From Methanocella arvoryzae MRE50 (GTDB taxonomy: Archaea > Halobacteriota > Methanocellia > Methanocellales > Methanocellaceae), in assembly GCF_000063445.1 (NCBI RefSeq), contig NC_009464.1, positions 2,108,001-2,172,000 of the forward strand: a DNA stretch of 64,000 bases, in the 5' to 3' direction. The translations under genes were made by a program, and so were the position numbers. Below the pieces are notes generated by a model. It searched no databases, was not told the origin of the DNA, and saw only the letters and a list, made by a program, of their open reading frames with translations. The stretch's first letter is position 1; each line of letters starts with the position of its first letter. Shown here in pieces: positions 1-64,000 of this stretch.

Positions 1-481
1 TGCCGAACAGCTCGTCCGGCGTCCGGCAGAGCAGCTTCTCCATGTCGGGCATGTTCTCCAGGCAGAGTTTTACCCTGTGCTCCTCCGCGTGGCGGGCCAG
101 GATCTTAAGGGCCTCGACGTTCCTCTCCCAGGCTTTATCCTTCATCTCCCTGCCAAGCGGGGACAGGATGCCCGGGTGGACGACTACCGTATCCGTGAAG
201 TCGGCCGACAGTTCCACGCATTGCCTGATCTGCCTGATCGTCTCGTTCCACAGGGGCTCATGCAGCGACGCGAGGTCAAGTTGCGAGAACGGTCCGTGGA
301 CGGTGATCCTGAGGTTAGTCGTGTTGATGATGCTCTTGATCTCCGGCAGCGTCTCCGGGGTGATCTTCTGCTTGCCCTCGCTGACGATCTCCCAGCCTTC
401 GTACCCCATGTCTTCCAGGCCCGAGGCCCAGGAGAACTGGGAGTCGACCAGCCTGTAAGCGGAGAAGCTGAGCCAGCTCAC
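1..481 (-). CDS. Sugar phosphate isomerase/epimerase-like TIM-barrel protein (3' end cut off)
   Basis: Reading the minus strand from a GTG at 479-481 gives an open frame that runs off the window start. The protein opens MSWLSFSAYRLVDSQF and contains the segments MGYEGWEIVSEGK, ITVHGPFSQLDLASLHEP, VVVHPGILSPLG and CLENMPDMEKLL. This pattern (a barrel strand with an early Glu, then VHGPF, VVHPG and LENMP) is typical of the xylose-isomerase-like / AP endonuclease family 2 TIM barrels, which bind divalent metal through His and Glu. The GTG overlaps the TGA of the upstream gene as GTGA, so the two are translationally coupled. About 160 residues are visible; the C-terminal half of the barrel is missing. 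Substrate unknown: isomerase, epimerase and endonuclease IV-like roles are all possible. Confidence 0.75.
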   Translation of the reverse strand, partial: MSWLSFSAYRLVDSQFSWASGLEDMGYEGWEIVSEGKQKITPETLPEIKSIINTTNLRITVHGPFSQLDLASLHEPLWNETIRQIRQCVELSADFTDTVVVHPGILSPLGREMKDKAWERNVEALKILARHAEEHRVKLCLENMPDMEKLLCRTPDELFG

Positions 482-1428
482 AGATCGATCTCCTGCACTG
501 GCCGGCCCTCGGCAGTCCGGGGGGCGAGCCAGTCGATGATCAGCTCGGGCTCGTCGTCGACGATGGTCACGTCGATGCCGCCAAGCGCCACCTCGTGGTC
601 CAGGAAGTTCACGTAGCCCATGAGCGCCGCCTGCTTGTTAAGCTGGAACTCGATCTCGTTGCCCTTCTTGCCTGCGTACATGGAATTACGGGCTGTGTCG
701 AGGATCTTCTGTTCCCTGAGCAGGCAGTGCAGCTCCTCCAGAGACGGAGCCCGGCCTTCCAGCCTGTCCACGTAGCCCGGCTTCTGGATAAGAGTGAGCT
801 TCGTGCCGGGGAAGATGTTCTCCACAGCCTGCCGGACCTTCTCTTCCAGCTCGGTCGGGAACAGCAGCGTCGACACCGTGGTCTCGATGCACTCCTTCCT
901 GATCACCGAGCGGATCTCGCTCTGGAACTTCTCGATCGGGTCCAGATTTACGACGGACTTCGTCGCCGCCTCTATGGCGAGGCCCATACCCCATGACAGT
1001 TCCCTCTCGTCCCGCTGCTTCAGCCACTCAGGAGTGCCCTGATCGTCCGCCCTCATTCTCTTCCGCAGCCTGTCCAGCCGCAACTCGAACGGGGCGTCGA
1101 TTTTCACCAGCGTAAAGTTGTCCCCGAAAGCCTTCCTGAACGTCTCCACCTCGGCGATCCCCCTGATGCCGTCGATGACGACGACCCGGGCGCCCAGCGC
1201 CTGGATCTTCGGAATGCAGCGCTTTGCGATGGCGTCCATGCCCTCGTCCTTGCGCAGCTGATTGGCGACCCCGCCCACGTTCTCGTCCGTCGGCGCCAGC
1301 CCCCTGTTCTTGACCTCTTCCCTGAGCACGTCTCCCATGATGATGACCGGGAGGCCCATGGACCGGGCGACATCCGAGGCCACGGACTTGCCCGCCCCCG
1401 GCATACCCACGAACGCAATGACCTTCAT
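478..1428 (-). CDS. UPF0200/UPF0201 fusion: P-loop kinase-like domain plus archaeal UPF0201 domain
   Basis: The 316-residue protein starts MKVIAFVGMPGAGKSVASDV, with a Walker A loop GMPGAGKS at residues 8-15 and dephospho-CoA-kinase-like organisation through about residue 175 (DGIRGIAEVETF, RLRKRMRADD). Residues from about 180 (CIETTVSTLLFPTELEEKV) to the end match the separate UPF0201 family, often described as RNA-binding-like. Such fusions are annotated in methanogens as UPF0200/UPF0201 proteins. The biochemical role is not established; nucleotide or nucleoside kinase activity is an inference from the P-loop. It is the upstream gene of the coupled pair with the TIM-barrel gene. The region upstream of its ATG leads straight into a palindromic repeat element. 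Confidence 0.85.
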   Translation of the reverse strand: MKVIAFVGMPGAGKSVASDVARSMGLPVIIMGDVLREEVKNRGLAPTDENVGGVANQLRKDEGMDAIAKRCIPKIQALGARVVVIDGIRGIAEVETFRKAFGDNFTLVKIDAPFELRLDRLRKRMRADDQGTPEWLKQRDERELSWGMGLAIEAATKSVVNLDPIEKFQSEIRSVIRKECIETTVSTLLFPTELEEKVRQAVENIFPGTKLTLIQKPGYVDRLEGRAPSLEELHCLLREQKILDTARNSMYAGKKGNEIEFQLNKQAALMGYVNFLDHEVALGGIDVTIVDDEPELIIDWLAPRTAEGRPVQEIDL

Positions 1429-1502
1429 GAAAATAATTCCTCTCTATATTTGCTGGAAGTCTTAACTGGTTCTAGATAATAATACTTGTGTCCTCTTAAG
1501 TT

Positions 1503-1994
1503 TCGGTGTACGCTACAGCGTGAGCTCCAGACCAGGGCGATGCGCAACAGCAATACGAACGCTGCGCTGTGCGTTCTCTGGTTGCCTGGGTGTGGTGTGA
1601 CAGCAATACGAACGCTGCGCTGTGCAAAACCTCACAGATGCCACAGATTGAAACAGAATCCACAGATTTCTAATGGATAGCACAGATGACGCTCGATTCC
1701 ACAGATAACTAAAAAATATTTTGATCGATTACTCCTATAATCGCTATCGGTAATCTAATAACATTGCGTGTTCCTTCTGTGATATCGTGTAGTAATCTGT
1801 GGATTCAGCAGAGAAATCTGTGGAATCAATCGCAATCCGTGGAATCTGTGAGGATTGGCACAGCGCAGCGTTCGTTTTGCTGTCTCGGGGGAGCCTGTGC
1901 AATCAAGTAATGCACAGCACAGCGTTCGTTTTGCTGTCTCGGGGGAGCCTGTGCAATCATGTAAGGTACAGCGCAGTGTTCGACAACATTCACG
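1503..1994. repeat. Palindromic repeat element, copy 1 (about 490 bp)
   Basis: A non-coding block filling most of the 1429-2120 gap. Its left side carries GAACGCTGCGCTGTGC twice (1557 and 1610, period 53), followed by CACAGATGCCACAGATT. The right side carries the reverse complement, with AATCTGTGAGGATTGGCACA at about 1843 and then GCACAGCGCAGCGTTCG-type units. The middle (about 1710-1770) contains an AT-rich core that is the reverse complement of the core in copies 2 and 3. The outer end GTGAATGTTGTCGAACACTG (reverse strand, about 1977-1997) matches the end of copy 3. No ORF here looks real. Confidence 0.8.
1858..1982. repeat. 54-bp tandem repeat at the right end of palindromic element 1
   Basis: Units begin at 1858, 1912 and 1966 (2.3 copies, exact period 54). 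Each starts GCACAGCGCAGCGTTCGTTT or a close variant and continues TTGCTGTCTCGGGGGAGCCT, then GTGCAATCA. The third unit is cut after 17 bases. The unit also occurs once at the right side of copy 2 (about 16857-16910). Confidence 0.8.
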
Positions 1995-2120
1995 TGCTCT
2001 GATGGGAAGGGCTGCAATAGTATTCACTCCAGGCGCCTGCCGGGAAATATTTCCGCATCTGCGGGAATAAAAACGAAAAATTTTTGTCTGTTAAGCTTTA
2101 ATTTATATCTCAGAAGGCTA

Positions 2121-2729
2121 GTGACTACCATGAGCTACGAAGAGATGATCCTGAGCACGATTAAGAAAGTATACGCCATCAGGGCGTCGATCGAGAAGCG
2201 GACTGAAGAGCATCTCGCCGGTTCGCTGCCGTTGATCGGCTATATCCTCGTGGGGCTGGCCGGGACATCCCTGTCGAAAGACCAGGTAAAGGATGTATCC
2301 GCCTTTATCACGGCCACGTGCACGACTCCCGAGCGTCTGACGGCCATGGAGACGATCTCTGCTTTCAAGGCAAAGAACCGAGTCCATCGCCCTATCATGG
2401 TCTGGCTTTCGTACGTCAGCCTTTTCCTGCCTCTGGTGCTGGTGGTCGCAGCCGAGGCGTACATGTACTTACAGGGCATGCTCACCGAGGTCACCTACGT
2501 CGCCGTAGCCCTGCTGCTTGTCCTCCTGGCGCTATTTGCCGGGCTGGCGCTCTTCTCGGTGCTGAGCTACAATCCTGAGTACCGGCGGGATACGATCGAG
2601 CACAAGCTGTGGAAGCTCATGAACGCAGAATGCCAGAAGAGGAAGAAAATGCACATGCGCGCCCAGAAGAAGATGGGGCAGACTCCGCTGCCGGCAGAGG
2701 CCGCTCCAGCTGTGGCGAATAATAAATAA
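2121..2729 (+). CDS. Conserved hypothetical membrane protein, two TM segments
   Basis: The 202-residue protein has a soluble N-terminal part (1-90), two hydrophobic segments at about 93-113 and 122-148, and a basic C-terminal tail rich in Lys/Arg/Met (KKRKKMHMRAQKKMG type composition) ending in an Ala/Pro-rich stretch. The start is a GTG at 2121 behind AGAAGG; an ATG three codons later (2130) is an alternative. I do not recognise the family. The topology suggests both termini in the cytoplasm with a charged C-tail. It converges on nrdG, six bases apart. Confidence 0.7.
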   Translation: MTTMSYEEMILSTIKKVYAIRASIEKRTEEHLAGSLPLIGYILVGLAGTSLSKDQVKDVSAFITATCTTPERLTAMETISAFKAKNRVHRPIMVWLSYVSLFLPLVLVVAAEAYMYLQGMLTEVTYVAVALLLVLLALFAGLALFSVLSYNPEYRRDTIEHKLWKLMNAECQKRKKMHMRAQKKMGQTPLPAEAAPAVANNK

Positions 2730-2735
2730 ACATAA

Positions 2736-3524
2736 TCAGCTTCTCTGGGAGACGATCTCGTCCCCCATCTCTCTCGTTCTTACTTTTACGGCCTTTATCC
2801 GCTCGCTCTTCACTGATCTGGCCAGCTCCGAAAGCTCATTTCTCGGTATGGCGACAAGCTTCCTGACGCTCTCGTCCATGGCGATCTCCGGCCTTCCCTG
2901 CTGTATCACGTAAGCGTCGCAGGCGAGCTCAGCGGCGATGGCACCGATCTCCTCCGGGGTATCTGAAAAGCCGGTGAAAACGGTGGTCCGGACCTCATAA
3001 TATGCGAGTTTACCCTCCGAGCGGAGCCTGTTGCAGAGCCGGACCGAGCCGTACACTGAGTCAGACGTCTCTTTCCTGCCCGGGACTCCCACCGCATGCA
3101 GGTACTTCTCAGGCACCGGGGGCGCTTTGACGTCCAGCAGCACCGCGTCCAGCAGGCTTTCTTCGACGAGCTTCCCGATCCTCTCCGGGTAGGCGCCGTT
3201 CGTCTGCGCGCCCACCAGCAGCCCGAGGCCCTTCGCATGTGCTGCAATCGTCTTGAAGGCGGCGAACTGCATTAGCGGCTCCCCACCAGAGAACACCACG
3301 CCGTCGATGAAATTCCTTGCCTTGTCGATCTCGGCGATGACTCTCTCCGTGTCTGTCGGCTCTCCAGAATCCGGCTCCAGGAACTGCGGGTTAGCGCAGT
3401 ACGGGCACCGGAACGGGCAGCCTCTGAAAAATACGGTGAGCACTACCTTGCCCGGCCAGTCCAGCGTGGAAGTGGGGATGATGTCCCCGAGATAGACCTG
3501 CATAGATAGTACTATCAAGGACAT
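2736..3524 (-). CDS. nrdG: Anaerobic ribonucleoside-triphosphate reductase activating protein (radical SAM)
   Basis: The 262-residue protein has the radical SAM cysteine cluster at residues 36-43 (RGCPFRCPYC, a CxxxCxxC), preceded by the family-typical STLDWPGKVVLTVFF. GVVFSGGEPLMQ follows as the SAM-binding GGE motif. It would use a [4Fe-4S] cluster and SAM to generate the glycyl radical on NrdD. It lies 64 bases downstream of nrdD on the same strand, so the two form an operon. Two starts are possible: the ATG at 3524, or the ATG at 3503 (MQVYLGDIIP), which fits the usual family start better. It is longer than the compact E. coli NrdG and belongs to the longer archaeal/anaerobe type. Confidence 0.9.
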   Translation of the reverse strand: MSLIVLSMQVYLGDIIPTSTLDWPGKVVLTVFFRGCPFRCPYCANPQFLEPDSGEPTDTERVIAEIDKARNFIDGVVFSGGEPLMQFAAFKTIAAHAKGLGLLVGAQTNGAYPERIGKLVEESLLDAVLLDVKAPPVPEKYLHAVGVPGRKETSDSVYGSVRLCNRLRSEGKLAYYEVRTTVFTGFSDTPEEIGAIAAELACDAYVIQQGRPEIAMDESVRKLVAIPRNELSELARSVKSERIKAVKVRTREMGDEIVSQRS

Positions 3525-3588
3525 AATTTGGCATATAGCTGTTGCATGAAGAAAAGAAGAAAAAAGAAGTGAGCCGTTTTTAAGCGCT

Positions 3589-5931
3589 TCAGTTTATACA
3601 GTATCTCTTCCTGTCCCGGAGCTCTGCAATCTTCGCATCATTCCAGCCGCCCGCGCTGTCGCCGCTGCCGATGCGCTGGCAGTACCCGGTGATCCTGGAG
3701 TAGTATTCCAGGTCTTTGCCGTTCGCATTGCAGTTCGGGCAGCTGTTGAGCAGGCCGCCGGCGACGGTGCCGCATTTCCGGCAGGTGGTCAGATCTCTCG
3801 TATAGTCGAAGAGGCCCATGCTGGTGTTGCGGCACAGCTTTTCGGTCAGGCTCATGAGGCCTGCCGGGTCAGGGGTGCCTTCGCCGAGGAACAGGTGGGT
3901 GATGTGGCCGCCGTTACAGACCGGGTGGAACTTGCCTTCCATTTTTGCCCTGTCGAAGAGCGAGATGTCTGCGTCGACTGGCATGTGGGAACTGTTGGTA
4001 TAGTATACTCCGCCCGTGTTCCTGTCGCCGTGGACGAGGGCCCTGGCGCCGAACGCCTTCATGTCCAGCCTTGCGAACCTGCCTGCCGTCGACTCGGCCG
4101 GCGTCTGGGTGAGCGTCCATCTCCAGCCTGTGATGTCCGACAGGGAGTCAGCCCAGTCCCTCATGTACCGGATCACGTCCATACCGAAGTCGTAGGCGTC
4201 CTGCGACTCGTGCAGCATGCTGCCGGTATGTGCCTGCACTAATTCGTTCAGGCCGACGAAGCCGACTGTGTGGGTCAGGTCTTCGAAGCGGTAGTAGTCC
4301 TCTCCGTGCCTGCCCTTCTGGGTGAGGAACGGCAGGATCTGGTTCTCGTACAGCCTCTTCTTAACCAGATCGTGCTTGATCTCGAGGGCTTCCCTGATGA
4401 GGTCCAGCCTGCTGTCCAGGATCTCGAAAATCTTGCCGTCGTTGCCGTTTGCCTCCAGGGCGATGCGGGGCAGGTTGACGGTGTTATAATGAATGTTGCC
4501 CGTTCTCATGGTGGACATGCCCGGGTTTTCGTAGCCCTGCTTGTCCGCCCAGTCGCCGCTGAGGCGGGTCCTGCAGCCCATGCTGTTGACCGCATCGTGC
4601 TGCCAGTCCGGGAGCATGTTGAGGATGTAGGGCGTGCCGTACTTGGAGAAGAGCTGGTGGACCTTGAACAGGAGTTCCTTCTGCTGTGGGTCCTTGAACG
4701 CCGAGTCTCTGGTCTTGACGATGACGTTGGGGAACAGGTGGGGCTTGCCCAGTGCGTCCCCGTCGATGAAGACGTCCAGCAGGGCGTCGGTGAATGTATA
4801 GAGCTCATCCTGGTAGTCCTTGTAGGTGCCCATGACCTTGCCTTTCGGGCCGATGGCGGGCTTGTCCGCGAGGTACTTCGGGATGGTCAGCTCGATGTCG
4901 ACGTTGGAGAAGACCACCTGGCCGCCTCTGGCCACGTACTGCATGTTCATCTCGTAGACGAAGGCCTGCGCGACCTGCTTGACCTCCTCTCTGGACATGC
5001 CAGTGAAGAAGGGGGCCATGAATATGTTGAAATTGTCCAGCGACTGGCCGCCGGCCATGTTGGTCTGGGACGAGGCCAGGATCTTGGCCGCGTGCAGAGC
5101 CGCCACCATGGCGTGCTTCGGGGGCGCCGCGACCGATGTGTGCTTGCCGGTGCCGTCCACCCTCAGGCCGTTCTCGAAGAACCAGCTGAGGTCGTGCTGC
5201 AGGCAGTTGGGGCGCACGGCGAAGTAGTCGGCGTCGTGAATGTGAATATCGCCCCTCATGTGGGCGTCGGCGATGTGCTTGGGCAGGACCTGGACCAGTA
5301 AATATTCTCTCAGGATCTGGTCGCCCGCGAACTTGTGGATAGTCTCCGGGTTGTGGTGCAGGTTGGCGTTCTCCTTGCTCCCCTGCTCTATCAGGTGAGT
5401 GACGTCGTGGACCGGCATGCCCAGCCTCGTGTACTTAGAGCGGGCCTCTTCCAGGCCTTCTTCCAGCAGCTGGACGGTGACGATCTCACGGATCAGGGGC
5501 GCGGACAGGTAGTTGACCTTGAGCTTCCGCAGCTTGGCCTCGACTTCCTTGGCCACGTGCATGGCCGACTCCTGCGTAATGCCGGTCTCCTTGACCAGGG
5601 AGTTCTCGATCATCTTGTAGTCGAAGGGCTCCAGCGTGCCCCTGGACGTCCTGACGTACATCTCGTGGGACTGCTTGTACCGCAGGGCGGCGTCCGGGCT
5701 CTTCTGGTCGATGATGTTGAGCAGGATGGTGCGCAGCGCCTTCGTGGTGATGCCGTCGTGGACCCTGTACTGCAGATCGTCCACTATGTCACACGCAAGC
5801 CTGTAGTCCACGCCTGACTTGATCAGGCTTACCACGACTTTGTTGGCGTCGAATAGCTCGACGCGGTTATCAGACTTGACTATGTAAAGATTCCCATCCC
5901 CTGCGGGCCTGTTATAATTCAGAGAAGCCAT
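3589..5931 (-). CDS. nrdD: Anaerobic ribonucleoside-triphosphate reductase, class III
   Basis: The 780-residue protein reduces ribonucleotides to deoxyribonucleotides without oxygen. An ATP-cone regulatory domain is at the N-terminus (about 15-105: VELFDANKVVVSLIKSG). A ten-stranded barrel core follows. The C-terminus has a zinc site with Cys717, Cys720, Cys731 and Cys734, and a glycyl-radical segment RITGYCQRIG with the radical Gly at about 749. All elements needed for activity are present. The start ATG at 5931 is preceded by a 400-base gap with a palindrome at 5967-5992 that may be its operator. The activase gene nrdG follows on the same strand. Confidence 0.95.
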   Translation of the reverse strand: MASLNYNRPAGDGNLYIVKSDNRVELFDANKVVVSLIKSGVDYRLACDIVDDLQYRVHDGITTKALRTILLNIIDQKSPDAALRYKQSHEMYVRTSRGTLEPFDYKMIENSLVKETGITQESAMHVAKEVEAKLRKLKVNYLSAPLIREIVTVQLLEEGLEEARSKYTRLGMPVHDVTHLIEQGSKENANLHHNPETIHKFAGDQILREYLLVQVLPKHIADAHMRGDIHIHDADYFAVRPNCLQHDLSWFFENGLRVDGTGKHTSVAAPPKHAMVAALHAAKILASSQTNMAGGQSLDNFNIFMAPFFTGMSREEVKQVAQAFVYEMNMQYVARGGQVVFSNVDIELTIPKYLADKPAIGPKGKVMGTYKDYQDELYTFTDALLDVFIDGDALGKPHLFPNVIVKTRDSAFKDPQQKELLFKVHQLFSKYGTPYILNMLPDWQHDAVNSMGCRTRLSGDWADKQGYENPGMSTMRTGNIHYNTVNLPRIALEANGNDGKIFEILDSRLDLIREALEIKHDLVKKRLYENQILPFLTQKGRHGEDYYRFEDLTHTVGFVGLNELVQAHTGSMLHESQDAYDFGMDVIRYMRDWADSLSDITGWRWTLTQTPAESTAGRFARLDMKAFGARALVHGDRNTGGVYYTNSSHMPVDADISLFDRAKMEGKFHPVCNGGHITHLFLGEGTPDPAGLMSLTEKLCRNTSMGLFDYTRDLTTCRKCGTVAGGLLNSCPNCNANGKDLEYYSRITGYCQRIGSGDSAGGWNDAKIAELRDRKRYCIN

Positions 5932-5966
5932 CCGCCGATCACCCTGTTAAAGTAATTAATTAACGA

Positions 5967-5992
5967 ATCATGCAACCTGGCAGTCGCATGAT
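5967..5992 (-). promoter_or_regulatory. Palindrome in the nrdD promoter; content of the 5932-6340 gap
   Basis: ATCATGC (5967-5973) and GCATGAT (5986-5992) form a perfect inverted repeat with 12 bases between the arms. It lies 36-61 bases upstream of the nrdD ATG. A TATA-like AAAGTATTTA (minus strand, about 6013-6023) is about 25-30 bases further upstream, so the palindrome would cover the transcription start, a usual place for archaeal repressors. The remainder of the gap is AT-rich with no ORF; it must also hold the promoter of the gene at 6341. Confidence 0.45.
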
Positions 5993-6340
5993 ATCCAACC
6001 ATCTGAAACGTATCTGCTAAATACTTTTCAGGTAGCGCATTAAACTTCATTCTCCTTTAGGGTTATAAGGGTTGTGCGTTCCAAATTCTCTCACTAATAT
6101 ATATCATCTTGTATGTATTCATGGTGGTATATATACTCGGGCCGTTTTATTGCTTGCCCGGCAAAAATACGTGTAAATAGCGGCTGTCACGCGATGTATT
6201 GTGCAAGGGACTGGTACTGCTGAGGCATCACTTAAGTCCATGTATGCGATAATTATCATATCATGATGGCATTATTATTTAAAATCGGGTGTAAATAAGT
6301 AAACGGAACTGAATTTATATTCTATTCATGGAGCAGGCGC

Positions 6341-7063
6341 ATGGATACCAGACTCATCGACAGCGAAACTTTTAAGATGTTGAAGTCTATCGGCCTCCCC
6401 GGGCGCGATCAGTCCAATCCCTATGTAGTGCTGAGCGTCAGGGGAGACGGGGTGAGGGCGCCCGAGTCGTGGACCGCGACCGTATACCGCAATAAGAAGG
6501 GACAGCTAAAGCTGGTCACTTCCGACGATTCCGTGCTCAGGAAGCTGCTGCCCGTCGAACAAAAGCCCGTTATCCAGGTGGACGACTCCGGCTGGGGATT
6601 CCCGCTGGGCGGAGTCATGATCGGCGCCACAGACGGTACCAGAGTGGAAACCGGGCTGATAGACACTAAATTTTTCCAGGGTGAGCTGTTTAAAACGCAC
6701 GCCTACCTATCCGAGGCTGCTCGCATCACCCTCGGGCTCGTGAAAGACCTGGGCGGCCGCCCGGGCGAAACCCGGGTGGAAATCTGCTCCGGCTACGTCA
6801 ACTCCCGATCAAAGGACCTTCTTGAGCGAGAAGGCTACGACGTAAAGGTGACCGAGATCACCGGGCTGCTGCAGGACCAGCTCGAAAAGCGGTACAAAGA
6901 GTATGTCAAATCCCTCGGCTACCCGGCCTACTACGACCCCAAGGAGACCCGCAGCCCCGCCATGGCGTTCAAAGAGGTCATCAAATGGATCGACGAGGAC
7001 CCCGAGAACAGGATGAAGATCGCCAAGACGGGGTGGAAGTATTTCCGCAGCAAAAGAACGTGA
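6341..7063 (+). CDS. Conserved hypothetical protein, 240 aa
   Basis: A soluble, mixed alpha/beta protein without a signal peptide or membrane segment. Notable segments are GWGFPLGGVMIGATDGTRVE (about 82-101), VEICSGYVNSRSKDLLEREG (about 148-167), TEITGLLQDQLEKRY and a basic C-terminus. The first half contains glycine-rich strands. The second looks like a Rossmann-type strand-helix pair followed by helices. I cannot assign a family or function. It is convergent with the RuvC-fold gene 17 bases away, which says little about its role. Codon use and GC content look like those of its neighbours, so it is probably a resident gene. Confidence 0.7.
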   Translation: MDTRLIDSETFKMLKSIGLPGRDQSNPYVVLSVRGDGVRAPESWTATVYRNKKGQLKLVTSDDSVLRKLLPVEQKPVIQVDDSGWGFPLGGVMIGATDGTRVETGLIDTKFFQGELFKTHAYLSEAARITLGLVKDLGGRPGETRVEICSGYVNSRSKDLLEREGYDVKVTEITGLLQDQLEKRYKEYVKSLGYPAYYDPKETRSPAMAFKEVIKWIDEDPENRMKIAKTGWKYFRSKRT

Positions 7064-7080
7064 CGATCAGCGCCTGGCTG

Positions 7081-7869
7081 TCACCGTTCGCCGTTCCCGT
7101 TCTCGCTACCATTCCCTACATTCTTTTTGTGCATCGCGATGGCCTCGTCGATGGTGATCTCGCCTCTGGCTACCTGTCTGGCTAAATAGCGGGGTATTGT
7201 GGCTCTGCCCGAGGACATGGAGCGGCTGGCTTCCTGTATCACCCGAATCTCGCCCTTGGAGGGCTCGACTTCCCGCTTCCCGACCGGGACGCCTTTGATG
7301 CGGGCGATGTTTATGGCGGCGATGATGTCCCTTAAAGTGTGAGTGTGCACGTCCCGGCCTATGTGCGGCGTCGTCCCGCTCTCATCCACCATCTCCACTC
7401 TGAGGCCTGCCTGAAGCAGGCTGTTGGTGATCTGGGTGGTGACGAGCCTGGCGCCGTGGCCGATTCTTACTAAAACAGAGTTCGGCCGGTAGTCGCGGAT
7501 GATCTTCCTGATCAGCGGCTCGACTTCGGTGACGCTGACCTGGTGCACGGCTACCACGATGTCGCCGGTGAGGACTGCGATGCCCGGCCGCCTGCCCGGG
7601 TCTATGCCGATGATCATCTCTTCGACAGGCCCGTAGCCTTTTTCCGCATAGATGGCCCGGCTGACCGTGGACACGGGATCGTCGTAAATAATAGTATGTT
7701 CCCCTTCCCAGGCGACCGTGTCGGCCTCCTCGGCGGTCGTGATGACGACCTTCACGCTGGGTGGAATGGCCTCGTGCAGCCGGAGCGTGACAAATTGTAC
7801 CTTCCTGTTTTTCAGCTCGGCTACCATTTTTTCGTAGACCGCGAAATCAGAAGTGACGAGCGCGATTAT
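7081..7869 (-). CDS. RNase H/RuvC-fold protein of unknown function, probable ATA start
   Basis: The core IIGIDPGRRPGIAVLTGD (71-88, counted from the ATG at 7827) is the first strand and turn of an RNase H-like/RuvC fold with the catalytic-type Asp; SVLVRIGHGARLVTTQI and VDESGTTP follow. A standard ATG occurs at 7827 (MVAELKNRKV). However, the frame continues upstream as IIALVTSDFAVYEK, which completes a clear strand-helix unit. In front of it is a perfect GGAGGT (7876-7881) six bases before an ATA at 7867-7869. I therefore extend the gene to 7869. No ATG, GTG or TTG exists between the upstream stop and 7827 in this frame. It is divergent from radB, which may hint at a role in DNA metabolism. 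Confidence 0.7.
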   Translation of the reverse strand: MIALVTSDFAVYEKMVAELKNRKVQFVTLRLHEAIPPSVKVVITTAEEADTVAWEGEHTIIYDDPVSTVSRAIYAEKGYGPVEEMIIGIDPGRRPGIAVLTGDIVVAVHQVSVTEVEPLIRKIIRDYRPNSVLVRIGHGARLVTTQITNSLLQAGLRVEMVDESGTTPHIGRDVHTHTLRDIIAAINIARIKGVPVGKREVEPSKGEIRVIQEASRSMSSGRATIPRYLARQVARGEITIDEAIAMHKKNVGNGSENGNGER

Positions 7870-8013
7870 GCGATTACCTCCGCAGCCCTGCCAGCGCAGA
7901 GTTGCTCACAGGTGTAAATGCGCGCTCATGTGATGTATATTTATCCGCCCATATCTGCCCGCCGCGGCCGAAATCGGGCCATCTCTGCACTCTGTGCTGC
8001 AGGCACCCACAAC

Positions 8014-8025
8014 GATATAAATAAG
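8014..8025 (+). promoter_or_regulatory. TATA box of radB
   Basis: GATATAAATAAG lies about 30-40 bases before the radB ATG (8055). With archaeal spacing of about 25 bases, transcription would start within roughly ten bases of the start codon, giving a very short leader or a leaderless mRNA. Confidence 0.5.
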
Positions 8026-8054
8026 CAGGGAGCATTGATCTCCGGTATAGCGCG

Positions 8055-8726
8055 ATGAATTTGATCAGCAGGCTTCCGACGGGCGCAAAGCCGATCGACG
8101 ACCTTCTCGGCGGCGGCATCGAGACAGGGACGGTGACGCAGATCTACGGAGAGCCGGCCAGCGGTAAAACCAACATCTGCATGCAGCTGGCGATCAACAC
8201 GCTCAGGACGGGCAAGCGGGTCATCTACATCGATACCGAAGGCTTTTCCGTAGAGCGCTTCAGCCAGATCGCGGGGGAGGACGCGCATGAGCTGGCGAGG
8301 CAGGTCATCATCTTTACGCCGCTGAGCTTCGAAGAGCAGTTCGCCGCTATCAAGGACGCTGAGAAACTCATCGGGCAGAACGTGGGGCTCGTCATCCTGG
8401 ACTCGGCCACGGCCTTCTACCGCATCGAGCGGGAGGGCAAGGACGGCATCCGGCCGATGCAGGAGCTGGCCAGCCAGGTCACCGCGTTGCTGGGCATGGC
8501 CAGGAAACACGGCATACCCGTCGTCATCACCAACCAGATCTACACCGACATCGGCAGCGAGGAGTTCCGCGCCACCGGCGGCAAGTGGCTGGAGCACATC
8601 AGCAAGGCTATCGTGGAACTGAAGCGCAACGGGCCGGGGAAGAGGATCGCGGTGCTGAGAAAACACAGGTCCCTGCCCGAGGGCATCACGGCCGAGTTTA
8701 CGATTACCGGCAAAGGCGTCGAATAA
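8055..8726 (+). CDS. radB: DNA repair and recombination protein RadB
   Basis: The 223-residue protein is a RecA-fold ATPase lacking the N-terminal HhH domain of RadA, as is usual for RadB, a euryarchaeal RadA paralogue. Walker A is GEPASGKTN (32-40) and Walker B is GLVILDSA (about 107-114). It opens with the family-typical LPTGAKPIDDLLGGGIETG and ends AVLRKHRSLPEG plus a short strand. It probably modulates RadA-dependent recombination. The start ATG has a TATA box just upstream. It is convergent with the YdeI-like gene, only three bases apart. Confidence 0.93.
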   Translation: MNLISRLPTGAKPIDDLLGGGIETGTVTQIYGEPASGKTNICMQLAINTLRTGKRVIYIDTEGFSVERFSQIAGEDAHELARQVIIFTPLSFEEQFAAIKDAEKLIGQNVGLVILDSATAFYRIEREGKDGIRPMQELASQVTALLGMARKHGIPVVITNQIYTDIGSEEFRATGGKWLEHISKAIVELKRNGPGKRIAVLRKHRSLPEGITAEFTITGKGVE

Positions 8727-8729
8727 ATC

Positions 8730-9350
8730 CTATTTTTCGCCGTATTTCAGGTTCCGGGCGAGCAGCGATACGGCTTCTACGATTCTTCTGGCCCTGGTTT
8801 CGGGCCTCCTGGCATCGTTGATCCAGCGCACGTAATGTTTCTTATGCGATTGGGCCAGCCCGCCGAAGTAAGCGGAAGCTGCCGGGTTCTCCTGTATGGC
8901 CCGTAAAAGGTCCTCCGGGATCACAACTTCTCCACGCTCGTCCACCTGGTGGAGTTCCCTGACCTTGCGCGGGTTCCGGTATCTGGCCATTCCCGCCTCC
9001 GTCATCCGGCCTTCGGCGATCAGCCTCTCTGCCCGGCGGAGATTGATCTCAGACCATTCGCTGCGGGCGTTCCTGGGGGTGAATTTCTGGGCGTACCGCT
9101 CGTCGTCCACCTTGCGGGCCGTGGAGTCGATCCACCCGAAGCAGATAGCCTCATCAACCGCATCATCGTACGAAACCCGGGGCTTTCCGGAGTTTTTCTT
9201 GTAGTAGATCAGCCAGACCGATTTCCTTTTATCATGGTTCTCGGCCAGCCACTCCCTCCACTCCTCTCTGGTGGCACAATACACGCTGTCGGGTATGCCG
9301 TCGTCAGGATCTATCCTTGCCATCACTGTGCTTGTATGATCTCTTAGCAT
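8730..9350 (-). CDS. YdeI/OmdA-family protein
   Basis: The 206-residue protein matches the YdeI-like family (DUF1801/OmdA type). It has VYCATREEWREWLAENHDKR, VWLIYYKKNSGKPRVSYDDA, the highly typical VDEAICFGWIDSTARKVDDE, and FTPRNARSEWSEINLRRAER. The C-terminal part has VVIPEDLLRAIQENPAASAY and FGGLAQSHKKHYVRWINDAR, the usual second domain. Bacterial members are linked to stress or bacteriocin tolerance, but the molecular function is poorly known. An ATG at 9323 (MARIDPDD) may be the true start; 9350 adds nine residues. The family is far more common in bacteria, so transfer is possible, although base composition is not unusual. Confidence 0.85.
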   Translation of the reverse strand: MLRDHTSTVMARIDPDDGIPDSVYCATREEWREWLAENHDKRKSVWLIYYKKNSGKPRVSYDDAVDEAICFGWIDSTARKVDDERYAQKFTPRNARSEWSEINLRRAERLIAEGRMTEAGMARYRNPRKVRELHQVDERGEVVIPEDLLRAIQENPAASAYFGGLAQSHKKHYVRWINDARRPETRARRIVEAVSLLARNLKYGEK

Positions 9351-9392
9351 ATAGATACGTGGTTCCGGCAGCCTCTTTTCTAAGCGGCTTGT

Positions 9393-10385
9393 TTATGGGC
9401 CTGCCGCAGCATCTACGTCGATGAAGCTGCCGGGGGCGATCTGCTCGTACTTGTGGATGCTTTCCAGAGGCACGTCTCGCAAAATCCCCACAATTTTTCT
9501 GGCGTCGGAAGAAGTGAGCACGTTGAACTCCATCCCGGAGAAGCTCCAGGGCCTGAGATACTCTCTGATCCGTGGCATCAGTTCCCGGGCGTCCACGGCG
9601 CCGACTTCTTTGAACCCGTTGCGCTTGACGAGGTAGACGTCGCACGGAGGCATGATATACCCGATGCCTTCGGCCAGGGTCATGGCAAAAAAGAGCTGGT
9701 GACGTACCCCTGCCGGGCGGATGATCTTCCACTCGGGGACGTGGACCCTGACAGTAGCGGATTCCCCGACCTTTTTCTTCAGCTCTTCCTTACTGTAAGT
9801 GTACTTCCACCAGGCCATCATCCTGTCTCTCGGCATGTAAGGCCGGGCCTGTCTCCCCGGGGATACCTGCGCATTTTCCGGCATCCCTCCGGCTCCGCCT
9901 GCCAGAGCCGTTCTCACCGCCTTATCGTTGCCCGCCTCCCACGACCTGACGATCGTGACCGCCATACACTTTTTTAGCAGGGGACTGAGCTGCGGGTCCA
10001 GGACGTACATGCGGAACTCCCGGCACATCTCCTCTATCAGCGCCGATCCCTCGTGGATGAAGTACGCCGGCCGGAAGTACTCGATGCTCACGGAGAGGCC
10101 GGTGTAGCTGAACCCGGGGAACGAGTACCGGCTTTCCACGTCGTGAATGGTGCTCCTGCGGAGCCTGAAGGTCATGGTCGTCCCGGTGTGCTTATTGTAG
10201 TAGTCCGCCTCGAAGCCATCTTTAGCCGCCGCCTTTTCTTCGAAGTGCCCGGACCTGTGCAGGAACGACTTCAGGTCGTCTGCCGACACGTACTCGTATC
10301 CCGGGCCGGCCTTCAGCGGCCCAAACAGGCCCTTTTTTGCCGGCCTGTCCGCCTCGTCGACGTAAAAGTAGAGTATGTGGCTCAT
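9393..10385 (-). CDS. Hypothetical protein, 330 aa
   Basis: I chose the ATG at 10385 (MSHILYFYVDEADRPAKKG); an ATG nine codons upstream at 10412 is also possible. The protein is soluble. It has an N-terminal strand, a central region TMTFRLRRSTIHDVESRYSF and FRPAYFIHEGSALIEEMCRE, and a Gly-rich linker with many Met and Arg around the middle (GGAGGMPEN). The C-terminal half contains VRVHVPEWKIIRPAGVRHQL, MTLAEGIGYIMPPCDVYLVK and a hydrophilic tail. No motif I can name. The low-complexity linker suggests two domains. The NERD gene lies upstream on the same strand, separated by a terminator. Confidence 0.65.
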   Translation of the reverse strand: MSHILYFYVDEADRPAKKGLFGPLKAGPGYEYVSADDLKSFLHRSGHFEEKAAAKDGFEADYYNKHTGTTMTFRLRRSTIHDVESRYSFPGFSYTGLSVSIEYFRPAYFIHEGSALIEEMCREFRMYVLDPQLSPLLKKCMAVTIVRSWEAGNDKAVRTALAGGAGGMPENAQVSPGRQARPYMPRDRMMAWWKYTYSKEELKKKVGESATVRVHVPEWKIIRPAGVRHQLFFAMTLAEGIGYIMPPCDVYLVKRNGFKEVGAVDARELMPRIREYLRPWSFSGMEFNVLTSSDARKIVGILRDVPLESIHKYEQIAPGSFIDVDAAAGP

Positions 10386-10483
10386 GCGGCTGCCTGAATT
10401 AAGATAGTTCACGTGAACTTACATAAACTTATTTACATAATTGTAATACCGGCTCTACAGTCCGGCCGGCACTGGCTGTAAAT

Positions 10484-10508
10484 AAAAAAAGAGGGGCTTT
10501 GGAGCCCC
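10484..10508 (-). terminator. Terminator of the NERD gene
   Basis: On the minus strand, GGGGCTCCAAAGCCCC (10493-10508) folds into a 6-bp GC stem and is followed by TCTTTTTTT. It lies 15 bases past the NERD stop codon, the classic stem-plus-U-tract form. Confidence 0.75.
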
Positions 10509-10522
10509 GATTCTTAATCTGG

Positions 10523-11518
10523 TTATGTTATTTCTTCGCCATGAGCGATCACATCGCTTTCACCGGAGAGGCTTCTGGCGGCTTCCGCTGCCCGGCCGCT
10601 TTCCGCCGGGTCATTATCTGCCTCCATTTCCTCGTCCGGGAGGCTACCCCTGTGGCTGTCGTCGAACACGATGTCCCTGCTTTTCAGGTGTTCTACGATC
10701 TCCCTGACCGTCTGTTCGTCGATGTTATCCGGTCTCGCCTCGAGGTAAGGGACGATCTCGTCGTTCCGCATGAAGCGGACGAAGTCTTCCCTGCCTTTGA
10801 GGGCGATGTTGGTGTAGAGCACGATGCCCATCACCTTCACCCCGGACAGGCCGCAGGTAAATTTCAGGTACTTGTAGAGCAGGTGAGAAGCCCTGCGGGC
10901 TTGCTCCCCCGGGGAGGGCTTGTCGTCCGTCCTCTTGATCGAGTTCCAGTTCTTGGTCTCGATGCAGTAGACGCCTTTTCGCCCTACCACGATGTGGTCA
11001 ACCCTGGCTGACTTGAGCATGCGGCCGTCGAATCTGTGCCCGTACGCTCTGGTGATTTTAACGTCACTGATCACGTAGTAGTCGTCGCCCAGCTGCTTCA
11101 GCGAGTCCATGACGAGGAGCTCTCCGTAGTAGCCTTTCAGCTCGCTGCGGTACTCCCTGGTGAGGCGGTCCAGCACGTCTTTTTCCCGGTACAGGTACAT
11201 GAGGCTGTTCTCTACGATAGCCTCCCGGTTGGCCCTCAGGTGGTTTACCCGGCTCTCGATCTCCTCGGTTTTCCTGCTCTTCCTGAAGAAGAGCAACGAG
11301 TCGACTATATGCCGGCGCATCGCCTTATGCCTGAGGCTTCGGATCTCGCGCTCGAGGAGATCGTTCTGCCTCATGCGCTCGTACTCGATCGCCCTGTCAA
11401 TGGCCTCTCTTCTTTCCATCACCTGGCGGATGGTGGTACAGCTGCGGGAGACGCCGCTCTCGTGGAGCTTGCGTATCAGGTCGTCTCCGGCTCCGCTGCC
11501 GCCAATCAAAGTTGCCAT
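10523..11518 (-). CDS. NERD-domain (nuclease-related) protein
   Basis: The 331-residue protein, counted from the ATG at 11518 (MATLIGGSGAGDD), has a basic helical N-terminal region (about 30-125) likely to form a coiled coil. A NERD domain follows at about 128-235: GYYGELLVMDSLKQL, then ARVDHIVVGRKGVYCIETKN. Asp174, Glu187 and Lys189 form the D-ExK core shared with restriction-like nucleases. The C-terminal 60 residues are acidic (DEEMEADNDPAESGR). NERD proteins are presumed nucleases or DNA-processing proteins; substrate unknown. The gene is monocistronic, with its own terminator. An upstream ATG at 11545 adds nine residues. Confidence 0.85.
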   Translation of the reverse strand: MATLIGGSGAGDDLIRKLHESGVSRSCTTIRQVMERREAIDRAIEYERMRQNDLLEREIRSLRHKAMRRHIVDSLLFFRKSRKTEEIESRVNHLRANREAIVENSLMYLYREKDVLDRLTREYRSELKGYYGELLVMDSLKQLGDDYYVISDVKITRAYGHRFDGRMLKSARVDHIVVGRKGVYCIETKNWNSIKRTDDKPSPGEQARRASHLLYKYLKFTCGLSGVKVMGIVLYTNIALKGREDFVRFMRNDEIVPYLEARPDNIDEQTVREIVEHLKSRDIVFDDSHRGSLPDEEMEADNDPAESGRAAEAARSLSGESDVIAHGEEIT

Positions 11519-11639
11519 TATAATACACTCGCTCTTTAAGCACAATAAACGTTGCCATGCCCCGCCAGCCAGTAATTACCGAATCGCAATCCTATTATGG
11601 GAATAAAGAGCAAGATATTGGAATAGTGAGGGATCTGGA

Positions 11640-13637
11640 CTGAAAGGCGGCGTTTCCGACCGAAAATATCTCATCGGCTCGATAGTACTGCTGGGATTAC
11701 TCGTGACGGTGATCACCGTGCTCGCCGGCGTATTTACGCTCCGGGTCTGGCAGGTCGGGGATACCCGGATCTTCTACGAGATGGCGGAAGTCATCCTGCG
11801 AGGAGGGACGCCGTACGTCGATTACCTTGACCCTAAGCCGCCGCTCATCTTCTTCCTGCTCACCCTGCCCCTCGCCATAGGGCATAAGCTTGCAGGGGGG
11901 CTCGCCCTCGTAGGCCTGGCCAACTTCGCCAGCGCTGTAATCGTCCTGCTGCTGGGCTGGAAGCTCTACGGGAGAAAGGCCGGCCTGCTAGCCGCCGTGC
12001 TGTTCGCGATCAACTTTTCGCTGGCCGAAGGGTACTTCATCATCACCGAGCCCTTCACCGTCACCTTCATTCTTCTGTCAGCGTACTTCCTGATCTGCGG
12101 CCCGGATCATCCCCTGAAAAAGTACCTGCTGGCGGGCATTTCCGCGGGGATCGCCATCGGCTTCAAGCAGTATGCGCTGTTGCTGCTGCCTCTTTCCATA
12201 TACCTCATGTGGCGGAAGAAAGAGTACTCCGGTTTTCTCCCCTACATGGCAGGCGTGGCCATCCCGCTCGCGATCATGTTCGGGGCGATCTTCCTGGCCT
12301 ACGGTGTTCCCGCCGGAGAAGCGGCGCTGCACTGGAGCTTCGGCGTAGCCGGCTCCTACATGACTGATGGCGACGTGGAAGGCGTGCCAGCCTACAAGAT
12401 TGACGACCCGGTCATCGCTCTCTCCTGGCTGGTGCTGGGGGTCAGCCTCTTCAGCCCGCTGCTCCTGTTTGCGGGCGCTGCGCTCCTGGACAGGAAGACG
12501 TCTATAGTCGGGGAATTCTTCATGCTGGCGGGAGCGGCTTTTGCCGCTACCCTGATCATCAGGCCTTTCCTCCACTACTGGGCGCTGGCGCTGCCCTTCA
12601 TCATACTCCTCGCCGCATCAGGGCTCTCCGTCGATATGCCCCGCAGGACAATCTCTTTGTTAAAGGGCTTGAACGACCGGGCTTTCCTCTGCCTGTCAGG
12701 CATGGTCTACGCCCTCGTCCTGCTGGTCTTCGCGCTGGTGAGCACTATTCTGGTGGACGCCCTGTGGCGGCCGCTGGAGATCATGAAGTTCTACGGGCTG
12801 GCAGACATCGTGCTGAAGGCGACTAACCCTTACCTGCACCACTTCCCGCAGCCGGCGCTGGCCGAAATCGATCTCTACTCCGCAGGGCAGAGCGCTGCAG
12901 GAGGCATAATCCTGGCCGCCCTCCTGCTGCTCCTGGCCGCCCTCGTCGTTACGAAGATCGGCATGGACATCTACGGCAGGAGAGCCGGCTTCCTGGCCGG
13001 AACTACGTTCACCTGCTGCATTGCATGGGTTCTCGGATACCTGAGCGTATCGGACGCGCTCGCCGTGCTGCTCCTCGTCGCATCGGTGTACGCAGCCGTT
13101 AACGGCACAATCATGCGGTACCTGCTCTGCGGGCTTTGCCTCGGGATCGCAATTGCCCTGAAGCCGCTGGCCTTCCTGGCATTTCCGGCACTGGCCTTCC
13201 TGGCCTTCCGGAAGGGCGATCTGCGGAGCCTGCCCTGGCTAGCCGCAGGGACAGCCGCAGTGCCTCTGGCAATCCTGTCGACCGCTGGGCTGGCCATCCC
13301 CGGAACGGCCCCGGGAGCAGGGGGCATCTCAATCGGCATGCTGCCGTTTACCGCTCACGAGGGCGGATACATAGTCACTGACCCGCTCATAGCCATGCTG
13401 AACATTGCCATGAGCGCGGTGCTGATCACCATCATCCTGCCGGTGGCCGCAATGGCGCTGGCGAAGAGGCCCCGTTCTCACTATGGTGAGTGCCTGCTAT
13501 TAGCGGGCGGGCTGATGCTGCTGACACTGTTGGCCAGCCAGTACGTCCACTACTGGTATCTGTCTCTCCCGTTCCTCTCGCTGGCCTGCGCCGGAGCGCT
13601 TCTGCATTCCCCGGAGCCAGGCGGGGGCAGACCGTAA
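11640..13637 (+). CDS. GT-C type membrane glycosyltransferase with internal duplication; start not a standard codon
   Basis: A polytopic membrane protein of about 665 residues with many TM segments. The first half has VGDTRIFYEMAEVILRGGTP (a loop Asp likely catalytic in GT-C enzymes), YLDPKPPLIFF and TEPFTVTFILL. The second half (from FYGLADIVLKATNPYLHH, genomic about 12785) repeats the same layout: LYGRKAGLLA versus IYGRRAGFLA, SAGIAIGFK versus CLGIAIALK, FLHYWALALPF versus YVHYWYLSLPF. It has lost the Asp and DPKPP motifs. The first standard start is GTG at 11703, but the frame upstream (SDRKYLIGSIVLLGL) aligns with SDRQYFACCILLFAL of the next gene. I place the start at CTG 11640, eight bases after GAGG. 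It likely glycosylates lipid or surface proteins. Confidence 0.75.
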   Translation: MKGGVSDRKYLIGSIVLLGLLVTVITVLAGVFTLRVWQVGDTRIFYEMAEVILRGGTPYVDYLDPKPPLIFFLLTLPLAIGHKLAGGLALVGLANFASAVIVLLLGWKLYGRKAGLLAAVLFAINFSLAEGYFIITEPFTVTFILLSAYFLICGPDHPLKKYLLAGISAGIAIGFKQYALLLLPLSIYLMWRKKEYSGFLPYMAGVAIPLAIMFGAIFLAYGVPAGEAALHWSFGVAGSYMTDGDVEGVPAYKIDDPVIALSWLVLGVSLFSPLLLFAGAALLDRKTSIVGEFFMLAGAAFAATLIIRPFLHYWALALPFIILLAASGLSVDMPRRTISLLKGLNDRAFLCLSGMVYALVLLVFALVSTILVDALWRPLEIMKFYGLADIVLKATNPYLHHFPQPALAEIDLYSAGQSAAGGIILAALLLLLAALVVTKIGMDIYGRRAGFLAGTTFTCCIAWVLGYLSVSDALAVLLLVASVYAAVNGTIMRYLLCGLCLGIAIALKPLAFLAFPALAFLAFRKGDLRSLPWLAAGTAAVPLAILSTAGLAIPGTAPGAGGISIGMLPFTAHEGGYIVTDPLIAMLNIAMSAVLITIILPVAAMALAKRPRSHYGECLLLAGGLMLLTLLASQYVHYWYLSLPFLSLACAGALLHSPEPGGGRP

Positions 13638-13688
13638 AACTTAAACAATTGCCTCTCTTATGCACTGGTTACAGTCTGGAGAGCGAAC

Positions 13689-14723
13689 ATGAAAGCAGAG
13701 GCCCGGGTATCTCAGGAGCAGCCTGACAGGCTGATCAACATTTCCGACAGGCAGTACTTCGCCTGCTGCATCCTTCTCTTCGCCTTGATTATCGGCACCA
13801 TAGTCGTCGCCTCCTCGCTCTTCATGACCAGCGCGTGGACGACCTACGACACGGCCCGGTTCTACGCCATGGCGGACGTCATCGTCAAAGGGGCCACGCC
13901 CTACCTGGACTTCCAGGACCCGAAGCCGCCCCTCATATTCTTCACCCTCGCGCTGCCGACGCTATTGGGCCAGAAGTACCTCGGCGGCCTCATCCTGGTG
14001 GGCCTATGCAACCTGGCCAGCGCCATCCTCGTCACGAAGATGGCATGCGAACTTTACGGCCGGTTCTCCGGCTTCATCGCAGGCCTGCTCTTCACCGTCA
14101 ACATCGCCTTCGCCCAGGGCTACTTCATCCTGACCGAGCCGTTCACCGTCACCTTCATCCTGCTCGCCACTTACCTGGCCGGCTTCACTGAAAAGAAACA
14201 CTATCTCTGGGCAGGCATTTCTGCGGGGATCGCCATCGGCTTCAAGCAGTACGCGCTACTCTCTGTGCCGCTGCTTGCCTTCCTGATGTGGCGTAACGGC
14301 GACCTCAGAAAGGTGCCATCCCTGCTGGCCGGCGTCCTGCTGCCGTTAATAGTAATCTTCGCCGCCATCTTCCTCCACTACGGCGTCGAGGCCGGCGTGG
14401 CCTCTCTCAACTGGAGCTTCGGCGTGGCGGCGACTTATTTGACAGAGGAGAACATGGGCACAGTGACCAGCTACCGGACAACTGACCCGCTCATGCTGTG
14501 CGCCAACCTCGCCATGGCCGCCAGCGTGTTCACGTCCCTGCTTGTATTCGCGCTGGCTGGCGTCGTCAAAGACCGCCGGCTCGATGCCCTTGAGCAGTAT
14601 TTCCTGCTCTCCGCAGTGGGCTTCGCGCTCACCCTCGCCATCCGCCAGTACCTGCACTACTGGGTGCTGGCGCTCCCGTTTTTCGCCTTCCTGTGCGCCA
14701 GGCAGTTCAGGAACGGCCGGTGA
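13689..14723 (+). CDS. GT-C type membrane glycosyltransferase, single-module paralogue
   Basis: The 344-residue polytopic membrane protein is closely similar to the first half of the preceding protein: YDTARFYAMADVIVKGATPY, FQDPKPPLIFF, AQGYFILTEPFTVTFILL, ISAGIAIGFKQYALLSVPL and QYLHYWVLALPFFAF. The Asp in YDTARFY and the DPKPP motif are intact, so this copy looks catalytically competent. Fifty-one bases separate it from the upstream paralogue, so they are probably co-transcribed. It likely uses a polyprenyl-phosphate-linked sugar at the outer face of the membrane; the sugar and acceptor are unknown. Family assignment to GT39/PMT-like enzymes is by fold pattern only. Confidence 0.8.
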   Translation: MKAEARVSQEQPDRLINISDRQYFACCILLFALIIGTIVVASSLFMTSAWTTYDTARFYAMADVIVKGATPYLDFQDPKPPLIFFTLALPTLLGQKYLGGLILVGLCNLASAILVTKMACELYGRFSGFIAGLLFTVNIAFAQGYFILTEPFTVTFILLATYLAGFTEKKHYLWAGISAGIAIGFKQYALLSVPLLAFLMWRNGDLRKVPSLLAGVLLPLIVIFAAIFLHYGVEAGVASLNWSFGVAATYLTEENMGTVTSYRTTDPLMLCANLAMAASVFTSLLVFALAGVVKDRRLDALEQYFLLSAVGFALTLAIRQYLHYWVLALPFFAFLCARQFRNGR

Positions 14724-14896
14724 GCGGCCGTTCAGAGCTTTGAGGCGACAATTACCGGCTATTTAAGCAATAGAGTCATATTTTCAACCTATCGGCGAAA
14801 TGAACGGTTCGCAGGGGTTCCAGGCGTTATTATCATTAATAGTCTATAAATAAATCCGGGCCCAAGTCCTGTTATAGTGTGGGGGGATAAGATAAG

Positions 14897-15187
14897 ATGA
14901 AACTATCCAAAATTGCATTAGTCCTTGTTGTCGCACTGTCGCTGGCTACAGTCGCAGTGCCGGCAGGCGCGTGGTTCGGACCGTTCGGCATCACTGGCTT
15001 CGGCTTCCCCTTCGGGGCAGGCGTAGGAACCAGCTTCTCCAGCAACTTCCAGAGCTCCACCAGCTTCAGCACCTTCGGCACGGCCGGCATCGGCAGCTGC
15101 GGCGTTCCGCTCGGCTTCGGCTTCGGAGTACCTTTCGGTCTCGGCTTCGGCGGCTTCGGGCTCGGATTCCCGTTCGGGTTCTGCTGA
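14897..15187 (+). CDS. Small secreted Gly/Phe-rich protein
   Basis: The 96-residue protein has a clear signal peptide (MKLSKIALVLVVALSLATVA followed by VPAGA, cut near residue 25). The mature part is almost entirely Gly, Phe, Ser, Pro and Leu: repeated FGF, GFPFG and GLGFGGFGLG, ending GFPFGFC. There are two Cys residues, one mid-chain (GSCG) and one at the last position. No family recognised; the composition recalls self-assembling or adhesive low-complexity proteins. A GGGGGGA run lies just before the start, with a TATA-like TTTATAAATA about 45 bases upstream of the ATG. It follows two glycosyltransferase genes, which may or may not be related in function. Confidence 0.7.
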   Translation: MKLSKIALVLVVALSLATVAVPAGAWFGPFGITGFGFPFGAGVGTSFSSNFQSSTSFSTFGTAGIGSCGVPLGFGFGVPFGLGFGGFGLGFPFGFC

Positions 15188-15400
15188 ACTGAGCTGAACA
15201 GGCAAGGAGTAATGAAAGGTGGTCAGGCGGGATGCCTGACTATACTATTTTTATCGTAGCGTGAGATAGCATGTCGAACGCTGCGCTGTGCCAATCCTCA
15301 CAGATGCCACAGATTACTACTCGATATCACAGATTGAATACACTACTATTAGATCACCGATAGCAAGCATAAGAGAAGTCGATCAGAATATTTTGTGTAT

Positions 15401-16794
15401 CCAGTATCCACGTGGTGTGTGGTGGTGGTTGGGTGGGTGTGGTTTGTGTGGGGTGGGATTGGTGTGCTTATCCGGGGGCGGGCTTATTTACGAGTCGGTG
15501 TTAAAAATTGGGGGTTTAATAGGTTTTTGTTGATAGCCTGAGCTATCCGGTTGGCTGTTACCAGGCAACTTTTAGGTGTTTTGAGATCATGTTGTCTGGT
15601 CTCTTAGGTAGTTGTAAAATTCTTTCCAAAAATTGTTTCAGCATGTTTTTCATCTGGTTAACAGTGATCTTTGCTTTTTGATGTGTCTTTTTCATGATGC
15701 CGTGCAGGTTCAGGATTAGGTGGCTTAAACCGAATACTAAGGTGCGGTAACCGTGATTCCGACTGTTTGTTTTTATCGTGTACTCCTTAGTCTCTTTATA
15801 CCCGTTCTCGATATTCCAACGGTTAGCGTACGCTTCAGCAAGAATTGTGAAACTCATCCTGGTTACCGGGAGGTTGGTAGCGAAGCCACAGTACGCTTCA
15901 ATTCCAAGATCCTCGAGGTACACGTCATACGTGTACTCCAAAGACTCCCCACCACGCATCGTGTACTTCCAATGAGACACTCCGGTAAGCTCTAACAACC
16001 GGTACAGGAGGGACATGCTACCATACTGTTTCACCGGTATAATGTACTTGTAACCCTGCTTGTCCACTGTTTTCATAACACTGCTCAGGTAGAATCCTTT
16101 ATCCATGAGCACTGCGAAAACACTGAGTTCCTCCGGGACCAACTTTAAAAGTCGTTCCACCACCCGGTCCAGGGGTTCATCACTCTTTTTAGGCGTAACC
16201 CCCAAAGTGAATTTAAAGTTCTTCGCCACGATACTGATCGAGGCATACCGGAGAACACTAACCCGTTTCTTCTTCCGCCCCTCCATCTTCAAAGTACGAT
16301 GCACATATTCATTATCGACTCCATAATACCGTTTATCCGTAGTATCAATAGCCAAGAGGACCGGTGAATCCACGATATCCGGACAATACTGAACCGCTCT
16401 TTTCCATAACAACTTGAAAGAATGATACAGAAGCAGGTTCACCCCGCAAGTGATCTCTTCAATACTCATCCGCCCCAAGAATACAAAGAGTTGATCGCTG
16501 CTGAAAAACAATTTTTCAGACAAATCCTCCATACTAGTCTTCTCCAACGCACACCAGATCAATAGGAGGAAATACCAACCAGCCCTACTGAACTGGAAGT
16601 ATGCATTAAACACCCGAGATAAAGACTTTAAACCAACACACTTATGATTCACATCTGAGGGCGGAAGAGGCTGTCTCATACGTTATTACCACAAACCATG
16701 AGATAACCCCGCCCCCACACAAATACCTCACTTTACTCCACCCCCCAAACCACCAGCAACCCAACCACCAACACCACAAACACGGGGATACTGG
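15401..16794 (-). mobile_element. Insertion sequence with long imperfect terminal repeats (IS4/ISH3-like)
   Basis: About 1.39 kb, carrying one transposase gene. The ends begin CCAGTATCC (15401) and finish GGATACTGG (16794). Imperfect inverted similarity continues for almost 90 bases on each side (15401-15487 and 16703-16794): GTG-rich blocks such as GGTGGTTGGGTG, GGTTTG and GGGGGCGGG recur in order on opposite strands. The flanks show TAT on both sides, consistent with a 3-bp target duplication. The insertion lies within a palindromic repeat element, whose intact form at 29149 shows the original junction. Confidence 0.8.
15558..16679 (-). CDS. DDE transposase (IS4/ISH3-like)
   Basis: The 373-residue protein has the DDE triad: LAIDTTDKRYYG (first Asp), FAVLMDKGFYLSS (second Asp) and YANRWNIENGYKETKEYTIK (Glu in the YREK-like signature of the IS4 superfamily). 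The first motif followed by YYG resembles the ISH3 group found in archaea. It fills most of the element at 15401-16794 and appears intact, with no frameshift or internal stop. It catalyses cut-and-paste movement of its own element. Family naming beyond the IS4 superfamily is tentative. Confidence 0.85.
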   Translation of the reverse strand: MRQPLPPSDVNHKCVGLKSLSRVFNAYFQFSRAGWYFLLLIWCALEKTSMEDLSEKLFFSSDQLFVFLGRMSIEEITCGVNLLLYHSFKLLWKRAVQYCPDIVDSPVLLAIDTTDKRYYGVDNEYVHRTLKMEGRKKKRVSVLRYASISIVAKNFKFTLGVTPKKSDEPLDRVVERLLKLVPEELSVFAVLMDKGFYLSSVMKTVDKQGYKYIIPVKQYGSMSLLYRLLELTGVSHWKYTMRGGESLEYTYDVYLEDLGIEAYCGFATNLPVTRMSFTILAEAYANRWNIENGYKETKEYTIKTNSRNHGYRTLVFGLSHLILNLHGIMKKTHQKAKITVNQMKNMLKQFLERILQLPKRPDNMISKHLKVAW

Positions 16795-16946
16795 TATCTA
16801 TGAAATCGGTCAGAATCATCAGATTCTGCATCATCCGTGGAATCTGTGAGGAGTAGCACAGCGCAGCGTTCGTATTGCGGTCCCGGGGAGCCTGTGCGAT
16901 CAGGTGAGGCACAGCGTAGCATACGATTAGTACCAGATAAATGCGG

Positions 16947-18143
16947 TTAAAGTTTCCCGCCGGAGGCATCGTACTTCTGCCACGCCTGGGTCTCGGCCTT
17001 GCGCATCACCGTCTTGAGGGGTATGGACAGCTCTCTGGCGATCATTTTGGCGTCGTCGTACTCGACGGATAGATCGAGGACTGTGCCGTTCATGTCCGAG
17101 GCGACCTTGAAGCGCATGTTATACTCATTATTTTCGATCGTGACTTTGATGACCTTAATCTCCCGCTTCGCTATGTACCGGTGCTTGACCGGTATGACCC
17201 GGACACCGAGGGTGCCTGTCTCCAGCATGATTCTCCTCGATAGTGCGGGCCCGTCTTCTGCCTTGGCCACGACCCTGATGAGCTGCCCGCTCCTGCCTTT
17301 CTTCATGGTGGCCGGCAGGATGCTCACGTCCCTCGCGCCCATGGCGAGCAGCTCCTCGATCAGGTTGCCGAGTACCTCGCCGGTGACGTCGTCCACGTTG
17401 GTCTCCAGCAGCTCTATCCGGTCCCCGATCAGCGCGTCGTCCACTTCGCACAGGACCGCCCGCAGCAGATTGGGCACGGGCAGCTCGAAATAGCCCTTGC
17501 CATACCCGGCCGAGATCAGCCGGTGCTCCGGGTAGTACCGGCCGGCCTCCTTCACATAGTAGGCGAGAATCGCGGCCGCTTCGAGGGTGAGCAGCTCCCC
17601 GTCGAAGGGGCCTCCCTGGGTGAGGAGCTTCGAGCCGTTGAGGACTGACAGGACCTCTGGCCGGGGCACTGGCATTTTACCGCATTCGGTATCGATCATG
17701 CCCCCTCCCATGGCCACGGGAGTCGAGCGGATCTGAGGCCTTCCGAGATCATCGTAAGCCGTGCAGATGCCGGCGATCATGGCCACGGAAGCGATGCTGA
17801 TGCCCGGGCTGTCCTTGCCGGGGCCGCCCCTGACCTCGAGTATCCTGCGGACGATGTTCATCGCGTCGATCCTGATCGGCTGGTTCTCGTGCATCACGTT
17901 CAGCTTGCCCAGCGCCTCTTCCCCAGTCAGAAAGCCGGGCCATACTTTGGCGTCCCGCTCGCTGATCACGGCCAGCGTCTGGCCATTGCCGTAGCCCTCT
18001 ACCTTCAGCGGCGCTCCGCACAGGCCTTCCACGGCGCTCTTCACCCGCCACTCGTCTGCCCCGCAGCCGAGCAGCGCTCCCAGGATCATCTGCTCGCTCG
18101 CCCCGCAATAAGGATCAAAGATCAGGCACTTCAACAGTCTCAA
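16947..18143 (-). CDS. larC: LarC-like nickel insertion protein (DUF111)
   Basis: The 398-residue protein matches LarC, the CTP-dependent nickel chelatase that inserts Ni into the pincer cofactor of lactate racemase-type enzymes. The hallmark ELLETNVDDVTGEVLGNLIE is present, with MKKGRSGQLIRVVAK and the C-terminal ferredoxin-like part. The N-terminus FDPYCGASEQMILGAL corresponds to the usual FDCFSGISGDM block but is altered. GGGPGKDSP replaces the His-rich loop seen in many members. The start is TTG at 18143 behind GGGAG; another TTG lies three codons in. No larA, larB or larE is visible nearby, so the client enzyme is unknown. Confidence 0.85.
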   Translation of the reverse strand: MRLLKCLIFDPYCGASEQMILGALLGCGADEWRVKSAVEGLCGAPLKVEGYGNGQTLAVISERDAKVWPGFLTGEEALGKLNVMHENQPIRIDAMNIVRRILEVRGGPGKDSPGISIASVAMIAGICTAYDDLGRPQIRSTPVAMGGGMIDTECGKMPVPRPEVLSVLNGSKLLTQGGPFDGELLTLEAAAILAYYVKEAGRYYPEHRLISAGYGKGYFELPVPNLLRAVLCEVDDALIGDRIELLETNVDDVTGEVLGNLIEELLAMGARDVSILPATMKKGRSGQLIRVVAKAEDGPALSRRIMLETGTLGVRVIPVKHRYIAKREIKVIKVTIENNEYNMRFKVASDMNGTVLDLSVEYDDAKMIARELSIPLKTVMRKAETQAWQKYDASGGKL

Positions 18144-18273
18144 CGCTCCCAGTAGTATCAGTCGCTTTGTGCATATATGTTTAGTGATGAACCAGCCAGT
18201 CTCCAGCAGCCGCGGAAGCCTGAACGCGTGCCAGACATAAGCAGGTAAGACCAGTGATTATATCTACATTATG

Positions 18274-18435
18274 CGGGGAATACACGCCGGGGTATGCCCG
18301 GCGAGTATTCCCCGACAGGGAATCCCCGAGAAGATTCCCCGGAAGGAATCCACGCCGGGGTATGCCCGGCGAGGATTCACCGGCAGGGAATCCATATGGG
18401 GGCATACCTGTGGAGACTTCTCCGGTGGTGGATTC
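18274..18435. repeat. Array of GC-rich hairpins; content of the 18144-18722 gap
   Basis: Hairpin 1 (18274-18314) pairs CGGGGAATAC-A-CGCCGGG with CCCGGCG-A-GTATTCCCCG around a GTATG loop. Hairpin 2 (18318-18339) pairs GGGAATC with GATTCCC. Hairpin 3 (18346-18378) pairs GAATCC-A-CGCCGGG with CCCGGCG-A-GGATTC around the same GTATG loop. A fourth GAATCC/GGATTC pair spans 18388-18435. Hairpins 1 and 3 differ by a paired A-T to C-G change, so the structure is kept. The remainder of the gap is AT-rich, with the promoter of the Cdc48 gene near 18640 (CATAAATTA). Confidence 0.75.
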
Positions 18436-18722
18436 TAAAGAGCTTGCAACCCCGGGATCCGTCTATAACCGCTTGTTTTACGGCAAGCATATATCCATAC
18501 TCAATTATAAGACGAGAAAATTTTTGTAGGTACAACATATACTTAAAGTTAACAGCCCGGCTTTTCTCAGACCGCCACAGCCGAGAATATGCAGCCAGCT
18601 TTCCGGATGAGGTATACCAACTACGTTAAATAATTCGATACCCATAAATTACACTGAGGCCGGACTTTGCCGGGAAGCTGCAGAGATCGAGATTACACTA
18701 TCCATCTAGCACGAGGTATCTT

Positions 18723-20954
18723 ATGAAAGACTTATACTTGAAAGTTGCAAAGGCGCTGCCGAGCGACTTCGGCAGGGGGATCGCGAGGATCGATCCGAAC
18801 ACCCTGCTGGAGCTGAAGCTTTCTCCCGGCGACATCATCGAGATCGAGGGGAAGCGGACGACGGTCGCTAAGGTCTGGCGGGCCGAAAAGCAGGACTGGG
18901 GCCAGGAAATGGTCCGCATCGACGGCTTCACGAGGCAGAATGCCGACGTGGGGATTGGCGAGCGCGTCAAAGTGCGCAAGGCTACGGTCAAAGATGCGCA
19001 GCACGTAGTGCTCGCTCCGCCCGAGGGTACGGCTATCCAGTTCAGCGGCAACGCAGTGGAGATGATCAAGCATCAGCTGCTCAAGCGGCCCATCGTTTTA
19101 GGCGATGTGGTGCCTCTGATGAGCAGCATGACCAACCCGTTTATGGGCCGGACGCTTTCCAACCAGGCCATCCCCCTCATCGCAGTTAAGGTGGATCCTC
19201 AGGGCCCGGTCCTGATTAACGAGAGCACTGAGATCGAGTTGAGGGACAAGCCGGTCCGGGGGTACGAGGAGTACAAGACGACGGGCATCACCTACGAGGA
19301 CATCGGCGGCCTGCGTGAAGAAGTGCAGCGGGTGAGGGAAATGATCGAGCTGCCCATGAAGCACCCGGAGCTGTTCCAGCGGCTGGGCATCGACCCGCCG
19401 AAGGGCGTGCTGCTCCACGGCCCGCCGGGCACGGGCAAGACGCTGCTGGCGAAAGCCGTGGCCAACGAGTGCGGCGCCGAGTTCTACTCAATCGCCGGCC
19501 CGGAGATCATGTCCAAGTACTACGGAGAGTCGGAGCAGAGGCTGAGGGAGATCTTCGAGCAGGCCAGGGATAGCGCGCCCTCCATCATCTTCATCGACGA
19601 GCTGGACTCCATCGCCCCGAAGCGTGAAGAGGTCACCGGAGAGGTAGAGCGGAGAGTTGTAGCCCAGCTGCTAACCATGATGGACGGCCTCGAGGAGCGG
19701 GGCCAGGTCGTCGTCATCGGGGCGACGAACAGGCTCGACGCCATCGATCCGGCGCTGCGCAGGGCGGGCAGGTTCGACCGGGAGATAGAGATCGGCGTGC
19801 CCGACGCTTCCGACCGGCTCGAGATCCTCCAGATCCACACCAGGGGAATGCCTCTGGAAGGCGTGGACCTGAACCGCATCGCCGCCATCTCCCACGGCTT
19901 CGTAGGCGCAGACCTCTCTGGCTTATCCAAGGAAGCGGCCATGAAAGCCCTCCGGCGGTACCTCCCCGAGCTTGACCTCGACAAGGAAATCCCGAGGGAG
20001 TTCCTGGAGAAGATGCGGGTCACCGGGGACGATTTCGCCGCAGCCATCAAGGACGTGCAGCCGTCTGCCATGAGGGAGATCTTCCTGGAGCCGACCAACA
20101 CCCGGTGGAGCGACGTCGGCGGCCTGGACGAGGCGAAACAGGAGATCATCGAGGCCATCGAGTGGCCGCTCAAGAGCCCGAAAAAGTTCAAGGACATGGG
20201 CATCAGGCCTCCCAAGGGCATCGTGCTCTACGGTCCCCCGGGAACTGGCAAGACGCTGCTCGCCAGAGCGGTCGCCGGCGAGTCCGAGGCCAACTTCATC
20301 AACATCCGCGGCCCCGAGCTGCTGAGCAAATGGGTGGGCGAGTCCGAGAAAGCTGTCCGGGAAACCTTCCGCAAAGCCCGGCAGGTCAGCCCCAGCATCA
20401 TCTTCTTCGATGAACTCGACGCCCTGGCGCCGGCCAGGGGCGGCGGAGGCGAGGATGGCAGCCGTGTCTCCGAGCGGGTCGTCAACCAGATCCTGACAGA
20501 GCTCGACGGCTTAGTGGAGCTGGAAGGAGTGGTCGTGATCGGCGCCTCCAACAGGCCCGACATCATCGATCCGGCATTGCTGCGGCCCGGCCGGTTCGAC
20601 CGGCTCGTCTACGTGGGCGCGCCCTCCAAAGAGGGCCGGATCGGCATCCTAAAGATCCACACGAGGAACATGCCGCTGGCAGCCGACGTGGACCTGGGCC
20701 AGATCGCCGACCTGACCGAGAACTACGTGGGCAGCGACCTGGAGGCCATCTGCAGGGAGGCAGCCATGCTCGCCCTGAGGGAGAGCTTCGAGGCCAAAGA
20801 GGTCAGCTTCCGCCACTTCCAGGAAGCGGTGAAGAAGGTCAAGCCGACCATGAACGACATGATCTCGAGCTATTACAAGAGCATCCGGGACCACTTCAAG
20901 GGCGGCACCTCCAAGGAAATCCAGAAGGCGTTCCCGACGTACGAGTACGTGTAA
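18723..20954 (+). CDS. Cdc48/VCP-type AAA ATPase, standard architecture
   Basis: The 743-residue protein has an N-terminal double-psi barrel plus beta-clam domain (about 1-180: [20 protein letters not shown]). Two AAA modules follow. D1 has Walker A GPPGTGKT at 233-240, Walker B IIFIDE at about 288-293 and an Arg finger region [14 protein letters not shown]2 has Walker A GPPGTGKT at 504-511 and Walker B IIFFDE at about 559-564. It unfolds proteins, probably feeding the proteasome. The C-terminus PTYEYV resembles but does not match the HbYX proteasome-docking motif, because the third residue from the end is Glu. The start ATG follows GAGGT at a normal distance. A second, larger Cdc48 is encoded 2 kb away. 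Confidence 0.95.
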
Positions 20955-21125
20955 AAAGCGTACTCGCCACTTTTCTTTTTTGCTACGAATGCACGAGCGC
21001 CACAGCACTTTCAAAAGGCAGCCGAAAGGTCCGGGGAGAGGTCAACTAAACTGCACAGCGCCCGCCTGATGCGAAATTTTATTATGGGTAGCATCATTAT
21101 ATCTTACAATTATCATACCTATAGG

Positions 21126-21143
21126 CCGCCGCCGAAGCGGCGG
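21126..21143 (+). promoter_or_regulatory. Perfect 7-bp GC hairpin in the leader of the PRC-barrel gene
   Basis: CCGCCGC-CGAA-GCGGCGG forms a hairpin with a four-base loop, 30 bases before the ATG at 21173. A TATA-like TTATATC (about 21098) lies upstream, so the hairpin would be near the 5' end of the mRNA. It could also be a terminator for the upstream Cdc48 gene, but no U-tract follows. Confidence 0.4.
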
Positions 21144-21172
21144 GTAGGAGATGGATTCGAGGGATTTAGTTT

Positions 21173-21424
21173 ATGGCAAGATGGATGGCAAAAAAACTCT
21201 CCAACAAGAAAGTAATGGGTACTGACGGGTCTGAGATGGGCATTCTCTACGATATCACCTGCGAGCCCAGGACCGGAGACCTGATCGACCTGATCATCCG
21301 CCCGGACATGACGCTGAATGTCGAGAACTACCGGACGGAAGACGGTCTCGTGCTGATACCCTTCGGTGCAGTGCGCGCGATCCAGGACTACATCGTTGTC
21401 GACAAAAAGGCCTCGATGTTCTGA
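21173..21424 (+). CDS. PRC-barrel domain protein
   Basis: The 83-residue protein is essentially one PRC-barrel: LSNKKVMGTDGSEMGILYDI, then PRTGDLIDLIIRP, then LVLIPFGAVRAIQDYIVVDK. Archaeal PRC-barrel proteins bind partners such as RNA-processing or cell-division factors, but this one cannot be assigned. Two ATGs (21173 and 21185) are possible. The DUF1614 gene starts eight bases after its stop, so they are probably co-transcribed. Confidence 0.85.
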   Translation: MARWMAKKLSNKKVMGTDGSEMGILYDITCEPRTGDLIDLIIRPDMTLNVENYRTEDGLVLIPFGAVRAIQDYIVVDKKASMF

Positions 21425-21432
21425 GATCATAA

Positions 21433-22161
21433 ATGAAGAAGAAAAACTATTTCTTTTTACCGGTATCGGTGCCTCTGTTCATCCTGTTTCTGGCTTTTCC
21501 CTTCATGGCTCTGGCCTTCCTGTCGCTGCTGGAGATCAGCCCGGGGCCCCTGCTTCAGCAAGTGCTCGGACTATCCGTCCTGCAGTCGGTCGTGCTCTAC
21601 CTGACCGTGCTGATGGCCGGGATCTTCAACGTGCCAGTACACGAGTTCAAGAGCCGCAGGGACAGCCCCGAGAAAACGGTGCCCTACCTCGGCTCCAAGT
21701 ACACTTTACCGGTGTGGCACGGCCACAACACCGTGGTCTCCCTCAACCTCGGAGGCTGCATCGTGGCATTGATCGCCGCCATCTACCTCGCGGCCGGCCT
21801 GCCGGTGCTCCCGATCGCCCTGTCGATCATCGCCGTCTCTCTCGGCGTATTCCTGCTGTCGAAACCGTCCCGCAGCATCGGCTTCTACGTGCCCATGCAC
21901 CTGCCGGCCCTGCTGGCAGTGGGGATCTCTGCAATAGCCCTGTACGTCTCCGGCACCGGCCTGGAAAACCTGGCCCGGCTCAGCATCATCACAGGCGTCA
22001 CCGGCACCATCGTCGGCACCACCGTCCTCAACATCCCCCGCCTCCGCAAGATCGGCACCAGCTTCATCAGCGTCGGCGGCCTCGGGTGCTTCGACGGCAT
22101 CGTGCTCAATGCCTTAGTTTCTACAATTATCGCTTGCGTGATCGTGTCCCTGCCTATGTAA
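21433..22161 (+). CDS. DUF1614 membrane protein
   Basis: The 242-residue polytopic protein has about seven hydrophobic segments, with family-typical NVPVHEF, NLGGCIVALIAA, SRSIGFYVPMHLPALLAVGI, TGVTGTIVGTTVLNIPRL and SVGGLGCFDGIVLNALVST. DUF1614 proteins have no proven function; the conserved His, Glu and Asp in or near the membrane suggest an enzyme or carrier. It sits directly downstream of the PRC-barrel gene. A palindromic CACAGAG repeat begins 40 bases after its stop. Confidence 0.85.
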   Translation: MKKKNYFFLPVSVPLFILFLAFPFMALAFLSLLEISPGPLLQQVLGLSVLQSVVLYLTVLMAGIFNVPVHEFKSRRDSPEKTVPYLGSKYTLPVWHGHNTVVSLNLGGCIVALIAAIYLAAGLPVLPIALSIIAVSLGVFLLSKPSRSIGFYVPMHLPALLAVGISAIALYVSGTGLENLARLSIITGVTGTIVGTTVLNIPRLRKIGTSFISVGGLGCFDGIVLNALVSTIIACVIVSLPM

Positions 22162-22200
22162 CACATTGAGAAGGATAACCCGACAAAGAAGCTAACTAAC

Positions 22201-22334
22201 TCACCACAGAGGCACAGAGATTCACAGAGACGCACAGAGGCTTACTTATTAAGGGATTACTATCACATTATTTATAAAAATTTTTTAGAAAAATCTCTGT
22301 GCGTCTCTGTGTCCTCTGTGCCTCTGTGGTGAAC
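22201..22334. repeat. CACAGAG-type palindromic repeat, copy 1
   Basis: The left arm (22201-22240) is built from TCACCACAGAGGCACAGAG and related heptads. The right arm (22291-22334) is its inverted version (TCTCTGTGCGTCTCTGTG, then CCTCTGTGCCTCTGTGGTGA). A 50-base AT-rich centre separates them. It lies between two convergent genes. A second copy is at 49954-50145. No coding potential. Confidence 0.8.
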
Positions 22335-22391
22335 AATCGCCTCACCACTGCCGGGAATTAAAAAGAGTAGGGGAGTGGGCGATAGCCCGCC

Positions 22392-22889
22392 TCACTCCAC
22401 GTCGATCTTCTTGCGCTTCCGGTTGTCGCCCTTCTTCTTCAATGTTATTTCCAGGACGCCGTTCTTGTAAGTCGCCTTCGCGCTGCTGTCGTCGACGTCG
22501 GCGGGCAGCTCTACGGTTTCGTGGTATTGCCGGTCTCCCCGGGACGCCTTGATCTCCAGCTCACGGTCGTCTATCGAGAGCTCGACGTCTTCCTTCTCGA
22601 TGCCGGGCATCTCCGCCACAACGTGGACTGTGCCGTCGGCGTCGAAGACGTCTACGAGCGGCCTGCGTTCGCCGATCTCCAGCCTCTGCTCTCCGGGGCG
22701 GATGTTGCCGAACTCCCTCACTTCGGGCTCTTCTCCAGGGCGTACGCTCCAGGACCGGCCGTAGAAGAACGGCCCGCCCTGGCCTATGCGGCCTGTTTCC
22801 ATGCTCCTGATCAGTTCCTCGAACATCTCGTCGAAGTCGCCGAAGATGTCGAAGGGGTCTCTTCTCTTTCTCGGGTTTCTCTCTGCCAT
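22392..22889 (-). CDS. Small heat-shock protein, Hsp20 family
   Basis: The 165-residue protein has a hydrophilic N-terminal arm (KRRDPFDIFGDFDEMFEELI) and an alpha-crystallin domain from about residue 75 (RRPLVDVFDADGTVHVVAEM, PGIEKEDVELSIDDRELEIK). The typical ATYKNGVLEITLKKK closes the domain before a short Lys/Arg tail. It acts as a holdase for unfolding proteins. It is the last gene of the operon HTH regulator - Cdc48 - Hsp20, 15 bases after the Cdc48 stop with GGAGGT before its ATG. Confidence 0.93.
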   Translation of the reverse strand: MAERNPRKRRDPFDIFGDFDEMFEELIRSMETGRIGQGGPFFYGRSWSVRPGEEPEVREFGNIRPGEQRLEIGERRPLVDVFDADGTVHVVAEMPGIEKEDVELSIDDRELEIKASRGDRQYHETVELPADVDDSSAKATYKNGVLEITLKKKGDNRKRKKIDVE

Positions 22890-22904
22890 TTTACACTACC
22901 TCCT

Positions 22905-25733
22905 CTAGGATGCGGTCCTGATCTCCGCCGGCTTTTTTTCCTCTTTCTTTTCCTTCTTTGGGGCCGTTTCCCCGGTGCCCACGACCTGCCTGGCGAACTC
23001 TGCGGTCAGCTTTTCGTACCGCTGGTGCATGTCCCTGGATAGCGTGGGCCTGACCTTTTGCAGCGCGGCCTCGAAGTGCTTCATCTTGATCTTGATGTTG
23101 CCAGCTTCCTTTTTCGCCTGTTCGGGAGTCATGCCGTGGGTGATGTGCTCCCGGATGGCCAGCATCGCGGCCTCCCGGCATACGGCTTCAATGTCCGCGC
23201 CCACATAGTCCTTGCTGTCCCGGGCGATCTTCTCCAGGTCCACGTCCCTGTCGAGGGGCTTGCCTCTGGTGTGGATCCTGTAGATCTGCAGGCGGGACTC
23301 CTCTTCCGGGGGCGGGATGTAGAGCAGCCTGTCCAGCCTGCCCGGGCGCAGCAGCGCAGTGTCGACCATGTCCGGCCGGTTGGTGGCGGCTATTACTACT
23401 ACATTGTGTAGCTCCTCCAGGCCGTCCAGCTCGGTCAGCATCTGGCTCACGACTCTCTCGGTCACGTGGGAGTCGAACCCGGCGCCTCTGGTCGGGGCAA
23501 TGGCGTCGATCTCGTCGAAGAAGATGATCGTCGGGGCGCTCTGTCTCGCTTTGCGGAACGTCTCCCTGATGGCCTTCTCCGACTCGCCCACGTACTTGTT
23601 GAGGATCTCCGGGCCCTTGATGCTGATGAAGTTAGCCTCGGACTCGTTGGCGACGGCCTTCGCCAGCAACGTCTTGCCGGTGCCCGGCGGGCCGAACATC
23701 ATGATACCTTTGGGGGGCGTGGTGTTGGTGGCGCTGAAAACTTCCTTGAACTTCAGCGGCCACTCGACCGACTCTCGCAGCTCCTGCTTGACCATGTCCA
23801 GGCCTCCTACGTCGCTCCAGTGGACGTCAGGTACCTCTACGAAGACCTCCCTCATCGCCGAAGGCTCGATGTTCTTCAGCGCCTCGGTGAAGTCGTCGCC
23901 GGTGATCTGCAGCTCATCCAGGACCTCCTGCGGGATCTCCTTCTCGATGTCGATGCTGGGCATAATCATCCGGAGGGCGTGCATGGCCGCCTCTTTACAG
24001 AGGGCGGCGATGTCAGCGCCTACGAAGCCGTAGGTAGTGTCTGCCAGCCGCTCCAGGTTGACGAAGTTGGTCTTGTTCTTCTCGTTTTCCTTCTGCTTGA
24101 TCTTGTCCAGTTCCTCGAACAGCTTCAGGTGCAGCTCCTTGATACTCATCTTGTCGACGGAATCGCTGCCCGCGCCCAGGCCTTTGAGGACGCTTTTGAT
24201 GAAGCTCGGGTTGTTGAGCAGGTCGCTTTCTCTGACCTCCTCCATCCTGATCTTCTGCTTTGTCGCCCTCTCGATCAGGGGTATATTTTTCTGGAGGTAG
24301 TCGACGTCATCCTTCGCGAACTGCTGCTCGTCCTTTTTGGTCATCACCTGGAACAGCGCGTCCAGGAGCTTCCGCTTCAGCTCGGTGACCGTCGCGGCCT
24401 CCCCGCTTTCCTTATAGGCGGAGTCGCTGGCGTGCTCCAGCACGTTAGTGAGCTTCTTCTGAACCGCCGGTATGTCATCGCCGCGCAGGGTCGATGCCTC
24501 TGTCAGCTCCTCTATGAACTGCTGCTTTCCGAGGAGTTCGTTCAGCCTGGACCTTTCAATGATGTCCGACAGGTCCTTCACGTCCAGCACGGTCGAGAGG
24601 TACCTGGTTATCACGCTGTTCAGGGTCTTTAGTGGCATGCCTCTCGTGTGCACGTGGAGGATTTCGAGCCTGCCTACCTTATCGGGGACGCCGATCTCGA
24701 TCTCTCTGTCGAACCGGCCGCCTCTTCTCAGCGCGGGGTCCACAGCGTTCGGCCTGTTGGTCGCGGCTACCACGACCACCTGGCCCCGGCTCTGCAGCCC
24801 GTCCATCAGGGACAGGAGCTGGGCGACGACTCTGCGCTCCACTTCGCCCGTGACTTCCTCTCGCTTGGGCGCGATCGAGTCGATCTCGTCGATGAAGATG
24901 ATGGAAGGCGCGTTGTCTTCGGCTTCCTTGAAGATGTCCCTCAGCTGTTTCTCCGATTCGCCGTAGTATTTGGACATGATCTCGGGGCCGCTGATGTTGA
25001 TGAAGTGAGCGTCGGTCTCGCTGGCGACCGCCTTGGCGATCATCGTCTTGCCGGTGCCCGGCGGGCCGAAGAGCAGCACTCCCTTGGGCGGCTCGATGCC
25101 CAGCTTCTGGAACAGCTCGGGGTGGCGCAGCGGCAGCTCGATCATTTCCCTGACGAGCCCGATCTCCCTGCGCAGGCCGCCGATGTCCTCGTAGGAGATG
25201 TGGGGCGTCTTCTCAGCCTTTTCCGCCTCGACCGGCTTCTCGCTGATGGTCACCTCGGTGCTCATGTCCGCGATGACCGTGCCAGCCGGACGTGTGTTGG
25301 TGACCACGAAAGTCATGGGGCTGCCGAGCATCTCCACCCGGATGGCCTGACCCTTGGAGATCGGCCTGCCTTCGAGAAGCTTCAGCAGGTAGTATTCCCC
25401 GCCCGTGATCCTGACCGGCTGGGTGGGCGCGAGGGTGATGCGCTCTGCCTTCTTAGCCTGTATCTTCCTTACTTTGACCCGGTCGTCGATGCCGACTCTG
25501 GCGTTGGACCTGATGTTGCCGTCGATGAGTATGACTCCTTTGCCTTCCTCGCTGGGGTAGCCAGGCCAGACTACAGCAGTCGCGATGGCGCCTTTGCCTT
25601 CGATCTCGATGATGTCTCCGCTGACCATGCCCAGCTGTCTCATGGTTTCCATGTCGATCCGGGCGATGCCCCGGCCGACGTCTCTGTGGTAGGCTTCCTG
25701 CACTCTTAGCGTGACTTCGTTTTTGTCAGCCAT
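22905..25733 (-). CDS. Cdc48-type AAA ATPase with a large insertion in D1
   Basis: The 942-residue protein has an N-domain (about 1-170). D1 has Walker A GPPGTGKT at 223-230 and Walker B IIFIDE at about 278-283. D2 has Walker A at 681-688 and Walker B IIFFDE at about 736-741. Between HTRGMPL (362-368) and [13 protein letters not shown] (566-578) there are about 195 residues where ordinary Cdc48 has about 20. The extra 185 residues are helical, charged and rich in Lys, Glu and Leu, and sit in the small helical lid of D1. The C-terminus is a Lys/Glu tail without an HbYX motif. It is the middle gene of a heat-shock operon. GGAGAGGTG lies just before the ATG. Confidence 0.93.
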
Positions 25734-25803
25734 TTCTGTTCACCTCTCCTTCTTGTGGTTCTTAAGCTATCCTGTGCTTGCTACGCTTGCCATGTTCGCT
25801 ATG

Positions 25804-26460
25804 CTATTCTATGCTCCATAAGCCCGACTTGTATCTCACGAGCCCCTTTTTCATCAGCCTGGCCAGCTCCGCCCGGACGACGGTCTGAGGGATGTGCAGC
25901 TTCTCGGCTATGTCCTCGAAGCCGGCGGGGCCGCGTACCAGCAGGTAGAGCACCTCTGCCTCGATCTGGTCAGAGGCGACCTCGTTGATGATCTCTATGC
26001 ACATGCCCGTGACTTCCGACAGCATGGCCTGCACTGACCTCTGGGTTTCTCGCAGCTGGAGGCTTGTCTCGTTGAGCCGTCGCACTTCCTCACAGAGGTA
26101 CTTGAGCGAGCCGGCCAGATCCTCGCTGATCCGGCTCTCCCCGAAGCGGTCCCGGAGCGTTTTCTGCTCGGCCTCTCCGGTCTCCACCCGGGTGACCTCG
26201 ACCTGGAAGCTGATCGGGGAGATCGCCACCTCTATCCTGACGTTGTTGGCGATCTCGTAGTACTTCCGCCCCTGCTGGTCGTGGTAGCTCTCCACGAGCC
26301 CCGCCTCCTCCAGGATCTTGAGGTGGTCGATGATGGCCTTGGGGGAGACTTTCAGCTCCTCGGAGATCTCCGTCACGTAGCACGGGCGGTACGAGAGCAG
26401 CGTCAGGATATTCCGGCGGTTCTCGTTCCCCAGAATATCTAGCAGGTATGACATGTCCAT
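25804..26460 (-). CDS. Two-wHTH heat-shock regulator, HSR1-like
   Basis: The 218-residue protein has an ArsR-type winged helix at the N-terminus (LDILGNENRRNILTLLSYRP, then VSPKAIIDHLKILEEAGLVE and GRKYYEI). A central helical region follows, then a second winged helix at the C-terminus (AEVLYLLVRGPAGFEDIAEK, then MKKGLVRYKSGLW). It heads an operon with Cdc48 and Hsp20. In Archaeoglobus fulgidus the regulator HSR1 heads an operon with the same gene order and represses it. The promoter here carries a near-perfect match to the HSR1 site. I infer an autoregulated heat-shock repressor. ATGs at 26460 and 26454 are both possible. Confidence 0.85.
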   Translation of the reverse strand: MDMSYLLDILGNENRRNILTLLSYRPCYVTEISEELKVSPKAIIDHLKILEEAGLVESYHDQQGRKYYEIANNVRIEVAISPISFQVEVTRVETGEAEQKTLRDRFGESRISEDLAGSLKYLCEEVRRLNETSLQLRETQRSVQAMLSEVTGMCIEIINEVASDQIEAEVLYLLVRGPAGFEDIAEKLHIPQTVVRAELARLMKKGLVRYKSGLWSIE

Positions 26461-26467
26461 ACTATCA

Positions 26468-26500
26468 TTAACATTGAGTTAGTATTACTTGTATATATAC
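26468..26500 (-). promoter_or_regulatory. Heat-shock operon promoter: TATA box plus HSR1-type operator
   Basis: On the minus strand a TATA box GTATATATAC (26491-26500) is followed by CTAAC-TCAAT-GTTAA (26468-26482). The HSR1 site recalled from A. fulgidus is CTAAC-N5-GTTAG, so nine of ten arm bases match. The operator covers the expected transcription start and ends seven bases before the ATG. Repressor bound there would block RNA polymerase. Confidence 0.7.
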
Positions 26501-26656
26501 GTTTTGGACGTATCCGGCCGGCATGTCTGGGTTAAACCCGCGTACCGTGGGCGATAATACTGGCGTGCAATTGTCTCGAGAGCCGCTGCTATCCGAAACG
26601 TAACATGGCTATAATATTTATCTTAAAAAACTAGGGGCGCAGGCGCCAGCCTGCGC

Positions 26657-28132
26657 TCAGAACTTGGTCGTCAGCGGGTAGTTGGGCGCTTCATCGGTGA
26701 TCATGATGTCGTGGGGGTGGCTCTCGCTCATGCCCGACGGGGTGACCCTTACGAACCTGGCCTTTTCCCTCATTTCCTTGATCGCCGTGCAGCCGCAGTA
26801 GCCCATGGAAGACCTCAGGCCGCCGACCAGCTGGTAGATGGTGTCCGCGACGGTGCCCCTGTAGGGGATGGCGCCTTCGACGCCCTCGGGGACGAACTTG
26901 GTCTTGCCGATCTCTCTCTCGCTCTGGAAGTACCTGTCCGAGCACTCTCCGCCAGCCATGGCGCCCATCGAGCCCATGCCGCGGTACTGCTTGTACCTCC
27001 TGCCCTTGATGGTGATCAGGCGTCCCGGGGCTTCCTGGGTGCCCGCCATGAGGTTGCCCAGCATGACGCACTCGGCGCCTGCCGCTATGGCCTTGGCGAT
27101 GTCGCCGGAGTACCGGACGCCGCCGTCAGCGATGATGGGCACGTCATACTCCTTCGCTACGTCGACCGCGCTGGCGATCGCCGTCAGTTGCGGAACTCCC
27201 ACGCCGGCCACGATTCTCGTGGTGCAGATAGATCCGGGGCCCACGCCTACCTTGATGCCGTCCGCAAAGCTGGCCAGCTCCTGAGCAGCCTCGCCTGTGG
27301 CGATATTGCCGACAACGACGTCTGCGGATACCATCTTCTTGATGCGCTTCGCCGACTCGACGACCCGCATGTTGTGCGCGTGAGCGCAGTCGACACAAAT
27401 TGCATCCACGCCGGCCTTGTCCAGCGCGATCGCCCGCTCGATGTCGAACGGGCCTACTGCGGCAGCAACCCTGAGCTGGTCTGCGCCGTTTCTGTTCGCG
27501 TTGGGGTACTGCCTGCGCTCGAGGATGTTCTGCATGAGGATCATGCCCACGAGGCTGCCCTTCTCGTCGATCACCGGCAGGCGCTCGACCTTGTGCTCGT
27601 ACATGATGTCGATCGCTTCGTCAATCGTGACGGTCTCGGCAGCAGTCACGACATTCCTGGTCATGACTTCGTTGATCTTCTTGCCCGGCTCACTCTTGAC
27701 GATCGGCCTGATGTCGCGGCGGCTGATAATGCCCACGAGCTTGCCGTCCTCGATGATGGGGAAGCCGGTGACGTTCTCGTCGCTCATCGCCCGCCAGACC
27801 GACTCGATCGTCTGGCCGGGGCTGGCGGTAACCACGTCACGAATGATGATCTCTTCGCCCCGCTTGACCTTCCGGACCTCCTCGACCTGCCTGTCCCTGG
27901 ACATGTTGCGGTGCAGCACGCCGATGCCGCCTTCCCGGGCCATGGCGATGGCCATCTCGGCCTCAGTGACCGTATCCATTGCAGCGCTGACAAGAGGAAC
28001 GTTAAGGCTGATATTCTTCGAAAACCTGGATTTGACTTCAGTGTGATCGGGCTCCACGAACGACCGGCTGGGTACGAGCAGCACGTCGTCAAAAGTGATC
28101 CCGAGGGGTACATCTAATTTTTTTGAGAACAC
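26657..28132 (-). CDS. guaB: Inosine-5'-monophosphate dehydrogenase
   Basis: The 491-residue protein oxidises IMP to XMP with NAD+, the committed step of GMP synthesis. The barrel begins [20 protein letters not shown]. Two CBS domains occupy about 96-205 ([37 protein letters not shown]). The catalytic loop GPGSICTTR holds Cys303. The flap region [10 protein letters not shown] and the C-terminal [11 protein letters not shown] motif are present. Length and motifs are those of a full enzyme. It is apparently monocistronic, with a palindrome over its transcription start. Confidence 0.96.
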
Positions 28133-28136
28133 GGTT

Positions 28137-28163
28137 AATCACCATATACCCTTTTGGGTGATT
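28137..28163 (-). promoter_or_regulatory. Palindrome over the guaB transcription start
   Basis: AATCACC (28137-28143) and GGTGATT (28157-28163) form a perfect inverted repeat with 13 bases between, including TACCCTTTTGGGT, which is itself nearly palindromic. A TATA-like CATATATTAATA lies at about 28174-28186. The site is five bases upstream of the guaB ATG and is a candidate repressor site. Confidence 0.45.
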
Positions 28164-28281
28164 ATTCCCGGACCATATATTAATAGGTTTCCTATACTGC
28201 CGGCAGTGGCCGATATTGACAATGGATAGCACGGGAATGCTCAGCGGCCTCGCTGGCTGCTGCACGGTGAAAAATAGAACT

Positions 28282-28977
28282 TTAGTTGAGCATCGCCCGG
28301 AGCTTCTCTATCAGGTCGGCTCTGATAGCTTCGGTGCGGTCGCCGCCGCAGACGAGCCCTCTGACGCCGATGATGTCGGGCTTGATCTCCTGGAGTACGG
28401 GAATGTCTTTAAATTTAATCGACCCTGCGAGGGCGCACTGGAGGCCTTCGGCGTGGGCTGCATCCACGAACGCCTGCAGTTCCGGCTGGCCCATGAACTC
28501 GAAGGTGGACTTGCCGTCCTTGATGCCCGTGTCGACCATGACCACGTCGCACCCGGCGCGCTGTGCCACGGCCGGTAATTTCAGTGCAGGTATGGAGCCG
28601 ATCCTGGCGTAGTCGGAGTAGCCCGAGGCCACGACGATGCGGTTCCTGTCATAGGTCTTCACTGCCTTGACGATGCCTGCCAGGACTTCGTACGCCTGCG
28701 CTTCTGTCTGGATGTCGTACAGCCCGACTTTCACATACTCGGCTCCTGCCGCGGCTGCGCCCAGCGCGGCGAGCGAGGCGGTGCCCGGCTTATAGTTGAA
28801 ATCCCCGATGGTGGCGCTCACTGGCTTGGTTACTCTGGCCTTCACTGCCTGGATGACCCAGGGAAAATTTGCGCCCAGCGAACCCTCTTTAGGATTCTTG
28901 ACATCGACGATGTCGGCGCCGCCGGTGTCGGCAATGATCGCCTCTTCGATGTTGATAGGGCTGACTAGAAGCTTCAT
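28282..28977 (-). CDS. mfnB: (5-formylfuran-3-yl)methyl phosphate synthase, methanofuran biosynthesis
   Basis: The 231-residue TIM-barrel protein (MKLLVSPINIEEAIIADTGG) matches MfnB (DUF556/UPF0264). MfnB condenses two glyceraldehyde-3-phosphate molecules into the furan precursor of methanofuran. Lys27 in DIVDVKNPKEGSLGA corresponds to the catalytic Lys of the M. jannaschii enzyme; a second Lys lies in VDTGIKDGKSTFEF. The pathway occurs in methanogens and relatives, so this gene is a strong indicator of the host. An ATG three codons upstream (28986) is less likely. Confidence 0.9.
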   Translation of the reverse strand: MKLLVSPINIEEAIIADTGGADIVDVKNPKEGSLGANFPWVIQAVKARVTKPVSATIGDFNYKPGTASLAALGAAAAGAEYVKVGLYDIQTEAQAYEVLAGIVKAVKTYDRNRIVVASGYSDYARIGSIPALKLPAVAQRAGCDVVMVDTGIKDGKSTFEFMGQPELQAFVDAAHAEGLQCALAGSIKFKDIPVLQEIKPDIIGVRGLVCGGDRTEAIRADLIEKLRAMLN

Positions 28978-29148
28978 GCACAACACCTTATATCGTTTTG
29001 GTATTTAATAGTTACTGGGAAAGCGAGTCCTTTGACTCGATGCTAAGCGATTTTTAAAAATGGTCGCCCCCACGTGCGGGGCTGTAAAGCTTATAAAAGT
29101 CTTGCCGCCCGTGATCTTCATGGCCTCGTTATTGTTGTCTCTGTGTGG

Positions 29149-29465
29149 GTGAACGTTGTCGAACGCTGCGCTGTGCCAATCCTCACAGATGCCACGGATT
29201 CCGATTGATTCCACAGATTCCTCTGCAGAATCCACGGATTACTACACGATAGCACAGAAGGAATACGCTAATACAATTCGATCACCACTAGCAATCATAA
29301 GAGAAGTCGATCAGAACATTTTATGTATCTCTGCAACTCGGCAGAATCATCAGATTCTGCCTTATCCGTGCAATCTGTGAGGTTTTGCACAGCGCAGCGT
29401 TCGTATTGCTGTCTCACGTCGCATAATCATCTGTTATGCAGAGCGCAGCGTTCGTCACCGTTCAC
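29149..29465. repeat. Palindromic repeat element, copy 3, intact (about 317 bp)
   Basis: The left end GTGAACGTTGTCGAACGCTG (29149) is mirrored at the right end (about 29440-29465) as CAGCGTTCGTCACCGTTCAC. Inside the ends, CTGTGCCAATCCTCACAGAT mirrors ATCTGTGAGGTTTTGCACAG imperfectly. The core GATCACCACTAGCAATCATA and AGAGAAGTCGATCAGAACAT (about 29280-29318) is shared with the other copies, and CAGAATCATCAGATTCTG (29342-29359) forms an inner hairpin. The right end touches the stop codon of the thioredoxin-CcdA gene. The remaining gap 28987-29148 holds GCCCC/GGGGC and GAGTC/GACTC hairpins but no convincing gene. Confidence 0.8.
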
Positions 29466-30826
29466 ATGATCCCGAGCAGGAAAGCGAGAGCCATGAGGCC
29501 GAGGAGCGCTCCGGTGAAGATCTTCAGCCCGATCCGGTGGCGGAGCCTGAACCGGTTGACGGCCGCGGGGCTGAGGCCGGCGGTGATCAGGGTTCCGAGG
29601 AGCAGCACCGGGGTCACTACTCCGAGGTTGTAGATGATCAGCAGTGGTATGCCCTGGGCCGCGTTGCCCGATTCGAGGATGGTGCCGAGGATGGCGACAT
29701 ATATTCCGCCTACGCAGGGCATCTTGATGAGGCCGAAGGCCCCTCCTATTGCAAAGCTGGCGGCCAGGCCGAACCTGACATACAAGGGCTTGATCCGGTC
29801 GAGAACCGACCTGAATGCTGTGCTGTCTTTGCCTCTTCTGGTCTGCCACGCGTCGAAAAAGGACCACGCCGACAGGCAGATCAACAATAGTATAATCAGC
29901 GCATGGAGTACGATATCTATTGCGGGAACCCGCTCTATCAGCTCTATCAGGCCTACTCCAATGAGGAGGTAGACGGCGAGCATGCCGCCGCAGAATGCGA
30001 TGATCCTGACAATGACTGCCTTACGGTGCCCGGTATCGGAGATGGCGGTTGTGCCGATGAAGGCCATGATCGCCAGCAGGCAGGGGTTGATCCCGGCGAT
30101 CAGACCGGCGATATAGGCTGCTGTGGCGGACAGTTCCTGAAGTCTGATCACCGTCGTCTCCGGCCAGACCATGCTGCGCATGCCGGTACCGTCATCGTAA
30201 GCCACTGTCATGGGCGGTATAGTCCGGGTGCCGGGAGCCAGCTCGCAGGTGCTGGAGAGTTGGCGGCTTTCGCCGGGCTGAAGGAAGCCGGTCCACTTCT
30301 CTGTCCCTGCAATTAAAGTGGTGCCTTCGGGCAGCCCGGTGTTAACCTCCACCTTAAGCGGCCTGTCTCCGCTGCAGGTGATGCAGGTGTTCACGGTCAC
30401 CACGCCTTTCCGGGACTCGCTCTCCGTCGCGTTCCTCACGATCGTCAGCGGCATGCCGTGCAGGATACGCTCCCGGAGCTTTTCCGAGAACGCCGCCCTG
30501 AAGGCTTCAGGGTCTCGATAGTGCTCGAAGAGGATCGCCGAGCCGTCGTCGAAGACGACCGCGGGCACCGTGGATATTCCCCTGGCGCTGGCGAACGCAG
30601 CGCCCTCCCTGGAATTGATGTCGTACTTGTGCAGGCTGACCAGCGCCTGAGCCTCATTCATAGCAGCTTCAATCAGCGGCCAGGACTGCTCGCAGCTCAG
30701 ACACTCATAGCTATAGATGTAATATATCTCGACGGGGCCTGCCGGGGCGGCGCCGGCTATCTGGGCCAGCGTACCTGCCAGTAAAAACAGTGCCAGCAGT
30801 ATGCCAGTTATGTTCCTCCAGGTCAT
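29462..30826 (-). CDS. Thioredoxin-like domain fused to CcdA/DsbD-type membrane domain
   Basis: Starting from the ATG at 30826 (MTWRNITGILLALFLLAGTL) the protein begins with a signal peptide. A TATA-like TTATATCTATAT directly abuts the earlier ATG at 30856 and argues against that start. An extracytoplasmic thioredoxin-like domain follows with ECLSC (a CxxC) and the cis-Pro segment ISTVPAVVFDD. Next is a beta-rich domain with TCITCSGD (another CxxC). The C-terminal half has about six TM segments, with INPCLLAIMAF and IKMPCVGGIY matching the paired Pro-Cys motifs of CcdA. It would carry electrons across the membrane to extracellular disulfides. No cytochrome c genes are nearby. Confidence 0.85.
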   Translation of the reverse strand: MTWRNITGILLALFLLAGTLAQIAGAAPAGPVEIYYIYSYECLSCEQSWPLIEAAMNEAQALVSLHKYDINSREGAAFASARGISTVPAVVFDDGSAILFEHYRDPEAFRAAFSEKLRERILHGMPLTIVRNATESESRKGVVTVNTCITCSGDRPLKVEVNTGLPEGTTLIAGTEKWTGFLQPGESRQLSSTCELAPGTRTIPPMTVAYDDGTGMRSMVWPETTVIRLQELSATAAYIAGLIAGINPCLLAIMAFIGTTAISDTGHRKAVIVRIIAFCGGMLAVYLLIGVGLIELIERVPAIDIVLHALIILLLICLSAWSFFDAWQTRRGKDSTAFRSVLDRIKPLYVRFGLAASFAIGGAFGLIKMPCVGGIYVAILGTILESGNAAQGIPLLIIYNLGVVTPVLLLGTLITAGLSPAAVNRFRLRHRIGLKIFTGALLGLMALAFLLGIM

Positions 30827-31015
30827 CCCGTTCACCAGACCAATAGGATTTGACATATAGATATAAGATCAGCATTTTTTGCGCAGCGGATATGGTGCGT
30901 TGCGTATATCAACACGGGCATGTAATGTAGAATCTCATATGGCCGGCTTGCCCGGGGATTTCCGATGCAAGTTTGAAAACTAACAGTTAAATAACAGCAG
31001 GTTGAACGCTATGTC

Positions 31016-31705
31016 ATGTTCCGCTGCATACTGGCCTGTGATCTGAAAGGCGGCGTCGTGGTCCGGGGTGTCCGGGGGGAGCGGGAAAAGTACCGCCCCA
31101 TTCACGAGTACAGCCGGCTGGTGACTACGTCCGCTCCGCTGGAGGTGATCCGGACGATGAGGCCGAAGGAGACTTACATCGCAGATCTGGACCGTATCAC
31201 TGGGGCAGGGGATCACCTGAGCACGATCTCCGACATCTCTGCGATCAGCAGCACGATGGTAGACGCGGGCATCTCCCGGGAGGAGGACGCTGCCCGGCTC
31301 AGGAAGGTGTCGGACAGCATTATCATGGGCACTGAGACGGCTTCGCTGTCCTTGATCGAGGCACTGCAGGCAAGAGATGTCCTCGTCAGCGTCGACATGA
31401 GGCACGGCCAGATGATGGCGGCAGACCCGGCCCTCCCGGAGTCGCCGATGATGGTTGTCCGGCGGCTGAACGAGCTTGACCTCGGGGGCATCATCCTGCT
31501 CGACATCGCCAGGGTAGGCTCAGGAGAAGGCATCGATCTCGGGCTGCTCAGCGATGCCGCATCGATTTCCCGGCACCCGGTGATCGTCGGCGGGGGCGTC
31601 CGGGACGTGCAGGACCTGGAGCAGATGGAGAAGGCTGGTGCAGCGGGAGCCATCATCGCCTCGGCAGTTCATTCTCTCGCGATACCCCTTGACTTACTGA
31701 GGTAA
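31016..31705 (+). CDS. HisA/HisF-related TIM-barrel protein
   Basis: The 229-residue protein has HisA-like phosphate-binding loops: MFRCILACDLKGGVVVRGVR at the start, YIADLDRITG, IIMGTETAS, LVSVDMRHGQ, GIILLDIARVGSGEG, and PVIVGGGVRDVQDLEQMEKA followed by GAIIAS. It lacks the normal HisA spacing and belongs to the archaeal hisAF-related group. The substrate is not known to me. A role in cofactor synthesis is plausible because the group occurs in methanogens. The DHH gene starts seven bases downstream. Confidence 0.8.
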   Translation: MFRCILACDLKGGVVVRGVRGEREKYRPIHEYSRLVTTSAPLEVIRTMRPKETYIADLDRITGAGDHLSTISDISAISSTMVDAGISREEDAARLRKVSDSIIMGTETASLSLIEALQARDVLVSVDMRHGQMMAADPALPESPMMVVRRLNELDLGGIILLDIARVGSGEGIDLGLLSDAASISRHPVIVGGGVRDVQDLEQMEKAGAAGAIIASAVHSLAIPLDLLR

Positions 31706-31712
31706 TACGATC

Positions 31713-32681
31713 ATGACAGCGGCAGATGCAAAAACCTTTTACGAGACCCTGAAGCAGTACCAGAATATCCTCTTCCTCTGCCACAAGAACGCGGACGTGG
31801 ACTCCCTGGGCAGCGCCTACGCTCTCCAGCGATTGTTCGGCGGCCACGTGGGAGTCTACGACAGCCCCAGCGCCATGGCGGCCATGCTCTGCGAGCGCCT
31901 GAAAGTCGAGCCGGTCATCGCCCCGGACCTGAAAAAATACGACATCGTCGTGGTCGTAGACACTTCCACGCTGGTTCAGACCGGCTATAAAACCATCGAC
32001 AGGTGTGCCATCATCGACCACCACACCCCGGGTGACCTACACGAGCACTGCCAGCTTTCCTACGCCCGCATCGCATCCTCCACAGGCGAGCTCGTCTACT
32101 CGCTGTACCACGAGAACGGCCTGCCCATCGACGCCGAGGTCGCCTTCGTGCTGGTGCTGGCCATAGTGACCGACACCGGGCACTTCAGATACGCCGGCGC
32201 CCACGTGTTCGGGATAGTCGGCCAGATTTTGCAGGCCGGCGGCATCAGGTACGCCGACGTCTCCGAGTTCCTGTCCCACGTGCCCGTCGACCTCTCCTGC
32301 CGCATAGCGACGCTGAAGGCAGCGTCAAGGCTGAACCTGCACCGGGTAGGCGATCTCCTCGTCGTCGATACCAGAGTCAGCTCCTTCGGTGCCCAGTCCG
32401 CCACCTCCCTCATCAGCCTGGGTGCCGACGTGGCTTTGGTCGGCTCCGAGAAGGAGGGCGAAAAGCGCATCTCCGGACGGGTCCGCCGGGGCGTGGACCT
32501 CGACCTCTCCCGGCTCCTCGAGGAAGTCGGCAAAAAGTTCGGCGGCAGTGGCGGCGGCCACGCGGCGGCAGCCGGCGTCGTCGTCAAAGGCGACCTCGAC
32601 CGGGCCCTAAAAGAGTGCGTCGACATGACCACCGCCCAGCTCCTGAGCTCCGCGAAGAAAGGGTCTAAAAAGAGCGGCTGA
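31713..32681 (+). CDS. DHH-family phosphoesterase
   Basis: The 322-residue protein has the metal-binding motifs of the DHH/RecJ superfamily: LCHKNADVDSLGSAYALQ (motif I), DIVVVVDTS (II), CAIIDHHTPG (III, the DHH) and IVTDTGHFRYA (IV). The C-terminal DHHA1 domain ends with FGGSGGGHAAAAGVV. It is expected to hydrolyse short nucleic acids, cyclic dinucleotides or similar phosphodiesters with Mn2+. No CBS or membrane domain is attached. Likely co-transcribed with the hisAF-related gene. Confidence 0.9.
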   Translation: MTAADAKTFYETLKQYQNILFLCHKNADVDSLGSAYALQRLFGGHVGVYDSPSAMAAMLCERLKVEPVIAPDLKKYDIVVVVDTSTLVQTGYKTIDRCAIIDHHTPGDLHEHCQLSYARIASSTGELVYSLYHENGLPIDAEVAFVLVLAIVTDTGHFRYAGAHVFGIVGQILQAGGIRYADVSEFLSHVPVDLSCRIATLKAASRLNLHRVGDLLVVDTRVSSFGAQSATSLISLGADVALVGSEKEGEKRISGRVRRGVDLDLSRLLEEVGKKFGGSGGGHAAAAGVVVKGDLDRALKECVDMTTAQLLSSAKKGSKKSG

Positions 32682-32771
32682 ACCGTTCTCCGAGAGTCTC
32701 TGCGGTAAATAGCCACATAGCTCTCCGTTTTCTAAAGTTGCTGCACCGTACTGGTACGGGATAAAAAGAGC

Positions 32772-33347
32772 CTACTGGGGCGCAGCCTCTACTTCTGCCT
32801 CTAATTCTTCAGTCGCGAGCTTGTTGACCTCGATCCACTCGGTGCCGTTGAATACGATGACGTAGTCGGCCACGTTCTTGAGGGCGATGGAGAGGCCGGG
32901 CTCGGCTCCGAAGACGATGGTTTCTTTGCCGTACATGCTGGCCTTGGAGAGGACTGGCTTGAAGTCGGCGTCTCTGGTGACGATGGCGATGGTGTCGATG
33001 TGCTGGTTGAAGACTAGTTCCATGGCGTCGACGGCGAGGCGTACGTCTACGTCGCCGGAGCCCACGATCGGCTCGAAGCCCTGGTTTTCGATGGCTTCCA
33101 CGAGCTTGTCGGAGGCGTACTGGTTGAGGAAGACTTTGCCTACTTTGATGTCGCCGTACCTCTTGAGGATGTCGCGGACTACCTCTAAGTCGATCTGGAA
33201 CTCTTTGCGGAGCATGTTGGGGCCGTCGACCAGTAACGCAATGCCTTTCCTGCGGCCTTTGTCCTTGAGAAAAGTGTTCTTAATCTTGTCGAGCTTGAAC
33301 GGATTTTTAATAGGTGAGATAATAGAATTTTTAATAGGTGTCATCAC
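32772..33347 (-). CDS. NYN-domain (LabA/PIN-like) protein
   Basis: The 191-residue protein has a Lys-rich N-terminal stretch with a near repeat ([14 protein letters not shown]). A NYN domain follows: [16 protein letters not shown] (first acidic residue), [15 protein letters not shown] and [16 protein letters not shown] (last acidic cluster). The family is predicted to be a ribonuclease with a PIN-like active site, and this archaeal subgroup is conserved in euryarchaea. The leader (33348-33500) has no clear operator. Single-gene unit. Confidence 0.85.
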
Positions 33348-33490
33348 TTAATCTCCCGATACGTGAATATAAATATTTATTGGGGGTCTTAATGTGGGGT
33401 TATTTTCCTGCACATATAAGGGTGACGCAAGCTATTTGCGGATAAGCGCCAAAACAATAACCTCTCCGCTATATTTTATATTTAATGTAA

Positions 33491-33523
33491 AAATAAAAAC
33501 CGAAAGGGGCGTGGGTAAGCCCC
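33491..33523 (-). terminator. Terminator of the leuA-type gene
   Basis: On the minus strand, GGGGC and GCCCC (33519-33523 and 33506-33510) form a stem around an eight-base loop. TTTCGGTTTTTATTTTT follows. It lies seven bases after the stop codon at 33530. Confidence 0.6.
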
Positions 33524-33529
33524 TCTCCT

Positions 33530-35044
33530 CTAACCATTTCCGGGTCTGGCGGCGAGGCGGTTCATGGCACTGATGAGCGCTTCTACCGAGGCCTGGACGA
33601 TGTCTTCCCGGGCCGCCCGGGCGGTGACCATCCTGCCTTTGCCGTCTTCCACGCCCACCATGACTTCTGCCATGGCGTCGCTGCCGCCGGTGATCGCTTC
33701 TATCCTGAAGTCCCGGAGGCGCATGCCATTGCCGTCGACCATGCGCTCTACAGCCTTCATGGCGGCGTCCACCGGGCCGATGCCTGTCATGGCTCCTGTG
33801 TATGACTTGCCGTCCACGGTGACGCGGACTGTGGCCGTAGGGGTGACTTTGTTGCCGCACATGACGGACAGCTCTTCGAGGACGATGCGCTTTTCTGCAG
33901 CGGCCACGTCGCCCATCACCGCTTCGGTAATCGCGTAGAGGTCGACGTCCGTCACTTTCTTGCCCTTGTCCCCGAGGTCCTTGACACGTTCCAGGATCTG
34001 GTTCAATTCGTCATCGGAGGGATCGAGTCCCGCGTCGTTGAGGAGTTTCTTTACCGCGTGCTTGCCCGTGTGCTTGCCGAGGACCAGCCTGCGCATGTGG
34101 CCGACCATCTCCGGCGTCATGATGCCCGGCTCGAAGGTCTTGCTCTCTTTAATGACGCCGTGGCTGTGGATGCCCGACTCGTGCGAGAAGGCGTTCGCCC
34201 CCACGACCGGGAAGGTCGGCGCCAGCGGCACCCCTGAGAAGCGCTCCGCCAGGCGGGCGGTCTCCACGAGGTGCTTCGTATCGATGCCGGTCTTCACGCC
34301 ATAGATCGCTTCGAGGCTCATGACTGTCTGGGCCATGTCCGCGTTGCCCGCCCGCTCGCCGAGGCTGTTCAGCGTCACCTGGATCTGGGAAGCGCCTCCT
34401 TCGACTGCGGCGAGGCTGTTGGCCACCGCCAGTCCGAAGTCGTTATGGCAGTGTACCGCGATCGGGATCTTCACTGTCTTGCTGATCTCCCCCACGAGCC
34501 AGCGCATCGCCGGGGGCGCCGCCACGCCTACTGTGTCCGGTACGTTAATCGCGTCTGCGCCAGCATCCTCTACAGCCTTGTATACCTGGAGCAGGTAGTC
34601 CACGTCGGTCCTGGTCGCGTCCATCGCGGAGAACAGGCACTTCTGCCCGTGCCTCTTGATGTACTCCACCATCTCTACAGAGATGTCGATGACTTCTTCC
34701 CGGGACTTCTTGATCGTGTTGATCCGCTGGATGTCCGATGTCGACACAAAGGTGTGTACCATGCTTACGTCAGCGTCTATACAGGCGTCGATATCGGCCT
34801 TGATGACCCTCGCCAGCCCGCAGACCGTGGCATTCAGCCCGAGGCCTGCGATCTCTTTGACAGAGGCCTTATCTCCTGCGGAAGATATCGGAAAACCAGC
34901 TTCGATGACCTGCACCCCGAGCCGGTCGAGGGCACGGGCGATCTCAAGTTTCTTGTCCTGCGTGAAAGACACGCCGGGCGTCTGCTCCCCATCACGGAGA
35001 GTCGTATCAAAAATCTCTACTTTCCTATTCTGTACGGGTTTTAT
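33530..35044 (-). CDS. 2-isopropylmalate/citramalate synthase family protein; no standard start codon
   Basis: A DRE-TIM metallolyase followed by a LeuA-type regulatory dimer domain (about the last 120 residues: LEELSVMCGNKVTPTATVRV). Motifs include QVIEAGFPISSAGD, HCHNDFGLAVANSLAAVEGG and the HSHGVIKESKTFEPG region. The first ATG/GTG/TTG is a GTG at 34972 (SFTQDKKLEIARAL), but upstream the same frame reads VQNRKVEIFDTTLRDGEQTP. That block is the catalytic signature with the metal-binding Asp and the essential Arg. Translation must start before it; the only candidates are unusual codons such as ATA at 35042-35044, four bases after AGGA. LeuA and CimA (citramalate) cannot be separated here. 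Confidence 0.85.
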   Translation of the reverse strand: MKPVQNRKVEIFDTTLRDGEQTPGVSFTQDKKLEIARALDRLGVQVIEAGFPISSAGDKASVKEIAGLGLNATVCGLARVIKADIDACIDADVSMVHTFVSTSDIQRINTIKKSREEVIDISVEMVEYIKRHGQKCLFSAMDATRTDVDYLLQVYKAVEDAGADAINVPDTVGVAAPPAMRWLVGEISKTVKIPIAVHCHNDFGLAVANSLAAVEGGASQIQVTLNSLGERAGNADMAQTVMSLEAIYGVKTGIDTKHLVETARLAERFSGVPLAPTFPVVGANAFSHESGIHSHGVIKESKTFEPGIMTPEMVGHMRRLVLGKHTGKHAVKKLLNDAGLDPSDDELNQILERVKDLGDKGKKVTDVDLYAITEAVMGDVAAAEKRIVLEELSVMCGNKVTPTATVRVTVDGKSYTGAMTGIGPVDAAMKAVERMVDGNGMRLRDFRIEAITGGSDAMAEVMVGVEDGKGRMVTARAAREDIVQASVEALISAMNRLAARPGNG

Positions 35045-35363
35045 ACAATCCTGGTAAAAAACGATCCCTCATTTCCATTTGATCACCATACCGAAAAGAC
35101 GCTTTAAGTATTTGAACGTTTGCCGCCAATAACGGAGGCCTGATGACCAACTGCTGGAGGGGCTACAGCCGCCTGATTCGGCCACCGGGGCCGGATAGTT
35201 CTACGTATTGTGACAGGCTTCAAGTCCCTGCAGGAGTATTATATAAATGTTGCTCTATATTCAAAAAATTCTGTTAATATTGGCCATATTGCAGAAATAT
35301 ATGTAGAATTTACCCTTTTTTATAAATGTTTTGTACAATCTGTATGTACACTACCGTTGTACC

Positions 35364-35476
35364 AGTATATATAGCCCATATTGCTTAGTTACTATTAACG
35401 CAGCAGGAACTCGGCAATACAAGTCGCAAGCTATATACCCCCCCAAACTATTGCTGCTCCGCCTGGTTCCTGCTGC
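35364..35476 (+). promoter_or_regulatory. Promoter and structured leader of the HTH gene; content of the 35069-35497 gap
   Basis: A TATA box AGTATATATAG (35364-35374) predicts transcription from about 35396-35400. Exactly there begins GCAGCAGGAAC (35400-35410), which pairs perfectly with GTTCCTGCTGC (35466-35476). Inside, GCAATA (35414-35419) pairs with TATTGC (35449-35454). The 77-base structure would be the 5' leader of the mRNA, ending 21 bases before the start codon. The rest of the gap is AT-rich, with GTACA-type repeats near 35334-35362 and no ORF. Confidence 0.5.
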
Positions 35477-35497
35477 ATTAAACTAATATATGCTGGT

Positions 35498-35833
35498 ATG
35501 CCTATGGAAATACTCAAAACAATCTCTTACGCCGGGACCATGGAAGTCCTCGCCTCGCTTGGCAAAGGTCAGAAGCGCTTTACTGAAATCATGTTCGAGA
35601 CCAAGCTCAACCCCGGCATCCTCAACAGAGTCCTCAAGACCCTCATCACCTCGGGCATCGTATCCAAGTCCCCGAACGACGAGGGCTACGAGCTCACCGA
35701 GAAAGGCATCAAGATCTCGCTGTACATCCTGAAGATCGTCGAGGTCTCCAGCAACGAGAAGCCCGAGAACCTGCAGCTCATCAAAACCCTGTCCACCAGG
35801 CTCGAGCAGGCAAAGGGCACCGTCATCGGATAA
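35498..35833 (+). CDS. HxlR-like winged-helix transcriptional regulator
   Basis: The 111-residue protein (MPMEILKTISYAGTMEVLAS) is a single winged helix: LGKGQKRFTEIMFETKLNPG, ILNRVLKTLITSGIVSKSP, GYELTEKGIKISLYIL, then a C-terminal dimerisation helix. The layout fits HxlR/PadR-like regulators. A second ATG at 35504 is equally good. No neighbouring gene is in the same direction close by, so its target may be itself or distant genes. The leader contains a strong inverted repeat. Confidence 0.85.
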   Translation: MPMEILKTISYAGTMEVLASLGKGQKRFTEIMFETKLNPGILNRVLKTLITSGIVSKSPNDEGYELTEKGIKISLYILKIVEVSSNEKPENLQLIKTLSTRLEQAKGTVIG

Positions 35834-35851
35834 CGGCGGGCCAATAAAAAA

Positions 35852-35875
35852 CGGGCTTACCCGCATCCTTTTTAC
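35852..35875 (+). terminator. Possible terminator after the HTH gene
   Basis: CGGG-CTTA-CCCG (35852-35863) is followed by CATCCTTTTTA, 19 bases after the stop. The stem is only four base pairs. Confidence 0.35.
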
Positions 35876-35912
35876 AGGTAATTTAAAAAGGTCTTTATTT
35901 ACTTTACTTCAC

Positions 35913-36428
35913 TTATACTTCATTGTCCATGATGGCCGTGCGCACGTTCTCCACCACGGTTTGCAACAACTGCATTTCTTCATCGTACGCGTGGAGGTCT
36001 TTTAGCAGCGCATCCCGGTCGATCATGTTGGGGTAAACCTCTGCGATGCTGCCGTCTTCAGACTGGTAGATGCGAACTTCATACAGAGTGCAAGAAGCGC
36101 CTGCGCACCGCATGGACGTCTCGAAGTCGCCGCCGGAGCCGCCAAACTTCGGGCAGTGCTCGCAAGGGGAGTCCCTGTTCTCGAGGACCCTGAAGCAGTC
36201 CTGGCCCCTGAGGTCGCCCATGTTGACCCGGGAGATGTAGTTCTGGGAAGCGATCTTCAGGTCGTCGCCCACGATGATGACACCATTGCACAGGGCATCT
36301 AAAAATTCCGAGTCCACTGTATGCTCTGAGACTTGAACGTCTGCTGCCGGCCAGGGCTCTTCGTCATAGGCGCACTGAGTAGTACCGGCACTAAAATGTC
36401 CACTGTATGGTATATGTAAGTCTGTCAC
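35913..36428 (-). CDS. PAS-domain protein with Cys-rich insert
   Basis: The 171-residue protein has one PAS-like domain: EFLDALCNGVIIVGDDLKIA, then YISRVNMGDLRGQDCFRVLE, NRDSPCEHCPKFG and YEVRIYQSEDGSIAEVYPNM. The C-x-x-C pair after NRDSP is common in methanogen PAS domains of sensor kinases. A helical C-terminal tail follows. There is no kinase, HTH or other output domain, so it may be a stand-alone sensor acting on a partner. Methanogens encode many such domains within larger kinases. About 250 AT-rich bases separate it from the metzincin gene. Confidence 0.75.
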   Translation of the reverse strand: MTDLHIPYSGHFSAGTTQCAYDEEPWPAADVQVSEHTVDSEFLDALCNGVIIVGDDLKIASQNYISRVNMGDLRGQDCFRVLENRDSPCEHCPKFGGSGGDFETSMRCAGASCTLYEVRIYQSEDGSIAEVYPNMIDRDALLKDLHAYDEEMQLLQTVVENVRTAIMDNEV

Positions 36429-36679
36429 TGGCTATGCCCCCCGCATATATCGTATAACTACGATTATTATACATTCAAGTATCAATCGCATATAAAGCTT
36501 TCCCAAGTTTTATATGGGTAAATTTCAAAAGATAAATTAGAAAAAAGTAAGCAAGTCTGTATCTCGAGGCTTATATAAGGCTTATGCCACATGCTATAGG
36601 AATTATATAGTTCATGGCCTCGTATTTCTGTGGCAACAAAAGGCTAAAAGCTATAAACAGTCACATATAACCACTATCC

Positions 36680-37438
36680 ATGCCCCGGTGGACCCTTAAG
36701 CTGCTGGCCGGAATCCTCGCCACCGCCCTGCTTTGCATCGCTGTGTCATCCGCAGCGGTTCCCTTGTATGCCCATAAAAGCCTGGCCGGGAAGGTGGGTG
36801 CATATGCGCCAGTGTATCTCTTCGAGCAGTCTCCTTATGACCGTATAATCATCGAAGTGCACTATGAGGAATCCGCCAGGCCATCCGAAGCTGCGCTGGC
36901 GCACCTGCAGTCGCTCCTCTATAACGCCACCGGCAAAGCCGTAACCGTCCGGGAATACGGAGATATAGCGCCCGGAGAAGTACCCTCATCTATCGCCGGA
37001 GGCGACGTCGTTGAGTTCGGGAACTCGATGATCAAAGAGCATGCCGTCGCCCGTACCGGGATGATTAGGGGTGACGCCGTCATGTACGTGTTTTACGTGA
37101 ACGCCTCGGCTCCTCTGCCGAAGCTGAACATGGGCAACAGGGTGGGGGGCGTAAGCTATCGTGGCGATTCCTTCGTGATCTTTAAGAACAACCTCCGGGA
37201 CGAGGGCGAAGAGAAAACAGTACTGATCCATGAGGCCGGCCACCTTTTAGGGCTGGAACACGATGACGATCAGGGCTGCGCCATGACGGGATCTCTCAAG
37301 CGGGTGTACAGGAAAAACTATGCGGCACCGCCGCCGGATGACTACTGTCCCGATCACTGGAAACTGCTGGAAGAGGGCCGGCACCGCCTGCCGATAGACG
37401 AACTGGCCGCCGCGCTTAATATACCAGTTCTCCGTTGA
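36680..37438 (+). CDS. Secreted or membrane-anchored metzincin-type zinc protease
   Basis: The 252-residue protein has an N-terminal signal peptide or anchor (KLLAGILATALLCIAVSSAA). The zinc site HEAGHLLGLEH at 184-194 is a full HExxHxxGxxH, followed by a CAM at 200-202 that may provide the Met-turn. Two further Cys residues flank the region (Cys200, Cys223). The H-x5-C-x-M spacing recalls archaemetzincins (AmzA), but those are cytoplasmic and have four Cys; here a signal peptide is present. Substrate unknown. Its 3' end overlaps the convergent transporter gene by 23 bases. Confidence 0.8.
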   Translation: MPRWTLKLLAGILATALLCIAVSSAAVPLYAHKSLAGKVGAYAPVYLFEQSPYDRIIIEVHYEESARPSEAALAHLQSLLYNATGKAVTVREYGDIAPGEVPSSIAGGDVVEFGNSMIKEHAVARTGMIRGDAVMYVFYVNASAPLPKLNMGNRVGGVSYRGDSFVIFKNNLRDEGEEKTVLIHEAGHLLGLEHDDDQGCAMTGSLKRVYRKNYAAPPPDDYCPDHWKLLEEGRHRLPIDELAAALNIPVLR

Positions 37439-38135
37439 TGAACATCCGGGTCCTCGGGTCGGACGGGTTCCCGATCAGGTCTTTGCCTGACTCTACCACC
37501 TCGCCGTTCATCATGAACGCAGCCATGGTAGACAGCCGCCGGGCCTGGTATATGCTGTGAGTGACCAGCACGACCGTAGTCCGGTACTTCTGGTTGATAT
37601 CCTTGATCGCCCGCTCCATGATGGCCACGTTGGCCGGGTCCAGGTTGGCCGTCGGCTCGTCGAGCAGCAGCAGCTTAGGCCTGAGCACGAACGCCCTCGC
37701 AAACGCGAGCCGCTGGGCTTCTCCCCCGGACAGGCTGCGGGCGTACTGGCGCTCTTTACCCGTCATGTCGAGCAGTGCCAGCGCTTCCTTTATCCTCGAA
37801 TCGATCTCTGCCTTATCGACCCCGCGCAGCCGAAGGCCGTAGGCAACGTTGTCATAAACGTTCCAGGAGAACGCGACTGGCTTCTGGAAGACCATGGCCA
37901 TCGATCGCTGCATCTCCAGCCGGTTCCCTGACCAGATGTCCCTTCCGTCAAGAAGCACCCGGCCACTGTCCGGGCGGTCGAGCATGTTGATGATCCGGAG
38001 CAGCGTGCTCTTCCCCGCGCCACTCGGCCCCAGGATCGCCATAATCTCGCCGTCGCCCACTTCCAGGCTCACGTCCTTCAGAATGGCCTTATTCCCGACT
38101 TTTTTAGTGACGTTTCTGACTGACAGGCCGCTCAT
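37416..38135 (-). CDS. tupC: Tungstate/molybdate-type ABC transporter, ATP-binding subunit
   Basis: Starting at the ATG at 38135 (MSGLSVRNVTKKVGNKAILK) the protein has 239 residues. Walker A is GPSGAGKST (36-44), the Q-loop is MVFQKPVAFSWNVYDN, the signature is LSGGEAQRLAFARA, Walker B is LLLLDEPTANLDP and the H-loop is LVTHSIYQARRLS. It lacks the C-terminal TOBE domain of ModC and so fits the TupC type. It overlaps the permease stop by ATGA, so the two are coupled. The tungstate specificity is inferred from the permease and nearby moeA genes. Confidence 0.85.
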   Translation of the reverse strand: MSGLSVRNVTKKVGNKAILKDVSLEVGDGEIMAILGPSGAGKSTLLRIINMLDRPDSGRVLLDGRDIWSGNRLEMQRSMAMVFQKPVAFSWNVYDNVAYGLRLRGVDKAEIDSRIKEALALLDMTGKERQYARSLSGGEAQRLAFARAFVLRPKLLLLDEPTANLDPANVAIMERAIKDINQKYRTTVVLVTHSIYQARRLSTMAAFMMNGEVVESGKDLIGNPSDPRTRMFINGELVY

Positions 38136-38830
38136 CGCTTCTCCCTCTGCAACATGTTGACAATCAAGTTGATCGTGAAGGACAGCACCAGCAGGATCAG
38201 CCCCAGCGCTATGGCCATCGCGTAGTCCCCTATCCTGGTCTGCAGCACGATCGAGGTGGTCAGCACCCTGGTAGACCACCGGATGTCCCCGCCCACGATC
38301 ATGACGGCGCCCACTTCTGCCACCGCCCTGCCGAAGCCTGCCAGCACTGCCGTAACCAGCGCCTGCCTGGCCTCGAAGAGCACCACGGACATGGTCTCGT
38401 ACTTCCGGGCGCCGAGCGATACCGCGGTCTCGATCACGGAGCGGTCGACAGCTTTTGTGGCGGAGATGCTCAGGCTGATGATGATGGGCGTGACCAGCAC
38501 GAACTGGGCGATAATCATGGCGGTGGGCGTGAACAGCAGGCCATAAGAGCCGAGCGGACCGGCTCTGGAAACGGTCAGGAAGACCAGCAGGCCCACGACC
38601 ACCGGGGGCAGTCCCATCAGGGTGTTGACAATGTTCTGGATGAGCCGCTTGCCCGGGAACTCATTGAGGCTGATGAAGACTCCGGCCGGAATCCCGACGG
38701 CTGCGGCGAGCAGGGTGGCGGTGCCGGATACCTGCAGCGACAGCACGGTCACCCCTATGATCTCGGGGTTGAGGCTCGCTATCATATTAACGGCCTGGAA
38801 AAAGCCATCTATGAGATAATTGGATGCCAT
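38132..38830 (-). CDS. tupB: Tungstate/molybdate-type ABC transporter, permease subunit
   Basis: From the ATG at 38830 (MASNYLIDGFFQAVNMIASL) the protein has 232 residues and about five or six TM segments. The cytoplasmic coupling loop is ETAVSLGARKYETMSVVLFE, followed by RQALVTAVLAGFGRAVAEVG with the EAA-like glycine. GLPPVVVGLLVFL and GAVMIVGGDI are typical of TupB/WtpB permeases. No gene for the solute-binding protein (tupA) is found in this window. The genes for two MoeA proteins lie just beyond, divergently oriented, suggesting delivery of tungstate or molybdate to pterin cofactor synthesis. Confidence 0.85.
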   Translation of the reverse strand: MASNYLIDGFFQAVNMIASLNPEIIGVTVLSLQVSGTATLLAAAVGIPAGVFISLNEFPGKRLIQNIVNTLMGLPPVVVGLLVFLTVSRAGPLGSYGLLFTPTAMIIAQFVLVTPIIISLSISATKAVDRSVIETAVSLGARKYETMSVVLFEARQALVTAVLAGFGRAVAEVGAVMIVGGDIRWSTRVLTTSIVLQTRIGDYAMAIALGLILLVLSFTINLIVNMLQREKR

Positions 38831-39129
38831 TGCCCACCAACAATAAGTAAAGTTAATGTGATGCCCGGCCACATAAATTTTGGCATTTTACGTGCGGCCG
38901 GGCGGCTTCGGGATTTCCGTTCTCCCGGACCTACTGGTGTATCCGTAGGGGAAATACCTAAGCAGGTGTGTGTTGCGGTTATATTATGCGTGTAAGTGAT
39001 ACAGATTAATACATAAACCTTGCGTAATCGTCACCGATTACTGCATGCTTATGCGAGGCGCCGGACCGCGATCTGTGGCTGCAGCCTGCGGTAGCCGATA
39101 TCTCCGGGCAGGGTAAAAAAGTGGATTTA

Positions 39130-39282
39130 TTATTCTTCTGTGCTGATCTTGATCTCCAGCTTCTTCCAGGCGCCCACATCGTCCAGAGTCTCGATCATGC
39201 CCTTGATCGTAGATCCCACGATCTTCTGCACGAACTTGTTCATGGGGATGTGCTTGCCATCGACGTTTAACTCGACCTTCAT
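39130..39282 (-). CDS. Small conserved archaeal protein, 50 aa
   Basis: A short frame from the ATG at 39282 to the TAA at 39130 encodes MKVELNVDGKHIPMNKFVQK, then IVGSTIKGMIETLDDVGAWK, then KLEIKISTEE. It has a strand, two helices and a strand, with a codon pattern like real genes. It resembles small archaeal proteins with the layout VELNVDGKxIPMNxFV that are usually annotated only as hypothetical. It lies between tupB and moeA, and faces away from moeA, sharing its promoter region. Function unknown. Confidence 0.75.
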   Translation of the reverse strand: MKVELNVDGKHIPMNKFVQKIVGSTIKGMIETLDDVGAWKKLEIKISTEE

Positions 39283-39398
39283 ATGATCACCAGTAAACCC
39301 TACGATGGCTATCTATTTAAAAACGCCGGATTCGATGGGCTGCTGCCGGATTCCTCCAACCCATAACGTTAAAGGCTATCAAATCCATTTACTTCATT

Positions 39399-40607
39399 AT
39401 GCCTCTGAAATCTGGCTTCCAGACCAAGACGAGCATCGACAAAGCCCTCGATATTTTCCTGAGCTCCTTCGAGCCCCTCGCCGCCGTAGAGCAGGTAACG
39501 ATCGAAGAATGTGACGGCCGCGTCCTTTCGGCGGACATTCTCTCTCCCAGGGACGTGCCCCACTACGACCGGAGCGCGATGGACGGCTACGCGGTCCGGG
39601 CGGAGGACACCTTCGGCGGCAGCCGGGACGCCGGCATCATGCTCAGGCTGGTCACCGGAGAGCGGATCGGCCCCGGCGAGTGCAGGCAGGTCCACACCGG
39701 CAGCCCCCTCCCGGAAGGCGCCGACGCCGTGGTCATGGTGGAGCACACCGAGACAGCGGGCGACTCCATAGAGGTGCTCGGACAGGTGTCCCCCGGGCAG
39801 AACGTGGGCCTCAGAGGCGAGGACGTGCGCAAGGGAGACTTAGTTTTCAGGCAGGGCCGGCAGCTCAAGCCGTCCGACGCAGGCCTGCTGGCTTCCATGG
39901 GCCTGCAGCAGGTCGAAGTCTACCGCCTCCCCAGGGTCATGATCATACCGACCGGAGAGGAGATCGTGCCCCGGGGCACCGAGCCACTCCCGGGCCAGAT
40001 GAACGAGAGCAACGGCGTCATGAACTGCCTGTACGTGAGGCGGTACGGAGGAGTGCCCACGGTCCACGATATCGTAGTGGACGACCGGGATAAGATCCGG
40101 GAAGCGCTGAAAGAAGCCACAGCCTACGATTTGATAGTCACCACCGGCGGCAGTTCGGTGGGCAAACGGGACCTGCTCGCAGAGGTCGTGGCATCAGTCG
40201 GCAAGGTGCTCGTCCACGGCGTGGCCATCAAGCCCGGCCGCCCGGTGGCGCTGGGCTACGTCGAAACTGCGGGCAAGCGGACGCCCATCGTCTGCCTTCC
40301 CGGCTACCCGGCGGCATGCGCCATCGACTCCATAGTCTTCGTAGATCCGGCCGTGAAGAAGCTGGGCCACTATCCCGCAGCCAGGTACAGAACTGAGCGG
40401 GCAGTCCTTACGAGGAAAATTCCGTCTGAGGCCGGCTACCGGACCTACACCCGCGTCTCCGTCGAAGACGGCAAGGCCACCCCTCTCCGCACTAAAGGCG
40501 CGGGCATTCTCAGCTCCGTCTCCCTGGCAGACGGGTACGTGATCGTGCCCGAGGACCTGGAAGGCTACGATTCAGGCGAGACCGTGGAGGTCGTTTACCT
40601 TGAGTAA
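39399..40607 (+). CDS. moeA: Molybdopterin molybdenumtransferase MoeA, copy 1
   Basis: The 402-residue protein has the full MoeA domain order: CDGRVLSADILSPRDVPHYD, RSAMDGYAVRAEDTFG, VHTGSPLPEGADAVVMVEHT, VMIIPTGEEIVPRGTEPLPG and VTTGGSSVGKRDLLAEVVAS, then PVALGYVETAGKRTPIVCLP. The GGSSVGKRD segment is the cofactor and adenylate site. It inserts molybdenum or tungsten into adenylated molybdopterin. It overlaps the next moeA gene by eight bases, so the two are coupled. Two different MoeA proteins are common in archaea and may separate Mo from W. Confidence 0.93.
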   Translation: MPLKSGFQTKTSIDKALDIFLSSFEPLAAVEQVTIEECDGRVLSADILSPRDVPHYDRSAMDGYAVRAEDTFGGSRDAGIMLRLVTGERIGPGECRQVHTGSPLPEGADAVVMVEHTETAGDSIEVLGQVSPGQNVGLRGEDVRKGDLVFRQGRQLKPSDAGLLASMGLQQVEVYRLPRVMIIPTGEEIVPRGTEPLPGQMNESNGVMNCLYVRRYGGVPTVHDIVVDDRDKIREALKEATAYDLIVTTGGSSVGKRDLLAEVVASVGKVLVHGVAIKPGRPVALGYVETAGKRTPIVCLPGYPAACAIDSIVFVDPAVKKLGHYPAARYRTERAVLTRKIPSEAGYRTYTRVSVEDGKATPLRTKGAGILSSVSLADGYVIVPEDLEGYDSGETVEVVYLE

Positions 40608-42528
40608 CAGCAGCAGAAAAGAATTCCGCACCTTGGTGTCGCTGGAAGACGCCCGCAAGGCGCTGCTTCCGTTCTACAAAACGGCAGAGGAGCAGGTGCC
40701 CCTTCCTGAGTGCTACGGCCGCACCCTGGCCCGAAACATCGCATCCAGGGTAGACGTGCCCGGGTTCGACCGGGCCTCCATGGACGGCTTTGCAGTCAAA
40801 GCCAGGGACACATGGGGAGCAGATGAGGCAGAGCCCAGATCGCTGAGGATCGCCGGCATCATTCACGCAGGGGACACGCCCGCTGTGAAGGTCGAGCCAG
40901 GCACCGCTGTCGAGATCGCCACCGGCGCCATGATGCCCGAAGGGGCCAACGCGGTCGTCATGGTAGAGCAGACGGACACCGAGGGCGACACTGTCAACAT
41001 ACGAAAGCCCGTTTCCCCCGGGGAGAACGTCATGCATGCAGGCGCCGACGTCATGCAGGGCGAGCTGGTGCTCAGGAAGGGCACACGGCTCACATCTAGA
41101 GAGATCAGCGTCCTCGCTGCGGTAGGTCTAAAAGAGGTCCCAGTGTACCGCAGGCCAGGGGTCGCCATCATCTCCACCGGCAACGAGATCGCTTCCCCGG
41201 GCGAGCCGCTGAAGCCCGGGCAGATCTACGACGTCAACGCCTACGCAGTCGGAGCGGGAGTCATCGAGAACGGGGGCGAGCCGTGCTACTATGGCATCGT
41301 CCGTGACGAGCCCGACGCTTTCCGCAAAGCGCTGCTGGACGCCAGCACAAAGGCAGATCTGGTTCTCACTTCGGGCAGCACCTCCGCCGGAGCGTCGGAC
41401 ATGATGTTCTCCACCGTGGGCGGAGTAGGCAAAGTCCTCGTCCACGGCATCAAGATCAAGCCCGGCAAGCCCACGATCATAGGCGAAGCCAACGGCCGGC
41501 CTTTCATCGGACTCCCCGGCTACCCCTCCTCGGCGCTGACCATCTTCAACGAAGTGGCCGCACCGCTGATAAGGCACATGAGCGGCCACCCGGAACCGGA
41601 GCGCTCCACAGTTAAGGCGAAGATGGCCCTCACCCTCCAGTCCGAGGCGGGCAGGGAAGTCCTCCAGCCGGTAGGCCTTACCAGGACAAAGGACGGCCTG
41701 GCGGCTTACCCGATAGAAAAGGGATCAGGCGCAGTGACGTCTCTGAGGGACGCCGACGGCTACGTGGAGATCGGTGAGGACGTCCACGTGATCGAGGAAG
41801 GCTCCGAAGTAGAGGTGAGGCTGTTCTCTCCAGTCATCTCGTTCCCTGACCTGCTCATCATAGGCAGCCACTGCCTGGGCATCGATGTGATCACGGACCT
41901 TATGGGGGAGAAAGGCTTCACCGTCAGGTCGATCAACGTCGGCTCCCTGGGCGGCTTCCGCTCCATCCGCAAAGGCGTGGCCGACGTGGCAGGGGTACAC
42001 CTGCTCGACGAGTCCGGCGTCTATAACGAGCCCTTCCTGAAGTCGCTGGGCATCGGGGACGCCACCCTGGTTAAGGGCTACATCCGGGAGCAGGGGATCA
42101 TCGTGGCCAGGGGTAACCCCCTGCACATCCGGGGAATCGCTGACCTGCCCGGAAAGCGGATCGTCAACCGGACTAAAGGGTCTGGTACAAGGACGCTGTT
42201 CGACATGGAACTGCGGAAGCTGGCAGCAGAGAAGGGTGTGCCCTTCGAAAAGCTGATCGAGTCAATCCGGGGCTATGACGTGGAGGCTAAGACACATAGT
42301 GCCGTTGCTGCGGCGATCATTGCCGGCAAGGCGGACGCGGGCCTGGGGATTAAAACAGTAGCGGTCCAGAACAGGCTGGACTTCATACCTTTGAGGGACG
42401 AGGAGTACGATTTCGTGATCAGGAAAGAGGTCCTGGATAGGCCTGCTACAAAGGCTTTCCTTGAGATACTTAAGTCAAAGGAATTTGACGCGGAGCTCCA
42501 AAATCTGGGATACAGGCTAAAGATCTAA
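40600..42528 (+). CDS. MoeA fused to a PBP-like domain, copy 2
   Basis: The 642-residue protein has a MoeA part (about 1-400; GFDRASMDGFAVKARDTWG, TGAMMPEGANAVVMVEQTDT, LTSGSTSAGASDMMFSTVGG). A periplasmic-binding-protein-like domain follows (about 425-642; LIIGSHCLGIDVITDLM, NRTKGSGTRTLFDMELRK, AAIIAGKADAGLGIKTVA). There is no signal peptide, so the PBP fold acts in the cytoplasm, probably as an oxyanion or cofactor sensor/donor. This fusion is known in methanogens and other anaerobes. The start is a TTG at 40600 within the end of the upstream gene. A decayed copy of its 3' end occurs at 44505-44617. Confidence 0.9.
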   Translation: MSNSSRKEFRTLVSLEDARKALLPFYKTAEEQVPLPECYGRTLARNIASRVDVPGFDRASMDGFAVKARDTWGADEAEPRSLRIAGIIHAGDTPAVKVEPGTAVEIATGAMMPEGANAVVMVEQTDTEGDTVNIRKPVSPGENVMHAGADVMQGELVLRKGTRLTSREISVLAAVGLKEVPVYRRPGVAIISTGNEIASPGEPLKPGQIYDVNAYAVGAGVIENGGEPCYYGIVRDEPDAFRKALLDASTKADLVLTSGSTSAGASDMMFSTVGGVGKVLVHGIKIKPGKPTIIGEANGRPFIGLPGYPSSALTIFNEVAAPLIRHMSGHPEPERSTVKAKMALTLQSEAGREVLQPVGLTRTKDGLAAYPIEKGSGAVTSLRDADGYVEIGEDVHVIEEGSEVEVRLFSPVISFPDLLIIGSHCLGIDVITDLMGEKGFTVRSINVGSLGGFRSIRKGVADVAGVHLLDESGVYNEPFLKSLGIGDATLVKGYIREQGIIVARGNPLHIRGIADLPGKRIVNRTKGSGTRTLFDMELRKLAAEKGVPFEKLIESIRGYDVEAKTHSAVAAAIIAGKADAGLGIKTVAVQNRLDFIPLRDEEYDFVIRKEVLDRPATKAFLEILKSKEFDAELQNLGYRLKI

Positions 42529-42854
42529 TGATTACGAATCATTTCTAGTTAAGAGATGGGGTCTGATAGTTGTGTTATCGGCTTCTGGCACAGGCCTCAT
42601 CCCTGGATATATGGCAGATAGTAACAAGGCCTGATTATCCATCCACTGGGAATGAGTAAACTATGTGAACAAGCTTATTTTATATAACTGATTACTCCTC
42701 GGATTGGGGGCATGGTTCTTCCCAATTATCCTTTTAGGCTATTTCGATAACAGAGCGACTTATTTGAAGTTTTATATTCATGTGGTGTTTATATAAGCTA
42801 TATTTCCTTTTATTTGGCGCCTTCACTTCGATCAGAAAGATTATAAAGGTCTAA

Positions 42855-42868
42855 TTACTAATTGGTAA
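42855..42868 (+). promoter_or_regulatory. Palindromic operator-like site upstream of surface protein A; content of 42529-42984
   Basis: TTACTAATTGGTAA is a near-perfect palindrome, extended on the right to TTACTAATTGGTAATTAC. The identical sequence is at 44687-44700, in front of surface protein B. TATA-like TTTATATAAGC is at about 42788. The rest of the gap is AT-rich with no ORF. The site is a candidate for a shared regulator of the surface-protein genes. Confidence 0.55.
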
Positions 42869-42984
42869 TTACGAAAAAACTCGTTTATTTGGCGTTTGCC
42901 GTAGTATGGGTTACCGCATATATGAGGGTAATTTAACTGACGGTTGCCAGGTAGATGCGAAATAACGATGGGGGGAAATATAGC

Positions 42985-44238
42985 ATGAAGAAAGAAACCA
43001 GCCTGACTGGAAAGATATGGATCGTAATGATAATCGTAATGGCGGCGCTCGCCACTGTGCTGGCGCCGGCGCTGCTAGTACCTGCAACCGCAGCGCCAAA
43101 TACTGCAAATCTGAAGATCGAAGTAGTAAATGCAGATAATAGCCCGGCCAGCGGTATTATTATAACTGTATACCTTAGTGACGGAATTACTCAGCTAGTC
43201 CATAGTAACAATCCTACCACTAGCAGTAAGGTAACTATGAACCAGGTACCTCATGGTATTTATGTAATTAAGGTAACTGATACAACTGGAGCATTGTTAA
43301 AGACGAAGAGTATGGAACTCAACGCAACAACCCCGTGGTTCACTATAACCTTGGATACAATACCTACGCCGACTGTGACGCCGACTCCGACTGTGACGCC
43401 GACTCCGACTGCTACGCCGACTGTGACTCCGACTCCTACGGTGACGCCGACTCCGACTGCTACGCCGACTCCGACTGCTACGCCGACTGTGACTCCGACT
43501 CCGACTGCTACGCCGACTCCGACTGCTACGCCGACTGTGACTCCGACTCCGACTGCTACGCCGACTGTGACGCCGACTCCGACTGTGACGCCGACTCCGA
43601 CTCCGACTGCTACGCCGACTGTGACGCCGACTCCGACTGCTACGCCGACTGTGACGCCGACTCCGACTGCTACGCCGACTGCTACGCCGACTGTGACGCC
43701 GACTCCGACTGCTACGCCGACTGTGACGCCGACTCCGACTGTGACGCCGACTGTGACGCCGACTCCGACTGTGACGCCGACTCCGACTGTGACGCCGACT
43801 GTGACGCCGACTCCGACTGTGACGCCGACTCAGACTGTGACGCCGACTCCGACTGCTACGCCGACTGTGACTCCGACTGCTACGCCGACTGTGACTCCGA
43901 CGCCGACGGTTACTCCGACTGTGACGCCGACTCCGACTGCTACGCCGAGAGGAAATCCTGCTACGATTGACATGAGCGCGTTCTACGTGCGTGTAACAGA
44001 GGTCCCGTCTCCGACTCCTACGGTTACTCCGACTCCGACCCCGGAGCCCACGGTTGAGGCCACGCCGGTGCCGGCCACTCCGACTCCGACTGTAGAGCCG
44101 ACCGTTGCACCGTCTCCGGTGCCGACTACTACGGCTCAGACGTCTATCGGTGACTACTGGTGGCTTCTGTTGCTGCTCATTCTTGTTGTTGCAGGTGTAG
44201 TAGGCGTCTACTATTACACCAAGAAGGGCGGAAAGTAA
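42985..44238 (+). CDS. Surface protein A: signal peptide, Ig-like domain, Thr-Pro repeat stalk, C-terminal anchor
   Basis: Translation from the ATG at 42985 ([20 protein letters not shown]) follows a GGGGGGA run; an ATG ten codons upstream is less likely. After the signal peptide (cut near ATAAPNTA) comes a small beta domain of about 85 residues ([18 protein letters not shown]). A stalk of about 200 residues follows, made of TPTPTVTPT-type repeats, then an acidic Pro-rich part. A single TM segment ([20 protein letters not shown]) ends in YYTKKGGK. The stalk is a likely O-glycosylation target. The last 36 residues are identical to those of surface protein C, and the DNA identity extends past the gene. 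Confidence 0.9.
43366..43951 (+). repeat. Six-base-based tandem repeats encoding the Thr-Pro stalk
   Basis: About 585 bases of CCGACT, GTGACG and GCTACG hexamers in varying order, such as CCGACTCCGACTGTGACG. All encode Thr-Pro, Thr-Val or Thr-Ala pairs. Unequal recombination or slippage here would change stalk length in whole hexamers without frameshift. Confidence 0.9.
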
Positions 44239-44254
44239 AAGTAAATAGGTATGC

Positions 44255-44283
44255 GGGGGCTTTTACGCCCCCCTTCTTTTTTA
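44255..44283 (+). terminator. Terminator after surface protein A
   Basis: GGGGGC-TTTTAC-GCCCCC (44255-44272) followed by TTCTTTTTT. The same structure recurs after surface protein C (44255 + 4307). It probably also ends transcription from the opposite strand in the intact locus. Confidence 0.8.
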
Positions 44284-44493
44284 TATCTCTGGCGCCGAAT
44301 TTTTGGGGCTGTATGTTTTCAATCTTTTTTCGTAGAGCATGTACCACATACAAAGTGTGAGGAGGCAAGTGAGGCCTATAGAGATTAGGTAGCTCCATGG
44401 TCCTATACATTGCAGGAGAGTGGTCATGTCGGATCCGGAGTTGTAATTATTCAGGCTCTCAATAGTACGCAGTCCTACCACGTATAAGGCGAA
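44281..44493 (-). pseudogene. 3' fragment of the HEMGH membrane-protease gene
   Basis: The last 66 or so codons of the gene at 48588-49166 are repeated here almost identically (VGLRTIESLNNYNSGSDMTT in place of NNYNPGSDMTT). The reading frame stops matching at 44493, where the sequence switches to a remnant of moeA. The fragment lacks the HExxH motif and most membrane segments and cannot be functional. Confidence 0.85.
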
Positions 44494-44504
44494 CTCGAAT
44501 GGCG

Positions 44505-44617
44505 GAGGAGTATGACTTCATGGTCAGAAAGATGTGGTAGTTAAGCCTGCCGTAAAGGCGTTTCTGGAAGTGCTGAGGTCTGGTAAGTTCAAGGCGGGGT
44601 TGCAAGAGCCTGGTTAG
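44505..44617 (+). pseudogene. Decayed 3' fragment of the MoeA-PBP gene
   Basis: The reading EEYDFMVRK, then after a frameshift VVKPAVKAFLEVLRSGKFKA and GLQEPG-stop, aligns with EEYDFVIRKEVLDRPATKAF and LEILKSKEFDAELQNLGY at the end of the MoeA-PBP gene (40600-42528). It has an in-frame TAG at 44538 before the frameshift. It lies at the same relative position to the palindrome and surface gene as the intact moeA end does in the first block. Confidence 0.75.
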
Positions 44618-44686
44618 CATGCGAAATAAATCTAATATTATAATATTTTCTTTTTTAGGGCTGTGAGAAAGCTTATATTTATGTAG

Positions 44687-44700
44687 TTACTAATTGGTAA
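44687..44700 (+). promoter_or_regulatory. Palindromic operator-like site upstream of surface protein B
   Basis: TTACTAATTGGTAA followed by TTAC, identical to 42855-42868. The following bases (AAATTTGGCTGTTACC) are also similar to those after the first site (TTATTTGGCGTTTGCC), so the leader was probably copied along with the gene. Confidence 0.55.
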
Positions 44701-44814
44701 TTACATAAATTCCTATAAATTTGGCTGTTACCATATGTGCGGTTGCTATCAGCAGGCAGTCGCATATGTTTCTTGTGACAGCTATCTTAAGATGTATATA
44801 TTGGGGGGAACTAT

Positions 44815-47748
44815 ACGACAGCCAACATACTGGTTGGTACCTTAAGCAGGACACCGCAGGGTACCATCAAAAATAGTAATGCGGCCTATCGGCTATATTC
44901 CGATAGGATATGGAGGATAGCTGTCTTTACAACTATCCTGGTACTGCTTGTGATCGCGGCTTCAGCTTTGTTTGCCGCACCTGCGCTGGCAGACTTTCCA
45001 AAATCAAGCGACATACAGTTCAGCCAGTCTAACTATGACGTTTATGAACTGGCAAACGGGAATGATGTTACTGTACGAATTACTGTTACCATTAATGACC
45101 TGGACCTGGATGATGATGAGCGCTACAGGGTTCATATCAACACTGACCAGCGAACTGCGCTACGTGATGAAGATCGTTATGGGCAAAGAGATTACGTACC
45201 CTACTGGGAACATGACTATAGATATCTTGAGTTTACGAGCGCCGACAACGGGGCGATTGCCCAGAAACATTTCGACGTCACGGTACACAGTAATACCGTT
45301 GACGATGCAGCAACTGAATATTTCGTCGTAGAGATGCGCGGCTACTGGAAAGGCTACAAAACATTAATCGGTTGGATTTATCCTGACTATGATTCATTTA
45401 AAAATATCAAACGGTCAAATGTGACGATCTACGATGCCGATACAACTGCCCCAATCACGACTGCTACGGCCAGCGGCACTTCTGGTGCCAACGGCTGGTA
45501 CACCAGTATCGTACAGGTGACTTTGACTGCCAGTGATGAGGACTCGGGAGTCGCCAACACCTATTATACCATTGATGGTGGCGCTCAGCAGACCTATTCT
45601 GCTCCGTTTACGGTCACCGATGGTACCCACACTATCCAGTACTGGAGCGTGGACAAGGCGGGGAACACAGAAACTGCTCAGACTCTCAATCTTAATGTTG
45701 ACACCAAGGCCCCTGTAATTACCTCTGACAGGACTCCGGCTAATGCCAACGGCTGGAATAACGGTGATGTCACTGTGAGCTTCACGGCTACGGATGATGG
45801 CTCTGGAATCTCCGGTTCAGCATCCTACAGCCAGACCCTAACAGGCGAAGGCTCAAGTCAGTCGGTAGAATGGTCTGTAACGGACCTTGCCGGTAATACG
45901 GCGAATGCTACTGTTAGTAACATCAACATTGACAAGACTGCTCCGAGCATCACTGGTGCTGTTGACCGGGATGCGAATGCGAACGGCTGGTATAACGCTG
46001 ATGTGACTGTTACCTTCACGGCTGGTGCTGACCTGTCTGGTATAGCTTCGATCACTGATCCGGTTGTTCTGGGCGAGGGTGCAGGTCAGTCTGTTACTGG
46101 TACTGTTGTTGACCTGGCGGGTAACTCTGCTTCGACTACTGTGAGCGGTATCAATGTTGACAAGACTGCTCCTGTACTGGTGAGCTCTGGTCCTACGACC
46201 TCACCGAATATCAACGGTTGGTATAACGGCGATGTTACTGTGAACTTTGTTGGTAGCGACGCCCTGTCGGGTATCTCTGGCAGCACTTCTGCAGATGTCG
46301 TTGTATCAACTGAAGGTGCGGATGAGGTTGCCTCGTATACGTTTACCGATAAGGCAGGTAATTCTGCAACGTTCTATGTGACTGGTATTAAGCTTGATAA
46401 GACCGCTCCGGTTATCACGACTGCCAGGACTCCGGCAAACGCAAATGGCTGGAATAACGGTCCGGTGACTGTGAGCTTCACTGCTACTGACGCAGGTTCC
46501 GGCATAGATGGCGATGCTACCTATGAGGAGACTGTGGCCGGTGATGGTGAGGATCAGGAAGCTTCATGGTCTGTTAGTGACTTGGCGGGTAACAGTGCTT
46601 CGGCTACTGTTGGCGGGATCAACATAGATACGGCTGCTCCAACCACCACGGATGATCTGACAGGCACACTGGGCAATGACGGCTGGTTCCTCACCGACGT
46701 CCACGTGACGCTCAGCGCCACCGACGGGGCCGCATTCCAGGCTGTGTCGGGCAGCGGGCTCCTGCTCCTGGCGGCCGGGAGTTCCGATGAGGGATCCTCC
46801 GGCATCGCCGAGATCTGGTACACCCTTGATGGGAGTGCACCAATCGCCTACCCGGATGGCGGGTTCGATGTGACCGGCAACGGCCAGCACGTCATCACTT
46901 TCTGGAGTGTAGACGCAGCAGGCAACGCAGAGGAACCGAACACCGACAACTTCAAGATCGACAAGGATGCCCCGGTCACTACATTTAGCGTAACCGGTGC
47001 AGAGGTGACTCTCGATGCCGCAGACAACATTGACGGCTCGGGTGTGGCTGCAACCTACTACACGCTCAATGGCGGACTGACGCAGACCTATATCGGCTCG
47101 TTCCCCTTACCTGACGGTACGTATACCATCGAGTTCTGGAGCGAGGACGTCGCGGGCAACGTGGAACTCCACGGTGACGGCTTGAACACTGAAACCTTCA
47201 CGGTCGAGACTGTCCAGAGCTATACGATCCACCTACTGACGGGCTGGAACCTGGTGTCATCGCCACTGATAATTGAGCCGATGAGAGCTTCTGACATTGT
47301 AGGCAATGGCATTACCATGGTTGCGAAGTACAACAAGGACACTGGCGAGTTCACAATCTACTCGATGGAAATCAACCAGCCTGGCGATCCCGAAGACTTT
47401 GTGGTTACCAATGACGTTGGTTACTACTTCGCCGCAAGCCAGGATATGGATTACACATTTGTCGGTGTGTACGCGCCTGTACCCTACTCCATTGATGTAC
47501 CCGGTGACAACAGATGGGACATCTACGGATGGACTTCTCTCCAGAGCTCAACCGCGTATGAAGTTGCTTCCCTCATGGATGGTATGCAGATGATCGCAGT
47601 ATACAACCATGATACCGGCGGCTTCACTATCTTCTCGGAAGAGATCAACACTGTCCAAGATGCAGAAAATTTCGTGATGGGCCCCGGAGTTGGCTACTTC
47701 ATCACATCTGATACGACGACAACTCTCGCATATGAGGTGCCAGTATGA
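44815..47748 (+). CDS. Surface protein B: Calx-beta-like and repeated Ig-like domains; start not a standard codon
   Basis: The first standard start is a GTG at 44950, which would leave a very short signal peptide without a basic end. The frame is open upstream to 44791 and reads YSDRIWRIAVFTTILVLLVI before AASALFAAPALA, a full signal peptide. GGGGGG at 44803 is six bases before an ACG at 44815, matching the layout in front of surface protein A. The mature part has a Calx-beta-like domain (about 130 residues) and seven Ig-like repeats with NANGWNNGDVTVSFTATD and DLAGN motifs. A C-terminal domain follows with two LLTGWNLVSSP-type units. There is no C-terminal membrane anchor. It overlaps surface protein C by ATGA. 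Confidence 0.85.
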   Translation, partial: TTANILVGTLSRTPQGTIKNSNAAYRLYSDRIWRIAVFTTILVLLVIAASALFAAPALADFPKSSDIQFSQSNYDVYELANGNDVTVRITVTINDLDLDDDERYRVHINTDQRTALRDEDRYGQRDYVPYWEHDYRYLEFTSADNGAIAQKHFDVTVHSNTVDDAATEYFVVEMRGYWKGYKTLIGWIYPDYDSFKNIKRSNVTIYDADTTAPITTATASGTSGANGWYTSIVQVTLTASDEDSGVANTYYTIDGGAQQTYSAPFTVTDGTHTIQYWSVDKAGNTETAQTLNLNVDTKAPVITSDRTPANANGWNNGDVTVSFTATDDGSGISGSASYSQTLTGEGSSQSVEWSVTDLAGNTANATVSNINIDKTAPSITGAVDRDANANGWYNADVTVTFTAGADLSGIASITDPVVLGEGAGQSVTGTVVDLAGNSASTTVSGINVDKTAPVLVSSGPTTSPNINGWYNGDVTVNFVGSDALSGISGSTSADVVVSTEGADEVASYTFTDKAGNSATFYVTGIKLDKTAPVITTARTPANANGWNNGPVTVSFTATDAGSGIDGDATYEETVAGDGEDQEASWSVSDLAGNSASATVGGINIDTAAPTTTDDLTGTLGNDGWFLTDVHVTLSATDGAAFQAVSGSGLLLLAAGSSDEGSSGIAEIWYTLDGSAPIAYPDGGFDVTGNGQHVITFWSVDAAGNAEEPNTDNFKIDKDAPVTTFSVTGAEVTLDAADNIDGSGVAATYYTLNGGLTQTYIGSFPLPDGTYTIEFWSEDVAGNVELHGDGLNTETFTVETVQSYTIHLLTGWNLVSSPLIIEPMRASDIVGNGITMVAKYNKDTGEFTIYSMEINQPGDPEDFVVTNDVGYYFAASQDMDYTFVGVYAPVPYSIDVPGDNRWDIYGWTSLQSSTAYEVASLMDGMQMIAVYNHDTGGFTIFSEEINTVQDAENFVMGPGVGYFITSDTTTTLAYEVPV

Positions 47749-48545
47749 AAATGAGAAAACTGTTAATTTTCAGCTTACTGCTGGTTTTATTAACCAGCAG
47801 TTTTGCCGCAGTTGCAAATGCACAGGTTCCATGCTTAGTTAAAGTGCATGTGACATACGATGGTTCTGGTGTCAGTGGTGCATCGGTATCGGATAGCAAT
47901 GGCCACGGAGTATCCGACCGTGGAAACGGCCTTTATACATTCGCCGGTACTCAAGGGCAGAGTGGTACAGTATCTGCTTCCTATAACGGGCAGAGCGCAT
48001 CTCAAGGTTATAACATAGGAACTGGCTCTGATGTGACGAGCATTGATATTTACATATCACTAAGCAGTCCGGCTCCGACTCCTACTCCGACTCCTACTCC
48101 GACTCCGACTCCTACTCCGACGGTGACGCCTACAGTTACTCCTACGGTTACTCCTACGGTGACGCCTACGGTTGCTCCGACCGTTACTCCAACTGCAACG
48201 CCAACGGTAACGCCTACGGTAACACCAACTGTTACTCCGACGATTACTCCAACAGTTTCTCCGACCAGCACCCCGGGCAACCCTGCATCTTACAACATCG
48301 AGATGATCAGGGTCACTGAGTACCCGAACGTTACTGCAACCCCGGAGCCGACCGTAGAGGCAACCCCGGCCCCGGCAACGCCGACTCCGACCATAGAGCC
48401 GACCGTTGCACCGACACCGACCCCGGTCCCGACGACCACGGCTCAGACGTCTATCGGTGACTACTGGTGGCTTCTGTTGCTGCTCATTCTTGTTGTTGCA
48501 GGTGTAGTAGGCGTCTACTATTACACCAAGAAGGGCGGAAAGTAA
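47745..48545 (+). CDS. Surface protein C: signal peptide, Ig-like domain, Thr-Pro stalk, C-terminal anchor
   Basis: The 266-residue protein starts MKMRKLLIFSLLLVLLTSSF (signal peptide ending VANAQ). A beta domain of about 75 residues (VKVHVTYDGSGVSGASVSDS) precedes a Thr-Pro/Val stalk of about 70 residues, shorter and with more varied codons than in protein A. The same anchor [20 protein letters not shown] and tail KKGGK follow. Its ATG overlaps the TGA of protein B, so B and C are made together. C may anchor B to the cell or form a complex with it. The 3' end is part of the 363-base direct repeat. Confidence 0.9.
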   Translation: MKMRKLLIFSLLLVLLTSSFAAVANAQVPCLVKVHVTYDGSGVSGASVSDSNGHGVSDRGNGLYTFAGTQGQSGTVSASYNGQSASQGYNIGTGSDVTSIDIYISLSSPAPTPTPTPTPTPTPTPTVTPTVTPTVTPTVTPTVAPTVTPTATPTVTPTVTPTVTPTITPTVSPTSTPGNPASYNIEMIRVTEYPNVTATPEPTVEATPAPATPTPTIEPTVAPTPTPVPTTTAQTSIGDYWWLLLLLILVVAGVVGVYYYTKKGGK

Positions 48546-48800
48546 AAGTAAATAGGTATGCGGGGGCTTTTACGCCCCCCTTCTTTTTTATATCTCTGGC
48601 GCCGAATTTTTGGGGCTGTATGTTTTCAATCTTTTTTCGTAGAGCATGTACCACATACAAAGTGTGAGGAGGCAAGTGAGGCCTATAGAGATTAGGTAGC
48701 TCCATGGTCCTATACATTGCAGGAGAGTGGTCATGTCGGATCCGGGGTTGTAATTATTCAGGCTCTCAATAGTACGTAACCCTACCACGTATAAGGCGAG
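48438..48800. repeat. Long direct repeat, right copy (partner 44131-44493)
   Basis: Contains the end of surface protein C, its terminator (GGGGGC/GCCCCC at 48562-48579) and the 3' end of the intact protease gene. Because the flanking protease gene is complete here, this copy marks the original arrangement at its right side. Confidence 0.9.
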
Positions 48801-49166
48801 CTCCATTTTTAGATAATACAGGACTATTGTACCAGTTACTGTCAAGAGGATGCCGCCCAGCATCACTGTGCTGCTCTCGATACTGCCGGTGAGCAGAGTA
48901 TAGGTTGTAGCGCCATTAAATCCTGATAAGCTGACATATAGGCTGCAGACTTTGGCACCACAACATATGGCGGCGAGGGCATGTCCCATCTCATGGATGC
49001 CGACGAACAGAACGTTAAACAGCCATATGAGAATAGCCGTAAAAATTATTTTTTGCAGTATTGCTGGCAGAGCCTCTATTCTGGCTATCTTATGTAATCC
49101 GTGAGCAGGCGTATTTGTGCCCTGATCTGCTGTATCCTGGACACCTGGATAAGGGGGGCTATGCAC
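48588..49166 (-). CDS. Membrane protein with HExxH motif (M50-like intramembrane protease)
   Basis: The 192-residue protein has about five hydrophobic segments. The first strong one ends in a zinc-binding motif, LFNVLFVGIHEMGHALAAIC, as in site-2-protease-like M50 enzymes. The usual second motif (NxxPxxPLDG) is not visible, so activity is uncertain. The motif might be that of the simpler M50B-like family. It converges on the surface protein genes, and a 3' fragment of it lies at the end of surface protein A. A role in cleaving the anchored surface proteins is a guess from position. Confidence 0.75.
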   Translation of the reverse strand: MHSPPYPGVQDTADQGTNTPAHGLHKIARIEALPAILQKIIFTAILIWLFNVLFVGIHEMGHALAAICCGAKVCSLYVSLSGFNGATTYTLLTGSIESSTVMLGGILLTVTGTIVLYYLKMELALYVVGLRTIESLNNYNPGSDMTTLLQCIGPWSYLISIGLTCLLTLCMWYMLYEKRLKTYSPKNSAPEI

Positions 49167-49410
49167 ACAATGCTTTTTATTTTATTATATTTATATATTT
49201 ATTATACGTTTTAAACTGTTTTCTAATCCCCTGCGTATCTAAGTTATCGTTATAGTTCCCTTGAATATGCTATTAGCATAATGTTTGCACGTGTTACCCG
49301 GAGCCCTGATAAGCTCATTTTGGCCATTGCTCTGTAATTACAGTTTGAATACAATAGCTATTTATTATCCGGCTCTAAATTTTACATCGTTCGTTATCAG
49401 GGGCGTTATT

Positions 49411-49890
49411 ATGGCTGAAGATACTTCAATAAGCGGTGAGATGCAGCTCGTCATTTTTAAGCTTGGCACCGAAGAGTTCGGCGTAGACATATCTCAGGTC
49501 AGGGAAATCATACGGGTCGGAGAGATCACCCGGATACCCGGCTCTCCGAGGTACGTCGACGGCGTCATCAACCTCCGCGGCCAGGTCACCACTGTAGTCA
49601 ACCTGCGGACCAGGCTCGGCCTGGATGGCAAGGACATGGACTCAAACGCCAGGATCATGATCATGGAAGTCAACAAAAACGTAGTCGGCGTCATCGTGGA
49701 CTCGGTCACCGAGGTCAAGAACCTCGCCTCAGCCCAGATCGAGCCTCTCCCCCAGGCGCTGTCCAGCGCCATCAGCTCCGAGTACATCCAGGGAGTGGGC
49801 AAGATCGACAACAGGCTCTTAATCCTCGTAGACCTCAAGCAGGTCATCCGCGACGACATAGACGCAGTGGCTCATGGTGTTACTGCATAA
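49411..49890 (+). CDS. cheW: Chemotaxis coupling protein CheW
   Basis: From the ATG at 49411 (MAEDTSISGEMQLVIFKLGT) the 159-residue protein is a single CheW domain: EEFGVDISQVREIIRVGEIT, YVDGVINLRGQVTTVVNLRT, RIMIMEVNKNVVGVIVDSVT and LPQALSSAISSEYIQGVGKI. The NLRG motif is the core of the CheA/receptor contact. It would link receptors to CheA, but no other che gene is present in this window. No terminator was seen; a CACAGAG palindrome follows at 49954. Confidence 0.93.
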   Translation: MAEDTSISGEMQLVIFKLGTEEFGVDISQVREIIRVGEITRIPGSPRYVDGVINLRGQVTTVVNLRTRLGLDGKDMDSNARIMIMEVNKNVVGVIVDSVTEVKNLASAQIEPLPQALSSAISSEYIQGVGKIDNRLLILVDLKQVIRDDIDAVAHGVTA

Positions 49891-49953
49891 GAGATCAACA
49901 AACTTTTTTCCTTTTAACCATCCTCGACTAGCTTGTGTACCACAGAAAACGGC

Positions 49954-50145
49954 ACACCACAGAGGCACAGAGGTTCACAGAGTTACTGTTTACCACAGAG
50001 GCACAGAGGTTCACAGAGATGTATTTATAAATTGATTCCTATCCAATTATTCACTTAAATATCTCTGTGCGTCTCTGTGTTTCTCTGTGCCTCTGTGGTG
50101 AACCGTTTCTCCGTGAGTCTCTGTGGTAACCAGTTCTCCGTGGTC
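49954..50145. repeat. CACAGAG-type palindromic repeat, copy 2
   Basis: The left side has two arms of ACCACAGAGGCACAGAGGTT-type sequence (49955 and 49992). A short AT-rich centre (50020-50060) follows, then the inverted arms TCTCTGTGCGTCTCTGTG and TCTCTGTGCCTCTGTGGTGA. A third inverted unit is near 50110-50128. It is more elaborate than copy 1 at 22201 but built from the same heptads. Confidence 0.8.
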
Positions 50146-50170
50146 AGAAGGTCAACAGTCATCGGGAGAA

Positions 50171-50695
50171 TTAGACTTGTATCATACAATTCACGAGTCT
50201 GTCTTTCTCGTCAAGGCTGGCGGTGATGTCCCGGGCTGCCATGATGATCTTGAGGATGTTGGAGCGGATCAAATGATCCTGGTCCATGCGCTGGAATTCC
50301 TGCATGAGATTGTACACGTTTTCGGCGTCGCCAAGCATCTGGAAGTCCAGCCTGATGATTTTGCCCACAATATCCTCTTGCGGCGTGTAGGCTTTGCATG
50401 CTGCTATCTTTGGGCTGGGCGGCTGCGAGAGCCTGATCCGGGCCTTTTCTATACTGGAGAGCATATCGGTGAACTCCAGGGCGTTCGAGAGGCGCATGCG
50501 GCTTTCGAGGCTGCTCCGTGCTCTGTCTGCTTCCTCCCTCGTCTTCTTCAGCTGCTCTGCGAGCCGTTCCCTGACCTGGCTGTCGGCTGCTTTCAGGTCG
50601 TCGATGCTGTCGTAGCCCCGGAAGCCTTCTATGATCCTCAGGATGCGGCTGAACGAAGGGTCTTTGCGTGACGTGCCGACGGGGAAATTGTACAT
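50171..50695 (-). CDS. Hypothetical helical protein, 174 aa
   Basis: The protein is soluble and almost entirely helical, with a likely coiled coil at about 35-85 (DSQVRERLAEQLKKTREEAD) and further helices (LDFQMLGDAENVYNLMQEFQ, IIMAARDITASLDEKDR). No recognisable domain. It shares a general look, but not a clear sequence match, with the helical protein at 56660. It is divergent from the MFS gene. Function unknown. Confidence 0.65.
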   Translation of the reverse strand: MYNFPVGTSRKDPSFSRILRIIEGFRGYDSIDDLKAADSQVRERLAEQLKKTREEADRARSSLESRMRLSNALEFTDMLSSIEKARIRLSQPPSPKIAACKAYTPQEDIVGKIIRLDFQMLGDAENVYNLMQEFQRMDQDHLIRSNILKIIMAARDITASLDEKDRLVNCMIQV

Positions 50696-50867
50696 GGGAG
50701 TACCTCTGCCAGCGTATCATTCGTGTACCGGAATTATATATTTATGCTTTTTTTATGATAATGGGCATGCACTGGCGTGATGCCCAAAACTATATGGGCT
50801 ATCAACGCAAACAATTGATTATATTATTCACAGTAAAAAATTACTATAGCGCATAAGAGGCTTTATC

Positions 50868-52079
50868 GTGTCATTGCTTAACACTGATCGCTTTTCTAAG
50901 ACACTGGCTCTACTCACCCTTTCGTTCGCGGGCTTCGCGGCGTCATTCACCGGCCACTTGATCGCATCTAATCTGGGTACCTACATGGACTCCTTCGGCT
51001 CCACGACCACCCAGATAGGCCTGGTAATCGGCTCGCTGGCCATCGCTGAGGTTATCTTCAAGACGCCGTTCGGGATTCTCGCAGACCGCTACGGGCACAT
51101 GAAATTGATGCTCCTTGGATTCGCCGGGCTGATCGTTGTATCCGTGGTCTATCCTATGTTCCACGATCCGACCATCCTGTTCTCCATCAGGTTCATCCAG
51201 GGGATCGCCATCGGCGCATTCTCCACGACATCGGTAGCCCTCGTAGCCGATCTCTTCAAGGAGGGAAAGGGGAAAGCCATGGGCACCTACAATTCCATCA
51301 AAGGTGCAGGCTACGCTCTCGGCCCCATCGCGGGCGGCCTCATCATCCAGTATTTCCGGGATTTCAACATGATGTTCTGGCTCTGTACCGGGGTAGCGTT
51401 GGTCTGTCTGCTTCTGTCTTTTGCGTTCGTACGGGAAAGCTATAACCCAAAAGAGCACAAGCGAGTTCCTGTCGCGGAGATGATCAGGGAGGGTTCCCAG
51501 TCCGACTATCTGGCTTGCTACTTCATCGGTATGACCGGCATGCTGGTCTTCTACTCCATCATCTCTTTCCTGCCCATGTACGGTCTGCAAAACCAGATTG
51601 ATACGGGCACTACCGGCCTTATCCTGGGAGTACAGGCCGTAATCTACGTCCTGGCCCAGTACTACTGCGGCAAAGCGGCCGATAAGTACGGCTCACGTCT
51701 GCCGCTGATGGTGGGCTCAGTGTTGCTGACTGTGGCGCTGTTGATGATCGCCCTCGTACCATCGGCCCCAATATGGTTTGCAGCCGTAGTCCTGTCTGGT
51801 ATCGGTATCGCATCATTGTGGGTGGTATCCAACTCGTACCTCGCTTATATTGCGCCTGCCGCAATTATGGGTACGGTCATGGGCCTGTCCGGGACTTTCA
51901 AAGAGCTCGGAGACGGCGGTGGCCCGATCCTCGTGGGCTTTTTAAGCGACATCTGGGGCCTGAAAGCGGCCTTCATAGCATGTGTCGGCTTTACTCTGGT
52001 CTCCTTCTTGTTGTCCCTTCGCATCAGGAGCGAGCGCCGGGTTGCTCCGGAGGCAAAAGCTATAGCAGTTAACCGATAG
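50868..52079 (+). CDS. Major facilitator superfamily transporter
   Basis: The 403-residue protein has about 12 TM segments. The MFS motif GILADRYGHMKLMLLG (D-R-x-G) lies after TM2, and GKAADKYGSRLPLMVG at the equivalent place in the second half. SFAFVRESYNPKEHKRV is the central loop. GAGYALGPIAGGLI is the drug-efflux-like motif C in TM5, suggesting an exporter. The start is a GTG at 50868 behind AAGAGG. Substrate unknown. It is monocistronic, with a terminator at 52140. Confidence 0.9.
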   Translation: MSLLNTDRFSKTLALLTLSFAGFAASFTGHLIASNLGTYMDSFGSTTTQIGLVIGSLAIAEVIFKTPFGILADRYGHMKLMLLGFAGLIVVSVVYPMFHDPTILFSIRFIQGIAIGAFSTTSVALVADLFKEGKGKAMGTYNSIKGAGYALGPIAGGLIIQYFRDFNMMFWLCTGVALVCLLLSFAFVRESYNPKEHKRVPVAEMIREGSQSDYLACYFIGMTGMLVFYSIISFLPMYGLQNQIDTGTTGLILGVQAVIYVLAQYYCGKAADKYGSRLPLMVGSVLLTVALLMIALVPSAPIWFAAVVLSGIGIASLWVVSNSYLAYIAPAAIMGTVMGLSGTFKELGDGGGPILVGFLSDIWGLKAAFIACVGFTLVSFLLSLRIRSERRVAPEAKAIAVNR

Positions 52080-52139
52080 CAGTGATAGCCTATACGACCA
52101 GGTGAAACGGTATACCGGCAGATGTTGCATCAATTGTCT

Positions 52140-52170
52140 GCCCGGCCCGAAGTGGCCGGGCCTCATTTTC
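52140..52170 (+). terminator. Terminator of the MFS gene
   Basis: GCCCGGCC-CGAAGT-GGCCGGGC (52140-52161) is an 8-bp GC stem followed by CTCATTTTC. It is about 60 bases after the stop. Confidence 0.6.
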
Positions 52171-52231
52171 TGCCACAAGCTATTTGTACCTAATATAAAA
52201 ACTATAATCAGTAAAATTCAGGTGATATATC

Positions 52232-52549
52232 TTGGTGACAGTAACCGACAAGGCAGCATCTGAGCTGAAGACGCTGCTGGCCAATGAAAACAAGGCCGAC
52301 CACATGATCAGGATCTACTTCGCCGGCGCAGGCTGCTCCGGCCCTCAGTACGCTCCCGCTCTCGACATGAACAAGACCGAGGACGACGTCACTACTAATT
52401 CTAACGGCATCAACCTGGTCTACAGCAAAGACCTCGCAGAAGAGCTCAAGGAGTTCCAGCTCGACTTCATCGAGACTCCGTACGGCTCCGGGTTCATCGT
52501 CAGGAACCCCAACCAGACCTGCGGGTCCGGCTGCAGCGGCTGCCATTAA
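52232..52549 (+). CDS. HesB/IscA-like protein
   Basis: The 105-residue protein starts at a GTG (52232; MVTVTDKAASELKTLLANEN). It has the IscA-like fold elements HMIRIYFAGAGCSGPQYAPA and LDFIETPYGSGFIVRNPNQT, ending CGSGCSGCH. The three clustered C-terminal Cys residues and the GCSG loop could hold an Fe-S cluster or iron. The spacing differs from that of classical A-type carriers, so it belongs to the HesB-like archaeal group whose role is less certain. It is followed by two strong hairpins. Confidence 0.85.
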   Translation: MVTVTDKAASELKTLLANENKADHMIRIYFAGAGCSGPQYAPALDMNKTEDDVTTNSNGINLVYSKDLAEELKEFQLDFIETPYGSGFIVRNPNQTCGSGCSGCH

Positions 52550-52652
52550 ATAAAGTAAAGTAAAGTAAAGTAAGATTTGCAACTCCGAAGGAGTTGCCTT
52601 ATTTAAAAGTTTTTGAAAGGCTCACGGAAAACTTTTTGAAAAAAAGTTTTCC
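52548..52652 (+). terminator. AAAGT pentamer run and two hairpins after the HesB-like gene
   Basis: Five AAAGT/TAAAG pentamers (52551-52574) lead to GCAACTCC-GAA-GGAGTTGC (52579-52597), followed by CTTATTT. About 30 bases later, GGAAAACTTTTT-GAA-AAAAAGTTTTCC (52626-52652) forms a perfect 12-bp hairpin with the same GAA loop. The first is a likely terminator. The purpose of the second is unclear. Confidence 0.55.
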
Positions 52653-52799
52653 TGTGAATAGCCATAGCATATCTCTTCTTTTATGAATTAGTCTGCCTGG
52701 GGCTATGCCGTGTATTACCGTGAAATGATTTACCAGTACGCCTGAAAAAATTGTCTTTTATATATCCAGTATACGTTCACCATTGTGGAGGAATTTTGA

Positions 52800-53777
52800 T
52801 TGAGCAGCGAAGCGGTCATTTCACCGGCCAGAGGCATTGAGCCGGACGTGAAGGCGTTTCTGAACAAGATCAAGGCTGCCGGAGGCCCGCCTGTCTACAG
52901 GATGTCACCCTCGGACGCCAGGATGGCGCTCACCAAAGTCCAGCAGGCCAGTAAGGTTTCATTGCTTCCGGCAGACATCGAGGACCTGAGCATTCTCGGG
53001 GGGCCCGCCGGGCAGGTCAGTCTCAGGATCGTCAGGCCCGAGGGCAGCAGCAAAACAACGCTTCCAGCTATCATGTACTTCCACGGCGGCGGGTGGGTAA
53101 TGGGGGATAAGAATACTCACGACAGGCTGGTGCGGGAGATCGCTAACCTGACCGGTTCAGCCGTTGTTTTCGTCGACTACTCCCGATCCCCGGAAGCACG
53201 GTACCCGGTGGCTATTGAGGAGTGCTACCGGGCGACCGAGTATATGGCGGAAAGCGGCGACCAGCACCATATCGACGGTTCTCGCCTGATCGTGGCAGGA
53301 GACAGCGTCGGCGGAAACATGGCAGCCGTAGTCCCGATGATGGCCAAGCAGAGGAAAGGCCCGACGATCAGCCTGCAGGTAATGTTTTACCCTGTGACCG
53401 ACGCAGGCATGGATACGTCTTCGTACCGTCAGCTTGCAGATGGCTACTGGCTCAGCCGGGAGGCGATGAAGTGGTTCTGGGATCAGTACCTGCCCGACAG
53501 GGCTGCGAGAAGACAGCCGCTGGCGTCGCCCTTGCAGGCATCTGTGGATCAGCTGGAAGGCCTGCCGCCGGCAGTTATTATCACAGAAGAGTTTGATGTG
53601 CTGCGGGACGAGGGCGAAGCTTATGCCCACAAGCTGATCGACGCGGGAGTTAAAGTTACTGCAGTCAGATGCCTGGGAACGATCCACGACTTCGTGATGC
53701 TCAATCCTCTGGCCCATTCGACAGCCACCCGGATCGCGATCGATCTGGCATGCAGCGCAATTGTTAGTACAAGATGA
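52800..53777 (+). CDS. Alpha/beta hydrolase, HSL-type esterase
   Basis: The 325-residue protein belongs to the hormone-sensitive-lipase/GDXG group. It has MYFHGGGWVMGDKNTHDRLV (oxyanion-hole HGGG), LIVAGDSVGGNMAAV (nucleophile Ser in GDSVGG), an Asp in ITEEFDVLRDEGEAYAHKL and the catalytic His in GTIHDFVMLNPLA. It hydrolyses carboxylic esters; the natural substrate is unknown. The start is a TTG at 52800 with GGAGG eight bases upstream, the only start giving this N-terminus. The family is common in bacteria and some archaea. Confidence 0.9.
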   Translation: MSSEAVISPARGIEPDVKAFLNKIKAAGGPPVYRMSPSDARMALTKVQQASKVSLLPADIEDLSILGGPAGQVSLRIVRPEGSSKTTLPAIMYFHGGGWVMGDKNTHDRLVREIANLTGSAVVFVDYSRSPEARYPVAIEECYRATEYMAESGDQHHIDGSRLIVAGDSVGGNMAAVVPMMAKQRKGPTISLQVMFYPVTDAGMDTSSYRQLADGYWLSREAMKWFWDQYLPDRAARRQPLASPLQASVDQLEGLPPAVIITEEFDVLRDEGEAYAHKLIDAGVKVTAVRCLGTIHDFVMLNPLAHSTATRIAIDLACSAIVSTR

Positions 53778-53801
53778 CGGCCCGCACGGAGAGGCATCTT
53801 A

Positions 53802-53855
53802 AAAAAAAATAAAAAAAGTGAAGCTATACACTATGACGCCCTCAGGCGTCATAGT
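53802..53855 (-). terminator. Glutamine synthetase terminator with the stop codon in its loop
   Basis: ACTATGACGCC (53830-53840) and GGCGTCATAGT (53845-53855) form a perfect 11-bp stem. The four-base loop holds the TGA stop of glnA (53842-53844), so the 5' arm encodes the last codons. A long T-run follows on the minus strand (53802-53819). Confidence 0.75.
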
Positions 53856-55305
53856 ACAGATATAATTCGTATGGGTGGGGCCTCATGCGGACGTGGTTAA
53901 CCTCGTTTAAGCGCTTGTACTCTATCCAGGACTCGATGAAGGCCTCGGTAAAGACGTTGCCCTGGGTGAGGAACTTGTGGTCCGCCTCCAGTGCGTTAAG
54001 CGACTCTTCCAGGGATCCCGGCACCGACTTGATCTTCGCCTTCTCCTCGTCCGACAGGTGGTAGATGTTCTTGTTGAGCGGCCCGAAGCCTGCCTCTGTG
54101 GGGTCGATCTTGTTCTTGATGCCGTCGAGGCCTGCCATGAGCATGGCCGAGAAGGCGAGGTACGGGTTGCTGGTCGCGTCGGGCGGCCTGAACTCGATAC
54201 GCTTGGACTTGGGGTTGTTGTTATACATGGGGATCCTGATTGCAGCGCTCCTGTTGCTCTTCGAGAAGACCAGGTTGACCGGGGCTTCGTAGCCGGGCAC
54301 GAGCCTCTTGTAGGAGTTGGTGCTCGGGCTGCAGATGGCCAGCAGGGCTGGCGCGTGGGTCAGCAGGCCGCCGATGTAGTACAGAGCGGTCTGGCTGAGC
54401 ATAGCGTAGCCGTCCTTGTCGTAGAAGAGGGGCTTGCCGTCCTTCCACAGGCTCTGGTGGACGTGCATGCCACTGCCGTTATCGCCAAACAGGGGTTTAG
54501 GCATGAAGGTCGCAGTCTTGCCGTTCCTGGCAGCGACGTTCTTGACGACGTACTTGTATTTCATGACCTTGTCTGCCATGCATTTGAGCCTGTCGAACCT
54601 CATGTCGATTTCCGCCTGGCCGGCGGTCGCGACCTCGTGGTGGTGGAGTTCTACCTGAATGCCGACTTCGTGCATGACGCCGACCATCTCGTTCCTCATG
54701 TCTGTCTGGGTGTCCGTGGGAGAGACCGGGAAGTAGCCTTCCTTGAACCTGACCCTGTGGCCGAGGTTGGGGACATGGTTGGCGTTTGAGTTCCAGATGC
54801 CTTCGTTGGAGTTGATCGAGTAGCTGGTGCCTCTGTACGGGGACATGACGTCGTACTGGACGTCGTCGAACACGAAGAACTCGAGCTCAGGGCCCCAGAA
54901 GCTGGTGTCTGCGATGCCTGAGTCAATCAGATACTGCTCTGCTTTCCTGGCGATGTACCTCGGGTCGTTCTCGAAGTTCTTCAGCGTGCCGGGCTCCTTG
55001 ACGTCGCAGGTGATGGAGATTGTCTTCTCCTTGATGAACGGGTCGATGAAGGCGGTCTCCGGGTCGGGCACGAGGATCATGTCGCTCTCTTCGATGCCCT
55101 TGAAGCCCCTGATGCTCGATCCATCGAAGCCGCTCCCCTCTGTGAATATACTTTCGTCCAGCTCGGCGATCGGGTGCGTCTTGTGCTGCCAGATGCCGGG
55201 AACGTCGATAAACTTGTAGTCGACGTATTTGATTTTTTCTTTCTCGATCAGGTCGAAAATCGCTTTGATCTTATCCGAAGGCAATAGTATTCCTCCACCG
55301 CTCAC
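53842..55305 (-). CDS. glnA: Glutamine synthetase, type I-beta-like
   Basis: The 487-residue protein makes glutamine from glutamate, ammonia and ATP. Motifs: [12 protein letters not shown] (58-68), [11 protein letters not shown] (137-147), [15 protein letters not shown] (273-287, ATP and metal site), [20 protein letters not shown] (330-349) and [20 protein letters not shown]. It carries the 25-residue insertion (about 150-175, [14 protein letters not shown]) and the segment [20 protein letters not shown] around Tyr415. The latter matches the adenylylation loop of bacterial I-beta enzymes. Most archaeal enzymes lack both. No adenylyltransferase or PII gene is nearby. Confidence 0.93.
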
Positions 55306-55466
55306 GATAGTTCTTTATGGTCGGAAGCATCCTTCCTACTTAGAAGTGCATTGCCTTGTGTTAGTATATAAATGTTTCTGTCAGTTGTGTTTATTCCTAA
55401 AGAGTAGTTCGGGTTCTTCGTTATCGGTCCGTATACTATAAGGAGAAATATTGCATTTAATCAAGA

Positions 55467-56523
55467 GACTTTTGCATAATTCACTCGATGATCGTTGTCC
55501 TGGGGTTTGCTCCCTGTTTAACCTGGTAGAGTACTTGTATCTGTCGTGCTATCAGGGTGAGTCCGGTCTTTACAGTAACTCGAAGGATTCCGGTAGTTTT
55601 TACTCGTTTTAAGGTGAGGTGCTCTTTCAACAGGTAGTTCGTGTACTCGCAGTGCATCCTGTTTTTATATAATTTGTTCATGGTGATGTCGTGGAAGGGG
55701 ATGTACTCCTGTATTCGGTACCTGGGTAGCTCTTTCTTCGTGTTCCGCCGGTTAACTCGGTTGATCAATGGTATGCCGATCGGGTATATGCGTTCCAAGT
55801 GCTCTTTAGAGTCATAGGCAATGTCAGCGAACAATCCCTTAACAAGGAGTATGCGACTGCCCATTTTCCTCTGTAATGGCAGTAGTTGTGTAGTGTCATG
55901 CATGTTGGCAGGAGTGACAATACTGCAGATCGGCGCCAGTGTAATCAGATCGTAAAGTAAGTGGATTTTGTACCCGTAGTACATTTTATCATTGATGTGA
56001 TCGTACCCCCATGAGGCCTCAGGATCACTCCGGGTGAACGCAGGGAGGCTGGTACTGTCTACCCCAACCATGCTCATGAAATCCGGGTTTTTCTTCCAGA
56101 TCATGCTTGTCAACAGGACCATGATCCGGTCGGTGTCTACCTGGTCTTTGAATCTGCTGAACGTGCTCTCACTAGGTAATTGGTCGAAGCCGAGAATCCG
56201 CATTTTATAATTGTCGCCCTTGAGTATTCTTACTAGTTCACTGACACTCGAGAGATTTGCCAGTTCCATGTAGAGAAGTGCTCGTAGCAAGGCGATCCGA
56301 CTGTACTGGGGAGGCCTCCCAATCTTATTATTCTTCTCGAGGTATCGGAAACGCTGCCAGTCAACCGCTTCCAGCATCATGAGCGGTATGTCAGAAAGTA
56401 TTTTACAATGGCAATCGAAGCAAGAAACGGGCATCTGCCAGCCCGTACCAACGTTTTTACTATGCATAAAAACGCCAACGGCTGCAATGCCCATATACTT
56501 GTTATCGACTTATGCAAAAGTCA
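55467..56523 (-). mobile_element. IS5-like insertion sequence with 13-bp flanking repeats
   Basis: About 1057 bases. The ends GACTTTTGCATAATTC (55467) and, reverse complemented, GACTTTTGCATAAGTC (56523 side) are inverted repeats. Identical 13-bp sequences CATTTAATCAAGA flank the element at 55454-55466 and 56524-56536, so they are the target duplication or a longer target repeat. It contains one transposase gene. Confidence 0.85.
55481..56494 (-). CDS. IS5-superfamily DDE transposase
   Basis: The 337-residue protein has an N-terminal DUF772-like helical region (KIGRPPQYSRIALLRALLYM, SESTFSRFKDQ). The catalytic domain follows, with MVGVDSTSLPAFTRSD (first Asp), LFADIAYDSKEHLERI (second Asp) and MHCEYTNYLLKEHLTLKRVK (Glu in the R-x-x-E-x-x-N-x-x-LK pattern). 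All three acidic residues are in place and the frame is intact, so the element may be active. It is unrelated to the transposase at 15558. Confidence 0.88.
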   Translation of the reverse strand: MGIAAVGVFMHSKNVGTGWQMPVSCFDCHCKILSDIPLMMLEAVDWQRFRYLEKNNKIGRPPQYSRIALLRALLYMELANLSSVSELVRILKGDNYKMRILGFDQLPSESTFSRFKDQVDTDRIMVLLTSMIWKKNPDFMSMVGVDSTSLPAFTRSDPEASWGYDHINDKMYYGYKIHLLYDLITLAPICSIVTPANMHDTTQLLPLQRKMGSRILLVKGLFADIAYDSKEHLERIYPIGIPLINRVNRRNTKKELPRYRIQEYIPFHDITMNKLYKNRMHCEYTNYLLKEHLTLKRVKTTGILRVTVKTGLTLIARQIQVLYQVKQGANPRTTIIE

Positions 56524-56659
56524 CATTTAATCAAGAAAATAAGTCTGGGGCTGGCCTATAAGCCAAACCGGTCGCTAATCATGCCCTTATTGCCTAACAG
56601 ACACCAGTTGTACGAGAAAAGATATATACTTTTATCATTCTGTCTACCTAAGGGAAAAC

Positions 56660-57091
56660 ATGAAAAACGACAGGCGAATTAAGGTCGACTTCCCGGACGT
56701 TGATCTATCCATGGCCGACATTTCAGCGGAATACCTTGATGCTGGGAGGTCCATAGTGGCCGACGGGAAGGTGCAGAGCATCGACGACTTTGTCAGGAAC
56801 CTCGAGGAGTACAACCGGCTTCAGTACCGGCTTCTCGAAAGGACTAAGCAGCTCTGTAAGTCCATGGAGCAGATGGTGGATAACGACTTTGTCGTCGTTA
56901 ACGATATGAGCTCCCTGTTCGAAGACATCGACAGGATCACCGAGAGGATGGACCACATGATATACTTCGTCCCCCGGGACGAGGTGCTTCAGGTACTGGA
57001 GGACTACCTGTCGCTTCACCAGCGCCTGTTCAACAAGCCTATGTTCTTCGTGGAGTCCGGCTGGGATAACCTGCCGAGGTACGAGTGCTAG
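56660..57091 (+). CDS. Hypothetical helical protein, 143 aa
   Basis: A soluble, acidic protein (MKNDRRIKVDFPDVDLSMAD) made mainly of helices: DFVRNLEEYNRLQYRLLERT, KQLCKSMEQMVDNDFVVVND and EVLQVLEDYLSLHQRLFNKP. There are no known motifs. Its stop lies 28 bases from the end of the convergent pilus operon, so it is not part of that transcript. The TATA-like ATATATACTT (about 56621-56630) lies about 30 bases before the start. Confidence 0.65.
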   Translation: MKNDRRIKVDFPDVDLSMADISAEYLDAGRSIVADGKVQSIDDFVRNLEEYNRLQYRLLERTKQLCKSMEQMVDNDFVVVNDMSSLFEDIDRITERMDHMIYFVPRDEVLQVLEDYLSLHQRLFNKPMFFVESGWDNLPRYEC

Positions 57092-57119
57092 CTGCCCGAT
57101 AATGTGTTAAGCATCCTGA

Positions 57120-57614
57120 TCACCAGGCCACGAGCCTGGTAGCCTCATAGTTGGCCGACCTGTCATACAGCCTGACGTCGTAGCCGCAGCCGACGATTTT
57201 TACTCCTGCGCCCGTCCGGCTGACAAGTACGCCTCCGATGCACTCTACTTCTCCTGGCGAATATCCGGAAGCGAAGGGGCGGGCTGCAGAGTCGTTAAAG
57301 GTGAAGGAGTAAGCGATGCCTCGCCGCTGGAGGTTCTTTTCCATTCCTGCCAGCGCATGAGTTGTCGTCGTCCTGAACTCGTTTGCCGCTTCATATCGCC
57401 GGTCCCACGAATACCCTGCAGTGGCTGCCGCCGCATACCATCGTATGCAGGCATCCTGGGCCCAGAGCACGTTCTCAGCCTCCTCCGTAGAAGAGGCATA
57501 GCCAGGCATGGCAGCCGACTCCCGCACGCTGTTAAGGCAGAGCACTATCAGTATCAGGAATATGCAGGTGATAACGGCTGACAGCAAGATCATCTGGCCA
57601 TCCTCTTCTCTCAT
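57120..57614 (-). CDS. Type IV pilin-like protein 5
   Basis: The 164-residue protein has a short charged leader (MREEDGQ) followed directly by a hydrophobic helix MILLSAVITCIFLILIVLCL, the class III signal layout of archaeal pilins (cleavage near G-Q). The rest is a soluble head with WAQDACIRWYAAAATAGYSW and a Cys-containing beta region (VECIGGVLVSRTGAG). It is the last gene of the operon, one base after the next pilin-like gene. It is probably a minor pilin or assembly factor. Confidence 0.75.
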   Translation of the reverse strand: MREEDGQMILLSAVITCIFLILIVLCLNSVRESAAMPGYASSTEEAENVLWAQDACIRWYAAAATAGYSWDRRYEAANEFRTTTTHALAGMEKNLQRRGIAYSFTFNDSAARPFASGYSPGEVECIGGVLVSRTGAGVKIVGCGYDVRLYDRSANYEATRLVAW

Positions 57615-57615
57615 C

Positions 57616-58056
57616 CTACGCCCTCCAGACTATCAGCCTGCATTCGACTATCGTGTTAGTCTCCGGCACGAACGCCTGAAATGGCCGCACAAATTTGGGG
57701 GCGCAGTCGGGCGGAACATCCCCCGCATCCCCGAAAGGCGTCGTGAGGAAGAACCTGCTCCCCGGCGGCAGCATCGTCCTGATATCAGCCTCCAGTTCGG
57801 GCGCCCGGGCCTCCCAGTCGTCCCTCGAAGTGATCACATGGGCGAAGTCCGGGTGTCCGGGCAGGTTGCCCCTGTGCTCCATTATGTTCAGCAAATCAGA
57901 GGACATGATCCGCAGGTCGTCAGTATCCGCCGGCGGTTCGGCAGGCTGCATATGCACGATGAGTGCGAGAGCGGAGATGAGGAGGACGGCGGCAAAGGCT
58001 GCCTCAACCGTGTATACCGCCCCGGCCTCAGAAGTCCGCCGCCCGGGTGCCGGCAT
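57616..58056 (-). CDS. Type IV pilin-like protein 4
   Basis: The 146-residue protein has a basic leader (MPAPGRRTSEAGA), then a hydrophobic helix VYTVEAAFAAVLLISALALI with the Glu at about position five after the putative cleavage site, as in pilins. The head has two Cys (PPDCAPKFVRP and VECRLIVWRA). It overlaps the upstream gene by 29 bases in another frame. Presumed minor pilin. Confidence 0.75.
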   Translation of the reverse strand: MPAPGRRTSEAGAVYTVEAAFAAVLLISALALIVHMQPAEPPADTDDLRIMSSDLLNIMEHRGNLPGHPDFAHVITSRDDWEARAPELEADIRTMLPPGSRFFLTTPFGDAGDVPPDCAPKFVRPFQAFVPETNTIVECRLIVWRA

Positions 58057-58585
58057 GTTCCCTCCATAACAGCACGATCAGCTTTCCGCTTCTCTCCACC
58101 CCGTCAGGCTGCCTGATCAATACCAGCCGGGTCGACTTGACCACGTCCAGCGTCCCGTCGTCCACCACGTACCCGGACGCAACCGATATCGACCCGTCGT
58201 CCGTCGAAACTTCTATCCTGATGCCGTAGGTGTTCTCCGAGTCGTCCAGCGCCAGGTGTCTCCCCAGCTCAGTGGCGTTGAAGAAGCTGAGAGAGTACAC
58301 TTTCTCGGAGGAGAGGATGCACGGGGAGCCGTCAGACAGGCCTATGATGGTCGCTCCCCTGGCCAGGTCCGGGCTCAGGTGCCAGCCATTGGGAGCCCCG
58401 GGGCTCTCGACCAGCGTGTCCCCGATTCTCTCCGCGAGGGGCTTAAGCCCGACGGAATACTGGTCCGTATACTCTACGGCAAGCGTGCTCATTGTAAACA
58501 ATACCGCTGCCCCTATCCAGGCTATCAGGATGCCCAGCGCGATTACGAGGTCGAGGCTGAAGGCTCCTCCCGAATCATTTCTCAT
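58028..58585 (-). CDS. Type IV pilin-like protein 3
   Basis: The 185-residue protein has leader MRNDSGG, then AFSLDLVIALGILIAWIGAA as the N-terminal helix. The head is beta-rich (GATIIGLSDGSPCILSSEKV, TYGIRIEVSTDDGSISVASG). It is 4 bases into the upstream pilin gene (ATGA-type overlap at 58582-58585) and overlaps the downstream one, so expression is tightly coupled. It is a pilin-like subunit of the same locus. Confidence 0.75.
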   Translation of the reverse strand: MRNDSGGAFSLDLVIALGILIAWIGAAVLFTMSTLAVEYTDQYSVGLKPLAERIGDTLVESPGAPNGWHLSPDLARGATIIGLSDGSPCILSSEKVYSLSFFNATELGRHLALDDSENTYGIRIEVSTDDGSISVASGYVVDDGTLDVVKSTRLVLIRQPDGVERSGKLIVLLWREHAGTRAADF

Positions 58586-59055
58586 GACAGCGTCACCATC
58601 CTGGCCCCCGTGTCATAGGAAATGCGCAGCTCGCCCTGATCACTTGCCGCGAAACCTTCTATGCGAACCCCGTCAGCCCGCAGCTCAAGTGGCGTCTCGT
58701 ATTTCTGCGGCTGGCCTGTCCTGCTTACCATCACGATCAGGTGGCGGCCGTCGGCAGACGGGTATATGACGTATGGCTTACCGCAGATGTCCGGGGGAAG
58801 TTCGAGGGTTATGTGTGCTGAGGCAGTGCCGTCTCCGGCTGCACCGCAGATGGCCGCGCTGACGGCGGATGCGATATTTTTCGCTACAATGGCTGTGGCG
58901 TCGTTTTCCGCCGTGGCCGCAGCCATGCTGAAAGCGGCGAACAGGGCAAGAAAGACGGTGAGAGATACGCCGAGGAGCAGGATATACTCGGCCATGGTGG
59001 CGATACCCCTATCAAAGTATTTCGACTTGCAGCTCAGCTGTTGCGAGGCGTACAT
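58582..59055 (-). CDS. Type IV pilin-like protein 2
   Basis: The 157-residue protein has a basic leader (SCKSKYFDRG), then IATMAEYILLLGVSLTVFLA as the N-terminal helix with a Glu soon after the likely cleavage site. The head includes SAVSAAICGAAGDGTASAHI, ITLELPPDICGKPYVIYPSA and RHLIVMVSRTGQPQKYETPL. Translation could also begin at the internal ATG (MAEYILLL). It overlaps the preceding gene by 44 bases. Confidence 0.72.
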   Translation of the reverse strand: MYASQQLSCKSKYFDRGIATMAEYILLLGVSLTVFLALFAAFSMAAATAENDATAIVAKNIASAVSAAICGAAGDGTASAHITLELPPDICGKPYVIYPSADGRHLIVMVSRTGQPQKYETPLELRADGVRIEGFAASDQGELRISYDTGARMVTLS

Positions 59056-59761
59056 GGCTTATCCCTCCTCGTGATCCTCTGACGCTGTCCGGGCCCGTCG
59101 TTACGGAAAAGCCCTGAGCTTCGAGTACCTGTTTCCACCCGTCTGTGCTGTCTGTCCTGACCTCGACTGTGACCTGCTGTCCCGGCGGCACCGGCCACGA
59201 GAAATCGTCCCGGGACTGGCACCGGAGCGACAGCACGACGCTTCTGCCCTGGGGGATGACGGCGGTGTCTGCCGACAGGCAGGGTATGCTGAGGTATAGC
59301 GATGTCTGGCCGCCGGGGGAGGAGGCGGTGAAGATCGCAGGCTTCTGTTCTGCCTTTGATATGCCTCCATCCTCGACAAAAACCCCTCCTCCTTCCCAGC
59401 CTGACGACCTGAACGCGGATCTGAGGCTGATGCTTCCCGGGCGGAGGGTGGTCAGCTCAGTGCCACCGGACCATATGGTGATGGCGTGCCAGTCGTCATC
59501 CCCGTCCAGCAGGACCAGATCGTAGCCCTGTGGAACTATCATCTCCAGGGCTTCAGGGTATTCGTTGCTCGAAGCTACCGATCGTGCAGCGGCCGTTGAG
59601 AAGGCCTGCATAGAGGTGGTGGCTTCTTCCAGCCCGGCATATCGGACGCTGGCCGCTATCAGGTCGCCCGCCCCTGCTGACACGCCGATGGCGGCGATCA
59701 TGACTACGCCGGCCAGTATAGCGTAGCCGAGCAGCTCCGAGACACCGTAATGGTTCTTCAT
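59012..59761 (-). CDS. Type IV pilin-like protein 1 (largest)
   Basis: The 249-residue protein has leader MKNHYG, then VSELLGYAILAGVVMIAAIG with the Glu at position three after the likely cut, the standard class III form. The head is a long beta-rich domain (YDLVLLDGDDDWHAITIWSG, TELTTLRPGSISLRSAFRSS, QQVTVEVRTDSTDGWKQVLE). It is the first pilin after the two platform genes, overlapping the platform gene stop by four bases. It is the best candidate for a major or adhesive subunit. Confidence 0.75.
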   Translation of the reverse strand: MKNHYGVSELLGYAILAGVVMIAAIGVSAGAGDLIAASVRYAGLEEATTSMQAFSTAAARSVASSNEYPEALEMIVPQGYDLVLLDGDDDWHAITIWSGGTELTTLRPGSISLRSAFRSSGWEGGGVFVEDGGISKAEQKPAIFTASSPGGQTSLYLSIPCLSADTAVIPQGRSVVLSLRCQSRDDFSWPVPPGQQVTVEVRTDSTDGWKQVLEAQGFSVTTGPDSVRGSRGGISHVRLATAELQVEIL

Positions 59762-60651
59762 GGCATCAGCGCCTCCATCAGGTTAAAGCCCGGAAAGACG
59801 ACCGCCTCGAACACGATGAATGCCAGCGTGACCAGTATGGCTGCGTCCTTGAGGCCCCCGAAGGCAGAGCAGTCTCTCATCTCTCCGATAATGAGTCCTG
59901 AACAGACTGCCACCGATATGGCGAGGAAATAGTAGGGGAGGGCGAACTCCCGCGGGCTTTCCATGCCGCCATAGTCCCCACCGGACAGCGCTTTCAGCTG
60001 CTGTGACATGGGGACCAGCGAGGTGATGCAGAGCGAGACCACGAGCAGCAGGATGATGGTGGTCAGGTACATGACGACAACTGCCGCCAGCAGGCCTGAC
60101 CGGCGCTCCTTTAGCAGTGACATGGACAGCCGGCCGTCTGCTGCGACCATCTTCAGGATGCCTTCCAGGTCCGAGCTGGAGGTGAGGGCCTCGCAGATCA
60201 CTGCCACTGACCTGCTGATGTACGCGTTATTTACCCTGGCGGCCATCGCTTTCATGGCGGCGGCGAGGTCGAGCCCTTCGTCCTCTACCTCTGAGAGCAC
60301 CCGGCTCATCTCGTCCGACATCGTGCCGTAAGATCCTGCAGAGACTCGCTTGAGTGCCTTGATTATCGAGCCGCCTGCCCCGATGTACTCCGACAGGTCG
60401 TAAAAGAGCTCCGGGGCCCGGGTGTTTACTTCGCTGTCGTATGATGCCGTGATCCCGTAGGCGATCGCAGCAGGCACCAGCGTCCCCATGATCAGGACGT
60501 ACGCGATCACGTCTGCGGGCTGTGACAGCAGAGCGGCTGCCACGGCTGCAGTAGTGCCCAGCAGCGTCGCCGCGAGGAGGATTCTGCCCATGCCCGCCGA
60601 CTTGAGCGCCGGGCACAGGTCCTCTGCCTGGAAGCCTTTAAGGATGTTCAC
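59758..60651 (-). CDS. Pilus assembly membrane protein, TadC/FlaJ-like, second copy
   Basis: The 297-residue protein has TM segments at about 24-44 and 46-67, a cytoplasmic helical domain (ELFYDLSEYIGAGGSIIKAL, YGTMSDEMSRVLSEVEDEGL) and further TM segments at the C-terminus (LLAAVVVMYLTTIILLLVVS, YFLAISVAVCSGLIIGEM). This is the T2SSF/TadC layout: the inner-membrane platform that the ATPase drives. It pairs with the first copy upstream. Splitting the platform into two proteins is usual in Tad-like archaeal systems. Confidence 0.85.
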   Translation of the reverse strand: MNILKGFQAEDLCPALKSAGMGRILLAATLLGTTAAVAAALLSQPADVIAYVLIMGTLVPAAIAYGITASYDSEVNTRAPELFYDLSEYIGAGGSIIKALKRVSAGSYGTMSDEMSRVLSEVEDEGLDLAAAMKAMAARVNNAYISRSVAVICEALTSSSDLEGILKMVAADGRLSMSLLKERRSGLLAAVVVMYLTTIILLLVVSLCITSLVPMSQQLKALSGGDYGGMESPREFALPYYFLAISVAVCSGLIIGEMRDCSAFGGLKDAAILVTLAFIVFEAVVFPGFNLMEALMP

Positions 60652-60657
60652 GGCCGC

Positions 60658-61521
60658 TCACCCCTCCGGAGAGGCGGCTTTCAGCGCTCTCGCCATTATG
60701 AAGCTGCCCAGGGGTACGATCACTATGGCGTCGATCCAGACGAAGGCGTTCCCTGCTACCATCCCTGTCATGTTGAAGACCAGGTTGATGATCGCTATGA
60801 AGATCGAGGCGATGCCGATCACTGACAGGTACACGGAGGCCATCCCCTGCACGGCCTCGTTATACCGGCGCACGTCCGCCATCTTTTTCTCGGCGAGCGC
60901 CCGGTACCTGCCTTCCAGGTATTCTTTCAGCAGGCCGCCGCTGCTGTACACCGCGGTGATGCCGATGAGCAGTTCCTGCCAGAGCATGGAGGGGGAGGTC
61001 GCCTGTGCTTTGCGCATGGCGGAGATGACGTCCATGCCGTCCTCCTCGATGAGGGCGAGCACGTATGTGGCTTCCAGCGCCAGCTCCTTGCCATATACGT
61101 CGGACAGGTTGGAGAGGTTGCTGAAGATCCTCCTGATGGGCACGTTGAAGCTGGCCATTGCCAGCATGAGGCCGACCGCGTACACCAGCGTCGAATCTAT
61201 CAGTGCGCCCCTGTAGTCCTTGAAGGAGGATACGGACCACAGCCTGCCCAGAAACACTGCCGGAGCCGCGAGGGCTGCTCCTGCCACCGTATACGCGAGC
61301 GCCTGCGCCGCATCAGCCCTGGTTGCCAGGGCGACCGCCGCTCCTGCGATGAGGACCAGACAGGATGCCGCTGCAGCGTAAATACAGGTGTGATACACGT
61401 AGTCGCCGAACTCCCGGTCGAGCCGGCATTTCTCGTAGGCGATAGCGTGCTTTCCCATCTGCCTCGACTCCGACAGGCTCCGGGAAGCCCGCCTGATCAC
61501 CCCGATCTCAGGGAAGGACAT
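60658..61521 (-). CDS. Pilus assembly membrane protein, TadC/FlaJ-like, first copy
   Basis: From the ATG at 61521 (MSFPEIGVIRRASRSLSESR) the 287-residue protein has paired TM segments (AAAASCLVLIAGAAVALATR, ALAYTVAGAALAAPAVFLGR), the cytoplasmic helical domain (RIFSNLSNLSDVYGKELALE, EEDGMDVISAMRKAQATSPS) and C-terminal TM segments (MASVYLSVIGIASIFIAIIN). A longer reading to 61617 overlaps the ATPase far too much. It overlaps the end of the ATPase gene by 14 bases. Confidence 0.85.
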   Translation of the reverse strand: MSFPEIGVIRRASRSLSESRQMGKHAIAYEKCRLDREFGDYVYHTCIYAAAASCLVLIAGAAVALATRADAAQALAYTVAGAALAAPAVFLGRLWSVSSFKDYRGALIDSTLVYAVGLMLAMASFNVPIRRIFSNLSNLSDVYGKELALEATYVLALIEEDGMDVISAMRKAQATSPSMLWQELLIGITAVYSSGGLLKEYLEGRYRALAEKKMADVRRYNEAVQGMASVYLSVIGIASIFIAIINLVFNMTGMVAGNAFVWIDAIVIVPLGSFIMARALKAASPEG

Positions 61522-63241
61522 CACTCGTATCGCCTCCTGCCGCCGGGTGAGCGGAGATGTAGTCCAGCAACCTGCGACGGTTCCTGCGGAACGCTTCCGC
61601 CACCTTTCGCACTCCATCGTCGCCGCTGACCGAGTTGCGGGCCAGCCACCGCAGTACTGCTGCCCGCTCGGCGATCTCTGCGATGAGCTGCTCTTCGCTC
61701 CAGCCTCTGTATTCCCTGATTCTTTCGAGTACCGCGGACCTTGCCGGCCTCATCTGGACCGAGTCGGTGCCGGGGTCCCATTCGAAGACAGTGTTGATCT
61801 GGAGCCTGTCGTCCTCCACGCCTGCCACTTCGCTGATGGCGAGACATCGCCTCGCCCTAGTTTCACCGCCTCCTGAAGGCAGGACTACCATGGACAGGGA
61901 TACGCAGATAGACAGGCTTGCCGCTACGTACGGCGATATGCTGAAGGGCTCATGAGTAAGACGGTTGAAGAAGCCCCGGGCACTGTCGGCATGGAATGTC
62001 AGCAATACCGTATGCCCGGAGTTGATGCCATGGATGGCTGTGCGGGCGCCCTCCGGAGTCCTCACCTCTCCCACGATCACGTATTCGGGCCGCTGCCTGA
62101 ATGCGGTGACGAGAAGGTCGAACTCGGTGATGGGCGACTCGCCGGTCTCACGGGTGACCAGCGCGGTCCAGTTCCGGCTGGACAGGCGTACTTCCCGGGT
62201 GTCCTCGATGGTGACGACCTTGTTGCGGTCGACGATGAAGGCGGCCACCGCATTGAGGGCGGCGGTCTTTCCGGAGGCAGTGCCGCCGATGAAGGCGGTG
62301 CTGCACCTGTTCTCCATCGCCAGCCACAGGAAAGCCAGCGCCTCGGGGGAAAAGGTGCCGTGGCGTATCAGTTCGGCTGCGCTGCGAGCCCTGTTGGCCA
62401 GCCTTATGGAGAAGGTGGTGCCCCCGGAGCTGACTTCCCGGTACAGGGTGGCGTTCAGTCGGGAGCCGTCGGGAAGGGCGACGTCCTGTATGGGGCGGGC
62501 TGCGCTGATGGATTTGCCTCCACGCTGGACCAGGTACATGACGAAGTCGTCCAGCTCTTCCTCTGAGGTAAATGTTACATTGCTGGGGATCGACTCGAAC
62601 TCGGGCAGGTACACGTAAACAGGCTGATAGTAGCCGTTGCAGCTCACGTCCTCCACGTTCCTGTCCTGCAGCAAAGCGTGGATCTTCTTGTAGCCCCAGA
62701 AGTCCCGCTCGATGTAGTACAGGAGCCGGTCTCTGGATGCTCCCCTGACTCCCCGGGAGGTACACAGCTGGTCGAACTTCCTGAGGATCCTTTCCCGGCC
62801 TCCGATCCGCCTCATCATGGCCAGCTCGGACCTCGGTTTTTTGTGCAGTTCGGCAATGATGTATTCGTACGCCTCTTTTTCTGCAGCAGTAAGCCGGGGC
62901 TCGATCAGTTCGTACCTGTACTGGCCGGCCGCCCGGTCCCAGAGCACCTGGGCAGTGCAGAGCGTGCCCACTTTGTAGCTCCTGATCACTTCGGTGCCCG
63001 ACCCTTCTTCCGGCGCCGGGGCGGCCGGCTTTTCCGCTGCGACCGGGCTTTCATCGTTCTCCACCCACGCTCTCTCCCCGGAAACTGCAGGCATGTCGAC
63101 GCCGTCGTCGACCGATAGCAGCCCCGCTGCTGTCAGCGGGCCTTCGCCGGCAGGCTCTCCGTTCATCACCGTCTTCCGGGCGCAGACGTCATCGTCGTCG
63201 ACCGACAGCAGCATTTCTCTGGATAGGCTGTTCATATGCAT
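61508..63241 (-). CDS. Pilus assembly ATPase, GspE/TadA/PilT family
   Basis: The 577-residue protein is a secretion-ATPase family member. Walker A is GGTASGKT (319-326), the Asp box is TIEDTREV (344-351), the Walker B-like motif is YVIVGEVR (387-394) and the His box is GHTVLLTFHA (409-418). The N-terminal part includes LTAAEKEAYEYIIAELH and the N2-like region VEDVSCNGYYQPVYVYLPEF. The first 85 residues are acidic, disordered and contain the motif LLSVDD twice (11-16 and 41-46). It powers assembly of the pilin-like proteins encoded downstream. It is the first gene of an eight-gene minus-strand operon. Confidence 0.92.
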   Translation of the reverse strand: MHMNSLSREMLLSVDDDDVCARKTVMNGEPAGEGPLTAAGLLSVDDGVDMPAVSGERAWVENDESPVAAEKPAAPAPEEGSGTEVIRSYKVGTLCTAQVLWDRAAGQYRYELIEPRLTAAEKEAYEYIIAELHKKPRSELAMMRRIGGRERILRKFDQLCTSRGVRGASRDRLLYYIERDFWGYKKIHALLQDRNVEDVSCNGYYQPVYVYLPEFESIPSNVTFTSEEELDDFVMYLVQRGGKSISAARPIQDVALPDGSRLNATLYREVSSGGTTFSIRLANRARSAAELIRHGTFSPEALAFLWLAMENRCSTAFIGGTASGKTAALNAVAAFIVDRNKVVTIEDTREVRLSSRNWTALVTRETGESPITEFDLLVTAFRQRPEYVIVGEVRTPEGARTAIHGINSGHTVLLTFHADSARGFFNRLTHEPFSISPYVAASLSICVSLSMVVLPSGGGETRARRCLAISEVAGVEDDRLQINTVFEWDPGTDSVQMRPARSAVLERIREYRGWSEEQLIAEIAERAAVLRWLARNSVSGDDGVRKVAEAFRRNRRRLLDYISAHPAAGGDTSDVLP

Positions 63242-63310
63242 ACCATACTATTTTTCTACAAATTGTAATTAAGTGTGGCATATGTTATTTATACTTTGCT
63301 GAAAATAAGT

Positions 63311-63859
63311 ATGGACAGCATGGAACAGGGACACGTAAGGCGAACCTTCGAAGCGGTGGAGAGGGACCTGGCAGAGTCCGGGAGCGGTATGAAGGTGCTC
63401 GGCATCGTGTCGGGCAGGGATTGCTATCCGCCTGGCGAGGATGCCTTGAGGCTGGCTGACGACTGCCGGGCGCTGGGCATCGACGTGCTCTCTGCGGAAG
63501 ATGGCGATCGCAGGCTGCTGGTGGCGGGCCAGGTATACTCGGATGTATACGCAGTCGTCCTGCTGCCCCCCGGCTTGCCGGCCGTGGCTGCGGCCCGGCA
63601 CTTACAGCGCCTGCTGGCCGCAGACAGCCTTCTCCGGCCTGAGGAACGGCTGCTGCCTGCGAGCGAGGTACTCTCTTTACTGGGACGGTGGGAGTGGCAG
63701 GTGGCGGTGATCTTCGGCCCGGCTTTCGCGGCGAAGGCGGTCGAAAAGGCCTGTGCCGGCCACGATTGCGGACGGATGACTTCCCGGGGCATCGGCGAGG
63801 TGCGCCGGTGCCTCGTCTCGGCGACCGGCGGCTCGATCGATTTCACAGAAAGTACATAA
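63311..63859 (+). CDS. Hypothetical protein, 182 aa
   Basis: From the ATG at 63311 (MDSMEQGHVRRTFEAVERDL) the protein is soluble and alpha/beta, with GSGMKVLGIVSGRDCYPPGE, LGIDVLSAEDGDRRLLVAGQ, YSDVYAVVLLPPGLPAVAAA and QVAVIFGPAFAAKAVEKACA. An ATG 12 codons upstream (63275) adds a hydrophobic stretch but lies within the promoter region. No family recognised. It is divergent from the pilus ATPase gene, sharing a short AT-rich intergenic region of 70 bases, so co-regulation is possible. Confidence 0.65.
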   Translation: MDSMEQGHVRRTFEAVERDLAESGSGMKVLGIVSGRDCYPPGEDALRLADDCRALGIDVLSAEDGDRRLLVAGQVYSDVYAVVLLPPGLPAVAAARHLQRLLAADSLLRPEERLLPASEVLSLLGRWEWQVAVIFGPAFAAKAVEKACAGHDCGRMTSRGIGEVRRCLVSATGGSIDFTEST

Positions 63860-63938
63860 ACGAAGCGGGAATAAGTCCTGATCGTGCGCCAGCATCGCCG
63901 TAAGTCGATTTTGAGCGGCTGGCGCCGCACGGCCGGCG

Positions 63939-64000
63939 ATGAGCGGATTCCCCTCGGCTCACCTCGTCCGTGCGATCCTCGATCGAGCATACGGTAAACC
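63939..64000 (+). CDS. Possible 5' end of a gene leaving the window
   Basis: An ATG at 63939 opens a frame MSGFPSAHLVRAILDRAYGK that continues past the window end. There is no clear ribosome-binding site, and only 20 codons are visible. The 63860-63938 stretch shows nothing coding. Low confidence. Confidence 0.25.
   Translation, partial: MSGFPSAHLVRAILDRAYGK

What the first reader, a model, noticed from the sequence alone, without database searches (positions are those of the whole stretch)
1503..1994. Family of roughly 320-490 bp palindromic elements with a conserved core (three copies)
Copies at 1503-1994, 15268-16926 (split) and 29149-29465 share terminal GTGAACGTTGTCGAACGCTG-type ends, inner CCTCACAGATGCCACAGATT blocks mirrored on the other side, and an AT-rich core (GATCACCGATAGCAAGCATA plus AGAGAAGTCGATCAGAATAT). 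Copy 1 has the core in the opposite orientation. Core conservation between copies is high although no ORF runs through it. This looks like a non-autonomous mobile element or a structured RNA family rather than a random repeat.
Basis: seen in the sequence. Interest (0 to 1): 0.65.

Follow-up and report, generated by a model that had tools for sequence, protein, structure and literature searches.

The report
Gene-less copies of a palindromic mobile element
The three palindromes are members of a family of at least 47 scattered fold-back DNA elements in this methanogen, and their closest kin elsewhere are palindromes that carry one small DNA-cutting enzyme gene (GxxExxY), an arrangement that recurs across many bacterial and archaeal phyla and looks like an unrecognised kind of mobile element.

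Summary
Three copies lie in the window; copy 2 is one element split by a 1.4-kb IS. The 3.18-Mb genome holds 47 copies with the full core (E<1e-17), plus about 20 with a shorter or diverged core. They are long fold-backs: outer 53- or 73-76-bp units (CGAACGCTGCGCTGTGC), inner arms of repeated CACAGATT units, and an asymmetric core of about 100 nt. They lie between genes, half of them between convergent ones. In a same-genus species the site of copy 1 is empty.

"Non-autonomous mobile element" is supported. One copy encloses a GxxExxY gene (PD-(D/E)XK nuclease). Across many phyla, GxxExxY genes sit between inverted arrays of similar ~11-bp units (50 of 76 loci exceed the 99th percentile of controls). 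A related genome carries arm-gene-arm units 89.6-98.6% identical at unrelated sites. Another archaeal genus has scattered copies with the nuclease gene internally deleted.

I read the window copies as gene-less members of a GxxExxY-associated fold-back element. Whether the nuclease itself drives the movement is inferred, not shown.

The parts
1503..1994 (-). Copy 1: fold-back element, core on the minus strand
   Evidence: absent from the orthologous intergenic region of same-genus genome G001 (176 bp there, 685 bp here)
1556..1625 (.). Copy 1, outer units CGAACGCTGCGCTGTGC (two copies, 53-bp spacing) on the left side
1630..1713 (.). Copy 1, inner arm of CACAGAT(T) units
   Evidence: inverted repeat I1: 73 nt, 86% complementary
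1695..1792 (-). Copy 1, asymmetric core
   Evidence: model R1, E=2.6e-23
1858..1982 (.). Copy 1, right outer units (three AGCGCAGCGTTCG-type units, 54-bp spacing)
15268..15398 (+). Copy 2, left half (outer unit, CACAGATT arm, core)
   Evidence: core 15317-15400, E=5e-20
15402..16793 (-). IS inserted in copy 2 (ends CAGTATCC...GGATACTG)
   Evidence: four other near-identical copies in the genome, all inside elements of this family
15558..16679 (-). Transposase ORF of the IS, 373 aa, DDE_Tnp_1
16794..16926 (+). Copy 2, right half
   Evidence: arm motifs at 16860 and 16913
29149..29465 (+). Copy 3: complete fold-back element
29242..29336 (+). Copy 3, asymmetric core
   Evidence: E=5e-24

Best explanation
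The three palindromes are gene-less, non-autonomous copies of a fold-back mobile element. In its coding form the element consists of two long inverted arms, each built of short (about 11-bp) repeated units, around a single gene: a 115-135-residue PD-(D/E)XK nuclease of the GxxExxY family (TIGR04256/PF13366), whose fold resembles Cas4 and lambda exonuclease. SHOWN: copy number, architecture, the IS in copy 2, the empty site of copy 1 in a same-genus genome, a GxxExxY gene enclosed by arms of this same family at genome position 1,938,259-1,938,660, the general association of GxxExxY genes with such arms, arm-gene-arm units repeated at unrelated sites in a related genome, and internal-deletion derivatives in another archaeal genus. 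INFERRED: the nuclease recognises the repeated arm units or the extruded hairpin and cuts there, starting excision or recombinational copying of the element into new, mostly intergenic, sites. Gene-less copies such as those in the window would be mobilised in trans and then decay.
For: 47 strong core copies in one genome, 76-100% identical to window copy 3 for those scored. Intergenic, 24 of 47 between convergent ORFs. Orthologous site empty in G001: 176 bp against 685 bp. The GxxExxY gene of this genome lies between arms that match all 47 elements on both sides. In 76 GxxExxY loci taken from a scan of one genome per species, the inverted-repeat score of the 150-bp flanks has median 23, against 10 for shifted windows (n=493) and 11 for cross-locus pairs; 50 of 76 exceed the 99th percentile of the shifted windows; p=9e-32. 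Unit pairs are present on both sides in 48 of 76 loci against 0 of 640 shifted windows. In G003, arm-gene-arm units of 643 bp (98.6% identical, 2 sites) and about 770 bp (89.6-95.6%, 3 sites) have unrelated flanks and no other gene. In genus g61, ~290-bp elements with fixed ends keep the arms and the first ~36-43 and last codons of GxxExxY with the middle deleted. Same-genus G001 has gene-less elements whose arms match the flanks of its own two GxxExxY genes. Catalytic D, E-x-K and QxxxY residues are invariant or nearly so in 40 sequences; the fold matches Cas4 SSO0001 and lambda-exonuclease-type nucleases.
Against: No target-site duplication or uniform terminus was found for the window's own family. 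The only clean TSDs (7-9 bp) belong to a G001 element with classical TIRs, which points to an ordinary DDE transposase there. Neither window copies nor cores keep any recognised remnant of the nuclease gene. In this genome the gene-bearing copy is compound (a complete element, then the gene, then half an inverted element). PD-(D/E)XK nucleases have no strand-transfer activity of their own. No element DNA was found in 59 other genomes, so the family is species-specific at DNA level.
Confidence: 0.62

Rival explanations
1. The palindromes are MITEs moved in trans by a conventional DDE transposase. GxxExxY is only cargo or a resident that lives in palindromes.
For: The G001 gene-less element with palindromic arms has TIRs GACTCTTCTGC/GCAGAAGAACC and 7-9-bp TSDs in 7 of 9 copies (permutation 1/2000). 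A nested element at genome 92,771-93,383 has similar TIRs and a 9-bp TSD. Two copies of the short subfamily sit in a 338-bp unit with GTATAGT TIRs.
Against: No TSD and no constant TIR in the window family. The G003 and g61 elements have fixed ends without clear TSDs. The arm-GxxExxY-arm architecture recurs across phyla with unrelated arm sequences, which plain cargo would not explain.
Confidence: 0.2
2. Homing: the palindromes spread by other means, and the GxxExxY gene is a homing endonuclease that cuts gene-less palindromes and copies itself into their loops.
For: The gene sits in the loop of palindromes whose gene-less copies are many. In this genome the gene copy looks like a gene placed between one complete and one half element. 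Homing endonucleases with the PD-(D/E)XK fold exist (general knowledge).
Against: In g61 the gene-less copies are internal deletions of the gene-bearing form, not ancestral empty forms. G003 units moved as whole arm-gene-arm units to sites with unrelated flanks.
Confidence: 0.12
3. A structured RNA family (regulatory or antisense RNA) conserved for its transcript.
For: Very stable predicted folds and a conserved asymmetric core (84% mean column identity).
Against: No compensatory change between arms, no Rfam match, no homologue in 59 relatives, and the core orientation is not fixed relative to neighbouring genes.
Confidence: 0.04
4. REP/REPIN-like elements mobilised by a RAYT (Y1 HUH transposase).
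For: Same kind of layout: palindromic extragenic repeats whose family members flank one nuclease-type gene; RAYT-REPIN is the closest functional parallel (PMC3116915, PMC2817692).
Against: No Y1 transposase (PF01797) in this genome, while the same search rings in E. coli and Methanosarcina acetivorans controls. Elements are several times longer and built of repeated units.
Confidence: 0.02

Closest known systems
REPINs and RAYTs (REP-associated tyrosine transposases)
   Same: Dispersed, extragenic palindromic elements in high copy, associated with a nuclease gene that is flanked by the same palindromes (PMC3116915, PMC2817692).
   Different: RAYTs are HUH Y1 transposases and single-copy; here the gene is a Cas4/RecB-like PD-(D/E)XK protein, often multi-copy, and the arms are long arrays of ~11-bp units. 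No Y1 transposase in this genome.
MITEs / fold-back transposons of prokaryotes
   Same: Short non-autonomous inverted-repeat elements, many copies, internal-deletion derivatives of a coding element.
   Different: The window family shows no uniform TIR and no TSD; the coding element carries no DDE or HUH transposase.
GxxExxY protein family (TIGR04256, PF13366 PDDEXK_3)
   Same: The gene found between arms of this family is a full-length member (E=3e-41).
   Different: No described function or repeat association was found in the papers searched.
Cas4 (SSO0001) and lambda exonuclease / LHK-Exo
   Same: Closest folds of the predicted GxxExxY structure; weak Cas4 profile match.
   Different: TM-score only about 0.5 and no Foldseek match below E=0.001; much smaller protein; no CRISPR context was looked for systematically.

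Membership tests
GxxExxY-associated fold-back element (class proposed here) | Inverted arms built of short direct-repeat units (CRC-RAG/CACAGAT type) | tested here: met
   CACAGATT units in both arms
GxxExxY-associated fold-back element (class proposed here) | A coding copy with the same arms around a GxxExxY gene in the same genome | tested here: met
   gene at 1,938,259-1,938,660; arms on both sides match all 47 elements
GxxExxY-associated fold-back element (class proposed here) | Gene-less copies arise by internal deletion of the coding copy | tested here: inconclusive
   Shown in genus g61; no gene remnant recognised in the cores of this genome
MITE | Uniform terminal inverted repeats | tested here: not met
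   several end types, variable unit number
MITE | Target-site duplication | tested here: inconclusive
   none recognisable, but ends are not sharply defined in this family
MITE | Related autonomous transposon with the same ends | tested here: inconclusive
   A GxxExxY copy exists; no transposase gene seen inside any copy fetched, apart from the inserted IS
REPIN/RAYT | Y1 (HUH) transposase in the genome | tested here: not met
   PF01797 absent, controls positive
Structured RNA family | Compensatory base changes in the stem | tested here: not met
Structured RNA family | Discrete transcript | not testable with these tools
   no RNA data
PD-(D/E)XK nuclease (the associated protein) | D...E-x-K active site and fold | tested here: met
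   invariant D67, E77, K79, Q91, Y95; AlphaFold pLDDT 94, best PDB folds Cas4 and lambda exonuclease

The most novel reading that the evidence does not exclude
GxxExxY elements are a distinct, very widespread class of minimal transposable element of bacteria and archaea. They consist of nothing but one small Cas4/RecB-like nuclease and two arms of ~11-bp repeat units that form a hairpin, and they move by nuclease action on that hairpin without a DDE, HUH, tyrosine or serine transposase. The window's palindromes are their non-autonomous progeny.
Probability: 0.35. Interest if true: 0.92.

Novelty: new variant of a known kind. Interest (0 to 1): 0.72.

Why it matters
Short palindromic arrays of the type ACCACAGAGGACACAGAG flank GxxExxY genes in many environmental genomes and have no explanation that I could find in the papers searched. 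Tying them to one named but uncharacterised nuclease family gives those repeats a probable origin, gives GxxExxY proteins a probable function, and sets out an experiment. If the nuclease moves its own element, it would be a transposition mechanism outside the known transposase classes.

Tried and rejected
Structured RNA: rejected on arm covariation and Rfam. RAYT/REPIN: no Y1 transposase. Core as remnant of the nuclease gene: no resemblance seen by eye when reading the core; no formal test was run. Copies in relatives by DNA: none in 59 genomes, so comparison had to go through GxxExxY flanks and synteny. A first alignment for the genome scan was too diverse. Search of a complete Flavobacterium genome with its own element gave one further arm hit only, so high copy number is not universal. 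PDB sequence search with the GxxExxY profile: nothing. GxxExxY in phage records: none; in plasmids: 8 records. Literature: two papers mention GxxExxY and one PF13366. One search found no repeat link in the one paper read; the other two were not read. No paper on such repeats was found in the open library; subscription journals and preprints are not covered. The unit pattern was written after seeing the loci, so the unbiased figure is the inverted-repeat score. The 80 loci are the best matches to an archaeal query, not a random sample of the family.

Full report
WHAT IS THERE. The window is bases 2,108,001-2,172,000 of a single-contig archaeal genome of 3,179,916 bp. That length is the one I remember for Methanocella arvoryzae MRE50; the name is from memory, not from a tool. 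The three copies are real: 80-85% identical to each other over 251-295 aligned bases, with fold-back energies 10-13 standard deviations below shuffles for copies 3 and 1. Copy 2 is one element cut open by an IS of about 1.4 kb (ends CAGTATCC/GGATACTG, DDE transposase).

COPY NUMBER AND ANATOMY. A sequence-only model of the core (28 copies) finds 47 strong matches (E below 1e-17) and a handful of weak ones in the genome. The arm motif AGCGCAGCGTTCG with up to one mismatch occurs 239 times, against 2 for the reversed control. From outside inwards an element has one to seven outer units (53 or 73-76 bp, containing CGAACGCTGCGCTGTGC), an inner arm of CACAGATT-like units about 20 bp or less apart, an asymmetric core of about 100 nt, and the mirror image. 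A second subfamily has a shorter core. Ends are mosaic and no common terminus or target duplication could be recognised. Of the 47, 24 lie between convergent ORFs; that call also reported nine cores overlapped by an ORF of 80 aa or more, which I take to be spurious ORFs but did not check further.

MOBILITY OF THIS FAMILY. In same-genus genome G001 the neighbours of copy 1 (an AAA/RNA-binding ORF at 478-1428 minus and the ORF starting near 2130) are conserved but separated by 176 bp instead of 685: the site is empty. At the site of copy 2, G002 has 398 bp against 1791, and G001 has a different palindromic element. No copy of the family itself is found in 59 other genomes. All five full copies of the IS lie inside elements of this family; as the family covers under 1% of the genome by my estimate, this is not chance.

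NOT AN RNA. If the stem were under selection as RNA, the two arms of one copy should match each other better than arms of different copies. In 45 copies they do not (46.2 against 47.5; the permutation test gives p=0.9986 for own > cross). The arms decay independently, as expected of dead DNA copies. Rfam has no match.

THE LINK TO GxxExxY. One locus, 1,937,785-1,938,770, has a GxxExxY gene (PF13366/TIGR04256) between arms of this family. A complete but diverged element lies on the left, and an inverted half element begins at the gene's stop codon on the right; both match all 47 elements. I therefore asked whether this is general. A scan of one genome per species gave 80 GxxExxY loci from many phyla. 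Inverted repeats between the 150-bp flanks score a median of 23, against 10 for shifted windows in the same loci and 11 for cross-locus pairs; 50 of 76 exceed the 99th percentile of the shifted windows, p=9e-32. The flanks read like ACCACAGAGGACACAGAGGGCACAGAG ... CTCTGTGTACTCTGTGCCCTCTGTGGT, each genome with its own variant of the unit. An earlier set from the same phylum gave the same answer (24 loci, p=2e-8). Units are often translated in frame at the protein's N-terminus (TAENAESAEM, PQRAQRAQR), a sign of how tightly gene and arms are joined.

THE CODING UNIT MOVES, AND DEGRADES TO GENE-LESS FORMS. In same-family genome G003, two units of 643 bp are 98.6% identical and three of about 770 bp are 89.6-95.6% identical, each at sites with unrelated flanks; they hold arms and the GxxExxY gene and nothing else. 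In four genomes of another genus (g61), elements of about 290 bp with fixed ends (CAAGAAAGAATAAA ... CTTTATATACA), scattered in dozens of BLAST matches, keep the arms and the first and last codons of GxxExxY with the middle lost. In G001 the arms of gene-less elements match the flanks of its own GxxExxY genes.

THE PROTEIN. In 40 sequences D67, E77, K79, Q91 and Y95 are invariant. The predicted structure (pLDDT 94) is closest to Cas4 SSO0001 and to LHK/lambda exonucleases, with TM-scores of about 0.5, and there is a weak Cas4 profile hit. The gene is absent from the phage records searched and rare on plasmids.

WHAT REMAINS INFERRED. That the nuclease drives the movement is not shown. Ordinary transposases probably move some neighbouring palindromic elements: a G001 element has TIRs and 7-9-bp duplications, a nested element here has a 9-bp duplication, and a 338-bp unit with GTATAGT ends carries the short subfamily. 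So mobilisation in trans by a DDE transposase, with GxxExxY as passenger, is the main rival. Homing of the gene into pre-existing palindromes is the second. No literature on the association was found in the open library, which does not prove that none exists.

VERDICT. The finding is real and larger than described. The window's copies are gene-less members of a fold-back mobile element that belongs with the GxxExxY-flanking palindromes found across prokaryotes. It works like REPIN-RAYT in layout but is not a member: the defining Y1 transposase is absent.

Noticed in passing
window 15402-16793; genome 237718-239110, 951103-952497, 1859877-1861269, 2643476-2644870: All five full, near-identical copies of this IS are inserted inside the palindromic elements, so it seems to target them, as some ISs target REP sequences in bacteria.
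   Followed up: partly
L093/L094, genome 355246-355583 and 607902-608239: A 338-bp unit with GTATAGT...CTATAC inverted ends (98.8% identical pair) carries the short subfamily inside it and lies in yet another palindrome of CACGAAGTACACAAGG type, in opposite orientations in the two copies.
   Followed up: partly
L091, genome 92771-93383: A GGAGGTC-repeat palindromic element is nested in a short-subfamily element with a 9-bp duplication (ACAATAGAT) and ends resembling those of the G001 element (CTCTTCTCCA / CTCTTCTGCA).
   Followed up: partly
L299-L310 (G001): A recent burst of ~345-bp gene-less elements with GCGACGG arms, ends GACTCTTCTGC/GCAGAAGAACC and 7-9-bp A/T-rich target duplications in 7 of 9 copies.
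   Followed up: yes
L229-L247 and L253-L282 (G184, G204, G273, G219): Internal-deletion derivatives of a GxxExxY element, with fixed ends and no target duplication; the right flank is A-rich, perhaps terminator tracts. The terminal ~69 bp occur alone in many more places.
   Followed up: partly
L105, L110, L111, L125, L129 and others: The arm repeats run in frame into the GxxExxY ORF (LYLFTAENAESAEM, PQRAQRAQR, INADERR), so annotated N-termini of this family may often be translated repeat.
   Followed up: no
all 45 complete copies: Arms within one copy are slightly less complementary than arms of different copies (99.86% of shuffles score at least as high), as if the most perfect palindromes had been lost.
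   Followed up: no
L065, genome 526881-527256: One copy has six left outer units about 75 bp apart, about 96% identical: outer units expand by tandem duplication.
   Followed up: no
window 44038-44496 and 48339-48803: A direct repeat of about 460 bp, 94% identical, unrelated to the palindromes.
   Followed up: no
L011, genome 1363477-1363691: A perfect tandem repeat with a 32-bp period about 1.2 kb from one element; nature not checked.
   Followed up: no

Follow-up and report, generated by a model that had tools for sequence, protein, structure and literature searches.

The accessible text of a review (PMC9133787) lists no more than two archaeal heat-shock regulators as identified, Phr and HSR1. 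For Phr, the same text reports a site over the start of transcription and describes a block to the recruitment of RNA polymerase, which is also suggested there for HSR1. The operator of HSR1 in Archaeoglobus fulgidus is given as CTAAC-N5-GTTAG (Rohlin et al. 2005, as cited in the accessible parts of PMC9133787 and PMC5852551); the published motif was found in the former. A literature search lying outside most subscription papers, the primary HSR1 paper included, returned no report of operator conservation or of tandem sites.

The window, which is the whole 64-kb stretch of DNA that was analyzed, carries a close match to this motif in front of three genes in the order regulator, cdc48, hsp20. 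All three lie on the minus strand and may form a single transcript. The features are as follows.

26499-26492, minus strand: TATA box TATATATA, its start 17 bp upstream of the operator
26482-26468, minus strand: candidate HSR1-type operator CTAAC-TCAAT-GTTAA (CTAACTCAATGTTAA), over the predicted transcription start
26460, minus strand: ATG of the HTH gene; the promoter reads TATATATACAAGTAATA-CTAAC-TCAAT-GTTAA-TGATAGT-ATG
26460-25804, minus strand: HSR1/Phr-type regulator (HTH), 218 aa, with an ArsR-type winged helix, a long helix and a winged-helix-like C-terminus
25733-22905, minus strand: Cdc48-type AAA ATPase of 942 aa, separated from the regulator gene by 70 bp (TIGR01243, 1090 bits, cut-off 803)
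22889-22392, minus strand: small heat-shock protein Hsp20 of 165 aa, separated from cdc48 by 15 bp (NF041800, 183 bits, cut-off 140)

The candidate operator, its promoter and the regulator

The operator begins 22 bp upstream of the HTH start codon and has one mismatch to CTAAC-N5-GTTAG, in its 3' half (GTTAA). With the usual archaeal TATA-to-start spacing, the TATA box places the predicted transcription start at about 26468-26473, under the operator. Both claims of the first-pass annotation for 26468-26500, that an HSR1-type site one base off the published one lies here and that it overlaps the predicted start, were borne out, and the range noted consists of operator and TATA box. CTAACN5GTTAR occurred once in the window (0.08 expected; at least one occurrence in 6/100 shuffles), as did CTAACN5GTTAG with one mismatch (0.87 expected; one occurrence in 51/100 shuffles). 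The chance of a match this good in a 100-bp promoter was about 0.2% (42/20,000 first-order Markov sequences built from the 100 bp upstream of the HTH gene). The word alone is therefore unremarkable, and what is remarkable is its position. TGGTAA, an element of the Phr operator, was not present on the minus strand from 26500 to 26440.

An ArsR-type winged helix (Pfam HTH_5) was matched at residues 13-58 of the regulator, and residues 166-210 matched TrmB/MarR-type Pfam models. A structure model (mean pLDDT 82.8, pTM 0.54, 30 sequences), of fair confidence, suggests that the C-terminus is a second winged-helix-like domain, joined to the first by a long helix. The nearest solved structures by profile, single-sequence and fold comparison were those of Phr (2P4W) and then SurR; the TM-scores of the model were only about 0.5 and 0.4, respectively, perhaps because the domains differ in placement. 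Matches to the regulator at E <= 1e-12 were found in 139/196 sampled genomes of the phylum, and the best named match was a Methanocella sp. record (79% identity). Genome G108, which we take to be that of A. fulgidus DSM 4304, held a single match at this threshold, and the protein so found had the window regulator as its best match in the window's genome (E 5.1e-28, the runner-up at 4.9e-5). As reciprocal best matches, the two count as orthologues, the protein in G108 being presumably HSR1. The same three genes had been said to form an operon in the HSR1 species, and in G108 they do stand in the order HTH-cdc48-hsp20, with an exact site, CTAACATAAAGTTAG, that starts 60 bp upstream of the ATG.

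Two further features of the locus were recorded. The window Cdc48 carries an insertion of 187 aa after the D1 core (24066-24626, minus strand), which had a counterpart in none of the 97 loci measured (the linker at this point was 1 aa in 86/97 and 57-62 aa in 5/97) and held no Pfam domain among the best 25 matches listed. Upstream on the same strand lies guaB (IMP dehydrogenase; 26657-28132, minus strand), an arrangement seen in 3/4 loci of the window's family, 5/6 of the other Methanocellales and 6/7 presumed Methanomicrobiales.

Conservation of the site among related loci

For comparison, 140 loci were fetched (80 + 60), which with the window made 141, and 26 near-duplicate upstream regions were dropped. 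The remaining 115 comprised 61 loci with HTH, cdc48 and hsp20, 18 with HTH and cdc48, and 36 in which the regulator was unlinked. All 5-base inverted repeats with gaps of 0-12 were searched in the 79 cdc48-linked loci with no prior motif. CTAAC with a gap of 5 ranked first, occurring in 46/79 upstream regions; the best control palindrome, from codons 51-100 of the same genes, occurred in 8/79, and CTAAC with a gap of 5 was present in 3/36 unlinked loci. Within 150 bp, the best match was exact in 43/61 and had one mismatch in 6/61 of the three-gene loci, with corresponding values of 3/18 and 7/18 for HTH and cdc48 and of 3/36 and 0/36 for unlinked regulators. A TATA-like word, matching at 6 or more of 8 positions, was found in 59 of the 65 loci having a site with at most one mismatch, starting 17 bp (35 loci) or 16 bp (11 loci) upstream; the window distance of 17 bp is thus the commonest among its relatives.

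Exact and one-mismatch sites were then tallied by lineage in 300 bp of upstream sequence plus 20 bp of the gene. Exact sites were present in 18/18 Archaeoglobaceae (an inferred label) and 4/4 loci of family f2, neither with any one-mismatch site. Other Methanocellales had 5/6 exact and 1/6 with one mismatch, Methanoperedens, where the gene order is HTH-hsp20-cdc48, 16/19 and 3/19, Methanotrichaceae 1/14 and 7/14, Methanosarcina-like loci 3/10 and 1/10, and presumed Methanomicrobiales families 2/7 and none. The small families gave 1/2 (f8), 0/2 (f10), 1/1 (f25) and 1/1 (f29). The window's own family had 0/4 exact and 2/4 with one mismatch; across its four genomes the operon site shows 1, 1, 2 (G003) and 3 (G001) mismatches, so that the site decays close to home. 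In Halobacteria (0/27 exact, 1/27 with one mismatch) the sites are, as judged from the sequences, degenerate or absent. A relaxed pattern, YTAMC-N4-6-GTKA near the ATG, was found in 6/27 Halobacteria against 0.06 in mononucleotide shuffles, the pattern being post hoc and the loci related. In Halobacteria and presumed Methanomicrobiales, neither cdc48 nor hsp20 was found downstream in the sequence covered, which spanned 5-7 kb in most loci and less than 2 kb in L092 and L098. The first-pass annotation had described site, regulator and gene order as conserved across distant euryarchaea; the three are conserved together, in a comparison that covers one phylum.

The 150-bp scan had suggested that Methanosarcina-type loci are without the operator. 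This is true of some loci, and a check of up to 400 bp (n = 13) found sites in others: exact in L086, L093, L113, L116 and L123, one mismatch in L126 and L175 (same genome), and only 2-3 mismatches in L075 (150 bp only), L089, L094, L121, L151 and L152. The five exact sites lie 179-226 bp before the ATG, which implies a long leader; the leaders of L086, L093 and L116 contain further CTAAC words. L075 is an archaeal-looking regulator-cdc48-hsp20 locus in a record labelled Deltaproteobacteria and is probably a misbinned contig.

Tandem half-sites and further candidate targets

One base past the palindrome (+15 to +18), TAAC was present in 46/65 loci, compared with 7/2,405 at other offsets; these counts are inflated by the relatedness of the loci, but the half-site is shared by several families. 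Secondary sites, allowing up to 3 mismatches of 10, lay at +14 in 35/65 and at +28 in 19/65 loci (background 22/5,826), so that adjoining palindromes overlap by one base with a 14-bp period. Three palindromes stand in tandem in 17/19 Methanoperedens loci, two in 6/6 other Methanocellales and in each of the 8 Methanotrichaceae loci whose site has at most one mismatch, and four in the sole f29 locus. Among Archaeoglobaceae, the TAAC half was found in 14/17 loci and a second site (at most 3 mismatches) was counted in 4/18. The half-site was absent from the two loci of the window's family, the window among them, and from f2, f8, f25, f4 and f20. We regard it as a tentative and rather doubtful proposal that the full HSR1 operator in many lineages is a helical array of palindromes with a 14-bp period, pared down to one half-relaxed site in the window's genus. 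Each palindrome would be rotated by a third of a turn relative to the one before, three of them spanning 42 bp or four turns, and HSR1 dimers would line up co-operatively around the DNA, with the number of sites setting the sharpness and the heat load of opening. The phased half-sites thus pose a concrete question of co-operative binding.

A search for further sites, proposed in the first-pass annotation, was run on the window's genome. The one-mismatch word was not enriched (18 places; 62 for a reversed control pattern), and one further site was recovered.

G000:C1:2454962-2454976: second site CTAACCATTTCTTAG, one mismatch, window's genome, before a stand-alone hsp20

Its promoter reads TATATATACATGCAATA-CTAAC-CATTT-CTTAG, with the site 37 bp before hsp20 and the TATA spacing of the operon. 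The other one-mismatch places lie in coding sequence or repeats or are without an in-register TATA box, the exception being L004, which precedes a small membrane-protein/HTH_3 module. A 29-base pattern made from both promoters, which match it by construction, found no third place in the window's genome at up to 3 mismatches; the missing third place is therefore the informative part. A looser TATA-coupled pattern returned 7 rows (5 distinct places: the operon, the second hsp20 and three others) and was set aside as not specific, since the reversed control gave 5 rows. As the second site is set in a promoter like that of the operon, the regulon is predicted to comprise the operon and a single stand-alone hsp20. 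Two repeat families were also seen in the window's genome (at about 29380-29460 in the window, close to the centre of L005 and L241, and in L013, L017 and L240), one with CACAGCGCAGCGTTCGT and the other with CTAACAACTTGTTAT in near-identical surroundings.

A PF00011 search of 12 genomes yielded 32 hsp20 matches, of which 30 were fetched. An exact or one-mismatch site was present in 6/30, all outside the operon and 37-52 bp before the assigned ATG, one each in G000, G002 and G003 (window's family) and in G068, G108 and G145 (f5), that is, in 6 of the 12 genomes examined. No site was found before operon-internal hsp20 genes (0/12) or before 12 other stand-alone genes, including L211 (window's genome), L218 (G001) and L220, whose gene start was not reached. 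The exact palindrome occurred at 23 places in 17 genomes, against 26 for the reversed control, and thus without excess. Fifteen of the 23 stand before hsr1, hsp20 or cdc48 (10 of these at the regulator), a share inflated by the choice of the 17 genomes in the knowledge that many have the regulator site. Regulator sites aside, 4 of the remaining 13 precede hsp20 and 1 a cdc48. One exact palindrome in G068 (L202:1201-1215) lies 47 bp before another ArsR-type HTH_5 gene (about 273 aa).

Interpretation and comparison with known systems

The sequence and position of the operator DNA, the gene order, their conservation and the second site were established here. Because an orthologous regulator, the gene order and the site are conserved together, and a second site is present, the site is read with a probability of roughly 90%, and in agreement with the first-pass annotation, as an HSR1-type operator, through which the heat-shock repressor would control its own operon. 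Weighing against this reading are the imperfect site, the 2-3 mismatches in G003 and G001, the lack of genome-wide enrichment, the poor specificity of the looser TATA-coupled pattern and the occurrence of the core before unrelated genes. We infer that the regulator binds the operator as a dimer, represses from it and leaves it on heating, the last by analogy with its relatives Phr and HSR1. At normal temperature, an HTH dimer would occupy CTAAC-N5-GTTAA, about -13 to +2 of the promoter, and keep RNA polymerase off the TBP/TFB-TATA complex; such a block to polymerase recruitment fits an operator placed downstream of the TATA box and across the predicted start. Heat, or the resulting unfolded protein, would release the repressor so that HTH, Cdc48 and Hsp20 are made together, and the rising repressor level would close the operon again.

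The regulator could be an HSR1 orthologue on its own operator and yet sense another stress, such as redox, salt or general unfolded protein. The redox and sulfur regulator SurR provides the second nearest solved structure and is placed in arCOG01684, the arCOG of the regulator, in the accessible part of PMC9426492. We consider this unlikely: the regulator is linked to both cdc48 and hsp20 in 61/115 dereplicated loci and to cdc48 in 18 more, and heat raises HSR1 and its Methanonatronarchaeum relative, according to the portion of PMC5852551 that was available. SurR uses CxxC, whereas the window regulator has three cysteines and no CxxC pair.

Still less probable is binding by some other protein, for example a regulator of small membrane-protein modules with TCTAAC-N5-GTTAGA. 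The same core palindrome does stand before small membrane-protein genes in G000, G108 (two) and G006; the base before the site, however, is A in 83% of the 65 hsr1 loci and T in those modules, a contrast that is incomplete in that the hsr1 site of G108 itself has C there. Look-alikes of the form TTCTAAC-N5-GTTAGAA lie around 1201 in L196, L197 and L204, and L004:1501-1515 is TCTAAC-N5-GTTAGA. The genes downstream are small and membrane-type (DUF2178 by Pfam in L196, similar by eye in L197, no family over the cut-off in L004 and L204), and such palindromes could be mistaken for HSR1 sites. A chance palindrome in an AT-rich promoter we regard as hardly credible. The number of one-mismatch matches expected in the window would allow it, but it is countered by the low chance within the promoter, by the second site upstream of an hsp20 gene and by the same placement in other genera.

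Should the operator be shared to the extent that the sequences indicate, one repressor, one site and a core regulon (the repressor itself, Cdc48, Hsp20 and a stand-alone hsp20) would be predictable from sequence in methanogens, Methanoperedens and Archaeoglobus relatives. The site is present in some Methanosarcina records, which would open the circuit to study in a genetically tractable genus.

Among described systems, SurR (PF0095, PDB 2QLZ/2QUF) provides the second nearest solved structure to the window regulator and shares its arCOG, as far as the source cited above could be consulted, but is a sulfur/redox regulator; the window protein lacks its CxxC and scores 59 bits against the SurR family model, below the cut-off of 250. 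Phr of Pyrococcus furiosus (PDB 2P4W), the Pyrococcus heat-shock repressor, is alike in family and fold by search. It differs in its operator, reported as TTTA / TGGTAA / AAAA, of which TGGTAA is absent from the operon promoter of the window, and the window regulator reaches only 93 bits against NCBIfam NF053602 (Phr_regulator, cut-off 320). HSR1 is alike in its orthologous regulator, in the same three genes and order, in the same palindrome likewise placed behind the TATA box and in an additional site upstream of a stand-alone hsp20, present both in G108 and in the window's genome. Unlike A. fulgidus, with GTTAG, the window has GTTAA as its 3' half; its leader is short, the site starting 22 bp from the ATG rather than the 60 bp of G108, and the TAAC half-site past the palindrome in G108 is not shared. 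The HSR1 motif was already known; what is new is the breadth of operator conservation, the second target (a stand-alone hsp20) and the phased half-sites. On the loci compared, what had been described as the switch of a single species seems to be widely shared.
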